In this document: positions 1 to 39,415 of the stretch, piece by piece
Numbering within the stretch: position 1 is the stretch's first letter
Layout: every line of letters starts with the position of its first letter
Source of the DNA: Peptococcaceae bacterium
Lineage (GTDB): Bacteria; Bacillota; Desulfitobacteriia; Desulfitobacteriales; Syntrophobotulaceae
Direction of reading: 5' to 3'
Assembly (NCBI GenBank): GCA_012839895.1
Contig: DUML01000046.1
Location: 1 to 39,415, forward strand
DNA length: 39,415 bases
Position numbers and translations under genes: made by a program
Notes under the pieces: generated by a model
Databases searched by the model: none
What the model was told of the DNA's origin: nothing
The model's input: only the letters and a program-made list of their open reading frames with translations

Positions 1-1296
1 TATGTTGGCTTGGTTTCCGGTGTATGTATGGCGCATAGAGGGCATAATGTAACTTGCGTCGACATTGATGAGGAGAAGATAGCTCTCATGCGGCAGGGGA
101 TTTCGCCTATTTATGAGCAAGACCTGGAAGCGCTGATGTATCTTAATAGGGAGAGACTTACATATACCACGGATTATAAATCTGCTTACCGCAATGCTGA
201 TGTGATCTTTATCGGGGTAGGTACTCCGCAGCAGCCGGACGGTTCGGCCAATTTAAATTATATTGCTGCTGTAGCCAGGCAGATTGCTGAAAATATTGAG
301 AAGGATTGTTTGGTGGTAGTGAAATCGACAGTCCCGGTGGGTACTAATGACAAAGTGGAGCAGTTTATTAAAGACTTTCTGGTTAACGGAGTCCAGGTGG
401 AAGTAGCTTCCAATCCTGAATTTTTAGCTCAAGGTACGGCAGTAAGAGATACCCTGGAAGCCCCTAGAATTATTATTGGGACTAACAGTCCTAGGGCTGA
501 AGAGACGCTGAAGGCTATTTACGAGCCCTTTGGTTTACCGATTGTTTCGGTGTCCAGGCGTTCGGCAGAAATGATTAAATATGCTTCCAATGTTTTTCTG
601 GCTTTAAAGATCTCTTATATGAATGATATTGCCAACCTTTGTGAATTGGTTGGTGCGGATATCCAGGATGTAGCCTTGGGGATGGGTTTTGACAGCCGCA
701 TAGGCAGTAAGTTCTTAAATGCCGGGATAGGTTACGGGGGAAGCTGCTTCCCTAAAGATACTCAAGCCTTGGATTACCTGGCCGGACAACATGGTTATCA
801 CTTAAGGACAGTAAAGGCTGCTATAAAGGTCAATAAAGACCAGAAGGTTATTTTATATAAGAAAGCCTGTCAGAGATTAATTACCTTTAACGGTTTAAAA
901 GTTGCTATTCTGGGCTTAACCTTTAAGCCGGGAACTGACGATGTCCGAGAAGCTCCTTCTCTTGACAATGTACCTCTCTTGTTAGAGCAAGGGGCTGATA
1001 TCTATGCTTATGATCCGGTGGGTAGTGAAAATTTTAAAAAGCATTTTCCGGAGTCCGTGAAGCGCAACGGAGATTATGGTCAGGGGACAATACGGTATGT
1101 AAAAACTCCCGAGGAGGCTTTAAAAGGGGCTAATGTCTGTTTTATTTTCACTGAATGGCCGGAGATTAAAACAGTTAAACCTGCAGACTATAAACGGCTC
1201 ATGCGTACCCCCTTGGTCTATGACGGGCGCAATATTTATGCTGTGCAGGAGATGAAAGATAACGGGGTGGAGTATTATTCAATAGGCAGGAAATAG
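1..1296 (+). CDS. ugd: UDP-glucose 6-dehydrogenase (5' end outside window)
   Basis: Oxidises UDP-glucose to UDP-glucuronate with two NAD+, in the cytoplasm, feeding uronic-acid polymers. Frame 1 is open from base 1 and starts YVGLVSGVCMAHRGH, the end of the Rossmann GxGYVG motif, so roughly nine N-terminal residues lie upstream of the window. The NAD-binding half carries GVGTPQQPDGSAN and KSTVPVGT; the catalytic cysteine is in GGSCFPKD near bases 735-760; the C-terminal UDP-binding half has LGLTFKPGTDDVREAPS. Length fits the family (about 435 aa). The next gene, an epimerase of UDP-uronic acids, starts 26 bp downstream, which suggests co-transcription. Confidence 0.95.
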   Translation, partial: YVGLVSGVCMAHRGHNVTCVDIDEEKIALMRQGISPIYEQDLEALMYLNRERLTYTTDYKSAYRNADVIFIGVGTPQQPDGSANLNYIAAVARQIAENIEKDCLVVVKSTVPVGTNDKVEQFIKDFLVNGVQVEVASNPEFLAQGTAVRDTLEAPRIIIGTNSPRAEETLKAIYEPFGLPIVSVSRRSAEMIKYASNVFLALKISYMNDIANLCELVGADIQDVALGMGFDSRIGSKFLNAGIGYGGSCFPKDTQALDYLAGQHGYHLRTVKAAIKVNKDQKVILYKKACQRLITFNGLKVAILGLTFKPGTDDVREAPSLDNVPLLLEQGADIYAYDPVGSENFKKHFPESVKRNGDYGQGTIRYVKTPEEALKGANVCFIFTEWPEIKTVKPADYKRLMRTPLVYDGRNIYAVQEMKDNGVEYYSIGRK

Positions 1297-1322
1297 ATAG
1301 AGGGAAAAGGAGCTATAAGAAA

Positions 1323-2381
1323 ATGATACAAGGCTATCAGGAATTGGACCCTGGCAAGATTTATTTTGTGACCGGCAGTGCCGGTTTTATAGGATTTTTT
1401 TTGTGTAAAAAGCTTTTGGAGCAAGGCTGCAGGGTTATTGGCTTGGATAATCTTAATCCTTATTATGATGTGACTTTAAAAGAGTATAGGCTCAAGCTAT
1501 TGGAAAAGTTTGAGGGATTTAAATTTATTCCTGGGGATCTTGCAGATAAAAGGATTATCAATAAGGTCTTTGCGGAATATCGACCGCAGATAGTGGTTAA
1601 TTTAGCAGCTCAAGCCGGAGTCCGTTATTCCCTTCAAAACCCTGATTCTTATATTCAGAGTAATATTGTCGGCTTCTACAATATCCTGGAGGCCTGTCGC
1701 CATTATCCCGTGGAACATTTGGTTTATGCCTCTTCCAGTTCCGTCTATGGTGGCAACACCAAGGTGCCTTTTTCTACCGAAGATAAAGTGGATAACCCCG
1801 TATCCCTTTATGCAGCTACAAAGAAGTCTAATGAATTAATGGCCCATACTTATAGCCACTTGTTCGGCATACCATGTACCGGCTTAAGGTTTTTTACTGT
1901 CTATGGCCCGCTGGGTAGGCCGGATATGGCTTATTTTAGTTTTACAAATAAGATTTTAAAAGGAGAGCCGATTCAAGTTTTTAACTATGGGGATTGTTAC
2001 CGGGATTTTACTTATATCGACGATATTATTGAAGCAGTGGTTAGAGTACTGTGCAATCCGCCGGCTAGGAGAGACGCTAAGGGCAGTATATTAGATGGTC
2101 TGCAGTATGCTGTGTATAACATCGGCAATAATCGGCCGGAGCACTTGCTGGATTTTATAGCTGTTCTGGAGAAAGCCTTAAGTAAGGCCTTGGGAAGAGA
2201 AATTGTTGCCCAGAAAGAGTTCCTGCCCATGCAGCCCGGAGATGTAAAAACTACCTATAGCGACAGCAGCCCTTTGGAAAGGGATTTTGGCTTTAAGCCG
2301 AGTACAAGCATTGAAGAAGGGTTGCAAAGGTTTGTGGAGTGGTATGTGGAGTATTATGGCTTAAGGAAAGACAAAATTTAG
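1323..2381 (+). CDS. UDP-glucuronate 4-epimerase-like NAD-dependent epimerase
   Basis: Short-chain dehydrogenase/reductase of the GalE/GAE group, 352 aa. Visible features are the NAD-binding GSAGFIG near residue 18, the SSSSVYG segment, and the catalytic Tyr-Lys pair in YAATKKS. The segment GLRFFTVYGPLGRPDMAYF is typical of UDP-glucuronate 4-epimerases, which make UDP-galacturonate from UDP-glucuronate. An AAAGGAGC ribosome site precedes the ATG. Position directly after ugd supports UDP-GlcA as substrate. Other 4-epimerases of the family (for example UDP-GlcNAc) are less likely but not excluded. Confidence 0.85.
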   Translation: MIQGYQELDPGKIYFVTGSAGFIGFFLCKKLLEQGCRVIGLDNLNPYYDVTLKEYRLKLLEKFEGFKFIPGDLADKRIINKVFAEYRPQIVVNLAAQAGVRYSLQNPDSYIQSNIVGFYNILEACRHYPVEHLVYASSSSVYGGNTKVPFSTEDKVDNPVSLYAATKKSNELMAHTYSHLFGIPCTGLRFFTVYGPLGRPDMAYFSFTNKILKGEPIQVFNYGDCYRDFTYIDDIIEAVVRVLCNPPARRDAKGSILDGLQYAVYNIGNNRPEHLLDFIAVLEKALSKALGREIVAQKEFLPMQPGDVKTTYSDSSPLERDFGFKPSTSIEEGLQRFVEWYVEYYGLRKDKI

Positions 2382-2492
2382 ATTATTATGCGAGTTTTAG
2401 AAGGAGTATTTTAATAAATGGCGAACAAAAGATAAATATATATTTTTAGCATTTACATGGTAATTATGGAAAATATAAAGGGAGGTTTTGTT

Positions 2493-5159
2493 ATGCTTAA
2501 AAGCCGACAACGTTTTTTGGCCTGTTGTTTGGCAGTTTTGTTAGCTGTAGTTATGTCCGTGTCCCCTGCGGTAGTTTATGCAGCTACTGACAATATAAGC
2601 CCCACAGTTTCCAGGCTGGGCGGGGTTGACAGATATGAGACTGCAGCCAAAATTGCTCAAGCAGGCTGGACCAAAGCAGACTGTGCTGTGTTAGCAGCAT
2701 CTAGTGACGCCAATCTGGTTGATGCCTTAACGGCGGCTCCTTTAGCCAAGTTGAAAAATGCTCCGATCCTTTTGACTGAAGGTAATAGGCTTAATTCGTT
2801 TACTGAAGCGGAGCTAAAAAGGCTGGGAGTTAGTACGGTCTATGTGACCAGCGGTCCTGCTGTTATCCAACAACCTGTCCTGACTAAGCTGCAGGAGATG
2901 GGGATTAAGGTTGAGGTCTTGGGCGGTAAGGACCGTTTTGAAACAGCGGTTAATATTGCCAAGAAATTTACGGACGTGAAAAAAGTTGTGGTAGCAACGG
3001 CTTGGAACAATGCTGACGCTTTATCGGTGTCTGCCATCGCCGCGGCTAACCAGATGCCAATTTTGTTGACTGATGTTAATACTGTGCCTTCGTCTGTAAC
3101 TCAGTATCTTAACGGAATTTCCGGGAAGCTTGTCACAACTTATGTGGTAGGTGGACCTGCAGTTATCAGCGCGAATGTGGAAAAAGCTTTGCCCAAGGCT
3201 GTTCGCGTCGCTGGGGCTAACCGCTACGCCACCAATTTAGAAATCTTGAAAACTTTCTATGGACTTTTAAAACCTGGCAAAGTCTTTTTAGCTAACGGTC
3301 AAAACGCTCATTTGGTAGATTCTTTGGCCGGGGCGTCTTATGCGGCTTTAACCTCTTCACCTATTGTCTTGACTGACGTTACTATGCCCCAAGAGACGAA
3401 GGAATTCGTTCAAAAATATTTGTTGGCTAACAAGCTGGTTGCCCTGGGTGGCGAAGCATGTGTTCCTACTGCTCTCATGAATGCGCTTACCGGCTATAAA
3501 GTATTTGCTGAGGATAATTCTACTTATGGTTCCGCTGACGCTTCTAAGCCGGAAATTGTGGCGGAAGCTTTAAGAATAACAGGATCAAAGACTACTGTTA
3601 AAAATTTAACGGCTAATTATAGTGTGTATATAACCGGGGATAATGTCACTTTGGATAATGTTACCGTTAACGGCAGCATCTTTATTGATCCAGGCCCGCA
3701 AGGCTCAGCTTTTTTGGAAAAGGTCAAAGCTGAGAGGATTGTTGTTTTATCCGGAGGTCAGGACAGCATCCATATTTCTAACTCTCAAGCCGGCGAGCTG
3801 GTCGTGACTTCCAGGGATGACGAAGCTTCACCTTCCACGGTGAGGGTTGTTGCCGAAAATAACTCGCAAATTGGCTCAGCGACTGTTGCTACTTATTCTA
3901 TTGTTGACGCCAACAATGTGGTTATTGGTACAGTGACTATTACCAGTCAACCCGGAGTCGAGCCGCAGGTTGAACTGAGAGGTAATTTCACCGAAGAAGT
4001 GGTCATTGACGCCAATGTCCAGGTGACTGTGGCAGCCGGTACTACCATTGCTAAGATGACTCGTAATGCCGAAGGCGGTAGTTTGGAAGTAGCCGCCGGG
4101 GCCAGCATTGAGCAATTCAGCGGCAGTACGGCCGGAGTATCCGGCTCCGGTACTATCGGCGGTGAGATCGCTGATAGTGTAGGTACAGCTCCTTCTACCG
4201 GTGGCGGTGGCGGCGGTGGTTCGGCACCAAATTATCCTAAATTTGTGAATTTTTCTACTGGAATTGATAATGCTAAATTAGCGCAGAACAAAATCGTTTT
4301 TAAGAAGCAAAATGAATCTTATGCTTACCTGAGTCAAGCCAGTATTACGGTTAACCAGGTCCCGGTCACTATGGTTCTTAAACAAGCCGGTAATGATCTG
4401 GGAGAATGGCAGTTAACAAATCTGACCACGACGGATCTCTTTACACTTGAATATCTAAATAAGTTATATCCTGTTCCCACTTTTGATGCTTTGCAGAGAG
4501 CCAATGTTACTTCCCAAGAGTTATTTAATGCTGTGAACTTTACGGGCATTCTAGAAACATTGCGCACCGCTTCACCGGCTGATCGCGATAAATTTTATGA
4601 TTCAATTTTCCCGTCACTTATTGGCATTGGCAAGAACGATGCAGAGCTTCAGAAATCCATTATAGAGGCCATAGATTTGCCGACAATTTATCGAGCTGCT
4701 AATAATAAATCCGGTATAAGAGAGGCCTTTGTAAAGGCTGCAGAAACATTATTAGGCAGCTACTCGGCGGAAGACCTCGTAGGAGCAACGGGTAATTCGG
4801 CTGAAGCCTGGGCAGCGGTTAGTGAGTTGTCTCCGGCAGACAAGAATAAATTCTTCAATGATATTAACTTTACTACCCTTGTCACTTCGATTAGAGATGA
4901 TTCGAACAAAGACGCCATCTACCAAGCAATTAATTTCCAGAGTATTTTTGATGCTGTCTATGGTAAAGGTGCTGGGGTGTATGACGCCTTTGTCAGCGTT
5001 CTTGATGCTCTAAAGAGCTTGAGCCCGGATTGTAAATCGCAACTGAAAGGTCAGGTGTCTATTATTGATCTGCTGAAAGCCATCAGCGACGGCGGCAATA
5101 TTACAGTTACCCTTACTAAAGGCGGTTTAACTACAACTTATGATGTTGAATTTGAATAA
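2493..5159 (+). CDS. Secreted cell-wall-binding (CWB2) protein with beta-helix-like stalk and helical repeat tail
   Basis: 888 aa. The start is placed at 2493, after AAAGGGAGG, rather than at the upstream in-frame ATG 2457, because it gives a clean signal peptide ending AVVYAATDN. Residues about 35-340 hold three CWB2 (PF04122) repeats, marked by RLGGVDRYETA, LGGKDRFETA and VAGANRYATN. In Clostridioides difficile such domains anchor S-layer proteins to an anionic wall polymer. A region of short beta repeats (ITGDNVTLDNVTVNGSIFI) follows, then a Gly7 linker near residue 570. The tail is largely helical, with related units beginning SPADRDKF (about residue 694) and SPADKNKF (about 780). The neighbour at 5267 is a paralogue over the first 570 residues only. 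Role of the tail is unknown. Confidence 0.9.
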   Translation: MLKSRQRFLACCLAVLLAVVMSVSPAVVYAATDNISPTVSRLGGVDRYETAAKIAQAGWTKADCAVLAASSDANLVDALTAAPLAKLKNAPILLTEGNRLNSFTEAELKRLGVSTVYVTSGPAVIQQPVLTKLQEMGIKVEVLGGKDRFETAVNIAKKFTDVKKVVVATAWNNADALSVSAIAAANQMPILLTDVNTVPSSVTQYLNGISGKLVTTYVVGGPAVISANVEKALPKAVRVAGANRYATNLEILKTFYGLLKPGKVFLANGQNAHLVDSLAGASYAALTSSPIVLTDVTMPQETKEFVQKYLLANKLVALGGEACVPTALMNALTGYKVFAEDNSTYGSADASKPEIVAEALRITGSKTTVKNLTANYSVYITGDNVTLDNVTVNGSIFIDPGPQGSAFLEKVKAERIVVLSGGQDSIHISNSQAGELVVTSRDDEASPSTVRVVAENNSQIGSATVATYSIVDANNVVIGTVTITSQPGVEPQVELRGNFTEEVVIDANVQVTVAAGTTIAKMTRNAEGGSLEVAAGASIEQFSGSTAGVSGSGTIGGEIADSVGTAPSTGGGGGGGSAPNYPKFVNFSTGIDNAKLAQNKIVFKKQNESYAYLSQASITVNQVPVTMVLKQAGNDLGEWQLTNLTTTDLFTLEYLNKLYPVPTFDALQRANVTSQELFNAVNFTGILETLRTASPADRDKFYDSIFPSLIGIGKNDAELQKSIIEAIDLPTIYRAANNKSGIREAFVKAAETLLGSYSAEDLVGATGNSAEAWAAVSELSPADKNKFFNDINFTTLVTSIRDDSNKDAIYQAINFQSIFDAVYGKGAGVYDAFVSVLDALKSLSPDCKSQLKGQVSIIDLLKAISDGGNITVTLTKGGLTTTYDVEFE

Positions 5160-5205
5160 AGAGTAAAACAGCTAAGAGTTAAACTGTTAAGAAATTTGGA
5201 ATAGT

Positions 5206-5236
5206 CCCCATTGCTAACTTCAATGGGGTCTTTCTT
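5206..5236 (+). terminator. Rho-independent terminator after first CWB2 gene
   Basis: An 8-bp perfect stem, CCCCATTG / CAATGGGG, with a 7-nt loop, followed by TCTTTCTT. It lies 46 bp after the stop codon and 30 bp before the next gene, so the two CWB2 genes are probably at least partly separate transcripts. Confidence 0.8.
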
Positions 5237-5266
5237 CCGAAAATAATAATCTAAAGGGTGTTGTTA

Positions 5267-7423
5267 GTGTTCAGAATAAAGTCGAAGTTAATAATTGGTT
5301 TAACAATTATGGCATTGCTTGTTTCTTTATTGGGCGCTGCTCCGGTCTGGGCCTCTTCCCAGTGGTTGCTGACCGGTGAAGAAAGCTCTTCACCGGAGCG
5401 TTTAGCAGGTGCCGACCGCTATGACACCGCAGCTAAGATAGCGCAGGCCGGCTGGCCGGGCACTTCTGATTATGCAGTTCTGGCTGCAGGAATGAATGCT
5501 AATTTGGTGGATGCTTTAACTGCAGCTCCTCTGGCTAAACTGAAAAATGCCCCTATTTTATTGACGAGTGGGGATTATTTAAGCCCGGAAGCGGAAAAAG
5601 AGCTGCAAAGATTGCAGGTCAAGACTGTTTATTTGACCAGCGGTTCCCAAGTTTTAAAACCGGCAGTGACTGCCAAGCTGAAAACTATGGGTTTGGATAT
5701 AAAAGTTTTAGGAGGCAAGGACCGTTTTGAAACTGCTCTCAATATAGCGCGGGAGATTGAAGCTAACCGGCCTTTCCGGGAAGTCCTGATAGCTACGGCC
5801 TGGTCTAATGCCGATGCTCTGTCCGCGGCTTCGTTGGCAGCGGCCAAAGGTATTCCTATTCTTTTAACCAATCCCGATAAGATTCCAAATGAGGTGGGCG
5901 TTTATCTGCAAGGTTTGCAAGGCAAGCTTAAACGGACTTTGGTTATCGGGGGAAGCGGAGTTGTCGGTGATTCGGTTTTCCGGGCTCTGCCATCAGCCCA
6001 GCGGGCCGGAGGGACTGATCGCTACCAAACCAATCTGGAGATTTTAAAGCTTTTCGCTAATGATATTGAGCCGGGTATTATTTATTTGGCTAATGGCGAA
6101 AATTCGCACTTGGTTGATTCTTTGGCCGGTGCACCACTGGCGGCTTTAACAGGTTCGCCCATAGTATTAACAAACGGCAAGCTGTCGGCGGAAGTTGTTA
6201 ATTATGTTAAGAAGAACTTATTGCCTAAGGAAGTAATTGCTCTAGGCGGGGAAAAGCTTGTTCCCGACAGTCTGAGAAAGGAATTGAGTGCTTGGACTGT
6301 TTATGCCGAGGCAAATTGGGTTAAAGGACCCGGCATCGGCGGACAGCAGGAAATAATTGGCCAGAACCTAAGAATAACAGGAAATAATTTTACCTTGCAA
6401 AATTCCCAGGCTCTCTACAGTATTTATGTGCAAGGAAATAATTGTACCTTAAATAACGTTACCGTCGACGGGACGGTATTTGTTGACCCCGGTGAGTCCG
6501 GTGAGGCTACTTTAAAGAATGTCAAGGCGGGAAGGATTGTGGTTATGTCCGGGGGCTCCAACAGTATCCGCCTTGAGAATACTACAGCAGATACTTTGGT
6601 GGTGACCGGGGACCAGGGGACGAGGGTGGTAGCCCAGGGCCAAACCAGAATTAATGATACTGTGGTTACTTCCTACGCTATTCTAGACGCTCAGGGGGCT
6701 CAGCTTGGTACTGTTTTGATTACCGGCAAACCCGGAAAAGCTCCTCTCGTGGAATTAAGAGGGAATTTCTTGGACTTAGTGATTGTTGATACTGAGGGAG
6801 AAGTCAGGTTAGGAGATAACACCAAGGTTAGTAATATGGAAATAAATACGGGGGCTAATATTGTTGTTCCTGCCGGGGCCAGTATCGCTAAAGCTACTTG
6901 GAATCAAAGTGTGACTCCAAAATTTAGCGGCGAAGGCACAGTGAATGATGCTAAGATTTCCGATCTTCCGGCACTTCCTGGAGGAGGCGGAGGTGGCGGG
7001 GGCGGCTTACCTACTGATCCGAATTCCCCCAAAATTACCAGGCTGAGATTATGTAACTTAAGCGGGGGCGAATTATATGACTCCCAGGATGTTGGTGGAT
7101 TCGCGAAAAGTATTGATTTAACTTCTCGGAACCCGACTGAGAAAATCAAATACATTTATGTAAGTGTAAGCACCGATTGTACTATTAAGTTAACTGTTGA
7201 GGCGCTAGGTGAAAAAAAAGAAGAAGAAAAGCCGATTTCAACCGGGGCAGAAACGGTGTTTGATATTGATGTAATTCTGGGTGATTTACAGGAGGGTAAT
7301 GACGGAGTAAGTTTGCAAAAATTAAAGCAGGTATTTGGTCCAAATATTAAAGTTCATGCGGAAATATCCCAGAATGGTGAGATTAAAGATGAATATGACA
7401 TTACAATAAGACTCCCTAAGTGA
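5267..7423 (+). CDS. Secreted cell-wall-binding (CWB2) protein, paralogue with short beta tail
   Basis: 718 aa from GTG 5267, chosen because AAAGGG lies 8 nt upstream; GTG 5258 overlaps that ribosome site. The signal peptide ends APVWASS. Three CWB2 repeats follow (ERLAGADRYDTA, LGGKDRFETA, AGGTDRYQTN), then the same kind of short beta repeats as in the upstream paralogue (LRITGNNFTLQNSQALYSIY), then a Gly9 linker near residue 580. After the linker there is no similarity: this tail is about 135 aa, mixed polar and beta-like, without the helical repeats. The pair looks like a gene duplication followed by exchange of the terminal domain. Location should be the outer cell wall. Confidence 0.9.
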   Translation: MFRIKSKLIIGLTIMALLVSLLGAAPVWASSQWLLTGEESSSPERLAGADRYDTAAKIAQAGWPGTSDYAVLAAGMNANLVDALTAAPLAKLKNAPILLTSGDYLSPEAEKELQRLQVKTVYLTSGSQVLKPAVTAKLKTMGLDIKVLGGKDRFETALNIAREIEANRPFREVLIATAWSNADALSAASLAAAKGIPILLTNPDKIPNEVGVYLQGLQGKLKRTLVIGGSGVVGDSVFRALPSAQRAGGTDRYQTNLEILKLFANDIEPGIIYLANGENSHLVDSLAGAPLAALTGSPIVLTNGKLSAEVVNYVKKNLLPKEVIALGGEKLVPDSLRKELSAWTVYAEANWVKGPGIGGQQEIIGQNLRITGNNFTLQNSQALYSIYVQGNNCTLNNVTVDGTVFVDPGESGEATLKNVKAGRIVVMSGGSNSIRLENTTADTLVVTGDQGTRVVAQGQTRINDTVVTSYAILDAQGAQLGTVLITGKPGKAPLVELRGNFLDLVIVDTEGEVRLGDNTKVSNMEINTGANIVVPAGASIAKATWNQSVTPKFSGEGTVNDAKISDLPALPGGGGGGGGGLPTDPNSPKITRLRLCNLSGGELYDSQDVGGFAKSIDLTSRNPTEKIKYIYVSVSTDCTIKLTVEALGEKKEEEKPISTGAETVFDIDVILGDLQEGNDGVSLQKLKQVFGPNIKVHAEISQNGEIKDEYDITIRLPK

Positions 7424-7510
7424 GGACAGTAAGGCCAAGGATTGATTAGGCCAAAGGTACTATTTAAATATTTTAGGCAGGATTTTTTGTATTTTTGTAG
7501 AATTTGTTGA

Positions 7511-7554
7511 GTTATGTAAAAGTTGCGTAAAAGCAATGTAAAAATTATGTAAAA
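7511..7554 (-). promoter_or_regulatory. Four 11-bp-spaced TTTACA-like repeats (possible PhoP box)
   Basis: The plus strand shows GTAAAA at an exact 11-bp period in four adjacent units (7511, 7522, 7533, 7544). Read on the minus strand these are TTTTACA, TTTTACA, TTTTACG and TTTTACA. Bacillus PhoP is known to bind TT(A/C/T)ACA direct repeats spaced about 11 bp, usually four. A TATATT hexamer at 7563-7568 could be the -10 of the wzz promoter, with no good -35, as in activator-dependent promoters. The orientation is opposite to the gene, and the repeats could instead belong to the general tandem-duplication pattern of this genome. Confidence 0.4.
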
Positions 7555-7615
7555 TCGTAATTTATATTAAACGAAATTTATCGAAATCTATTAAGAGAAG
7601 AGTGAGACGGAAGAC

Positions 7616-8314
7616 ATGGAAGAACAAGAATTATCTCTGGTAGAAATTTGGCAAGTGCTGAAAAAAAGGTGGAAATTGGTGGTTGTCTTTCCGGTTATTG
7701 CTGCTTTGCTCAGCGGCATTGTGAGCTTCTTTTTATTGAAACCTGTCTACCAGGCTTCCACAACTTTAATTGTAGGACAAAAACCATCTGAGTCCAGTAT
7801 GCGGCAGGCTATGGAATTATTGGAATACAACATTTTGCTGGCAAATAAGCAGTTAGCCAAAACTTATGGCACCATAGCCAAGAGCAGGACAGTGGAAGAA
7901 AAGGTGATTAAGGATTTAAATCTTCCTCTGACTAGGGAGCAGTTTGATGCAAAGATTTCTGTAAATAATGTTAAAGACACAGAAGTTTTGGAGATTACTG
8001 TTACCGATCATGATCCTCAGTTGGCTGCAAATATAGCTAATGCCATGGCTGCTGAGTTTACTAAAGCTGTTATTGAAATCAAAAAAGTGGACAACGTGAG
8101 TATTGTTGATGAAGCGATCGCTCCGAATAGTCCGGTAAAACCCAATAAAAAACTAAATGTCCTCATTGCTTTTGCCGTTGGCCTCATGGTTTCAGTCGGG
8201 CTCGCCTTTTTGTTGGAATTCTTGGATAATACTATCAAAAACGAAAGAGATGTTGAGGAGGTCTTGGGTTTACCTGTTTTGGCCTTGATACCTGATCACA
8301 ATGGAGACCTGTAG
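7616..8314 (+). CDS. Wzz/CapA-type polysaccharide co-polymerase (kinase activator)
   Basis: 232 aa. One membrane segment lies at about residues 20-42 (VVVFPVIAALLSGIVSFFLL) and a second at about 180-202, with an extracellular coiled loop between, as in Wzz/CapA/YveK proteins that set chain length of exported polysaccharides. PNSPVKPNKK just before the second membrane segment is the usual proline-rich motif. The short cytoplasmic C-terminus (NTIKNERDVEEVLGLPVLALIP) is the part that activates the partner kinase, encoded 16 bp downstream. The ribosome site before ATG 7616 is weak (GGAAG). Confidence 0.9.
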   Translation: MEEQELSLVEIWQVLKKRWKLVVVFPVIAALLSGIVSFFLLKPVYQASTTLIVGQKPSESSMRQAMELLEYNILLANKQLAKTYGTIAKSRTVEEKVIKDLNLPLTREQFDAKISVNNVKDTEVLEITVTDHDPQLAANIANAMAAEFTKAVIEIKKVDNVSIVDEAIAPNSPVKPNKKLNVLIAFAVGLMVSVGLAFLLEFLDNTIKNERDVEEVLGLPVLALIPDHNGDL

Positions 8315-8329
8315 AAAGGGAAGATACTT

Positions 8330-9070
8330 TTGACTAAACATAGTTTAATTACTGATACAAACCCCAAATCTGCTGTGGCTGAAGCCTACCGCATCTTAAG
8401 GACCAATATTCAGTTTGCTAATGTGGATAAAGCCGTGAAAACCATTTTATTTACCAGTGCCGGTCCTGATGAAGGAAAATCAACAGTTACTGCCAATCTT
8501 GGTTTTGTTATGGCTCAAGCAGGCAAAAAAATTTTGATTATTGACGCCGATATGCGTAAGCCCATCCAGCATAAGATTTTTGATATCGATAATGGTCAAG
8601 GGCTTTCGACCACTTTGGTTGAGGATGTATCCGGTCTCACGTATGTCTCGGCTACGCTGCAAGATAATTTGCATGTGTTAACTTCCGGTCCCATTCCTCC
8701 TAATCCGGCGGAATTACTGGGTTCAAACCGAATGCAAAGACTTATCCGGGAAGCTGAAGAACACTACGATACAGTGCTCATTGATTCACCGCCGGCTATT
8801 GCTTTAGCGGATAGCTCTATTTTAGCTCCAATGGTGGATGGGGCCATTCTCGTCTTATCTGCGGGTCAAGTAACTAAAGAATATGCTCTGCAAACCAAGG
8901 AACGTTTGGAAACTGTAGGGGCGAGGATTATCGGCGCTGTTTTAAATAAGGTTGAGATGAAATCCAAAGAACATTACTATTATTATTACTATTATTATGG
9001 CAGTGATCGTGACGAAGATGGCGGCAAAAAGCATAAAAGAAGGAATAAAAAAAGCGGTCCCAAGAATTAA
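8330..9070 (+). CDS. CpsD/CapB-family tyrosine-protein kinase
   Basis: Bacterial BY-kinase, 246 aa, starting at TTG 8330 with AGAAAGGG overlapping the stop codon of the preceding gene. Walker A is SAGPDEGKST, Walker A' is LIIDADMRKP and Walker B is TVLIDSPPA. The C-terminus has eight consecutive tyrosines (about residues 214-221), then a charged KKHKRRNKKSG tail; such clusters are autophosphorylated and control polymer assembly. Works with the membrane activator encoded just upstream. No CpsB-type phosphatase gene is seen in the window. Confidence 0.92.
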   Translation: MTKHSLITDTNPKSAVAEAYRILRTNIQFANVDKAVKTILFTSAGPDEGKSTVTANLGFVMAQAGKKILIIDADMRKPIQHKIFDIDNGQGLSTTLVEDVSGLTYVSATLQDNLHVLTSGPIPPNPAELLGSNRMQRLIREAEEHYDTVLIDSPPAIALADSSILAPMVDGAILVLSAGQVTKEYALQTKERLETVGARIIGAVLNKVEMKSKEHYYYYYYYYGSDRDEDGGKKHKRRNKKSGPKN

Positions 9071-9317
9071 CGGACTAAAAAGTTAAAGGCCTGTAGGACA
9101 ACGGCGTTAATGATAACGGATGAAGGAGTAAGGCCCTCCCTAAAGTAGCAATGATCTAATAAATAACGGTCTGAAGGATAGCTGCTGGGAGATAGCTGTC
9201 TGAAGGATAATGGCCTGCAAGCTAGCGGTCTAAAGTAATAATGATTTAATGGATAACGGCCGTGAAAAAGGTGAAAAAGGAGCAAAGATCTAGTATAGAA
9301 ATAGCGAGGTGTATTTC
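9071..9317 (+). repeat. Degenerate repeat-filled intergenic region
   Basis: About 250 bp without a credible gene. It is built from variations of ATAACGGTCTGAAGGATA. The clearest pair is 9141-9170 versus 9231-9260 (TAAAGTAGCAATGATCTAAT against TAAAGTAATAATGATTTAAT, about 24 of 30 bases identical over the full pair) at 90-bp spacing. A minus-strand ORF across it only reflects the repeats. No terminator was recognised, so the downstream gene may be read from the wzz-cpsD transcript. Confidence 0.6.
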
Positions 9318-10409
9318 TTGTCCCGGGAAGATTTTATCCCTGTCGGACCCCAAAAGAAGTTTCGTGGAAAAAAATGGCTTGTTTTATTAATCATTGCCGT
9401 TTTTCTTTTAGTTCCCATTACTCTCTTGTTTTCCTTATGGGCGGAAGATGTCCCTGCTTTTCAGACCGTTCCGGTGGTCGAGGCTGTGGATAAAGTCCGT
9501 AAAGCAGAGAAGCAAGGCGGGAGTGTGGAGCTTAGTGAAGCGGAGATTAACAGCATTCTTAAGCTTTACGCCGGCAAAGCTTCCCTGCCTTATGTCCGGG
9601 ATATAAATGTTAAGCTTGGGGAAGACAGTGTAGAAACTTATGTGAGCGCTGTCTGGAAAGAAAAGATTAGAGTGCTTCTTTATTCCCGAGGAGAGGTAGC
9701 TGTCCAGGATGGCAATGTTCTTTATAAGCCAAAGGCGTTTAAAGCCGGCCGTTTACCGGTACCTTCAAGCATAGTATTTAAAGTGCTGGCAAAATTCAAC
9801 TACCACGGAGTGTCGGCAGCCGGGAATACAATTATTTTTGCCAAGGAATTATTCCCGTTTAGGATTGCTTCGCTGTCTGTGGCCGATGGAAAAGTAACGC
9901 TGGTGTTTGATAAAGATTCTTCCGGCTTAGAACAGCCGGGAGATAAGGGTAATCCAAGTAATGGGCAGTCGACCTCAGAGACTGGAGATAATTCTGCCGC
10001 TGGTCCCGCGGGCAATGGAGATCAAAGCGGCAGTAAGCAGGGTCCGGCTCAGAGCCCTGGTCAATCGTCGGATGACAATGATAATAAGCCCGGAGAAAAG
10101 ATGCCAAATGAAGCTGAAGAGGGTTTAGATGAGGAAACAATAGCTCTTTTGCAGAAGATAAACAGCCAATTGAGCGTAGTATATACCCAGGTGAAATCCC
10201 CTAAGGAAAAAGAAATAATAGGTACCATGATTAGTACAGTAAGCAATTTGATGGAGGATCACACATACCCGTATAAAGAAAAAGCAGCCTGGGTACTCGG
10301 AGAATACAAGAAATTAACCACTGCAGAGAAAAACGACCTTAAAGAGCAGATGCTGACTCATATGGATGTTAATACAGCCGTAAAAGTAAAGAATATGTTT
10401 GGGTTGTAA
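9318..10409 (+). CDS. Membrane-anchored YpmS/DUF2140-like protein with helical C-terminal domain
   Basis: 363 aa from TTG 9318, preferred because GAGGTG lies 6 nt upstream; GTG 9309 overlaps that site. One membrane anchor sits at about residues 20-42 (WLVLLIIAVFLLVPITLLF), leaving the rest outside. Residues about 60-210 resemble the YpmS/DUF2140 pattern: VELSEAEINSIL, then alternating strands and the segment GRLPVPSSIVFKVL. This recognition is by eye and uncertain. A Gly/Ser/Asp/Pro-rich linker (about 212-265) joins a charged helical domain (about 268-363). It follows the polysaccharide kinase genes, so an envelope role is likely; no enzymatic motif is visible. Confidence 0.6.
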   Translation: MSREDFIPVGPQKKFRGKKWLVLLIIAVFLLVPITLLFSLWAEDVPAFQTVPVVEAVDKVRKAEKQGGSVELSEAEINSILKLYAGKASLPYVRDINVKLGEDSVETYVSAVWKEKIRVLLYSRGEVAVQDGNVLYKPKAFKAGRLPVPSSIVFKVLAKFNYHGVSAAGNTIIFAKELFPFRIASLSVADGKVTLVFDKDSSGLEQPGDKGNPSNGQSTSETGDNSAAGPAGNGDQSGSKQGPAQSPGQSSDDNDNKPGEKMPNEAEEGLDEETIALLQKINSQLSVVYTQVKSPKEKEIIGTMISTVSNLMEDHTYPYKEKAAWVLGEYKKLTTAEKNDLKEQMLTHMDVNTAVKVKNMFGL

Positions 10410-10441
10410 AGCAAAAACCACCTTATGGTGGTTTTTGCTTT
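10408..10441. terminator. Strong bidirectional-looking terminator
   Basis: A perfect 15-bp inverted repeat, AAAGCAAAAACCACC with a TTAT loop and its complement, beginning within the stop codon of the upstream gene. A-rich on one arm and T-rich on the other, so it could stop transcription from both sides; the minus-strand gene ending at 10460 converges on it. Confidence 0.88.
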
Positions 10442-10459
10442 CGTGGTTTTCGCTGGATT

Positions 10460-10780
10460 CTAAACTATATAAGCAATAGGAATACCTTTAAGTTTTTCGG
10501 CTAGCTGGGCTTTAAGGAACTCTTCGCCTTCGGCGCGTACATTTTCCCGGTAACAGTATTTTCCTCTGCCTCGTCCGGTCATAAGAGAGGTATCAAAAAG
10601 GTCGACGGCTTTGGGGAAGGCTTCCTTATTAATTGCCCGGTGGACATAGCTGTAAGTCATAAAGATGATTTCTATGAATAATTGGGCTTTGGGTACTGTC
10701 AATAATTTTTCGCAAATTTGTTTTTCTGCTTGGTAATTTTTCTTGTATATCTTTATTTTATCTTTTAGTAGACTTGCCAT
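10460..10780 (-). CDS. Hypothetical protein, 106 aa
   Basis: Not recognised. The start is placed at ATG 10780 (MASLLKDKIKIYKKNYQAEK), with GAAAG 8 nt upstream. The frame is open 50 codons further upstream, but that stretch overlaps the leucine-rich-repeat remnant on the other strand and reads as non-protein-like, so it is excluded. The product is basic and mostly helical (EKQICEKLLTVPKAQLFIEI; AEGEEFLKAQLAEKLKGIPI), without signal peptide or membrane segment. It is isolated between a terminator and pseudogene debris. Confidence 0.5.
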   Translation of the reverse strand: MASLLKDKIKIYKKNYQAEKQICEKLLTVPKAQLFIEIIFMTYSYVHRAINKEAFPKAVDLFDTSLMTGRGRGKYCYRENVRAEGEEFLKAQLAEKLKGIPIAYIV

Positions 10781-10808
10781 GGGGAATCTTTCAGCTATTG
10801 AAAAATAA

Positions 10809-11009
10809 ACTATTAATGGCGAAGGGGTAAATATCGGTAGACGTGCCTTTGCGGGCAGCAATAACTTTACCAGAATAACCATCGGGCCAAACGCCAAGCT
10901 GGGAGATGAATTGTTAACAAATAACAACAATTTCCGGGAAGCTTACCTTGCCGGTGGCGCAGGTACTTATATTCGTACCCAGGATGGGACTTGGGTGCCC
11001 TGTATATAA
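10809..11009 (+). pseudogene. C-terminal remnant of a leucine-rich-repeat (BspA/LRR_5-like) surface protein
   Basis: Reads VNIGRRAFAGSNNFTRITIG, then PNAKLGDELLTNNNNFREAY and LAGGAGTYIRTQDGTWVPCI, followed by a stop. The pattern AFxxNxxxxITIGxNxxLGxxLxxNNNFxxAY...AGTY is the usual end of BspA-type LRR_5 surface proteins. A stop codon lies immediately before base 10809 and no start or upstream repeats are seen, so only about 66 codons of the C-terminus remain. No complete LRR gene is present nearby. Confidence 0.7.
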
Positions 11010-11117
11010 GATATGTTTGTTAAGGTATATATGGGAGGCCTAAAAATTGCCTTAAAATAGTGATGTTGATATTGCTTTTATAAGATTTAGCAAATAGATA
11101 AAAGGAGTGGGGCTTAA

Positions 11118-11219
11118 AATATCACCAAGCAAGATTCTATTGTTCTTAATATCCAGCGAGCATGTGAAGCAACTATTGATTTGTCTCAAACCAGACAGCT
11201 TTACGTACGATTTCGCTAA
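11118..11219 (+). pseudogene. Remnant of a HepT/DUF86 (HEPN) toxin gene
   Basis: The frame gives NITKQDSIVLNIQRACEATI followed by DLS, which matches the hallmark core of HepT/DUF86 proteins (TKQDSIxLNxQRACExxIDLA). An in-frame stop precedes it at 11115; reading LKN into the same frame would need one extra base there, so a single-base loss is likely. After DLS the protein diverges and stops at 11217-11219. The RX4HXY active site is missing. An intact HepT is encoded at 14715-15134 and is not the same sequence. Confidence 0.65.
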
Positions 11220-11235
11220 AGCTGCTAAAGCTAGC

Positions 11236-11275
11236 AAAAAAAAGAGCCGCCCTCTTTTCGAGGTGTCGGCTCTCT
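11236..11275 (-). terminator. Terminator of the UPF0182 gene
   Basis: Inverted repeat AGAGCCG (11243-11249) / CGGCTCT (11267-11273), with extra CCTC/GAGG pairing inside. On the minus strand the stem is followed by eight T (the A-tract at 11236-11243), so it terminates the minus-strand gene that ends at 11310. Confidence 0.85.
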
Positions 11276-11309
11276 CTATTATCGTATTCCATTAAAGAAT
11301 GTGATTGGG

Positions 11310-14060
11310 TTACTGTACCATTTCGGCCAGCTTTTTAATCAGGCTTTCCAGCTGTTCACCGTAGGTGCCGTAGTCAGCCCAGCGGCCTTCCCGGGCGGCT
11401 TGTTGTTGGGCTTCGAAGACTTGATTGATTTTAGCGGCAAGCTCTTGTAGGCTTAAGTCGGTACCGGGTTCAGTCCCTGGGGTTTCCGGGGCGGTAGGCG
11501 TCTCTGTTCCCGGAGTTTCCGGGGTTCCCGGTGAAGACGGTGTTGTGCCTTTTCGTTCGCCGAAGAGTTTGGTTAAGGCTTGGTCTAAGGTGCTTTCCAT
11601 GACCAGGGTATTATTATAGTAGAGAATAACGCGGCGCAGTTCAGGGATACTGCGGTTTTGTGAGAGGATAAAGAGCGGTTCCACGTAGAGGATCCGGCCT
11701 TCGATGGGAATGGTTAAGAGGTTGCCCCGAACCACATTGGAACCGCCTTGGCTCCAAAGGGTCAATTGCTGGGAGATGATCGGGTCTTGGTCAATGTAGG
11801 CATCGATTTGGCTGGGTCCTTCGATCAGTTGTCCCCGGGGGAAATTATAGAGGAATAGTTTGCCGTAATTCTCCCCGTCGTTGCCTGCCGCCAGCCAGGC
11901 TACCATGTTATTACGGTTTAAGGGAGTAAAGGGCAGTTTGAGGATGAATTCCGCTTTATCCTGACCGGGTAGTTGCATGGTAACATAATATGGCTCAACC
12001 TGAGTTTCGGTGCCGCTGTATTTTTCCACGGCAATTTCCCAGACATTTTCTCGGTTATAGAAGTCTTGGGTGTCTGTCATGTGGTAGTTTTTCAGCATGG
12101 CGGCTTGGATTTCAAAATAATCCACCGGGTAGCGGATATGGGCTTCCAAGGAAGCGGGGAATGCTTCCCTGTCTTTAATGAGTCCTGGGAAAATTTTTTC
12201 CCAGGCTTTAATCAGCGGGTCTGTGTCATCAAACTTGTAGATGGAGACATCGCCGTTATAGGCATCAATAACGATTTTTACGGAATTACGGATATAATTT
12301 ATCCTGCCGGTGGGTTGAGCATAGGGGTAATAACCGGAGGTCGTGTAACCGTCCAGCAGCCAGTAAATCTTGCCCTCGGCTATTACCGGGTAGGCGTTGC
12401 TGTCCAGGTGAATGAAAGGCGCAGCTTTTTGGGCTCTGTCTACGATATTGCGGTGATAGAGGATTTTGCTCTCGGAGGTTATTTCATCGGAGAAGATAAG
12501 GATGGGCTTGCCGAAGTTCAGGGCGTAAAGGAGACGACGGAAGGCAGTGAGTTTAACCCCGTCTTTACCTGCATAGCGGACGGTCTCTTTTTGGCTTTCA
12601 TCGCTTTCATCGCCCGAGAGAGATTGGCCGAATTCGCCGCTTTTCGTGCCAACTACGATGAATTCATTGGTCAGTTCGCCGAAGTAGATTTCCGGTTGGG
12701 TAAGGGGGATATCCACCTGGCTTTTGACCGGGATATCACTGAAATAATAGATAGGATGGCCATTGGCAGTGATTTTATTAACCGGAGACATAGCCAGCCC
12801 ATAGCCATGGGTGTATTTAAAATGGCGGTTGATGAGGTTCTGAGCCTGGTCGGGCAGGGAGTCGACATTCAGTTCCCTGATGGAGAGCATGACTTGGCTG
12901 GACTCCTCGCCTATTTTATAACGGTCAATATCTATGTCATTGAATTCGTAGTAGAGAGTAAGGGATTGGTTTTGATTATAGTGCTGTTTTAATGGCCGGT
13001 AATCCAACAACCGGATGTTATTGATGGTTGCTTGGTTTCTCTCTAAGATTGCCGGGGATAATTCGCCGGAGGAGATGGGATATTCCGTCTCAATGATGGA
13101 GGACAGCCCATAGGCGTCCCGGGTAGCCTTGATATGGTGATTAATATAGGGGGCTTCCCGTACCAGTTGGTTGGGATTGACCACAAACTTTTCAAAGAGC
13201 CCCCCTATAATCCCGCCGGTGACAGCGACCAGGATTAAAATGGCCGGGGCAGCCAGAAAGAGGCGGAATTTCTTAAGGCGAATATTAACCAGGGCTAAAA
13301 TAACCAGAAGCAGGCCAAGGATGCGCTCGATTTTTAATAAGGGCAGTTGGATATTAACATCGGTATAGCCGGCGCCATAATGGGATTCGGAGGGTGAGAT
13401 CAAAAGGTCGGCCATAGCCAGGCCGCGGGTTAAAGCATACCAGAGGAGGATAATGGCGAGCAGGATAGAAAAGTGAGTAAGAGCTTTAGGCGAGAGCCTG
13501 GTCTTTAAGCCGGCAAAATTTATGGCACTGCCGATTAAATAGCCTGAAAGGACGATTATGACGGTGAAGAAAAGCAGGCTGAAAATAGAGGTGCTCAGCA
13601 GGGAGTATAAAGGATATTTAAAGAAATAGTAGGAGAGGTCCCGGCCCAAGATAGGATCTACCTGCCCGGTTGGGGCGGAATTTAGAAAGAGCATGACTTT
13701 ATCCCACATCCGGGGCAATGCCCAGACCCAAAAAAGAGAAAGGCCGAAAGCAATGAGGATTAGGATTTTTTTGCTGAGGCTGAATTCCCGTTGGATGACC
13801 TCAATCCCGGCCACCATACGTGGGCGTCTTTTAAGGCGGAATTGATCAGCCATAGGCAGAACGTTAGCCAGGAGGAAGATAAAGCCCAAAAGCCAAAAGA
13901 CGAATTTGACTAAGAGTTCGCCGAGGATTGGCTTAATGAAAACTTGGGTTAGCCCTAAGCTTTGGTACCATAAGTAATCGGTGTAATAAGCAATGATGAT
14001 TGCCAGCGCAACCAGCAATATTACTAGCAGCCCGGCAATTTTATAGTATTTGCGTTTCAT
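11310..14060 (-). CDS. UPF0182 family large membrane protein
   Basis: 916 aa, close to the usual length of this family of unknown function. The N-terminal third has about seven membrane segments (for example IAGLLVILLVALAIIIAYY and FWLLGFIFLLANVLPMA). A long extracytoplasmic part contains the conserved-looking segments REAPYINHHIKATRDAYGL and VIAEGKIYWLLDGYTTS. Near the C-terminus is a linker with repeated PETPGTE units, then a helix (QELAAKINQVFEAQQQAARE). GGGAGGT precedes the ATG. It is monocistronic, facing away from the toxin-antitoxin pair, with its own terminator. Family membership is confident; activity is not known. Confidence 0.9.
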   Translation of the reverse strand: MKRKYYKIAGLLVILLVALAIIIAYYTDYLWYQSLGLTQVFIKPILGELLVKFVFWLLGFIFLLANVLPMADQFRLKRRPRMVAGIEVIQREFSLSKKILILIAFGLSLFWVWALPRMWDKVMLFLNSAPTGQVDPILGRDLSYYFFKYPLYSLLSTSIFSLLFFTVIIVLSGYLIGSAINFAGLKTRLSPKALTHFSILLAIILLWYALTRGLAMADLLISPSESHYGAGYTDVNIQLPLLKIERILGLLLVILALVNIRLKKFRLFLAAPAILILVAVTGGIIGGLFEKFVVNPNQLVREAPYINHHIKATRDAYGLSSIIETEYPISSGELSPAILERNQATINNIRLLDYRPLKQHYNQNQSLTLYYEFNDIDIDRYKIGEESSQVMLSIRELNVDSLPDQAQNLINRHFKYTHGYGLAMSPVNKITANGHPIYYFSDIPVKSQVDIPLTQPEIYFGELTNEFIVVGTKSGEFGQSLSGDESDESQKETVRYAGKDGVKLTAFRRLLYALNFGKPILIFSDEITSESKILYHRNIVDRAQKAAPFIHLDSNAYPVIAEGKIYWLLDGYTTSGYYPYAQPTGRINYIRNSVKIVIDAYNGDVSIYKFDDTDPLIKAWEKIFPGLIKDREAFPASLEAHIRYPVDYFEIQAAMLKNYHMTDTQDFYNRENVWEIAVEKYSGTETQVEPYYVTMQLPGQDKAEFILKLPFTPLNRNNMVAWLAAGNDGENYGKLFLYNFPRGQLIEGPSQIDAYIDQDPIISQQLTLWSQGGSNVVRGNLLTIPIEGRILYVEPLFILSQNRSIPELRRVILYYNNTLVMESTLDQALTKLFGERKGTTPSSPGTPETPGTETPTAPETPGTEPGTDLSLQELAAKINQVFEAQQQAAREGRWADYGTYGEQLESLIKKLAEMVQ

Positions 14061-14125
14061 TTTTTACCTCCCAATAATCATTAAGATATAAGGGATAAGT
14101 TCTAACGAAGTCAAATAAAAAAGCT

Positions 14126-14144
14126 TGCTAATACTAGCTTAGCA
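14126..14144. promoter_or_regulatory. Inverted repeat in the divergent UPF0182/mntA intergenic region
   Basis: TGCTAA, a 7-nt spacer and TTAGCA lie in the 227-bp gap between divergent genes (14061-14287). Both promoters must lie in this gap. AT-rich hexamers near 14254-14266 (TATATAGTATTAT) could be the -10 of the toxin-antitoxin operon, but no convincing -35 was found. It may be an operator; the evidence is symmetry only. Confidence 0.25.
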
Positions 14145-14287
14145 TATGGGTGGACAGTCCGTCATTAGATTATTAAGTAGTATTTTGGAGAATTACTGAG
14201 GGGAGATATCCGTTGTTCTAAGATGTTTATAAAGTGCTGTTCAAAGGTGACACTATATAGTATTATATGGAAAAGGGGGTGATTGCC

Positions 14288-14725
14288 ATGTATGGTATTA
14301 AACGTCAATTGCCCGAGGCTCTTGTGAAAAAGATTCGCGAGTTTTTTACGGATTATCCGCAGGTTGCCGCGGTTTATTTATTTGGTTCATATGGAACGGA
14401 GTACCAATTGCCTACTAGTGATTTGGATTTAGGAGTTGTTTTTGTTGAGGATCCTACATTTAAAGAGGTGCTGGCGATAGATGCTGAGTTAACGAGCTTC
14501 CTTCATACCGATAGGATTGATCTTATTAATCTTAACCAAGCTCCTTTAAGTTTGCAGTACCGAGTTTTAAGGGAAGGAGTACTGCTCCTGGAAAATAATT
14601 ATCTTGTCAACAGTAATTTTATTGAAAAAGTGACTAAATACTACTGGGATTATAGCATTAGTCACAGGAAGTTTATGCAGGATTATGAGGCTTCGCTTAA
14701 GGAGGCTTACTCAAATGGTAGATAA
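14288..14725 (+). CDS. mntA: MntA-type nucleotidyltransferase antitoxin
   Basis: Minimal nucleotidyltransferase, 145 aa. ATG 14288 is chosen over 14267 because AGGGGG lies 8 nt upstream. The core motif is VYLFGSYGTEYQLPTSDLDL, the GSx10DxD pattern that binds ATP and Mg. In the MntA/HepT system characterised in Shewanella, MntA silences the HEPN toxin by adding AMP units to a tyrosine near its active site. The hepT start overlaps the end of this gene by 11 bp, which indicates translational coupling. Confidence 0.9.
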   Translation: MYGIKRQLPEALVKKIREFFTDYPQVAAVYLFGSYGTEYQLPTSDLDLGVVFVEDPTFKEVLAIDAELTSFLHTDRIDLINLNQAPLSLQYRVLREGVLLLENNYLVNSNFIEKVTKYYWDYSISHRKFMQDYEASLKEAYSNGR

Positions 14726-15134
14726 AGATATTCTGCAGAAAAAGGCCCAATATATTGAACAAACCCTTGCTAAACTAAGGATTTTGCGGGAGAAGACTAG
14801 CGTTGAATTTCTAGGTAGTTTTCAAAATGTCGATGCGGCTAAACATAATTTACAAGTGGCTATTGAAGCAATAATTGATATTTGTAACCACATTGTAGCC
14901 AGAGAACGCTATGGTTTACCTAATAGTTCTGTCGAATCCATAGATTTGTTATTTAATCACGGTATTCTAGATGAAGAATTAACAAAAAGGTTACGATCGA
15001 TGGTTAAGTTTCGCAATAGAATTGTCCATCTTTATCAGGAAGTTGATGACCAGCAGGTTTATAGAATTTTACAAGAGGACCTTAAGGATTTCGAAGCATT
15101 TCTTGGAGTAATAAACCGGAAATTTCTGATTTAA
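14715..15134 (+). CDS. hepT: HepT-type HEPN ribonuclease toxin
   Basis: 139 aa from ATG 14715, preceded by AAGGAGG with 8-nt spacing inside the end of mntA. DUF86/HEPN fold: EFLGSFQNVDAAKHNLQVAI, EAIIDICNHIVARE, and the active-site motif RNRIVHLY (RX4HXY), in which the tyrosine is the AMPylation target of MntA. HEPN toxins of this class cleave RNA or tRNA. The motif is intact, so the toxin should be active when not modified. Whether it serves in phage defence cannot be told from sequence. Confidence 0.9.
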   Translation: MVDKDILQKKAQYIEQTLAKLRILREKTSVEFLGSFQNVDAAKHNLQVAIEAIIDICNHIVARERYGLPNSSVESIDLLFNHGILDEELTKRLRSMVKFRNRIVHLYQEVDDQQVYRILQEDLKDFEAFLGVINRKFLI

Positions 15135-15169
15135 GGCTTCATTAGCTTTGCGGGTCAAAAGGCTAATAG

Positions 15170-16243
15170 TTAGATGCGGAAGTTTAGCCGAATAATCCCT
15201 ACTCGGACCAGGGCTTTGAAGAATATTAGGGCTAGGGGGAAGAGGAAGACTCCCAGTACTCCCATAAATTTAAAGCCAACCCAGATGCTTATTAATGTGG
15301 CGATGGCACTTAAACCAATACGTTCACCTAATATTTTCGGCTCCAATACTCTTCTGATTACTAAGATAATTAAATAGAGGATGATTAAGCCAAGGCCTAA
15401 GAAAACATTGCCCCGTAAGAAGGAGATTATTGCCCAAGGCATAAGTACTGAGCCTGTTCCTAAGACGGGCAGGACATCAACTAAGACAATAATGAAGGAG
15501 ATAATAACGGAATATTTGACTTTCAGGAATGACAGGCCAATGAATGCCAGGATAAAGGTGATGGTGCTTAAGATTAGCTGGGCTTTGAGGAAACCAAAAG
15601 TTGCTTTGCGCAAATCGCCTAGTATATAGATAACTTTGCGTTTGGAAGAATCTTTAAAGAAAGAATAAAAACGGCGGTGAATATTATCCATCTGAAAACC
15701 AAAAAGGAAAACAGCTAACAAATAAATAAGAACCAGGAAGAAAATATTCGGTATAGCCTTAGAGAGGGTATATGTATAATCCACAACTTTGGCCACCAGA
15801 TTGACATTGGTGAGGTTATGAATGGTCGACATAATCATCTGGTTAATCTGGGAGGCGGTTTCAGGAGGCAGTAAGCGAATTGTGTCTTGAATTTGCTGGG
15901 AAAGATTTAAAAACCAGAGTTGGATATCGGGACCGTTGGACTGGATAAAGTGCAGTAAGCCCAGGAATTGAACATATATTTTGTTCATTATGAAATAAAT
16001 CAAGAAACCAAAGGTAACTAAAAAGAGAATGTTGGCAATGATTATCGATACGTACTTGTTGAGTTTGAATTGTTTTGTTAGCCAATCACTAAGGGGTTCG
16101 AGAGCCAGAGCGGTCATGTAGGCCAGGATGAAAGGTACGAAGTGAGGAAAAATTTTGTAAAGACCATAGGGAATAAGTATGGTGGCGATAATGATTACTA
16201 CTGCTATAAAGACCCTTTTTGAATAATCCAATAAACTTAACAT
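15170..16243 (-). CDS. AI-2E family permease, YtvI-like sporulation membrane protein
   Basis: 357 aa with about eight membrane segments. The N-terminal pair (VFIAVVIIIATILIPYGLY; FVPFILAYMTALALEPL) and the C-terminal block with VLVDVLPVLGTGSVLMPWAI and LEPKILGERIGLSAI are typical of the AI-2E/PerM family; the layout fits the YtvI subgroup found in spore formers. GAAGGA precedes ATG by 9 nt. The substrate is not known, and exporter or channel roles are both possible. It converges on hepT with about 35 bp between stops. Confidence 0.85.
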   Translation of the reverse strand: MLSLLDYSKRVFIAVVIIIATILIPYGLYKIFPHFVPFILAYMTALALEPLSDWLTKQFKLNKYVSIIIANILFLVTFGFLIYFIMNKIYVQFLGLLHFIQSNGPDIQLWFLNLSQQIQDTIRLLPPETASQINQMIMSTIHNLTNVNLVAKVVDYTYTLSKAIPNIFFLVLIYLLAVFLFGFQMDNIHRRFYSFFKDSSKRKVIYILGDLRKATFGFLKAQLILSTITFILAFIGLSFLKVKYSVIISFIIVLVDVLPVLGTGSVLMPWAIISFLRGNVFLGLGLIILYLIILVIRRVLEPKILGERIGLSAIATLISIWVGFKFMGVLGVFLFPLALIFFKALVRVGIIRLNFRI

Positions 16244-16274
16244 AGCTTCATTCCTTCAATAATATCTTTATTCC

Positions 16275-16310
16275 TATTATTTTTATATTGTTGTATATTA
16301 TTTTTATATT
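16275..16310. repeat. Two 15-bp direct repeats spaced 21 bp in a divergent promoter region
   Basis: TATTATTTTTATATT occurs exactly at 16275-16289 and 16296-16310, between the divergent ytvI-like and S41 genes. The 21-bp period equals two helical turns, so it could be a paired binding site, but it also fits the tandem duplications seen elsewhere in the window. Confidence 0.55.
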
Positions 16311-16365
16311 ATAGGAAAATATTGAAATATGCAATGAGGGACTAAGAACTTAGGAGGAGACGAGG

Positions 16366-17997
16366 ATGATAATTAGCCAACGTTTCAAGTTACTTTTTGT
16401 CCTTTTATTAGTTGCCTGTTTTACTTTGGGAGTACCCCTCGCCGCTTACGGCGCGGATAACTCAGCCTTGGCCGAAGTCAGGGAACTGCTCCGAAACGAT
16501 TATGTAGATCCTGTTCCCGAAAATGTTTTAAGCGCTCCTACTATTGAGGAGATGCTGAAAAGGCTGGGGGACCCCCATACACAGTACTTAACGAAAGAAG
16601 AGTATAAGCAGTTTATTAATACTTTAGACAGAGCCTTTTCGGGGGTAGGGGTGGAATTGGAGGTTGTTCCTGAAGGGGTGCTTGTAACTAGAGCCATAGA
16701 AGGCTATGGAGCGGCTAAAGCCGGCATAAAGACCGGAGATATAATTTACGAAGCAGATGGAAAATCCTTAGCGGGCAAAACTGCCGAGTATTGTGTTTCC
16801 CTTCTTAGGGGGCCTGAGGGTAGTAAAGTTCAACTCAAAGTAAAAAGAGGCAGTCAAAACTTGGCTTTTGCTGTCGAGAGAATGCTTATTGAGATGCCGT
16901 TAGTGGAAAGTGAGGTTTTGGAGAACCATATAGGCTATATTGCTGTTTATTCTTTTGGGCAGGATACGGTAGCTGAGTTTGCTGAGCATGCTAAAGCCCT
17001 TAAAGATAAAGGAGTATGTTGCTGGATTATTGACCTTAGAAACAACGGCGGTGGTTATACGCAAGCGGCTTTGGAATTGTTGGGATATTTTATTGAAGAT
17101 AAATCTGCTCTGATCTTAAAAGACAAGTCTGTTTCTGCTATCAGCTATAATGCGGTGAAACAAAACTTCACACTGGAAGGGCCTATTATTTTTTTAACCA
17201 ATCGTTATACTGCCAGTTCTTCAGAAATTGTAAGCGCGGCTCTTAAAGACCATAATAAAGCGTTCCTGCTTGGGGAAAAAACATATGGCTCCGGTCGAGT
17301 TAAAGCCTTGATACCGCTGTCTAACGGCGACTATTTAAAGATGACAGTTAATAAGTTTTATTCACCCCTTAATAAGCCGATTGACAATGTAGGCATAGCT
17401 CCGCATTTGGAGCTTACCGGAGTAGACGAACTTCAGGCTGCCGTATTCCTTTTAAAAGACTACAAGAAAGAGGCTGTTCAAGCGGCAACGAAGAATAAAA
17501 CAGGTTACCTTCAAATTAAGGCAGGAGATAGGTTTTTTGTGTCGTCATTACAAAATTTAAAAAAAGCCGAGTATTGGCAGGCCGGCCGGAGAATATTGGA
17601 GAAAGTCAAAGCCGAGGATTTAAGGCTTGGGGGCAAAGATGGCTGGGAAACCATACCGAAAGATTATTTAAAAAACCTGTGGGAGCTTTATTACCAAGGC
17701 TATATTGAAGCCGGCAATCTTCCGGAAATTCCTTTAGATAAGGTTTTTACATTAACCTTCACTAAGGATATGGATTGGCGGTCGGTAAGTGCCGATAAAA
17801 TTGAGCTGATAAACAGCGTAACGGGAGAAAGAATCGACACTAAGTTAACATTTGTTGACAAACGGGTTATGACTGTAACGCCTAAAGCCAAACTTCAAGC
17901 TGACACCGAGTACTGGCTGGTTATTCATCCGTCAATTATAGATGTCGCAGGCAAGAACATTATAGGAGGAGTGGCTATAGCAAGGACGGTTAAATAA
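16366..17997 (+). CDS. S41-family (C-terminal processing) peptidase homologue with PDZ and Ig-like domain
   Basis: 543 aa with a signal peptide ending LAAYGADN. PDZ domain at about residues 85-165 (FSGVGVELEVVPEGVLVTRA). S41 core at about 175-360, with LRNNGGGYTQAALELL and the serine region RYTASSSEIVSAALKD. The usual GKGTVQ segment, which carries the catalytic Lys and Gln in CtpB, reads GSGRVK here, so Lys is Ser and Gln is Lys. The C-terminal 90 residues (VFTLTFTKDMDWRSVSADKI; LTFVDKRVMTVTPKAKLQAD) resemble a Big_5/SbsA Ig-like domain. TAGGAGGAG precedes ATG. It should act at the membrane or wall face, possibly in sporulation signalling, but may be inactive as a protease. Confidence 0.85.
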   Translation: MIISQRFKLLFVLLLVACFTLGVPLAAYGADNSALAEVRELLRNDYVDPVPENVLSAPTIEEMLKRLGDPHTQYLTKEEYKQFINTLDRAFSGVGVELEVVPEGVLVTRAIEGYGAAKAGIKTGDIIYEADGKSLAGKTAEYCVSLLRGPEGSKVQLKVKRGSQNLAFAVERMLIEMPLVESEVLENHIGYIAVYSFGQDTVAEFAEHAKALKDKGVCCWIIDLRNNGGGYTQAALELLGYFIEDKSALILKDKSVSAISYNAVKQNFTLEGPIIFLTNRYTASSSEIVSAALKDHNKAFLLGEKTYGSGRVKALIPLSNGDYLKMTVNKFYSPLNKPIDNVGIAPHLELTGVDELQAAVFLLKDYKKEAVQAATKNKTGYLQIKAGDRFFVSSLQNLKKAEYWQAGRRILEKVKAEDLRLGGKDGWETIPKDYLKNLWELYYQGYIEAGNLPEIPLDKVFTLTFTKDMDWRSVSADKIELINSVTGERIDTKLTFVDKRVMTVTPKAKLQADTEYWLVIHPSIIDVAGKNIIGGVAIARTVK

Positions 17998-18021
17998 GGG
18001 TTAAGTAAGAGTTAAGTAACG
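17989..18021 (+). repeat. Three tandem 11-bp units over the S41 stop codon
   Basis: GTTAAATAAGG, GTTAAGTAAGA and GTTAAGTAACG follow one another without gaps. The TAA stop (17995-17997) lies in the first unit. Confidence 0.8.
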
Positions 18022-18088
18022 GAAGCTCCCTCCGGCGGTGACGGTTGTAGCTTTTGTTCAAATTGTAACAAGTAATGTATAAAAATAA

Positions 18089-18129
18089 CCTCTTTTGGGA
18101 AAGTATAGTAATACATTTTTCCTAAGAGG
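18089..18129 (+). promoter_or_regulatory. Hairpin occluding the ribosome site of the SleB-like gene
   Basis: CCTCTT (18089-18094) pairs with AAGAGG (18124-18129), which is the ribosome site. GGAAA pairs with TTTCC inside, and GTAT/ATAC closes an AGTA loop. Seven T follow at 18133-18139. The structure could block translation or act as an attenuator for the hydrolase gene. Confidence 0.5.
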
Positions 18130-18137
18130 TGATTTTT

Positions 18138-18863
18138 TTGGAAGACCGACGATGCCGTAAGCTCAAGGCTTTACTCCTGAGTACGGTGATCATCCTGAGC
18201 GTTTCTGTCCAGAGCGCTGCTGCTGCACCTGAAAAATCAACCGATAATATTTTGGAAGGATTTAAAAGTTTCAAAGAGACTTTTTACTCTTTAACTGCCG
18301 GTGAAGATAATCAGGTTTTCAAGTTTATTCGCCAGGTATTTAAGAGTGGAATAAAAGAAAAAGGGTTACAAAAGACTTCTAAGAACAGTTTGGAGAATGA
18401 GATTGTATTTGTAATTGAACAGTTACCTTTAAAGGAAGTGCAGAACCGCAAACTAGCCTCCAAGACTGCAGTTAACGAACAAAACCTTTCCCGCAGTGCG
18501 GGTGCTGTTACCCGGGATGACCTGGAAATTTTAGCTCGTATCATTTATGCTGAAGCCAGGGGTGAAAGCTTTGAAGGTCAGGTGGCAGTGGGAGCCGTAG
18601 TTTTAAATAGGGTCCAACACCCTGATTTTCCAAAAACAATTCGGGAAGTGATTTATCAGCCCGGACAGTTTACTGCGGTGAAAGACAAACAAATCGAACT
18701 GACTCCGGACGAAAGGGCTTACCAAGCTGCTCAGGCCGCTCTGGAAGGACTTGACCCAAGTAATGGCGCTCTTTATTATTACAACCCTAAAACAGCGACA
18801 GATAAATGGATTAGAACCCGCAGTGTAATCCGCAATATCGGAAATCATTGCTTCTGTGTGTAA
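18138..18863 (+). CDS. SleB/CwlJ-type spore cortex-lytic cell wall hydrolase
   Basis: 241 aa from TTG 18138, with AAGAGGTGA at 5-8 nt; GTG 18129 overlaps that site. The signal peptide is LLSTVIILSVSVQSAAAAP. Residues about 45-125 are a charged spacer. The catalytic Hydrolase_2 domain is about residues 130-241: LARIIYAEARGESFEGQVAV with the conserved Glu, NRVQHPDFPKTIREVIYQPG, and ALYYYNPKTATDKWIRTR. Such lytic transglycosylases open muramic-lactam cortex during germination. No PG-binding N-terminal domain is present, unlike classical SleB. No ypeB partner is adjacent, so another wall-remodelling role is possible. Confidence 0.85.
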   Translation: MEDRRCRKLKALLLSTVIILSVSVQSAAAAPEKSTDNILEGFKSFKETFYSLTAGEDNQVFKFIRQVFKSGIKEKGLQKTSKNSLENEIVFVIEQLPLKEVQNRKLASKTAVNEQNLSRSAGAVTRDDLEILARIIYAEARGESFEGQVAVGAVVLNRVQHPDFPKTIREVIYQPGQFTAVKDKQIELTPDERAYQAAQAALEGLDPSNGALYYYNPKTATDKWIRTRSVIRNIGNHCFCV

Positions 18864-18889
18864 GAGGCTTATATGTGTATAAGAGGCTT
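18857..18889 (+). repeat. Imperfect duplication over the SleB-like stop codon
   Basis: TGTGTAAGAGGCTT (18857-18870) is repeated as TGTGTATAAGAGGCTT (18874-18889). The first copy contains the TAA stop codon of the hydrolase gene. Confidence 0.7.
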
Positions 18890-18899
18890 CTGCATTTAA

Positions 18900-18926
18900 C
18901 CTAGCCGGTCCGGCTAGGTGTTTTTT
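18900..18926 (+). terminator. Rho-independent terminator after SleB-like gene
   Basis: GC-rich stem CCTAGCC / GGCTAGG with a short loop, followed by TGTTTTTT. It lies 37 bp after the stop codon. Confidence 0.9.
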
Positions 18927-19009
18927 ATGGGAGTAACTTCTAGAGCAGTCCCTTCATATTATGTCTTAGTAAGATTAGAGCAGTTTTTCGACATATGGGA
19001 GGGACAATG

Positions 19010-19933
19010 ATGATAGGACATAACAGATTCGGCTTGTTTTCGAAAGCCCCCGGAAGCCTTAGCGGTCCTGGCCCAATGGGCCCGCGTCAGCTAACACTGT
19101 CACCGGTCGGAGGCTTTTCGGGTAATGGGGTGGCCACAATTGGTTTGGATAATACTTTTTCCTTGCTGGCCCATTTGCCGCCGCCTCATACTATCAACCC
19201 ATACGCTCCGGCTGTTTATGCCGCTTATCTGGTGGATGCCAAAGGGAAAAACGGTTTTTATGCCGGAACTTTAAGGCCGGCGGGCAACGGGATGTATCAG
19301 GTGAATTTCCGGAGCCCTGTTCCCCTTGTACATTACGACAAGGTTGTTGTTTCTCTGGAGAGTCCTCAAGCAATTGGGCAGGCTCCCCAAGGGCCGATTG
19401 TAATGAAAGTGAAAGAAGGATTGTTAGATAGCTTGGGACCGGTTAAGAAAATGGGCAGCGAGATGTGGGGCAGGGTTAAAGGGTTTGTTGGCAGCCGTTT
19501 GGGCGGCAAGAGCGAGGGAAGCCCGGAAGAGCTTCCTGCGGGCGACGGGCAGCCTACTTCCTTCCTGTATCAGTACACTCCCGCTCCGCCACAGGGGATG
19601 GCACCTCATGGGCCTCAGCCCCGGGGTCAGTACTATCCTGCTCAACCTCAGCCGCAAAGCCCATACTATCCAACCCAACCTCAACCCCAGAACTGGTACT
19701 ATTCTGCCCAGCCTCAAGCACAGGGCCGGTATTATCCCGCTCAACCTCAACAAGTTCAGCAGCCTGCCCAGGTTCAACAACACCAGCAGACGCAACAACC
19801 TCAGCAGGCACCAAGCCCTGAAGTTTCAACCCATTCTCCAACTGAGGTTATTAATCACTCCAGCGCGGAGCAAGCTCCTGGCAATTTGCCTCAACAGCCA
19901 AAAGAGGGGAGCACTCTTGGCCAGAGTGAGTAA
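19010..19933 (+). CDS. Uncharacterised protein with RskA-C-like domain and YYPAQPQ repeats
   Basis: About 308 aa. ATG 19010 is chosen because GGGAGGG lies 6 nt upstream; 19007 is the alternative. No signal peptide. Residues about 40-130 (YAAYLVDAKGKNGFYAGTL; YDKVVVSLES; APQGPIVM) follow the pattern of the anti-sigma-K factor RskA C-terminal domain, although no membrane segment or anti-sigma part is present. A basic stretch (about 135-165) precedes a Pro/Gln/Tyr-rich region with four 11-residue units of the form xYYPAQPQPQx (residues 207-250). The N-terminus is Gly/Pro rich. Low-complexity Tyr/Gln/Pro tails occur in spore coat and surface proteins; this is only a hint. Function unknown. Confidence 0.6.
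   Translation: MIGHNRFGLFSKAPGSLSGPGPMGPRQLTLSPVGGFSGNGVATIGLDNTFSLLAHLPPPHTINPYAPAVYAAYLVDAKGKNGFYAGTLRPAGNGMYQVNFRSPVPLVHYDKVVVSLESPQAIGQAPQGPIVMKVKEGLLDSLGPVKKMGSEMWGRVKGFVGSRLGGKSEGSPEELPAGDGQPTSFLYQYTPAPPQGMAPHGPQPRGQYYPAQPQPQSPYYPTQPQPQNWYYSAQPQAQGRYYPAQPQQVQQPAQVQQHQQTQQPQQAPSPEVSTHSPTEVINHSSAEQAPGNLPQQPKEGSTLGQSE
19628..19759 (+). repeat. Four 33-bp coding tandem units
   Basis: Units start at 19628, 19661, 19694 and 19727. They encode QYYPAQPQPQS, PYYPTQPQPQN, WYYSAQPQAQG and RYYPAQPQQVQ. DNA similarity between units is clear but imperfect. Confidence 0.85.
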
Positions 19934-19994
19934 TGTAAGTCTTTCTTGTAATTAGATAATTCAGGTTTGTATTATTGATAATAGAGTGATTTGG

Positions 19995-20081
19995 GTTTTA
20001 CATCATGAAAATAGACGATTTAAGTTTTACATTATGAAAATAGACGGTTTAAGTTTTACATCATGAAAATTGACGATTTAA
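19995..20081 (+). repeat. Three tandem 29-bp units, intergenic minisatellite
   Basis: Units at 19995-20023, 20024-20052 and 20053-20081 have the pattern GTTTTACATCATGAAAATAG + ACGATTTAA, with 2-3 differences between copies. Degenerate copies flank both sides. It sits in the gap between the convergent genes ending at 19933 and 20268. Confidence 0.85.
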
Positions 20082-20102
20082 GTTTTGTTTTACGGAAATA
20101 GA

Positions 20103-20124
20103 TTAATATAAGTTTAATATAAGT
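20103..20124 (+). repeat. Exact 11-bp tandem duplication
   Basis: TTAATATAAGT occurs twice head to tail (20103-20113 and 20114-20124), directly before the terminator hairpin. Confidence 0.8.
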
Positions 20125-20132
20125 TTTTTTAG

Positions 20133-20169
20133 CCGTAGTTAACAAGATGGTTAAGTACGGTGTTTTTTT
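20133..20169 (+). terminator. Terminator for the 19010 gene
   Basis: CCGTA-G-TTAAC pairs with GTTAA-G-TACGG around a short loop, with one G/G mismatch, followed by TG and seven T. It is 200 bp past the stop codon, beyond the tandem repeats. Confidence 0.7.
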
Positions 20170-20206
20170 CCAAAAAAATAAAAAAAATAAGCCCCAGAAT
20201 AGCCTA

Positions 20207-20258
20207 CAATAAATAACTCCAATAAATAAGCACAGTAAATAACCAAAATAAATAACTT
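20207..20258. repeat. Four tandem 13-bp units
   Basis: CAATAAATAACTC, CAATAAATAAGCA, CAGTAAATAACCA and AAATAAATAACTT run at an exact 13-bp period from 20207, ending 10 bp from the stop codon of the minus-strand gene. Confidence 0.8.
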
Positions 20259-20267
20259 TGGTTAATA

Positions 20268-20903
20268 TTAATTAGCTTTAAAGTGGGGGGCAAGAATGAA
20301 ATAGAGCATTAAGGCGGCTAGGGGAACTAAAAATCCAGGCATATTTTTGATCTGTTTGAGCTGGATGGTATATAAGGTGGATGCTTTGCTTGTGGGGGCG
20401 GTAAACGGTGAACTAAAAGAAATGTTAAAGGCCAAGCCACTGGGAAGAAGGGGTGTCGACTCTTCCGGCTGCTGTTGATTTTGCCGGTTAGACTCCCTAG
20501 AGGCAGGGGTTGAAGACTGCCCTAAAGCATATCTCAAAGCGTTTAAATCCGGGAGGCCGGTGTTATAGCCCAGGGAGATCAGATTGTAAGATGGGCCGTA
20601 ATACCATTTGACCAGAAAAGCGGTAATAAACTCCAGAATAACAATAATAACGTAGGCATAAGGGATTTCTTTTTTAAAGAAAGGGATTATGAGGGTTGAG
20701 GCCGGGCTTTTCTCATGGTGAAAAAAGCTTTGGGAGATCAGAAGAGATATGAAAAGAGGAACAGTATGGGGGGAATTAGTTGTGGCGTTAGAGGCGGCAG
20801 AATTCCTTACTGAATTTGCTTTGGATGAGGTATGAGCTGAATTTGCCGATGGAGAAGTGCCATGGTCAAAATTTAAGCTATGTTGTTCTGGAAACAATGG
20901 CAT
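20268..20903 (-). CDS. Uncharacterised membrane protein
   Basis: Not recognised; 211 aa from ATG 20903, which has AAAGG 6 nt upstream (the frame is open to 20942 without a ribosome site). The N-terminal 45 residues are Ser/Ala/Asn rich. Hydrophobic segments lie at about residues 50-62 (VPLFISLLISQSFF), about 80-103 (YAYVIIVILEFITAFLVKWY) and at the C-terminus (PGFLVPLAALMLYFILAP), with a polar Gln/Pro/Ser loop between. The gene ends in the 13-bp repeat tract. The YlbF-family gene lies 69 bp upstream on the same strand, so the two may be co-transcribed. Confidence 0.55.
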   Translation of the reverse strand: MPLFPEQHSLNFDHGTSPSANSAHTSSKANSVRNSAASNATTNSPHTVPLFISLLISQSFFHHEKSPASTLIIPFFKKEIPYAYVIIVILEFITAFLVKWYYGPSYNLISLGYNTGLPDLNALRYALGQSSTPASRESNRQNQQQPEESTPLLPSGLAFNISFSSPFTAPTSKASTLYTIQLKQIKNMPGFLVPLAALMLYFILAPHFKAN

Positions 20904-20971
20904 TAGTACCTTTTCCCCCCAAAATAGTTTAAACATTGACATTTTAGAGCAGTGGTCAAGGAGCTGAGAGA

Positions 20972-21517
20972 TTAGCTGCCTTTTTTAGAGCCTCCAAGAT
21001 TAAATCCTTCCGGTAGTTTGAATCCATCAGGTAGTTTAAATCCTTCCGGCATATTGAGTCCTTCCGGCAATTTAAACCCTTCCGGGACCTCCATCTTTGG
21101 TCCTTCTTTGCCGCCGCTAATATTGTCCAGGAGCTGTTGAGCCAGGTTTTTGAGTTCTTGCGGCAAAGGCAGTTGGTCGGCGCTGGGCATTCCGAAAATT
21201 GTGGTCGTTATGGTCAGGTTGACGGTGGCCATAAGTCTTTCAAAGTCTTGTTGGCAATTGAAAAAAGTACGAATGGAAGGATATTGTCTCATAAGACGCA
21301 TTTTCAGGTCTATTAGGGCTACAGAATCCTTTTCGGAAGGTATTTTGCTGAACATTTGAGCTGTCACTAAATTGCGTTCTTTTTCCTGATACTCTGCAAA
21401 TGCTTTTGCTGCTGCAGGGTCTTTTTGAATTTCGGCTTCGGCTTCTTTGAGTTTAATTAATTCCGGAGTTTTGAGAAGCGCTTCGCCGAGTTCGCGCGCT
21501 TTGGCAATGTATTCCAT
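20972..21517 (-). CDS. YlbF/YmcA-family protein with hexapeptide-repeat tail
   Basis: 181 aa from ATG 21517; AAAGGAGG is 14 nt upstream, which is long, while GTG 21532 overlaps it. Residues about 1-125 match the Com_YlbF fold: an N-terminal helix (KARELGEALLKTPELIKLKE), DPAAAKAFAEYQEKERNL, then helices with YPSIRTFFNCQQDFERLM. In Bacillus, YlbF and YmcA form a complex acting on RNase Y and sporulation. The tail (about 145-178) is repeated PEGFKL-type hexapeptides, encoded by five 18-bp tandem units. This tail is not a usual part of the family. Confidence 0.8.
   Translation of the reverse strand: MEYIAKARELGEALLKTPELIKLKEAEAEIQKDPAAAKAFAEYQEKERNLVTAQMFSKIPSEKDSVALIDLKMRLMRQYPSIRTFFNCQQDFERLMATVNLTITTTIFGMPSADQLPLPQELKNLAQQLLDNISGGKEGPKMEVPEGFKLPEGLNMPEGFKLPDGFKLPEGFNLGGSKKGS
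21001..21090 (-). repeat. Five 18-bp tandem coding units in the YlbF-like gene
   Basis: On the plus strand the units begin at 21001, 21019, 21037, 21055 and 21073, each a variant of TAAATCCTTCCGGTAGTT. They encode the repeated PEGFKL-like hexapeptide at the protein's C-terminus. Confidence 0.85.
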
Positions 21518-21532
21518 TCTAAATAAGGACAC

Positions 21533-21800
21533 CTCCTTTGTATCAAGTTATGCAATCCGTAAGGTTTGAGTGTCTTTATTACTAGTCCTTTTTGATTGGA
21601 AAAGTCGCGAGCTATTTGGTTTTTGGCGGAGCCATTTAGGGTGGGAAGAACAGGAAGTTCTTTGTGTTAGGACAATTTTTTTGGTGGTTAACAGTTGGGC
21701 CGTCATGTATGACGAAGCAGGGAATTTGCTTGAGGATTTAAGGAGTTTTGGAAGGAATTAAGATAATTTTGTAGAAAAGTACGTAAAAGGAGGTATGAAA
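21533..21800. other. Divergent intergenic region, possible small ORF
   Basis: 268 bp between the YlbF-like gene (minus) and the SGNH gene (plus), which must hold both promoters. A plus-strand frame (GTG 21570 to 21761, 63 codons) ends MYDEAGNLLEDLRSFGRN but has only AAGG as a ribosome site and no recognisable family, so it is not called as a gene. Confidence 0.4.
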
Positions 21801-22544
21801 ATGCGTATCTACCGTTTGCAGATTCGGATAATTCAGCTTTCGGTTATTTTAACCATGATTATCATGGTTTTTGGTTTAGTAAATGTTTGGCTTGCAAATG
21901 GGGAGTCTGTACCTGCCGGAGGTGAGGATCCTATTACCGGCGGCAACCAAAATCCTACAGAAACACAGGTCCCTCAGACTGAGGATCCGGGAGAAAAGAA
22001 TAAGCCAGTAAACACCAAGATTGTCTGTCTCGGTGATTCTTATACCATTGGCTGGCCGGGTGAAGCCAAAAATTCTTGGCCGGCTCGTCTGGCTGAAATT
22101 TTAAAGGTAGAAGTAATTAATGCTGGCAAGACTTATCAGAATACCGGCGATTTATTGGAACGGTTTGAACAGGATGTTGTAGCCCATCAACCGGGGCGGG
22201 TGATAATCTTTGCCGGAGTAGGGGATGCTTTAAGAGACAAGCCTTTTGAAGAGTTTCAAAGCAATATTAAGGCTCTGGTAGAAAAAGCTGAAGCCAACCA
22301 TATCATCCCTATACTGGCTTATACCATTCCCTATCCGGGGACTGAAGAGTTATATAAGGCTTACCGGGAATGGGAAGAAGCCTATGCCTTAGAAAAGAAA
22401 ATAATGGTGCTGGACTTTAAGCAAGTCCTCTTTGACGAGGATGGAAAGATAATAAAGGATTATGCCGACAAGAATTATCCCAATTATCCTAATAAAGAGG
22501 GGCATGCAGCCATGGCCGATTATGCGGCCAGAGTACTGCAGTAA
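21801..22544 (+). CDS. Membrane-anchored SGNH/GDSL-fold protein
   Basis: 247 aa from ATG 21801, with AAAGGAGG 7 nt upstream (ATG 21795 is too close). One N-terminal membrane segment (LSVILTMIIMVFGLVNVWLA), then a Pro/Thr/Glu spacer, then an SGNH fold at about residue 70 onward. Block I is CLGDSYTIGWPG with the nucleophile Ser; block II is NAGKTYQNTGD. Block III reads FAGVGDA, where the family has GxND, and the last block reads NKEGH, where the family has DxxH. Ser and His of the triad remain, but the oxyanion Asn and the Asp appear changed. Likely extracytoplasmic; esterase activity is uncertain. Confidence 0.75.
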   Translation: MRIYRLQIRIIQLSVILTMIIMVFGLVNVWLANGESVPAGGEDPITGGNQNPTETQVPQTEDPGEKNKPVNTKIVCLGDSYTIGWPGEAKNSWPARLAEILKVEVINAGKTYQNTGDLLERFEQDVVAHQPGRVIIFAGVGDALRDKPFEEFQSNIKALVEKAEANHIIPILAYTIPYPGTEELYKAYREWEEAYALEKKIMVLDFKQVLFDEDGKIIKDYADKNYPNYPNKEGHAAMADYAARVLQ

Positions 22545-22563
22545 AAGCCGGTGGGGTAAAAAA

Positions 22564-23316
22564 TTAATGAGGTAAAAAGGTCGCGATTATAGTAAAAAAG
22601 ACGAATCCCAGGATTCCGCCTAAATAAGCCCAAAGAGGGTGGCGTTCCCGGGCTAAGGGCAGCAGTTCGGCTAAGACTAAAAAAGCCATAGCCCCAGCCG
22701 CCAGAGAGACGAAAAAGCAAAGAGAAGTATGTACTATTCCTAAAGCCAGTTTGCCTAGGAGCGCCCCAAGGGGCGTAAAGAAGGCGATGATGAAGGTTAA
22801 AGCTAAAATCTTGCTACGGCGTATTCCGGCCATGATGAGGGGAGTGGCTGTAGCCATTCCTTCCGGTAAATTATGCAGGGCAATACCCATGGCGATTAAT
22901 GTGCCTAGATGTCCGGTTGATTCCTGGCCAACGGCAATGGCCATGCCTTCCGGTATATCATGTAAGGCTATCCCGGAGGCAATAAGCAGGCCTAATCTTT
23001 TTAAACGGTTACGGCGGTTTGGAATGAGGCTTTGTTGTTTCCGTTTAAGGAATTTATCGGCTGCTGACAAAAAAATTATGCCAATGAGAAAACCTGCTAA
23101 AAACTGAAAGGGTTGTTTGTAACCCAGGGCTACTGGTATCAGGTCCCAAATGACCACTGCAAGCATTACGCCGCCGGCTCCGGCTAAGAGCGCCGAAAGC
23201 ATTCTTTCCGGGGGATGTCCCAAAAAGAGAACAATTAAACACCCCAGGGTGGTTGCCAACCCTGCTATGGTGCTGATATATAAAAGGTAGATAGGAGACT
23301 GGTTAACTAAAAGCAT
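22564..23316 (-). CDS. ZIP-family metal transporter
   Basis: 250 aa with about eight membrane segments. The two metal-binding signatures IALHDIPEGMAIAV and IALHNLPEGMATA lie in segments IV and V, as in zinc/iron ZIP (ZupT-like) importers. The cytosolic loop between segments III and IV is Lys/Arg rich (FLKRKQQSLIPNRRNRLKRL). AGGAGAA is 8 nt before ATG. It converges with the SGNH gene, with only 19 bp between their stops and no clear terminator. Metal specificity cannot be told. Confidence 0.9.
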   Translation of the reverse strand: MLLVNQSPIYLLYISTIAGLATTLGCLIVLFLGHPPERMLSALLAGAGGVMLAVVIWDLIPVALGYKQPFQFLAGFLIGIIFLSAADKFLKRKQQSLIPNRRNRLKRLGLLIASGIALHDIPEGMAIAVGQESTGHLGTLIAMGIALHNLPEGMATATPLIMAGIRRSKILALTFIIAFFTPLGALLGKLALGIVHTSLCFFVSLAAGAMAFLVLAELLPLARERHPLWAYLGGILGFVFFTIIATFLPH

Positions 23317-23630
23317 CTTCTTTTCTCCTGAGAATTTATTTTCCTGGGAAATTCCTTGAAAAAATACTTTAATACTTTAAAGCTTCTTTAAAATTTCATT
23401 TAGTCCGTTAAATTTTGTAAGAAATTCTCTTGAAATCTCAGTTAATATTTCGTTGAAACCTCTGTTATGACTTATATTTTCCCTGCTTAAAAGTATTCGG
23501 GTTGTATAAAAAAATTCTTTATTGGTAATAAATACCAGTAAAGAATTTTTTATTTTCAATATTAAAACTTATAGTTTGAAGAATTATTGTTTTAGATCTT
23601 TTCTTGGGAATTTTATGGGGAGAGAGTAAA
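23317..23630. other. AT-rich divergent region between ZIP and spoIIR genes
   Basis: 314 bp, very AT rich, without a credible gene; short minus-strand frames lack ribosome sites. It contains the long hairpin described separately and must contain the promoters of the ZIP gene and spoIIR. Confidence 0.5.
23504..23551. promoter_or_regulatory. 19-bp-stem hairpin overlapping a possible sigma-F-type promoter
   Basis: Arms 23509-23527 and 23533-23551 (AAAAAATTCTTTATTGGTA and complement, one T/G wobble) enclose an ATAAA loop. GTATA at 23504-23508 and GGTAATAAAT at 23524-23533 are spaced 15 bp, close to the sigma-F pattern (GYWTA, then GGnnAnAHTR). SpoIIR is sigma-F controlled in Bacillus. The promoter match is imperfect at the last positions and about 97 bp from the gene; the hairpin alone resembles a terminator. 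Confidence 0.35.
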
Positions 23631-24467
23631 GTGTTCAGCGCTAAGATGTTTAAGAGAAAAGTTAGAGGGACCGGTTTAGAGAAGAAAAGGATTTGTTTGG
23701 GATTGGTTTTCGCAGTTAGCTTGGGGTTTTTCTGCCTGCTTTTAGTGTCGGACATATTCTCAGGTCAGAAAGAGATAGTTGCTTGGCAGGACTTAAATCC
23801 GCTAAAGGCCGGTTCACAGGACGAATTATTTGAGTTTGCTGCGAGTTATTGGAAGGATAGGGGAGAAATTATAAATATAGAGCCTGATATTAACCCTGAG
23901 AGTATAATCAGGTTTCATGTCCTTGCTAATTCAGATAGTGCGGAAGACCAGAACCTTAAGTATGCGGTACGGGATGCAATTTTAAAACAAATAGGTCCAA
24001 GGCTTGCCGAGTCTACATCTTTGGAGCAATCCCGGGAAATCATCCGGGAAGTGGAAACTGAGTTGCTTACGGTTGCCGAGGAAGTGGTGAAAGAGTGGGG
24101 GAAAGATTACCCAGTTACCATGGAGTATGGGAAGAAAGTTTTTCCCACCAAATCCTATGGGAATATAGTCCTTCCCGGAGGTACTTATGAAGCGGTGCAG
24201 GTGAAGATCGGCGAAGCCCGGGGTGCCAATTGGTGGTGTGTTTTGTTTCCTCCTTTGTGTTTCGTAAATGTGGAGGAGCCGGATACAATTAACAAAGATG
24301 TTTTGGCCGGTCAAAAAGCTGAGGATATTTCCAGGGATACTTCCAAGGACATTTCTAAGGTGAATGAAACTGGCGACGCTCAAGAAACTAAGTGTACCTG
24401 GAGTAAATTAACTTATAAAGGAAAGAAAGTTGGTTTCTATTTAAGCAAATTTTTCAAAGGTTTTTAA
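23631..24467 (+). CDS. spoIIR: Stage II sporulation protein R
   Basis: 278 aa. GTG 23631 is chosen because GGGGAGAGA lies just upstream. SpoIIR is made in the forespore and secreted to trigger SpoIIGA cleavage of pro-sigma-E in the mother cell. Family hallmarks are IIRFHVLANSDSAEDQNLKY with AVRDAIL, KSYGNIVLPGGTYEAVQVKI, and ARGANWWCVLFPPLCFVN. An N-terminal hydrophobic signal/anchor lies at about residues 24-42 (ICLGLVFAVSLGFFCLLLV). The C-terminus holds a Lys/Asp-rich variable stretch (about 220-245) before a short conserved-looking end. Confidence 0.95.
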   Translation: MFSAKMFKRKVRGTGLEKKRICLGLVFAVSLGFFCLLLVSDIFSGQKEIVAWQDLNPLKAGSQDELFEFAASYWKDRGEIINIEPDINPESIIRFHVLANSDSAEDQNLKYAVRDAILKQIGPRLAESTSLEQSREIIREVETELLTVAEEVVKEWGKDYPVTMEYGKKVFPTKSYGNIVLPGGTYEAVQVKIGEARGANWWCVLFPPLCFVNVEEPDTINKDVLAGQKAEDISRDTSKDISKVNETGDAQETKCTWSKLTYKGKKVGFYLSKFFKGF

Positions 24468-24473
24468 AGCTTT

Positions 24474-24506
24474 AGCCACTCCTAGGAAAAGCAGGAGGGC
24501 TTTTTT
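24474..24506 (+). terminator. Terminator after spoIIR
   Basis: AGCC-A-CTCCT pairs with AGGAG-GGCT around a 9-nt loop (one bulged A), followed by six T. Seven bases past the stop codon. Confidence 0.88.
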
Positions 24507-24595
24507 ATATTTCCGGTCAAAGGTGATTCTATAATTTCTGGACAAAGCATATTTGTATTTTAAGGAATTTTTGTTGATGAAAGGAGATGTTAAGG

Positions 24596-25384
24596 ATGCG
24601 GAAACCAGGGCTCCTCTTTACTTTCTTTTTGTGTGTTGCAGCCATATTATTATTAGTAGGCTGTAATATTCTAGATAACCTGGTCAAAGATGGCGGCGGT
24701 TCGGCGCCATTAAGCCAACTTTTAAACAGGTTTCAAGGCGAGAAGGGCAATAATGATGCAACTGCTGTCATTACTACTCCACAACAAGGGGAGAGTACCA
24801 TTAAATTGTTTTTTGCGGATAAGAGCGGAACCCAATTGATTGAGGTTTACCGGACCATCCCGAAGACTTTGAGCCTTGCCAAGGAGACAGTGTGTCAATG
24901 GCTTATGGGGCCCACCGGCGGGCAAGGGGATGTTTATGCCGTTGTTAATCCTGCTACCAGTTTGCGCAGTATCAACATTAAAAACGGAATTGCAATTGTG
25001 GATTTAAGTAAAGAGTTTTTAGAGCCGTACAGCAATATAGCCCCGGAAATTGCCCTGTATGGTTTGGTAAATACTTTGACCCAGTTCCCGACAGTTGAAC
25101 TGGTCAAAATTAGAATCGAAGGCCAGGATATTAATATGTACCGGGGTTTGGATTTAAGTAATCTTCGATTTCGCCATGATTTGATAGGTTTTTCGGCTGG
25201 GCCCCTACCGCAAGGGGCTTCAATGGGGGATAATGAAGAGCCCCTAACTCAGGATGTACTCATTGCCGGATTAGGAAAGGAAACAGGTGCCGAGTCGGAG
25301 GAAAAATATGAAGAAGAGCCAAAGGACGGTTCGGGGGCTAGGGAAGTTATTTCCCCAAGTACAATGAACCTTTTTACTCACTAG
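24596..25384 (+). CDS. GerMN-domain lipoprotein
   Basis: 262 aa from ATG 24596, with AAAGGAGA about 8 nt upstream; ATG 24587 overlaps that site. A lipoprotein signal ends in LLLVGC. The GerMN domain covers about residues 55-200: STIKLFFADKSGTQLIEVYR, SLAKETVCQWLMGPTGG, KNGIAIVDLSKEFLE and ALYGLVNTLTQFPTVELVKI. The acidic C-terminal 50 residues are low complexity. In Bacillus, gerM lies near rph and rdgB, which also occur downstream here (31.4-32.9 kb). Role: spore formation/germination and peptidoglycan-associated assembly, by family. Confidence 0.88.
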   Translation: MRKPGLLFTFFLCVAAILLLVGCNILDNLVKDGGGSAPLSQLLNRFQGEKGNNDATAVITTPQQGESTIKLFFADKSGTQLIEVYRTIPKTLSLAKETVCQWLMGPTGGQGDVYAVVNPATSLRSINIKNGIAIVDLSKEFLEPYSNIAPEIALYGLVNTLTQFPTVELVKIRIEGQDINMYRGLDLSNLRFRHDLIGFSAGPLPQGASMGDNEEPLTQDVLIAGLGKETGAESEEKYEEEPKDGSGAREVISPSTMNLFTH

Positions 25385-25615
25385 GAGAAAGGTTTAGGTT
25401 GGAAGTGAAGATTTTAGGTTAAGAAGAGGAAAATTTAGGTAAAGAAAGGGATATATTAGGAGAATTTTTTGCAAATTCAAGGTTAATTAAGTCAAAAATT
25501 TTGACTTCTTGAAAATTTATATGGTTTTTATTTCCTGCATATGGTAGTATAATTATACTTGATTATACTTAATATTTTTAAAATTGTGATTATATATTAA
25601 GAGTGGGGTGTTTAA
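25385..25615 (+). promoter_or_regulatory. marR upstream region with two palindromes
   Basis: 231 bp. The first part (25385-25465) is a loose repeat of GGTTTAGGT/ATTTTAGG-like units. A perfect palindrome, AAGTCAAAA-A-TTTTGACTT, lies at 25489-25507. A second, GTATAATTATAC, at 25547-25558 overlaps a TATAAT hexamer (25548-25553) that could be the marR -10. A 10-bp near-exact duplication (ATTATACTTG/ATTATACTTA) follows at 25552-25571. The palindromes are candidates for MarR autoregulation. Confidence 0.4.
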
Positions 25616-26053
25616 ATGCTTGAGAACAGAGATTTAGCAGGTCATTTGGATAGTTTGCTGCAAAGACTCAGCGTTTTAACCCACAGGCAGAAGAACCAAT
25701 TTGCCGAGGAGATTGGAATCTCTCGCCAGCAGTTCGATGTTTTGTGCATTATTTATGAAAAAGGGCAAATAACGATGGGCGAACTGTGCAAGGAAATATC
25801 TTCAGCCTGTAGTACGGCAACGGATTTGGCTGATAAACTGGAAAGGGCAGGGTATGTTGAGAGGATTAGAGAAAAAAGGGATCGCCGGGTAGTAAGGCTT
25901 AATATTTTGCCTAAAGGTGAAAAAATTATCAAAGCTGTTGTTGAGCAGAGAGCTGAGAGGCTTAGCAGTATCATGAATTCTTTTGAAGAAGAAGATTTAA
26001 AAAATACAATTTCATTTTTGGAAACTTTAACGGACAAATTAGAGAGATTATAA
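25616..26053 (+). CDS. MarR-family transcriptional regulator
   Basis: 145 aa, the normal length. The winged helix-turn-helix is at about residues 35-105: ISRQQFDVLCIIYEKGQITM, ISSACSTATDLADKLERAGY, then the wing VERIREKRDRRVVRLNILPK. Two cysteines flank the first recognition region (LCKEISSAC). N- and C-terminal helices for dimerisation are present. The ribosome site is weak (GGGGTG). The gene ends with a terminator, so it is not obviously in an operon with the fumarase genes; its target and ligand are unknown. Confidence 0.9.
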   Translation: MLENRDLAGHLDSLLQRLSVLTHRQKNQFAEEIGISRQQFDVLCIIYEKGQITMGELCKEISSACSTATDLADKLERAGYVERIREKRDRRVVRLNILPKGEKIIKAVVEQRAERLSSIMNSFEEEDLKNTISFLETLTDKLERL

Positions 26054-26104
26054 GTCCAGTAGGATAAACTGAGAGGATAAGCCTGGTAGAATAAGCTGAG
26101 AGGA
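26051..26104 (+). repeat. Two 27-bp tandem units beginning at the marR stop codon
   Basis: 26051-26077 and 26078-26104 agree at about 22 of 27 positions; both end CTGAGAGGA and begin TAAG. The first unit starts exactly with the TAA stop codon of marR. Confidence 0.85.
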
Positions 26105-26113
26105 TAAGAATTT

Positions 26114-26158
26114 AAACATTTTTGTTCCTGTTGTTTGGACAAAAATGTTTTTGTTTAT
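26114..26158 (+). terminator. Terminator after marR
   Basis: AAACATTTTTGT (26114-26125) pairs with ACAAAAATGTTT (26139-26150), with two further pairs inside, followed by TTGTTTATT. TGCTATACT at 26161-26169 just after it is a possible extended -10 promoter for the fumarase genes. Confidence 0.75.
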
Positions 26159-26234
26159 TATGCTATACTAGGATAGATGATTGCCGGCGAGAATTATAAA
26201 GAATGAAATCTCTACTGCTTTGATGGAGGTAAAC

Positions 26235-27110
26235 GTGAAAATAATTAGTGTTCAAGAGATTATTGCTGCAGTGGAAAAGCTTTGTATTGAGGCCAATTGT
26301 GTTCTCAATTCCGATTTGCAAGCCGCCCTGGAAAAAGCTTTGTCTACTGAGGAATCTCCTCAAGGGCGGGAAGTAATCGAGTTATTGTTAAGAAATGCCC
26401 AAATAGCAGCCGAAGAAAAGATGCCAATTTGCCAGGATACCGGTATGGCGGTACTTTTTGTTGAAGTGGGGCAGGATTTGCAGGTTGTTCAAGGGTCCTT
26501 GACCGAAGCCCTGAATGAAGGTGTCCGTAGGGGCTATAAAAAAGGTTACCTGCGCAAATCTGTTGTCAAAGATCCTTTGGAAAGGGTTAATACCGGGGAC
26601 AATACTCCAGCGGTTATTCATTATGACATTGTTCCTGGGGACAAACTGATCATAACAGTAGCTCCAAAAGGTTTTGGCAGTGAGAACATGGGGGCTTTAA
26701 AAATGTTGAAACCTTCCGATGGCTTGGCAGGTGTCATGAATTTTGTGGTTAATACTGTTGACCAAGCCGGGGCAAATCCCTGTCCGCCAATTATTGTCGG
26801 AGTGGGAATTGGCGGTACCATGGAAAAAGCTGCTCTCCTGGCCAAAAAAGCGCTCCTGAGGCCTATTGGGACAAGCCACCCTGATGCTTTCTATGCCCAA
26901 GTGGAAAAAGAATTGCTTCGCAGGATTAACAGTCTGGGAATTGGCCCTCAAGGTTTCGGCGGCAGGAATACGGCTTTAGCTGTGCATGTGGAAACCTTTC
27001 CTACTCATATTGCCGGTTTGCCTGTTGCCGTGAATATTAATTGCCATGTGGCCAGGCACAGGCGGGTTGTTTTGGAAGGGAGGGAATCCGCCGATGAACA
27101 CCACAGTTAA
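26235..27110 (+). CDS. Class I fumarate hydratase (or L-tartrate dehydratase) alpha subunit
   Basis: 291 aa from GTG 26235, with GGAGG 5 nt upstream; the frame is open earlier but lacks a ribosome site. Iron-sulfur hydro-lyase catalysing fumarate/malate interconversion. Cysteine-containing motifs are MPICQDTGMAV, GANPCPPIIVGVGIGG and VNINCHVARH, consistent with the three ligands of the [4Fe-4S] cluster. APKGFGSENMGALKML is also diagnostic. The beta subunit gene overlaps its end by 17 bp, so the pair should be translated together. Two-subunit fumarases of this type are common in anaerobic Clostridia. Confidence 0.92.
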   Translation: MKIISVQEIIAAVEKLCIEANCVLNSDLQAALEKALSTEESPQGREVIELLLRNAQIAAEEKMPICQDTGMAVLFVEVGQDLQVVQGSLTEALNEGVRRGYKKGYLRKSVVKDPLERVNTGDNTPAVIHYDIVPGDKLIITVAPKGFGSENMGALKMLKPSDGLAGVMNFVVNTVDQAGANPCPPIIVGVGIGGTMEKAALLAKKALLRPIGTSHPDAFYAQVEKELLRRINSLGIGPQGFGGRNTALAVHVETFPTHIAGLPVAVNINCHVARHRRVVLEGRESADEHHS

Positions 27111-27708
27111 TAATAAGGAACAGTTTACAGTTAATAATAAGGAACAGTTTATTGAAGAAATGCGAATTAAAACTCCTTTTGGAGAAGAGACAGTCGCTTC
27201 GTTAAAATGCGGGCAAAAAGTCCTCTTAAACGGTGTCATATATACGGGGCGGGATGCTGCCCATAAGAAAATGGTTGAGGCTTTAGAACGCGGCGAAGAA
27301 CTACCTTTTGACATTACGGGTCAGGTGATTTATTTTGTGGGGCCAACCCCTGCTCCGGCAGGCAAAGTGATTGGTTCGGCAGGGCCAACCACCAGTGGCA
27401 GAATGGATGCGTATTCTCCTTTGCTTATTGCCAGGGGTTTAAAAGGGATGATCGGCAAAGGTCCCCGTTCCCGGGAAGTAATTGAGGCTATGCGGAAGTA
27501 TAAAGCGGTTTATTTGGGGGCAATAGGCGGGGCAGGCGCTCTTTTGGGGGCGTGCATCAAGGAAGCGGAAATAATCGCCTACCCTGAGCTGGGGACTGAG
27601 GCTATCCGCCGCTTGGTCGTGGAGGATTTTCCGGCTATAGTTTTAATTGACAGTACCGGGCAAAACCTTTATGAATTAGGGAAGGCCAAATACCGGGTAT
27701 CACCCTGA
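27094..27708 (+). CDS. Class I fumarate hydratase beta subunit
   Basis: 204 aa from ATG 27094, with GGGAGGG about 10 nt upstream. The beta-domain motifs are VLLNGVIYTGRDAAHKKMVE, IYFVGPTPAPAGKVIGSAGP, TTSGRMDAYSPLLIARGL and YLGAIGGAGALLG. The N-terminus contains an exact 8-residue duplication (VNNKEQFT VNNKEQFI) from a 24-bp tandem duplication that also spans the alpha-subunit stop codon. The last codons (KYRVSP, then TGA) coincide with a degenerate copy of the palindromic element seen near 38 kb. Confidence 0.92.
   Translation: MNTTVNNKEQFTVNNKEQFIEEMRIKTPFGEETVASLKCGQKVLLNGVIYTGRDAAHKKMVEALERGEELPFDITGQVIYFVGPTPAPAGKVIGSAGPTTSGRMDAYSPLLIARGLKGMIGKGPRSREVIEAMRKYKAVYLGAIGGAGALLGACIKEAEIIAYPELGTEAIRRLVVEDFPAIVLIDSTGQNLYELGKAKYRVSP
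27104..27151 (+). repeat. Exact 24-bp tandem duplication at the fumarase gene junction
   Basis: 27104-27127 equals 27128-27151 base for base. The first copy carries the alpha-subunit stop codon (27108-27110) in one frame and beta-subunit codons in another. Confidence 0.95.
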
Positions 27709-27728
27709 GTGCGAAGCATTTAAGGGTA

Positions 27729-27757
27729 TTGATTATTTTGAATGGCTCCCTTATAAT
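27729..27757 (+). promoter_or_regulatory. Sigma-A-type promoter before the amidase gene
   Basis: TTGATT (27729-27734), 17 bp, TATAAT (27752-27757). Expected start is near 27764, only a few bases before the hairpin at 27770. Confidence 0.6.
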
Positions 27758-27769
27758 GGTAATAAGTAA

Positions 27770-27811
27770 ACACAAGGTTTGGCGGGTATTACGCTACCTT
27801 GTGTTTTTTTT
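27770..27811 (+). terminator. Terminator after fumarase genes, or leader attenuator
   Basis: ACACAAGGT (27770-27778) pairs with ACCTTGTGT (27796-27804) and is followed by a T8 run (27804-27811). It would stop transcripts from the fumarase operon and also any RNA starting at the promoter just upstream. Confidence 0.8.
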
Positions 27812-27890
27812 ATGGGGTAAAGGGTGTAGATGATGGGCAGATATTTTTAAAGGATATTTAAAGATTATTAAAGAAAAGGAGTCCGAAATT

Positions 27891-28451
27891 ATGAAGAAAT
27901 TAAAAATAACCATTAATGCCGGACACGGCTTAAAGAATTCCGGGGTATATGATCCAGGTGCCATAGGCCCCGGAGGTTTACGGGAAGCTGAGCAAAACCT
28001 GGAGGTGGCCAAGATCTTGGAGAAAAAACTCCAAGCTCGAGGGTTTGAGACTTTACTAATTCAGGATGGGGATTTGAATGATGTTGTCCGGGAGTCAAAC
28101 CGGTGGCAAGCCGATTACTTTATAGCCTTGCACTGCAATGCCTCGACAGCATCCACCGCCGAAGGGGTGGAAACCTATGCCTGGCTGCCGGGCGGTATGG
28201 GGGAAAGGCTCGCCAAGGCTATTCAAAAAGAACTTGTCCTGGCTACTGGGTTAAGGGACCGGGGAGTAAAATATGCTAACTTTCGAGTGCTTAAAGACAC
28301 GGACTGCCCGGCTGTTTTGGTTGAAGCCGGTTTTATTACCAATCCAAATACGGAAAAACTGATGCGACAGGATGTTTTTGACGAGAAAGTGGCGGGAGCA
28401 ATTGCCCGGGGGTTGGAAGAAGCTGCTTTCAACAGAACTGTTATTAAATAG
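27891..28451 (+). CDS. N-acetylmuramoyl-L-alanine amidase (Amidase_3)
   Basis: 186 aa, a single catalytic domain. It cleaves the amide bond between MurNAc and the stem peptide. The four usual motifs are visible: ITINAGHG (zinc His), GLREAEQNL (Glu), FIALHCNAS (zinc His) and VLVEAGFITNP (catalytic Glu). No signal peptide or wall-binding domain is present, so export must be indirect, or it acts in the forespore or mother cell as some sporulation amidases do. AAAAGGAG lies 9 nt before ATG. A stop lies 61 bp before the next gene. Confidence 0.92.
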   Translation: MKKLKITINAGHGLKNSGVYDPGAIGPGGLREAEQNLEVAKILEKKLQARGFETLLIQDGDLNDVVRESNRWQADYFIALHCNASTASTAEGVETYAWLPGGMGERLAKAIQKELVLATGLRDRGVKYANFRVLKDTDCPAVLVEAGFITNPNTEKLMRQDVFDEKVAGAIARGLEEAAFNRTVIK

Positions 28452-28512
28452 AAATTATCGCAGGAAAAAGCTAATCCTTGCCGAATTATCATTAACCATG
28501 GAGGGGAATGAA

Positions 28513-29742
28513 ATGGCAAGGATACAAACTGCTAAGGACGCTATTCGTCGGATTTGGAGCTTTTCCAAAGCATTGGATTTAGCCCTGGTTGATGAAGAGA
28601 TCCAGAAAGGTTTGCAGATAGATATTGGTTATCGGCACGGGGAAAAAGTCGGTTACCTTTGTCTCCGGTTAGGAGAACTTATAGGTATTAGGGGCAAGGA
28701 GCTTTTTCTTTTGCTTATTGGCGGCCTAATGCATGATATTGGTGCGGTAGGGGGCTTTGCCCAGTATCATGGTGATTATCGATTAATGCAAAAACATTCT
28801 GAGCTGGGAGCGAAAATTTTGGAAGGTTTGTCTTTGGGGGAGACCTTGGTAGAAGCAATAAGATACCATCACCAGACGCCGGGGGACCATCAAAGCGAAT
28901 CCTTAATGGCGAAGATTATTGCTTTTGCTGATAAGCTGGATATCATTATGACAACCAAAAGGGATATTTACAAGGAGAAGGACGACATTGTTCGTCGAAT
29001 GAATTCTTTGGTGGGGGAGGAAGTTTATCCGGAGGTTTTCCCTGCTTTTCACCGCTTGACCGGCGAAGAGGCTTTTTGGTTGGACCTGGAAGGGGATTTG
29101 TTGGAGGCTACTCTTGATTTTCTTTTTAAGAAGATAGATGACGCCTACTGCTTTGAATCGGAAGAGATTTGCAACTTAATTCAGGGGCCTTCTTTTACTG
29201 TCCGGCTGGCGGAGACTTTTGCAGCTTTGATTGACCAGAAGAGTGCTTATACCGGCAGGCATTCACGTTCAGTGGCGGAGACTGCCACAAAACTTAGCGA
29301 AGGTTTGGGTTGGTCAAGGGAAATGTGTCAGGAAATGAGATTAGCCGGGTTGTTACATGACTTGGGGAAACTGGCTGTTCCCCGCAAAATTCTGGATAAA
29401 GAGGCTGCTCTTGATGCCGGGGAAGCCCGGATTATTAGGACTCACACTTATTATTCCTACCATCTGCTGCAGGCTGCCGGTTTTTCCCGTAATATTGTGG
29501 AATGGGCGGCATATCACCATGAGCGGCTGGACGGCCAAGGTTATCCTTTTCACTTGGCCGGAGAACTTCTTCCTGTAGGCGCCCGCATTATGACTATTGC
29601 CGATATGTTTGTAGCTTTAACTGAAGACAGGCCTTACCGAGCGGGCCTCTCCAAAGAGGAAGCTTTGGCTATTGTGGCCGGGGGGATTGGAAAAAATGTA
29701 GACGGGGAGTTGGTTGAGGCTGCCCGGGAAATTTTATTATAG
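28513..29742 (+). CDS. Tandem HD-domain protein with C-terminal HD-GYP
   Basis: 409 aa from ATG 28513, with GGAGGGG 6 nt upstream; ATG 28498 overlaps that site. The first HD domain (about 35-150) has GYRHGEKVG, GGLMHDIGAVGG, LMQKHSELG, IRYHHQTPGDH and FADKLDI. The second (about 240-395) is an HD-GYP: YTGRHSRSVAETA, LLHDLGKLAVP, IIRTHTYYS, YHHERLDGQGYP and RIMTIADMFVAL. HD-GYP domains hydrolyse cyclic di-GMP. No receiver or sensor domain is visible, so the first HD domain may be the regulatory part or a second phosphohydrolase. Confidence 0.85.
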   Translation: MARIQTAKDAIRRIWSFSKALDLALVDEEIQKGLQIDIGYRHGEKVGYLCLRLGELIGIRGKELFLLLIGGLMHDIGAVGGFAQYHGDYRLMQKHSELGAKILEGLSLGETLVEAIRYHHQTPGDHQSESLMAKIIAFADKLDIIMTTKRDIYKEKDDIVRRMNSLVGEEVYPEVFPAFHRLTGEEAFWLDLEGDLLEATLDFLFKKIDDAYCFESEEICNLIQGPSFTVRLAETFAALIDQKSAYTGRHSRSVAETATKLSEGLGWSREMCQEMRLAGLLHDLGKLAVPRKILDKEAALDAGEARIIRTHTYYSYHLLQAAGFSRNIVEWAAYHHERLDGQGYPFHLAGELLPVGARIMTIADMFVALTEDRPYRAGLSKEEALAIVAGGIGKNVDGELVEAAREILL

Positions 29743-29850
29743 TAAGAGCATTATTGTTAGAGTGTTATATTTTGTTAGAGTGCAATTTTTTGAGTGTTAT
29801 TGTTAACGTGCTATATTTTGAGCGTTATATTTTGCGTGTTTTACTTCAGA
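29743..29850 (+). repeat. Loose repeat tract after the HD-GYP gene
   Basis: Repeated forms of TTGTTAGAGTGTTATATT, TTGAGTGTTATTGTTAACGT and TTGAGCGTTATATT fill the gap directly after the stop codon. Unit boundaries are irregular. No terminator or promoter was recognised here. Confidence 0.6.
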
Positions 29851-29908
29851 TTAATTATGAGTTAGAATTTATTTAATGCGAATTAGTCAATTCAGGGAAG
29901 TGAGCTTT

Positions 29909-30556
29909 TTGTTTTATTCCTTTGAGCTGGAGAAGTATCTGGAAGATTTGCTGCCGCCCAGAGATGAGCTGCTTTTGGAGATGGAAAAAGTAGCATTAGA
30001 GGAGACTATTCCTGTAGTGACTCCGGCTGTAGGCAATTTTTTGCAAATGCTGGTGGAGATTAGTGGCGCCCGTTCGATCTTGGAAATAGGGACGGCTATC
30101 GGTTATTCTACTGTTTACTTGGCGAGGGGCGCGCGACAGACCGGCGGGAAAGTGTTGACGCTGGATATGAATAAAGGGAGGCTTCAGAGGGCCGTAGAAT
30201 ATTTGCAGAAAGCCGGGCTTGCTGATTTGGTGGAGTTTTCGGCCGAAAATGCTTTAAAATACTTGCCCCGGCTTTCCCGGCAGTTTGATTTGATCTTTGT
30301 GGATGCAGCCAAAGGAGAGTATCAGGAGTATTTAGAGTTACTGATTCCCCTGCTGGTTCCCGGTGGGCTCCTGGTTGTCGATAATGTACTTTTTCGGGGC
30401 TGGGTTGTCCCAGGTGCGGTTTTTGACAGCAAATATGACCGTATGGTCGGAGCCATGCGAGGTTTTTTGCGCCATTTAGCGGAGATGCCGGGGTTTAGGG
30501 TGAGTATTCTGCCTTTCGGTGATGGTCTGGCTCTAGCCAGGCGCAGTCTGGAGTAA
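29909..30556 (+). CDS. O-methyltransferase, TrmR-like (Methyltransf_3)
   Basis: 215 aa from TTG 29909, with GGGAAG 8 nt upstream; ATG 29876 has no ribosome site. The SAM-binding motif is ILEIGTAIGYSTVYLARG (about residues 58-75), acidic loop LTLDMNK, then FDLIFVDAAKGEYQEYLELL and LLVVDNVLFRGWV, as in catechol/caffeoyl-CoA-type methyltransferases. In low-GC Gram-positives the closest named member is TrmR, which methylates 5-hydroxyuridine at the tRNA wobble position. The specific substrate is inferred from family, not shown. Confidence 0.82.
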   Translation: MFYSFELEKYLEDLLPPRDELLLEMEKVALEETIPVVTPAVGNFLQMLVEISGARSILEIGTAIGYSTVYLARGARQTGGKVLTLDMNKGRLQRAVEYLQKAGLADLVEFSAENALKYLPRLSRQFDLIFVDAAKGEYQEYLELLIPLLVPGGLLVVDNVLFRGWVVPGAVFDSKYDRMVGAMRGFLRHLAEMPGFRVSILPFGDGLALARRSLE

Positions 30557-30587
30557 GAGGCTAAGCCTTTTTAAGAGAGGTAATTTT

Positions 30588-31304
30588 ATGTTGGCAAAAA
30601 GATTCGGAAGAAGTTTGCTGGCCTTTTTCAGTGCCTTAATTTTAAGCGCAGTGCTGCTGTTAACAGCTATTGAAATAAATGCTTTTGACCTTGACTTTTT
30701 CCGTTCCGAGTATGTCAAACTTAATACTGCGGAAGCTATTGGGATCAGCGAGCCGGAACTAATGCAGACCACGGAGCTGCTTTTGGCCTATATTAAAGGG
30801 GAGCAGCAGGATTTAAGGATTAAAGCTGTGATTAAAGGTGTTGAGCGGCAAGTATTTAACCAGAGAGAAATTGACCATATGGTTGATGTGCAAAGGCTTT
30901 ATGCTGTTGCCCATTGGTTGAGAAACAGCGGAATAGTAATGTTGTTCCTTTTCTTAGGGTTGCTGCTTTTTTTAACAGGCAGGAAATTTTGGCAATTCTT
31001 GGCTCGCGGCTATTTGGCAGGGGCGACTGTTTTTCTGCTTTTTTTAGGTGCGATTGCTCTGGCTATTTCCAGGGATTTTCTTTGGTTTTGGAATAACTTT
31101 CATTATTTGATTTTTACTAATGACCTTTGGATTTTGAACCCGGAAACTGATATTTTGATACAGATGGTACCCGAACAATTTTTTTTGGACTTGGTAGTCA
31201 GGATTATTATCTCATTTGGCCTGGCTTTGCTGGGTTTAGCCGCCTTGGCAGGATTTTATCTTTATAGAAAAAGTAAAAATAGTTATAAAAATATAAAGGT
31301 GTAA
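30588..31304 (+). CDS. TIGR01906 (DUF1461) family integral membrane protein
   Basis: 238 aa with an N-terminal membrane segment (LLAFFSALILSAVLLLTAI), an external loop with EINAFDLDFFRSEY and FNQREIDHMVDVQRLYAVAH, and three further membrane segments (VMLFLFLGLLLFLTG; LAGATVFLLFLGAIALAIS; IIISFGLALLGLAALAGFYL). The pattern, including FHYLIFTNDLWILNPETDIL, fits the TIGR01906 family of unknown function. AGAGAGGT precedes ATG by 8 nt. It starts 31 bp after the methyltransferase gene, so the two are probably co-transcribed. Confidence 0.88.
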   Translation: MLAKRFGRSLLAFFSALILSAVLLLTAIEINAFDLDFFRSEYVKLNTAEAIGISEPELMQTTELLLAYIKGEQQDLRIKAVIKGVERQVFNQREIDHMVDVQRLYAVAHWLRNSGIVMLFLFLGLLLFLTGRKFWQFLARGYLAGATVFLLFLGAIALAISRDFLWFWNNFHYLIFTNDLWILNPETDILIQMVPEQFFLDLVVRIIISFGLALLGLAALAGFYLYRKSKNSYKNIKV

Positions 31305-31435
31305 AAATAAAAATAATTGCAGTACATAATAGAATTATAAACTTTATTTTTGGGTCATTCTGAAAACAGTTAGTTTTATTGTAATACAGGAAATATTTAT
31401 ACAGGAAATATAAAACGTATACAGAAAGGAAGTTA

Positions 31436-32167
31436 ATGGAAATGGCAAGATTTGACGGCAGACAATTTGATGAGATAAGGCCGGTGAAAATTACCAGGCG
31501 TTATACGGAAATTCCGGAGGGTTCGGTGTTAATCGAAATTGGCAAGACTAAAGTGCTTTGTACAGCTTCCGTGGAAGAGAGAGTGCCTCCTTTTCAGAAA
31601 GGAACAGGCAATGGTTGGGTTACCGCCGAATATGCTATGCTTCCTAGGGCAACGGCTATTCGTAACCAACGGGAATCCGTAAAAGGCAGGCTGGGGGGCC
31701 GGACTATGGAGATCCAGAGGCTCATTGGTAGGGCTCTCCGTTCTGTAGTGGATTTTAGTAAATTAGGAGAACGCACTATTATGCTGGACTGTGATGTTCT
31801 GCAAGCGGACGGGGGAACCAGGACTGCTTCCATTACCGGTGCTTATGTAGCTTTGGTTGATGCTGTAAGATATTTGCTGGACAATAATATTATTGCTGAG
31901 AACCCTTTGACCGATAGTATTGCCGCTATCTCGGTGGGTAAAGTGGATGGGCAGGCTATGGTTGACTTGGCTTATGAAGAAGATTCCAGAGCTGAAGTCG
32001 ATATGAATATTGTTATGACCGGTTCCGGGAAATTTGTTGAACTGCAGGGCACAGCCGAAGGTGGAGTTTTTGAACGGGCTGACCTGGATATGTTCTTAGC
32101 TTTGGGTGAATTGGGCATCAGGAAGCTGCTGGAGGAGCAAAGGATTGCCTTGGAGAAAGAAGTTTAA
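31436..32167 (+). CDS. rph: Ribonuclease PH
   Basis: 243 aa, the standard length. It is a phosphorolytic 3'-exonuclease that trims tRNA precursors. Diagnostic segments are [74 protein letters not shown] and [26 protein letters not shown] is 5 nt before ATG 31436. It is followed by the dITP pyrophosphatase gene, the usual neighbour of rph in Firmicutes, and lies upstream of a tRNA operon. Confidence 0.97.
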
Positions 32168-32334
32168 GGTTTAAGTTATAGGTTTTGTTTTAAGATTTGT
32201 TTTAAGGTTTATGAAAATTTTGCCTCATTAGATTAGCGAGTTATGTGATTTCGAAGGTGAATCTGGCTAAGTAAGATTAGTTAAGGTTGTCGTCGGCTGT
32301 TTTGGATAATGAAGGTTGATTACTGGAGGCTTTT

Positions 32335-32946
32335 ATGCAGGTTTTGCTTGCAACTGCTAATCAAGGGAAAGTCAAAGAATTGGTAGGGATGCTTAAAGGG
32401 GAAGAAATTAGTGTTCTTTCTTTAAACGATTTCCCGGATTTCCCGGAGGTTGAAGAGACCGGGCTGACTTTTGCCGAGAATGCCTTGCTTAAAGCCCGGG
32501 CTGCGGCTTCTTGGGCCGGGTTGGTGGCTTTGGCTGATGATTCCGGTCTGGAAGTGGATGCCTTAGGTGGGAAACCGGGTGTTTTTTCGGCCCGTTATGC
32601 CGGGGAACCTAAGGATGATGAAAAAAATATTGTTAAGCTTTTGGCAGAGCTGGAAGGAAAACCGGAGAAAGAGAGGACAGCTCGTTTCCGTTGTTGCTTG
32701 GCGATAGTATGCCCTGTCACTGGGCAGGAATTTTTAACTGAAGGTAAAGTGGAAGGCAGGATCCTTCAGGCCAAAAGGGGAACAGGCGGATTTGGTTATG
32801 ACCCGATCTTTTATTTGCCGGAATTGCAAAAGACAATGGCGGAGTTAAGCCTGGCTGAAAAGAATACTATCAGCCACAGAGCCCAAGCTTTCCAACAAGC
32901 AATCCCGATTTTGCGAGAATTGAAATTAAGAAGGGAAATACCTTAA
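32335..32946 (+). CDS. rdgB: XTP/dITP diphosphatase (RdgB/HAM1)
   Basis: 203 aa. Removes non-canonical purine nucleoside triphosphates by hydrolysis to the monophosphate plus pyrophosphate. Family motifs are LLATANQGKVKEL at the N-terminus, ADDSGLEVDALGGKPGVFSA RYAG in the centre, and GFGYDPIFYLPE with SHRAQA near the C-terminus. GGAGG is 6 nt before ATG. The 167-bp gap after rph is a TTTAAGG-rich repeat tract with no recognised signal. Confidence 0.96.
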   Translation: MQVLLATANQGKVKELVGMLKGEEISVLSLNDFPDFPEVEETGLTFAENALLKARAAASWAGLVALADDSGLEVDALGGKPGVFSARYAGEPKDDEKNIVKLLAELEGKPEKERTARFRCCLAIVCPVTGQEFLTEGKVEGRILQAKRGTGGFGYDPIFYLPELQKTMAELSLAEKNTISHRAQAFQQAIPILRELKLRREIP

Positions 32947-33030
32947 ATTGCCGGTTAAATTTCTGGAAAATTATTGAAAATTTCAGTGAGATTAAGATTG
33001 AATTACCATTATTTTTTTTAAAATTGTTGC

Positions 33031-33059
33031 TTGACTAGGATTTTCTCTTAAGCTATACT
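33031..33059 (+). promoter_or_regulatory. Promoter of the tRNA operon
   Basis: TTGACT (33031-33036), 17-bp spacer, TATACT (33054-33059). The expected start is about 12 bp before tRNA-Pro. Confidence 0.85.
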
Positions 33060-33077
33060 ATTCATTGTCACTAAAGT

Positions 33078-33154
33078 CGGGGTATAGCGCAGCTTGGTAG
33101 CGCGCCTGCCTTGGGAGCAGGAGGCCAGGGGTTCAAATCCCTTTGCCCCGACCA
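33078..33154 (+). tRNA. tRNA-Pro (UGG)
   Basis: Complete cloverleaf with acceptor CGGGGTA/TGCCCCG, anticodon loop CTTGGGA (TGG) and T-arm AGGGGTTCAAATCCCTT. The discriminator A and CCA are encoded. Confidence 0.97.
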
Positions 33155-33222
33155 TTCCCAAAGACGGAAAGGGATTTTCCTCGGCAGGAAGACGTGGCAA
33201 GCTGAGAAGTGCATATGCATAT

Positions 33223-33299
33223 GCGCCTGTAGCTCAGTTGGATAGAGCATCTGCCTTCTAAGCAGGGTGTCGGGAGTTCGAATCTCTCCAGGCGCGCCA
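33223..33299 (+). tRNA. tRNA-Arg (UCU)
   Basis: Acceptor GCGCCTG/CAGGCGC, D-arm GCTCAGTTGGATAGAGC, anticodon loop CTTCTAA (TCT). Discriminator G and CCA are encoded. Confidence 0.97.
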
Positions 33300-33326
33300 T
33301 TAATGAATTCTTAAATAAATAATCGT

Positions 33327-33403
33327 GGTGGATATGGTGAAGCGGTTAACACACCGGATTGTGGCTCCGGCATTCGTGGGTTCAAGTCCCACTATCCACC
33401 CCA
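33327..33403 (+). tRNA. tRNA-His (GUG)
   Basis: Acceptor GTGGATA/TATCCAC with the extra G at position -1 (33327) facing discriminator C, as required for histidine tRNA. Anticodon loop TTGTGGC (GTG). CCA is encoded. Confidence 0.96.
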
Positions 33404-33415
33404 AATTTGAAGATA

Positions 33416-33449
33416 AAGCTTCATCTTAAGATGGAGCTTAATTTATTGT
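33416..33449 (+). terminator. Terminator of the tRNA operon
   Basis: AAGCTTCATC / GATGGAGCTT hairpin with a TTAA loop, one T/G pair, followed by AATTTATTG. The U-tract is weak but the stem is strong and 12 bp after tRNA-His. Confidence 0.65.
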
Positions 33450-33455
33450 TTCATT

Positions 33456-33495
33456 AAATAATTAAAGGATAGTGGAAATAATTAAAGGATAGTGG
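33456..33495. repeat. Exact 20-bp tandem duplication
   Basis: AAATAATTAAAGGATAGTGG occurs twice head to tail (33456-33475 and 33476-33495), between the tRNA terminator and the minus-strand gene. Confidence 0.95.
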
Positions 33496-33537
33496 GACTT
33501 GAACGGGTGGAGAAGGAAATGCGCCCTATGGGAGGAT

Positions 33538-33900
33538 TTACTTAAAAGATATTTCAACCACAAGATTGTTGCCGAAAGTAGTCTGCAGCAAGTCCTCGAT
33601 TAATTTTTCGGCGTTAATCATAGCTCTCTCCTGAAGTTCTTGGTACTTGCCGGTATTTTTGAGATTATCCATTGTATTTTTCATTAAAGTATTTGTCAAG
33701 GGTTGATGGTTAGGATCCAGTTTTATGGCATAAACATTTAAAGTGAACTGGCTGTTTAAAGTGCTGACAATAGTGCTGGTACTTATTTTTGCCGGAGTAT
33801 TGGCGAAGATTTGAGGTTTAAAAATAGTAACTGCCAGAACACAAAGGATTAGTAATACCAAAAAATAAAATCCTTTACCGAAAGCCTTTTTTGCGAACAA
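33538..33900 (-). CDS. Hypothetical membrane-anchored protein, 120 aa
   Basis: Not recognised. TTG start at 33900 with GAGGAGGT 11 nt upstream. An N-terminal membrane segment (FYFLVLLILCVLAVTIF) follows a basic MFAKKAFGKG; the rest is external and mixed alpha/beta: STIVSTLNSQFTLNVYAIKL, then a helix (LQERAMINAEKLIEDLLQTT) and a final strand (NLVVEISFK). It stands alone between the tRNA operon and the IclR gene. Confidence 0.65.
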   Translation of the reverse strand: MFAKKAFGKGFYFLVLLILCVLAVTIFKPQIFANTPAKISTSTIVSTLNSQFTLNVYAIKLDPNHQPLTNTLMKNTMDNLKNTGKYQELQERAMINAEKLIEDLLQTTFGNNLVVEISFK

Positions 33901-34251
33901 TTAAAGTTTCTACCTCCTCTCTCTGAGACAATACGCCCCAATATTTATGTACTATAAATTTGCATTAATTATACTTAGTGCGGGACACCTTTACCAGCAT
34001 ATTATGAATTTATTGAGTATTGACGAAACAGCTTCATTAAAAGATGTAAAAGGGTAAAATAATTTCAAGTGCTTTCTTACTTAGGAAACTATTGACTAAA
34101 TATTCATTGTTAGGCATACTTATGTCGATAATACATTCTGTTAAGATTTAAACTTAGATAAGTATTATAATAATTAACTTAGCTGCTAATCCTAAATAGT
34201 ATACCGCTAATTTTTGATAGGCTAATGATTGATACGAATGGAGTGTCTGAT
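33901..34251 (+). promoter_or_regulatory. Intergenic region upstream of the IclR gene with candidate promoter
   Basis: About 350 bp without a gene. TTGACT at 34092-34097, a 17-bp spacer and CATACT at 34115-34120 form a plausible promoter for the IclR gene, about 130 bp before its start. Nothing else was recognised, although the divergent hypothetical gene must also start from this region. Confidence 0.45.
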
Positions 34252-35028
34252 GTGACTGAGAGATATGTTCAGACTCTGGAAAGATCCTTAGATATTTTGG
34301 AAGTCCTAGCTAAATCGGAAGAGCCAATTGGCGTTACTGAAATTGGCAATAGAGTTGGCTTGCATAAAAGCACTGTCCATAGGATACTCCAAACTCTTTG
34401 TTACCGAGGGTATGTCGAGAAAGAAAAAGAACGGGAACGCTATCGACTGGGAATTAAGATTGTAGAGCTCGGAATTAGATTTTTCAATGACTTGGAGATC
34501 CGCAAAGTAGCAGCTAGCTTTCTGGCGGATTTGGCCAAATCTTTTGATGAAGTTGTCCATTTAGTACTACCGGATGACGGTGAGGTTGTTTATATTGATA
34601 AAAGGGAGAGTTCTCAGCTCGTAGGTTTACATTCCAAAGTCGGCCGGCGGGCTCCCATGCATTGTACCGCTGTTGGCAAAAGTATATTGTCTACTTTGCC
34701 CGAAGAAGAGGTAAGATTAATTTTAAAAACTAAAGGAATGCCCGGATTTACCCATAAGACCATAACCGATCCGGACGTGCTTCTTAAGCAGTTAAAAGAG
34801 TTTAGAGAAAAAGGTTATGCTATGGAATCAGAGGAAAACGAAATCGGAATCCTCTGCATAGCTACCCCGATTTTTGATTATTCAGGGAGGGCTATTGCGG
34901 CAATAAGTGTTTCCGGACCGGTAAACAGAATGAAAGAAAAAGGCGTCGAAAGAATAGGCGAGGAAATTAAAAAGGCCGGTCAGGAAATTTCGGCCAAATT
35001 AGGCTATCATTATTATAAAGGACAATAA
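34252..35028 (+). CDS. IclR-family transcriptional regulator
   Basis: 258 aa. GTG 34252 is chosen because GGAG lies 8 nt upstream; ATG 34225 has no clear ribosome site. The N-terminal winged helix (RSLDILEVLAKSEEPIGVTE, then VGLHKSTVHRILQTLCYRGY) is followed by the effector-binding domain at about residues 80-255 (GEVVYIDKRESSQLVGLHSK; RRAPMHCTAVGKSILSTLPE; EENEIGILCIATPIFDYSGR; IAAISVSGPVNRM). These are IclR signatures. Effectors of this family are usually small acids or sugar breakdown products. It probably controls the genes that follow, since palindromes lie in the next leader. Confidence 0.94.
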   Translation: MTERYVQTLERSLDILEVLAKSEEPIGVTEIGNRVGLHKSTVHRILQTLCYRGYVEKEKERERYRLGIKIVELGIRFFNDLEIRKVAASFLADLAKSFDEVVHLVLPDDGEVVYIDKRESSQLVGLHSKVGRRAPMHCTAVGKSILSTLPEEEVRLILKTKGMPGFTHKTITDPDVLLKQLKEFREKGYAMESEENEIGILCIATPIFDYSGRAIAAISVSGPVNRMKEKGVERIGEEIKKAGQEISAKLGYHYYKGQ

Positions 35029-35096
35029 AAAATGTGCGGGTTTAGGGAAGGCGATGTTAGTGCAATAAAGAACTTAGTTTTTTTTTGAATTTTCAC

Positions 35097-35125
35097 TTGA
35101 CTGTCAGCCCAGGACGATGCATAAT
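35097..35125 (+). promoter_or_regulatory. Promoter of the unknown gene/transketolase region
   Basis: TTGACT (35097-35102), 17-bp spacer, CATAAT (35120-35125). Expected start is near 35132, immediately before the first palindromic operator. Confidence 0.75.
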
Positions 35126-35140
35126 ATAGTGTAAGTACTA

Positions 35141-35159
35141 AATGAAACGCTGTTTCATT
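35141..35159. promoter_or_regulatory. Perfect palindromic operator, probably for IclR
   Basis: AATGAAACGCTGTTTCATT: 8-bp arms around a 3-bp centre. Its form resembles operators of the IclR-family regulator KdgR (TGAAA...TTTCA). It lies just after the predicted transcription start, suited to repression. Confidence 0.65.
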
Positions 35160-35177
35160 AAATGAGACAAGAATGGG

Positions 35178-35206
35178 TTTTTGAAATTTATTACAAATTT
35201 CAAAAA
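35178..35206 (+). promoter_or_regulatory. Perfect 12-bp-stem hairpin in the leader
   Basis: TTTTTGAAATTT (35178-35189) and AAATTTCAAAAA (35195-35206) around an ATTAC loop, followed by ATTTTT. It could be a weak terminator/attenuator or a further protein site. Confidence 0.5.
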
Positions 35207-35220
35207 ATTTTTAAGAAAGA

Positions 35221-35239
35221 AATGAAACAACGTTTTACT
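35221..35239. promoter_or_regulatory. Second, imperfect operator
   Basis: AATGAAACAACGTTTTACT: the left arm equals that of the 35141 site, and the right arm agrees at 6 of 8 positions. Centres of the two sites are 80 bp apart, which would allow looping. A further half-site, GTGAAAC, follows at 35242. Confidence 0.55.
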
Positions 35240-35268
35240 AGGTGAAACAGGTGCGGAGGTGAATGATA

Positions 35269-35886
35269 ATGATGAGAATTGCTTCAGTAGTCTATAATGA
35301 AGCTAAAGATTGCCAAGGAAGGGCGGTTAAAGACGAGAAACAGATTTCAACTTATATTTTGGCTTTTGAAATTGCAGAGAAACTTTTACAACGTTATTCG
35401 GGACAATGGAAAATCGCCGGCAATGAAATAGTATTAAATCTTCAAGGTTTGGATCATCCTTTAAAGATTGATAATATAAACGGTACTATTAATTACGGTA
35501 CTTTAACAACTTATTATTATCATCGTTATGACGCTCGCAAAGGGGTTTCCGGTTTAGTCCAGGAACTTTGTTTGGATTTGGCGCTACCGTTTGCCGACGG
35601 TAATTACAGCACTGATTTTTTGTTTAAGGTTTTTGTTAAGTTGGTTGAAATTTTCCATGCTCGCTGCGATCTTAGGATTTTGCCCGGCAGCCAAAACGGT
35701 GAGTGGGAGATTCGCTTAAATCAAACCGGGCCTTCGGGTTGGATAAATGACCAGAATGTTATCGAGAACCGTTTTGGGGAGAAAATGGAGATATCCGCTT
35801 GGGAAGGCTTAAGACCTGAAAAAGTCGCAACTTATATTTTTGGTTTTAACCGCTTTTGTAAAAACTTTCAATGCCCTATGAAATAA
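35269..35886 (+). CDS. Uncharacterised protein behind IclR-type operators
   Basis: Not recognised; 205 aa from ATG 35269 with GGAGG 9 nt upstream (ATG 35263 and 35272 are alternatives). No signal peptide or membrane segment. The first part alternates helix and strand (TYILAFEIAEKLLQRYSGQW; IVLNLQGLDHPLKIDN), the middle is Tyr rich (GTLTTYYYHRYDARKGVSGL), and the C-terminus ends FNRFCKNFQCPMK with two cysteines. Length and composition suggest a soluble cytoplasmic protein. Its place between IclR operators and the transketolase genes suggests a role in the same pathway. Confidence 0.7.
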   Translation: MMRIASVVYNEAKDCQGRAVKDEKQISTYILAFEIAEKLLQRYSGQWKIAGNEIVLNLQGLDHPLKIDNINGTINYGTLTTYYYHRYDARKGVSGLVQELCLDLALPFADGNYSTDFLFKVFVKLVEIFHARCDLRILPGSQNGEWEIRLNQTGPSGWINDQNVIENRFGEKMEISAWEGLRPEKVATYIFGFNRFCKNFQCPMK

Positions 35887-35914
35887 GGGATTTTGCATGA
35901 AAAAGGGATTCTGC
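35878..35914 (+). repeat. Imperfect duplication over the stop codon of the unknown gene
   Basis: ATGAAATAAGGGATTTTGC (35878-35896) is followed by ATGAAAAAGGGATTCTGC (35897-35914). The TAA stop lies in the first copy. Confidence 0.8.
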
Positions 35915-36173
35915 TTGACAATTTAAGAAACATCACTAGATTGGAAGGGAACTTGAAAAATTCCGTTGCCGCTTTAATCAGAGGGGTTAGATGCGAGGAG
36001 ATAATGATATTATCGCTTAGACGGCCGGGAGAGTTTATTTTCGGATCCCTTTTTTTGAAGCTTATTTTGGGACTTGTTTTTATTAGTTAGCGAGAGCAAG
36101 GCTTAGGTGCAATCCAGTAATGCTATATTTTCGGGTTATCCGGCTCTGGAAATTTCACTATAAAAGGAGTAAT
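35915..36173 (+). other. Intergenic region before the transketolase genes
   Basis: No credible gene. An open frame of 65 codons from TTG 35893 lacks a proper ribosome site and is partly made of the stop-codon duplication. TGCTATATT at 36121-36129 is a possible extended -10 promoter, without a matching -35. Confidence 0.4.
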
Positions 36174-36206
36174 ATGGAAGCAGTTCAGTTTTCGGGAGGC
36201 AATTAA
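36174..36206 (+). CDS. Possible 10-residue leader peptide upstream of transketolase
   Basis: AAGGAG is 4 nt before an ATG encoding MEAVQFSGGN and a TAA stop. The stop lies one base before the ATG of the transketolase gene, and the peptide's GGAGGC codons serve as that gene's ribosome site. Such an arrangement would couple the translation of the two. No family is recognisable, and it may not be functional. Confidence 0.4.
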   Translation: MEAVQFSGGN

Positions 36207-36207
36207 T

Positions 36208-37074
36208 ATGACAGCGAGCAGTAAATCTAATGAGAAAACAAAAACTGACCAGGCTCGGAAAAAGGAGGCACTTGAGGAGGCTAAGCTAATTGCTCAAAAA
36301 ATGCGTCGGAATATTCTTTTGATGACGCATCACGCTAAAGGTGGACACCCTGGCGGCTGTCTGTCGGCTACGGATATTTTGGCAGTTCTTTATAAGTGTT
36401 TTCTCCGGATTGATCCGCAAAACCCCCGCTGGAGCGGTCGGGATTATTTCTTCCTTTCCAAAGGGCACGCTGTCCCGGCTCAATATGCGGTACTCATTGA
36501 GATGGGGTTTCTTTCTCCGGAGGAAATTAAAGATTTTCGAGAAGTAGAAGGCAGATTGCCGGCTTATCCCAGCTGTACGGATACTCCGGGTATCGATATG
36601 GCCTCGGGCTCTTTAGGCCAAGGGCTATCTATAGCTAACGGCACTGCTTTGGCCGCCAAGTTGGATGGAACAGGGCAAAGGGCTTATGTGCTGTTAGGGG
36701 ACGGGGAGCTGCACGAAGGCCAAGTTTGGGAAGCGGCCATGACTGCCGCTCATTATAAGCTGAATAATGTCTGTGCCATTGTAGATTATAATAAACTCCA
36801 GTTGGATGGGGCTTTGGATGAAGTTAAAACTTTAGGAGACTTGAGGGCTAAATGGGAGGCCTTTGGCTGGCATACCCTGGAAATTGATGGGCATGATTAT
36901 GAGCAAATATATGATGCCTTGGTTGAAGCTGAACGCTTTAAAGACGGGCCGACAGTAATCATTGCCCATACCGTTAAAGGTAAAGGGGTATCTTTTATGG
37001 AAGACGAAGTAGGCTGGCATTGTGCCGCCCCCAGCGATGAAGAACTGGAAATAGCCTTGAAGGAGTTGAGTTAA
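36208..37074 (+). CDS. Transketolase, N-terminal (TPP-binding) subunit
   Basis: 288 aa. Split transketolase as in many Clostridia and archaea; transfers two-carbon ketol units with thiamine diphosphate. Motifs are HHAKGGHPGGCLSATDILAV, FFLSKGHAVPAQYAV, ASGSLGQGLSIANGTAL and the TPP/Mg motif LLGDGELHEGQVWEAAM with NNVCAIVDYNKLQLDG. The first 25 residues are a charged extension. Ribosome site GGGAGG. The partner subunit starts 3 bp after its stop. Substrate may be ordinary pentose phosphates or a special sugar, given the IclR context. Confidence 0.93.
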   Translation: MTASSKSNEKTKTDQARKKEALEEAKLIAQKMRRNILLMTHHAKGGHPGGCLSATDILAVLYKCFLRIDPQNPRWSGRDYFFLSKGHAVPAQYAVLIEMGFLSPEEIKDFREVEGRLPAYPSCTDTPGIDMASGSLGQGLSIANGTALAAKLDGTGQRAYVLLGDGELHEGQVWEAAMTAAHYKLNNVCAIVDYNKLQLDGALDEVKTLGDLRAKWEAFGWHTLEIDGHDYEQIYDALVEAERFKDGPTVIIAHTVKGKGVSFMEDEVGWHCAAPSDEELEIALKELS

Positions 37075-37077
37075 AAG

Positions 37078-38007
37078 ATGCTAATGGCCCCAAGAGAAGC
37101 TTATGGTCAGGCCTTGGTAGAGCTTGGCCGGGAAAATAAAGACGTGGTGGTCTTGGATGCAGATGTGGCCAAGGCTTCCATGACTATTCTTTTTAAGGAA
37201 GCTTTTCCGGAAAGATTTTTTGACATTGGGATAGCCGAATCGGATCTGATTGGGACGGGAGCAGGTTTCGCTTTGGCCGGCAAAATTCCTTTTATTAATG
37301 CATATGCGAATTTTTTGCTTGGCAACGGCTGGGACCAAATCAGGATTTCCGTCTGTTATGCCAACCAAAACGTTAAGATTATCGGCCATAATATTGGAGC
37401 TTCTTCCGGCAAGGACGGTCCTACCCATTTGCCTCTGGAGGATATTACTTTGACCAGGGTTTTCCCGGGAATGACGGTAATTGAACCTGCGGATGGTATT
37501 GAGGTTAAAAAAGCGGTTAAAGCTTTGGCAAAACATGTTGGACCGGCTTACATGCGGGTAGGCAGAGTGCCCATTCCGGTTATTACCAAAGAAGAGGATG
37601 AATTTCAGATAGGTAAGGCTAATGTCTTGCGCCAAGGTCAGGATGTGACCATCGTTGCCTGCGGGGTAATGGTCTCCAAGGCGTTGGAAGCTGCTCAAGC
37701 CTTAGCCGCAGAGGGAATAGAGGCGGAAGTAATCAATATGCATACCATTAAGCCTCTGGATAAGGAGGCAATCCTTGCTTCGGTCTCAAAAACCCAAAGG
37801 GTGGTAACCGCTGAAGAGCATACCGTTATTGGCGGACTGGGCGGCGCAGTGGCGGAGTTCTTAGCCTGCACCAGACCCGTGCCGATGAGGATGATTGGTT
37901 CGCCGGACAGATTTGGGGTCTGTGGTACTTATGAACAGATTCACCAGGTTCTGGGTTTGACTACAGAAAAAATTATTGAGGCTGTGAAGGACCTTATGTC
38001 ATCCTGA
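37078..38007 (+). CDS. Transketolase, C-terminal subunit
   Basis: 309 aa. Pyrimidine-binding and C-terminal domains: LDADVAKASMT, FDIGIAESDLIGTGAGFALA (with the Glu that activates TPP), IGHNIGASSGKDGPTHLPLE, and the C-terminal IVACGVMVSKALEAAQALAA and EEHTVIGGLGGAVAEFLA. AAGGAG lies about 12 nt before ATG. The final codons (ATG TCA TCC TGA) are the first bases of the palindromic repeat element that starts at 37997, so the element provides the stop codon. Confidence 0.93.
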   Translation: MLMAPREAYGQALVELGRENKDVVVLDADVAKASMTILFKEAFPERFFDIGIAESDLIGTGAGFALAGKIPFINAYANFLLGNGWDQIRISVCYANQNVKIIGHNIGASSGKDGPTHLPLEDITLTRVFPGMTVIEPADGIEVKKAVKALAKHVGPAYMRVGRVPIPVITKEEDEFQIGKANVLRQGQDVTIVACGVMVSKALEAAQALAAEGIEAEVINMHTIKPLDKEAILASVSKTQRVVTAEEHTVIGGLGGAVAEFLACTRPVPMRMIGSPDRFGVCGTYEQIHQVLGLTTEKIIEAVKDLMSS

Positions 38008-38098
38008 GGGCGAAGCCCGAAGGCTTGTCCTGAACGAAGCGAAGGAACTTTTAGACCCTTCGCTGCGCTCAGGGTGACAAGTGCGCTCAGGGTGACAA
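37997..38098. repeat. Palindromic TGTCATCCTGAG...CTCAGGGTGACA element, copy 1
   Basis: Left end TGTCATCCTGAGGGCGAAGC and right end CTCAGGGTGACA (to 38079) form a long imperfect inverted repeat, with an internal GAAGCGAAGG/CCTTCGCTGC pair. Small elements of this type are scattered in many bacterial genomes. The right-end 18 bp are duplicated in tandem (38063-38080 and 38081-38098, 17 of 18 identical). Confidence 0.85.
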
Positions 38099-38121
38099 AA
38101 TTATTTGAAATTCATGCGTTG

Positions 38122-38268
38122 TGTCATCCTGAGGGCGAAGCCCGAAGGATCTTAACTTTGGGGACTAAGATTCTTCACTTCGTTCAGAATGACATATGTA
38201 TTAGCAGAATGACATGTATTAGCAGAATGACATGTATTAGCAGAATGACATGTATTTATATAATGACA
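38122..38268. repeat. Palindromic element, copy 2, with 18-bp right-end array
   Basis: Left end TGTCATCCTGAGGGCGAAGC at 38122, right end CGTTCAGAATGACA ending 38194. It is followed by three exact TGTATTAGCAGAATGACA units (38197-38214, 38215-38232, 38233-38250) and one degenerate unit (38251-38268). The array ends 14 bp before the ribosome site of the reductase gene. Confidence 0.85.
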
Positions 38269-38294
38269 AATATTCATGGTGTGGAGATGAGGAA

Positions 38295-39182
38295 ATGAAA
38301 CTGGGGTTTATCGGGTTAGGCAAAATGGGTAAGCCTATGGCCAAAAACCTTTTGCAGGCCGGGCATGAATTGGTGGTCTATAACCGCAGTATGCCGGCAG
38401 TACAGGAACTGCAGGGGCTGGGTGCCAAAGCTGCTTCTTCTCCTGCTGAAGTGGGGAAGGAGGTCGAAGTTGTTTTTCTATGCTTACCCGTGGGGCGAGA
38501 TGTAGAGCTTACTCTAACCGGGGAAAAGGGCCTTCTCCAGACGTTAAGAGAGGGCACATATATTGTTGACCACAGTACTATTAGTCCCAAGGATTCCCAA
38601 AGGATGTTTAATCTTTGCCGGGAAAAGGGTATTGGTTTTCTGGATGCTCCTATAAGTGGAGGGGTGGCAGGCGCTGAAAAAGGCACTTTAAGCATCATGG
38701 TCGGCGGTGAAAAAGCCCATTTTGAGAAAGTTAAGCCCTTGCTCGGTATTCTGGGGAAAAATATTTTCTATCTTGGCCCTTCCGGCAGCGGCAATGTTAT
38801 GAAACTGGTGAATAATCTCTTGGTAGGGATTACAAATGCCGCTTTGGCTGAGGCTTTTGTCCTGGCGCAAAAAAACGGTCTAGATCCAAAACAGGTTTTT
38901 GATATTCTGGTGGGCGCTACCGGAGATAGCTTTATGCTCCGTAGGAACCTTCCCAATTTTGTTTTAAAAAGAGATTTTACGCCTACATTTACTTTGGATA
39001 TGCTCAATAAAGACATGGGGTTAGCCGAGGAATTAGCTCTAGACCAAGGTGTTAGGCTTCTTTTAGGGTCATTGGCCCATCAAATAGGACGTGAAGCTGC
39101 TGTCTCAGGTTTCGGTAGCGAAGATATGTCCGCTGTTATTAAAGTCTTGGAACGTTTGTCAGGGGTAGAGGTTGGCGGTTAA
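38295..39182 (+). CDS. GarR-type beta-hydroxyacid dehydrogenase (2-hydroxy-3-oxopropionate / 3-hydroxyisobutyrate family)
   Basis: 295 aa from ATG 38295 (GGAG 8 nt upstream); the in-frame ATG at 38250 lies inside the repeat array and is rejected. NAD(P)-binding motif LGFIGLGKMGKPMAKNLL, substrate loop FLDAPISGGVAGAEKGTLS, and the catalytic Lys in GSGNVMKLVNNLLVG are all present. Family enzymes reduce tartronate semialdehyde, 3-hydroxyisobutyrate, succinic semialdehyde or sulfolactaldehyde; the substrate here is not determinable. With IclR and transketolase upstream, a sugar-acid or unusual-sugar pathway is plausible. Confidence 0.9.
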   Translation: MKLGFIGLGKMGKPMAKNLLQAGHELVVYNRSMPAVQELQGLGAKAASSPAEVGKEVEVVFLCLPVGRDVELTLTGEKGLLQTLREGTYIVDHSTISPKDSQRMFNLCREKGIGFLDAPISGGVAGAEKGTLSIMVGGEKAHFEKVKPLLGILGKNIFYLGPSGSGNVMKLVNNLLVGITNAALAEAFVLAQKNGLDPKQVFDILVGATGDSFMLRRNLPNFVLKRDFTPTFTLDMLNKDMGLAEELALDQGVRLLLGSLAHQIGREAAVSGFGSEDMSAVIKVLERLSGVEVGG

Positions 39183-39220
39183 AGGAAGAAAGAAACATTT
39201 TGTTTAAAGGAACATTTTGT
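39179..39220 (+). repeat. Imperfect duplication at the garR-like stop codon
   Basis: TTAAAGGAA-GAAAGAA-ACATTTTGT (39179-39203) is followed by TTAAAGGAACATTTTGT (39204-39220); the first copy contains the TAA stop (39180-39182) and an extra 8 bp. Confidence 0.7.
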
Positions 39221-39288
39221 ATCATATTCATTATATTCAGTATTTTTTAAATTTAGGGAAGATTAATTGACTAAATACTATGAATTTT

Positions 39289-39415
39289 GATAGTGTCAAG
39301 AAGTTTGTGTAAACTACTTCTTGTATGTATAAGTTAGTTTTCAAACAATTCATTTAGTTCGGCCTGAACTAATGCAAAACCTTTATGTACTCTGGAACCA
39401 TATTTTTTATTATAA
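39289..39415 (-). mobile_element. Right part of an IS256-family insertion sequence (continues beyond window)
   Basis: The terminal sequence GATAGTGTCAAGAAGTTTGT at 39289, continuing GTAAACT, has the form of IS256-family ends. The transposase C-terminus lies just inside on the minus strand. TGAATTTT (39281-39288) is the expected place of the 8-bp target duplication; the other end is outside the window. Confidence 0.75.
39334..39414 (-). CDS. IS256-family transposase, C-terminal fragment (cut by window)
   Basis: The minus-strand frame enters from the right edge and reads YNKKYGSRVHKGFALVQAEL followed by NELFEN and a TAA stop at 39334-39336. The short distance from stop to element end (about 45 bp) is typical of IS256-type elements. 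Only 26 residues are visible, so catalytic residues cannot be checked. Confidence 0.65.
   Translation of the reverse strand, partial: YNKKYGSRVHKGFALVQAELNELFEN

Follow-up and report, generated by a model that had tools for sequence, protein, structure and literature searches.

CTP proteases are textbook Ser-Lys enzymes, and the tricorn/CPAF-type enzymes of the S41 family use a His-type base. In CtpB of B. subtilis, an S41A protease, the catalytic triad is reported as Ser309-Lys334-Gln338, and the Q338E variant is described as inactive (PMC3808539). P. aeruginosa CtpA, also of S41A, works with LbcA. In its description, Lys327 is essential, as K327A abolishes activity, and Gln331 is nearly dispensable, with a minor effect only for Q331A (PMC11021448). 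The same glutamine position is called a triad member in one enzyme (PMC3808539) and dispensable in the other (PMC11021448). In the active protomer of CtpA (S302A), the distances given among residue 302, Lys327 and Gln331 are below 3.3 Å, except for that between 302 and 327, which is 5.2 Å (PMC11021448). In the resting hexamer, the reported distance between Lys327 and Gln331 is 9.1 Å (PMC8764530). The kinases WNK1 and POMK are unrelated enzymes and serve as an analogy only. Their catalytic lysine has moved to a neighbouring strand, and there the migration is reported as proven by structure and mutation (PMC10211241). Searches of the open-access literature turned up no description of a relocated lysine in this family.

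Architecture and active-site motif of the S41 homologue

The window, which is the whole stretch of 39,415 nucleotides that was analysed, is contig C37 of a genome of 2.84 Mb in 132 contigs (98.66% complete). The features of the S41 gene are as follows.

16366–17997, + strand: S41-family protease homologue of 543 aa, with a hydrophobic N-terminal segment, PDZ and S41 domains and an alpha/Ig-like C-terminal part
16639–16875, + strand: PDZ domain, about residues 92–170, from profile matches and the CtpB alignment
16927–17412, + strand: Peptidase_S41 domain, residues 188–349, from Pfam
17209–17226, + strand: TASSSE, residues 282–287, with the codon of the nucleophile S284 at 17215–17217, and S286 and E287
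17287–17304, + strand: GSGRVK, residues 308–313, with S309 (17290–17292) at the usual Lys position and K313 (17302–17304) at the usual Gln position
17728–17958, + strand: Big_5 Ig-like C-terminal domain, residues 455–531, from Pfam

The translated open reading frame passes the curated cut-off of the NCBI HMM TIGR00225 prc (C-terminal processing peptidase) with 258 bits against 218.6. In Pfam, Peptidase_S41 (PF03572) scores 138.8 bits against a cut-off of 24 (E=1.7e-40), and PDZ_6, PDZ_2 and PDZ all score above their cut-offs ahead of the protease domain. The Ig-like C-terminal domain noticed in the preliminary description is recovered as Big_5 at residues 455–531 (E=1.3e-7). The CtpB-type N-terminal domain PF22694 is a weak match (21.2 bits, cut-off 27). 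The product is probably a secreted PDZ and S41 protein of the CtpB/Prc type.

The AlphaFold2 model of the 543-aa protein has a mean pLDDT of 92.9. CtpB (PDB 4c2c) is the best PDB match both by sequence (1.4e-48) and by fold (Z 27.4, rmsd 5.0 over 313). The two proteins share the fold, the serine cluster and the order of N-terminal helix, PDZ domain and cap/core S41 domain. By manual counting on the CtpB alignment, the carboxylate-loop G-x-G glycines of the PDZ domain are G93 and G95, and the gating arginine R168 of CtpB is equivalent to R148. The C-terminal region differs from that of CtpB and consists here of an alpha segment and the Big_5 domain. The S1 pocket also differs. Its wall residue, Leu257 in CtpB (PMC3808539) and Leu249 in CtpA, corresponds by manual equivalence to position 232, which is Thr in this protein and in 19 of the 22 members of the swapped clade described below.

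The active-site spacing is that of CTPs. The distance from S284 is +25 to residue 309 and +29 to residue 313, matching S309, K334 and Q338 of B. subtilis CtpB, and CtpA has the same active-site frame. The residues in this frame are not those of either enzyme: Ser309 and Lys313 stand here against Lys334 and Gln338 in CtpB and against Lys327 and Gln331 in CtpA. The preliminary description had read the TASSSE cluster between 17180 and 17340 as kept and the catalytic Lys and Gln in GSGRVK as replaced by Ser and Lys. Both readings are borne out, and every one of the 22 family members with a readable motif has this double replacement. Among the hallmarks of S41A, the nucleophile Ser in an S-A-S-[AS]-[SA]-E cluster is present (S284, 22/22). 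The Lys at Ser+25 is absent, with Ser in 21 clade members and Ala in one, and the Gln four residues past the Lys position is replaced by Lys in all 22.

A further comparison is with active-type orthologues of a sister family, f2 (for example loci L021 and L112). These are about 44% identical over the full length and have the same Ig-like C-terminus, and their motif is GKGTVQ where the window has GSGRVK. The gene order at L112 (S41, SleB-like, further genes, YlbF, GDSL, Zip, SpoIIR) is the same as in the window out to SpoIIR, which supports orthology with this active-type gene. When superposed on CtpB, the model of an active-type orthologue gives Z 30.8 and rmsd 4.1 over 314, and the swapped model is slightly poorer.

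Single origin and distribution of the Ser309/Lys313 replacement

The genome sets searched contain 61 genomes around that of the window, 82 of its class, 25 of its family and 398 of its phylum. The phylum search covered matches under 1e-90, with a maximum of 30 taken on as loci. There are 69 distinct S41 frames with a readable motif, all of which retain the serine. In 22 of these, position 313 carries Lys, and position 309 carries Ser in 21 and Ala in one; the other 47 are Lys-Gln. Every row has a lysine at exactly one of the two positions, never at both and never at neither. The swapped rows come one each from 22 of the 25 genomes of the window's family of anaerobic bacteria. The other three genomes were left out: G003 (77% complete) and G022 (86% complete) have no orthologue match, and in G019 just the C-terminal part of the gene is present, at the edge of a contig.

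In the tree of these rows, the 22 swapped sequences form one clade with a support of 100/99, present in 200 of 200 bootstrap trees, and the motif changes state once. This tree included the motif columns, which raises a concern of circularity, so it was repeated with residues 304–318 removed. The clade of 22 persists (SH-aLRT 97, by a quick method that gives SH-aLRT only). The Ser309/Lys313 double replacement is a fixed trait of this clade and has a single origin. GSGRVK, which the preliminary description proposed to examine by alignment as a possible subfamily mark, is found to be one, with all 22 readable family members in one clade and Lys-Gln in the 47 other rows. The grouping of the 46 orthologue rows (the 22 swapped and 24 Lys-Gln rows) has a support of only 89/76 and is drawn open. 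Architecture and gene order therefore carry part of the case for orthology of the most distant of the 24.

Three trivial origins of the motif were considered and rejected. The open frame, purifying selection and the recurrence of the motif in each of the 22 readable relatives rule out a sequencing error or a pseudogene. A chance change in a single genome is ruled out by the well-supported clade of 22 members. A paralogue mix-up is excluded as well, as the CtpA-like paralogue of the same genome (L001, motif GKGVVQ) groups apart from the swapped clade.

For a wider survey, 91 genomes of the phylum gave 141 matches, of which 99 distinct S41 stretches, weighted to low scores, were compared. Ser, Lys and Gln are all present in 85 of these stretches, and 14 are without the Lys yet have the Ser in the alignment. 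The alignment of these 14 at the motif columns is uncertain, since they score only 13–59 bits against the profile. None of the 99 stretches, the lysine-less ones included, has a Lys at position 313, so within this sample of the phylum the Ser309/Lys313 pair is seen only in the window's family. The same swap may recur beyond the sampled genomes. A literature search found no relevant paper with expression or proteome data for the swapped genes.

Gene neighbourhood

The S41 gene is flanked by two genes with cell-wall or sporulation annotation.

15170–16243, − strand: YtvI-type sporulation membrane protein gene, the divergent upstream neighbour (289.6 bits against a cut-off of 198.15)
18129–18863, + strand: gene of a secreted, SleB-like cell-wall hydrolase (Hydrolase_2), which directly follows the S41 gene on this strand

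At 7 of 12 other loci compared within the family, the YtvI gene has this same position, and a SpoIIR gene also lies near the S41 gene (189.4 bits against a cut-off of 151.9). The SleB-like gene scores 175.2 bits, which is under the SleB equivalog cut-off of 236.5. Within the family, it is immediately beside the S41 gene at 9 of the 12 other loci; beyond the family, this holds for 4 of 10. P. aeruginosa CtpA is reported to degrade cell-wall hydrolases (PMC6050968), and this precedent makes the SleB-like neighbour a candidate substrate. Any assignment of the hydrolase as partner or substrate of the S41 protein is a guess.

The distribution of sporulation genes in the family is uneven. In genus g5 (G004, G013, G018, G022 and G024, 67–95% complete), none of the five genomes has a SpoIVA match and none has SpoIVB over the cut-off. 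Four of the five carry the S41 gene with the swapped motif. Sporulation has possibly been lost in this genus; the other genera of the family have SpoIVA and SpoIVB. Among the latter, G023 has no SpoIVA match and G008 and G019 have no SpoIVB over the cut-off. All three belong to genera that bear spore genes, so single absences of this kind can be gaps.

Other genes of the window were noted in passing. The genes at 18995–19933 and 20268–20942 lack a Pfam match and are part of the conserved block that surrounds the S41 gene; many of the compared neighbourhoods also contain the first. An overlapping MntA-like nucleotidyltransferase gene and HepT-like gene (14267–15134) lie between UPF0182 and YtvI and are probably a toxin-antitoxin pair; neither is found in the 12 same-family neighbourhoods compared. 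At 2457–7423, two tandem genes encode large proteins (900 and 721 aa) that resemble the clostridial S-layer protein SlpA and score far below the equivalog cut-off.

Active-site constraint and the putative position of the base

The active site of the swapped clade is conserved. S284, S286, E287, D223, R225, N227, G229, G230, G308 and G310 are invariant, and these include the N-x-G-G loop. K313, likewise unvarying, is the only lysine of the protein that is conserved in at least 90% of the 22 clade members, and no His and no Cys is conserved at that level in these rows. The preliminary description held that a conserved lysine elsewhere in the active site would count against its proposal. With K313 as the sole conserved lysine, this check favours the shifted position. 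Position 313 is also the only one that is invariant both in the swapped clade and in the 24 other orthologues with a differing residue.

Over 18 hand-picked active-site positions, the swapped clade has a mean entropy of 0.269 and the 24 Lys-Gln orthologues one of 0.222; the corresponding values for the remaining S41 core are 1.326 and 1.518. Five positions that do not vary among the 24 (283, 285, 289, 325 and 327) do so in the swapped clade. This low entropy, taken with the five varying positions, indicates an active site that is kept and is slightly looser beside the serine. In eight of nine pairs, some of them with high dS, the dN/dS of the S41 domain is 0.029–0.122, and in each of the eight it is lower than the whole-protein value; in the ninth pair dS is saturated. 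Two positions outside the motif also differ between the groups. By manual count, position 71 is equivalent to His84 of CtpA, a residue in contact with the original Lys of that enzyme. A His stands at this position in 20 of the 24 Lys-Gln orthologues but in only 4 of 21 swapped sequences. Position 73 is Glu, Gln or His in 20 of 21 swapped sequences and in one of the 24. A role for position 73 as a partner of Lys313 is speculation.

The preliminary description left two readings side by side, a pseudo-protease and a protease that uses the shifted lysine. The evidence tips the balance somewhat toward the second, a putative relocation of the catalytic lysine to Lys313, for which the WNK1 and POMK kinases offer a precedent. 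The protein would then be a gated CTP protease of the S41A type with a moved general base. S284 would still be the nucleophile and the G-G loop would still form the oxyanion hole. As in CtpB, substrate entry to the tunnel would be supplied and gated by the PDZ domain. The base would be Lys313, located on the cap strand at the Gln site of active relatives and within reach of S284, and Ser309 would occupy the site that the former Lys has left and might hold Lys313. Both changes would have been fixed by one ancestral event in the family. The likely order is Gln to Lys first, by one base change, followed by Lys to Ser. The latter would take at least two base changes, because Lys is AAR and the Ser309 codons are TCN (21/21). 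A two-lysine intermediate would retain the old base while the new one arrives; none is seen in the 69 motif rows or in the 99 surveyed stretches.

The published CtpA structures suggest how such a base could act. The distances below 3.3 Å (PMC11021448) put the Gln position adjacent to the serine in the closed-cap state. Given the 9.1 Å between Lys327 and Gln331 at rest (PMC8764530), a Lys in this slot would be delivered by cap closure. As the putative base is now on the mobile cap strand, cap closing would itself bring it to the serine. The minor effect reported for CtpA Q331A suggests that the Gln site can be spared (PMC11021448). By analogy with CtpB Q338E and CtpA K327A, both positions can also be intolerant, which speaks against relocation. 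The looser residues beside the nucleophile and the poorer superposition on CtpB, relative to that of the active-type orthologue, are counted against it as well. The fuller proposal, for which the arguments are evenly poised, is that this is the first CTP/S41 protease family with a migrated catalytic lysine. The putative base Lys313 would be oriented by Ser309 and perhaps Glu/Gln73, cap closure would tie catalysis to gating more closely than it does in CtpB, and Thr instead of Leu at 232 would shift the specificity.

A pseudoprotease is a possible but clearly less probable explanation. The base would be lost, and peptides or C-termini would be bound through the PDZ domain and the tunnel. In this role it could be a scaffold, an adaptor or an inhibitor, and its targets could include the SleB-like hydrolase or the CtpA-like paralogue. 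Lys313 would be structural or ligand-binding, for example gripping the C-terminus or backbone of a peptide. The canonical Lys is absent in all 22 members, single mutations at either position are reported to abolish activity in relatives, and some serine-adjacent residues are relaxed. The canonical paralogue L001 (GKGVVQ) in the same genome would cover housekeeping CTP activity, and the S41 fold occurs in binding proteins such as IRBP (Z 18.4 to the model). Retention of the serine is by itself weak proof of activity, since the 14 lysine-less domains of the survey also have it. However, S284, S286, E287 and the G-G loop are all invariant over a deep clade, and the new invariant lysine is exactly at the position beside the serine. 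An active enzyme with another base or reaction, namely a His-type base, substrate-assisted catalysis or an esterase or transacylase at S284, is unlikely. S41 domains without the Lys are fairly common (14 of 99 surveyed), and solved CPAF structures have the same fold (Z 17.3 to the model). However, no His is conserved in at least 90% of the clade, so the tricorn/CPAF-like hallmark is absent, and none of the 14 lysine-less domains has a Lys at 313.

The relocation of the lysine is also to be set beside an explanation by function, in which the protein is the CtpB equivalent of the SpoIV sporulation checkpoint in the window's family. The preliminary description placed the gene near sporulation genes, where CtpB-type proteases work. 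The setting itself stands, with YtvI, SpoIIR, a Germane-domain gene and the SleB-like gene nearby, and CtpB is the closest solved structure. The function fares less well. CtpB itself is Lys-Gln, and the C-terminal half of the protein is unlike that of CtpB, with a BLAST-type alignment that ends at residue 367. The gene and its motif are kept in four of the five genomes of g5, a genus in which neither SpoIVA nor SpoIVB over the cut-off is found at a genome completeness of 67–95%. The case for a CtpB-like sporulation role is weak, and the checkpoint reading is very unlikely.

The swapped clade is a variant within the known S41 family and not a new system. The proteins are over the prc cut-off and databases would label them ordinary S41 peptidases, so either answer, moved base or lost base, corrects their annotation. 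With relocation to Lys313, a natural clade that has gone from Lys-Gln to Ser-Lys, beside Lys-Gln orthologues of about 44% identity and the same gene order, would be a system for how a catalytic base can move without loss of function. A dead protein would show how a pseudoprotease fixes a replacement lysine.

Two other S41 loci were noted. The third S41 of the source genome (L003/L125, G000:C52:13485-14006) is lysine-less and low-scoring, and falls below the cut for the 69-row set. At G030:C315:3027-5446, there are two tandem S41 genes; one of the matches crosses three stop codons, and a second search gives a somewhat shorter one with an open frame.
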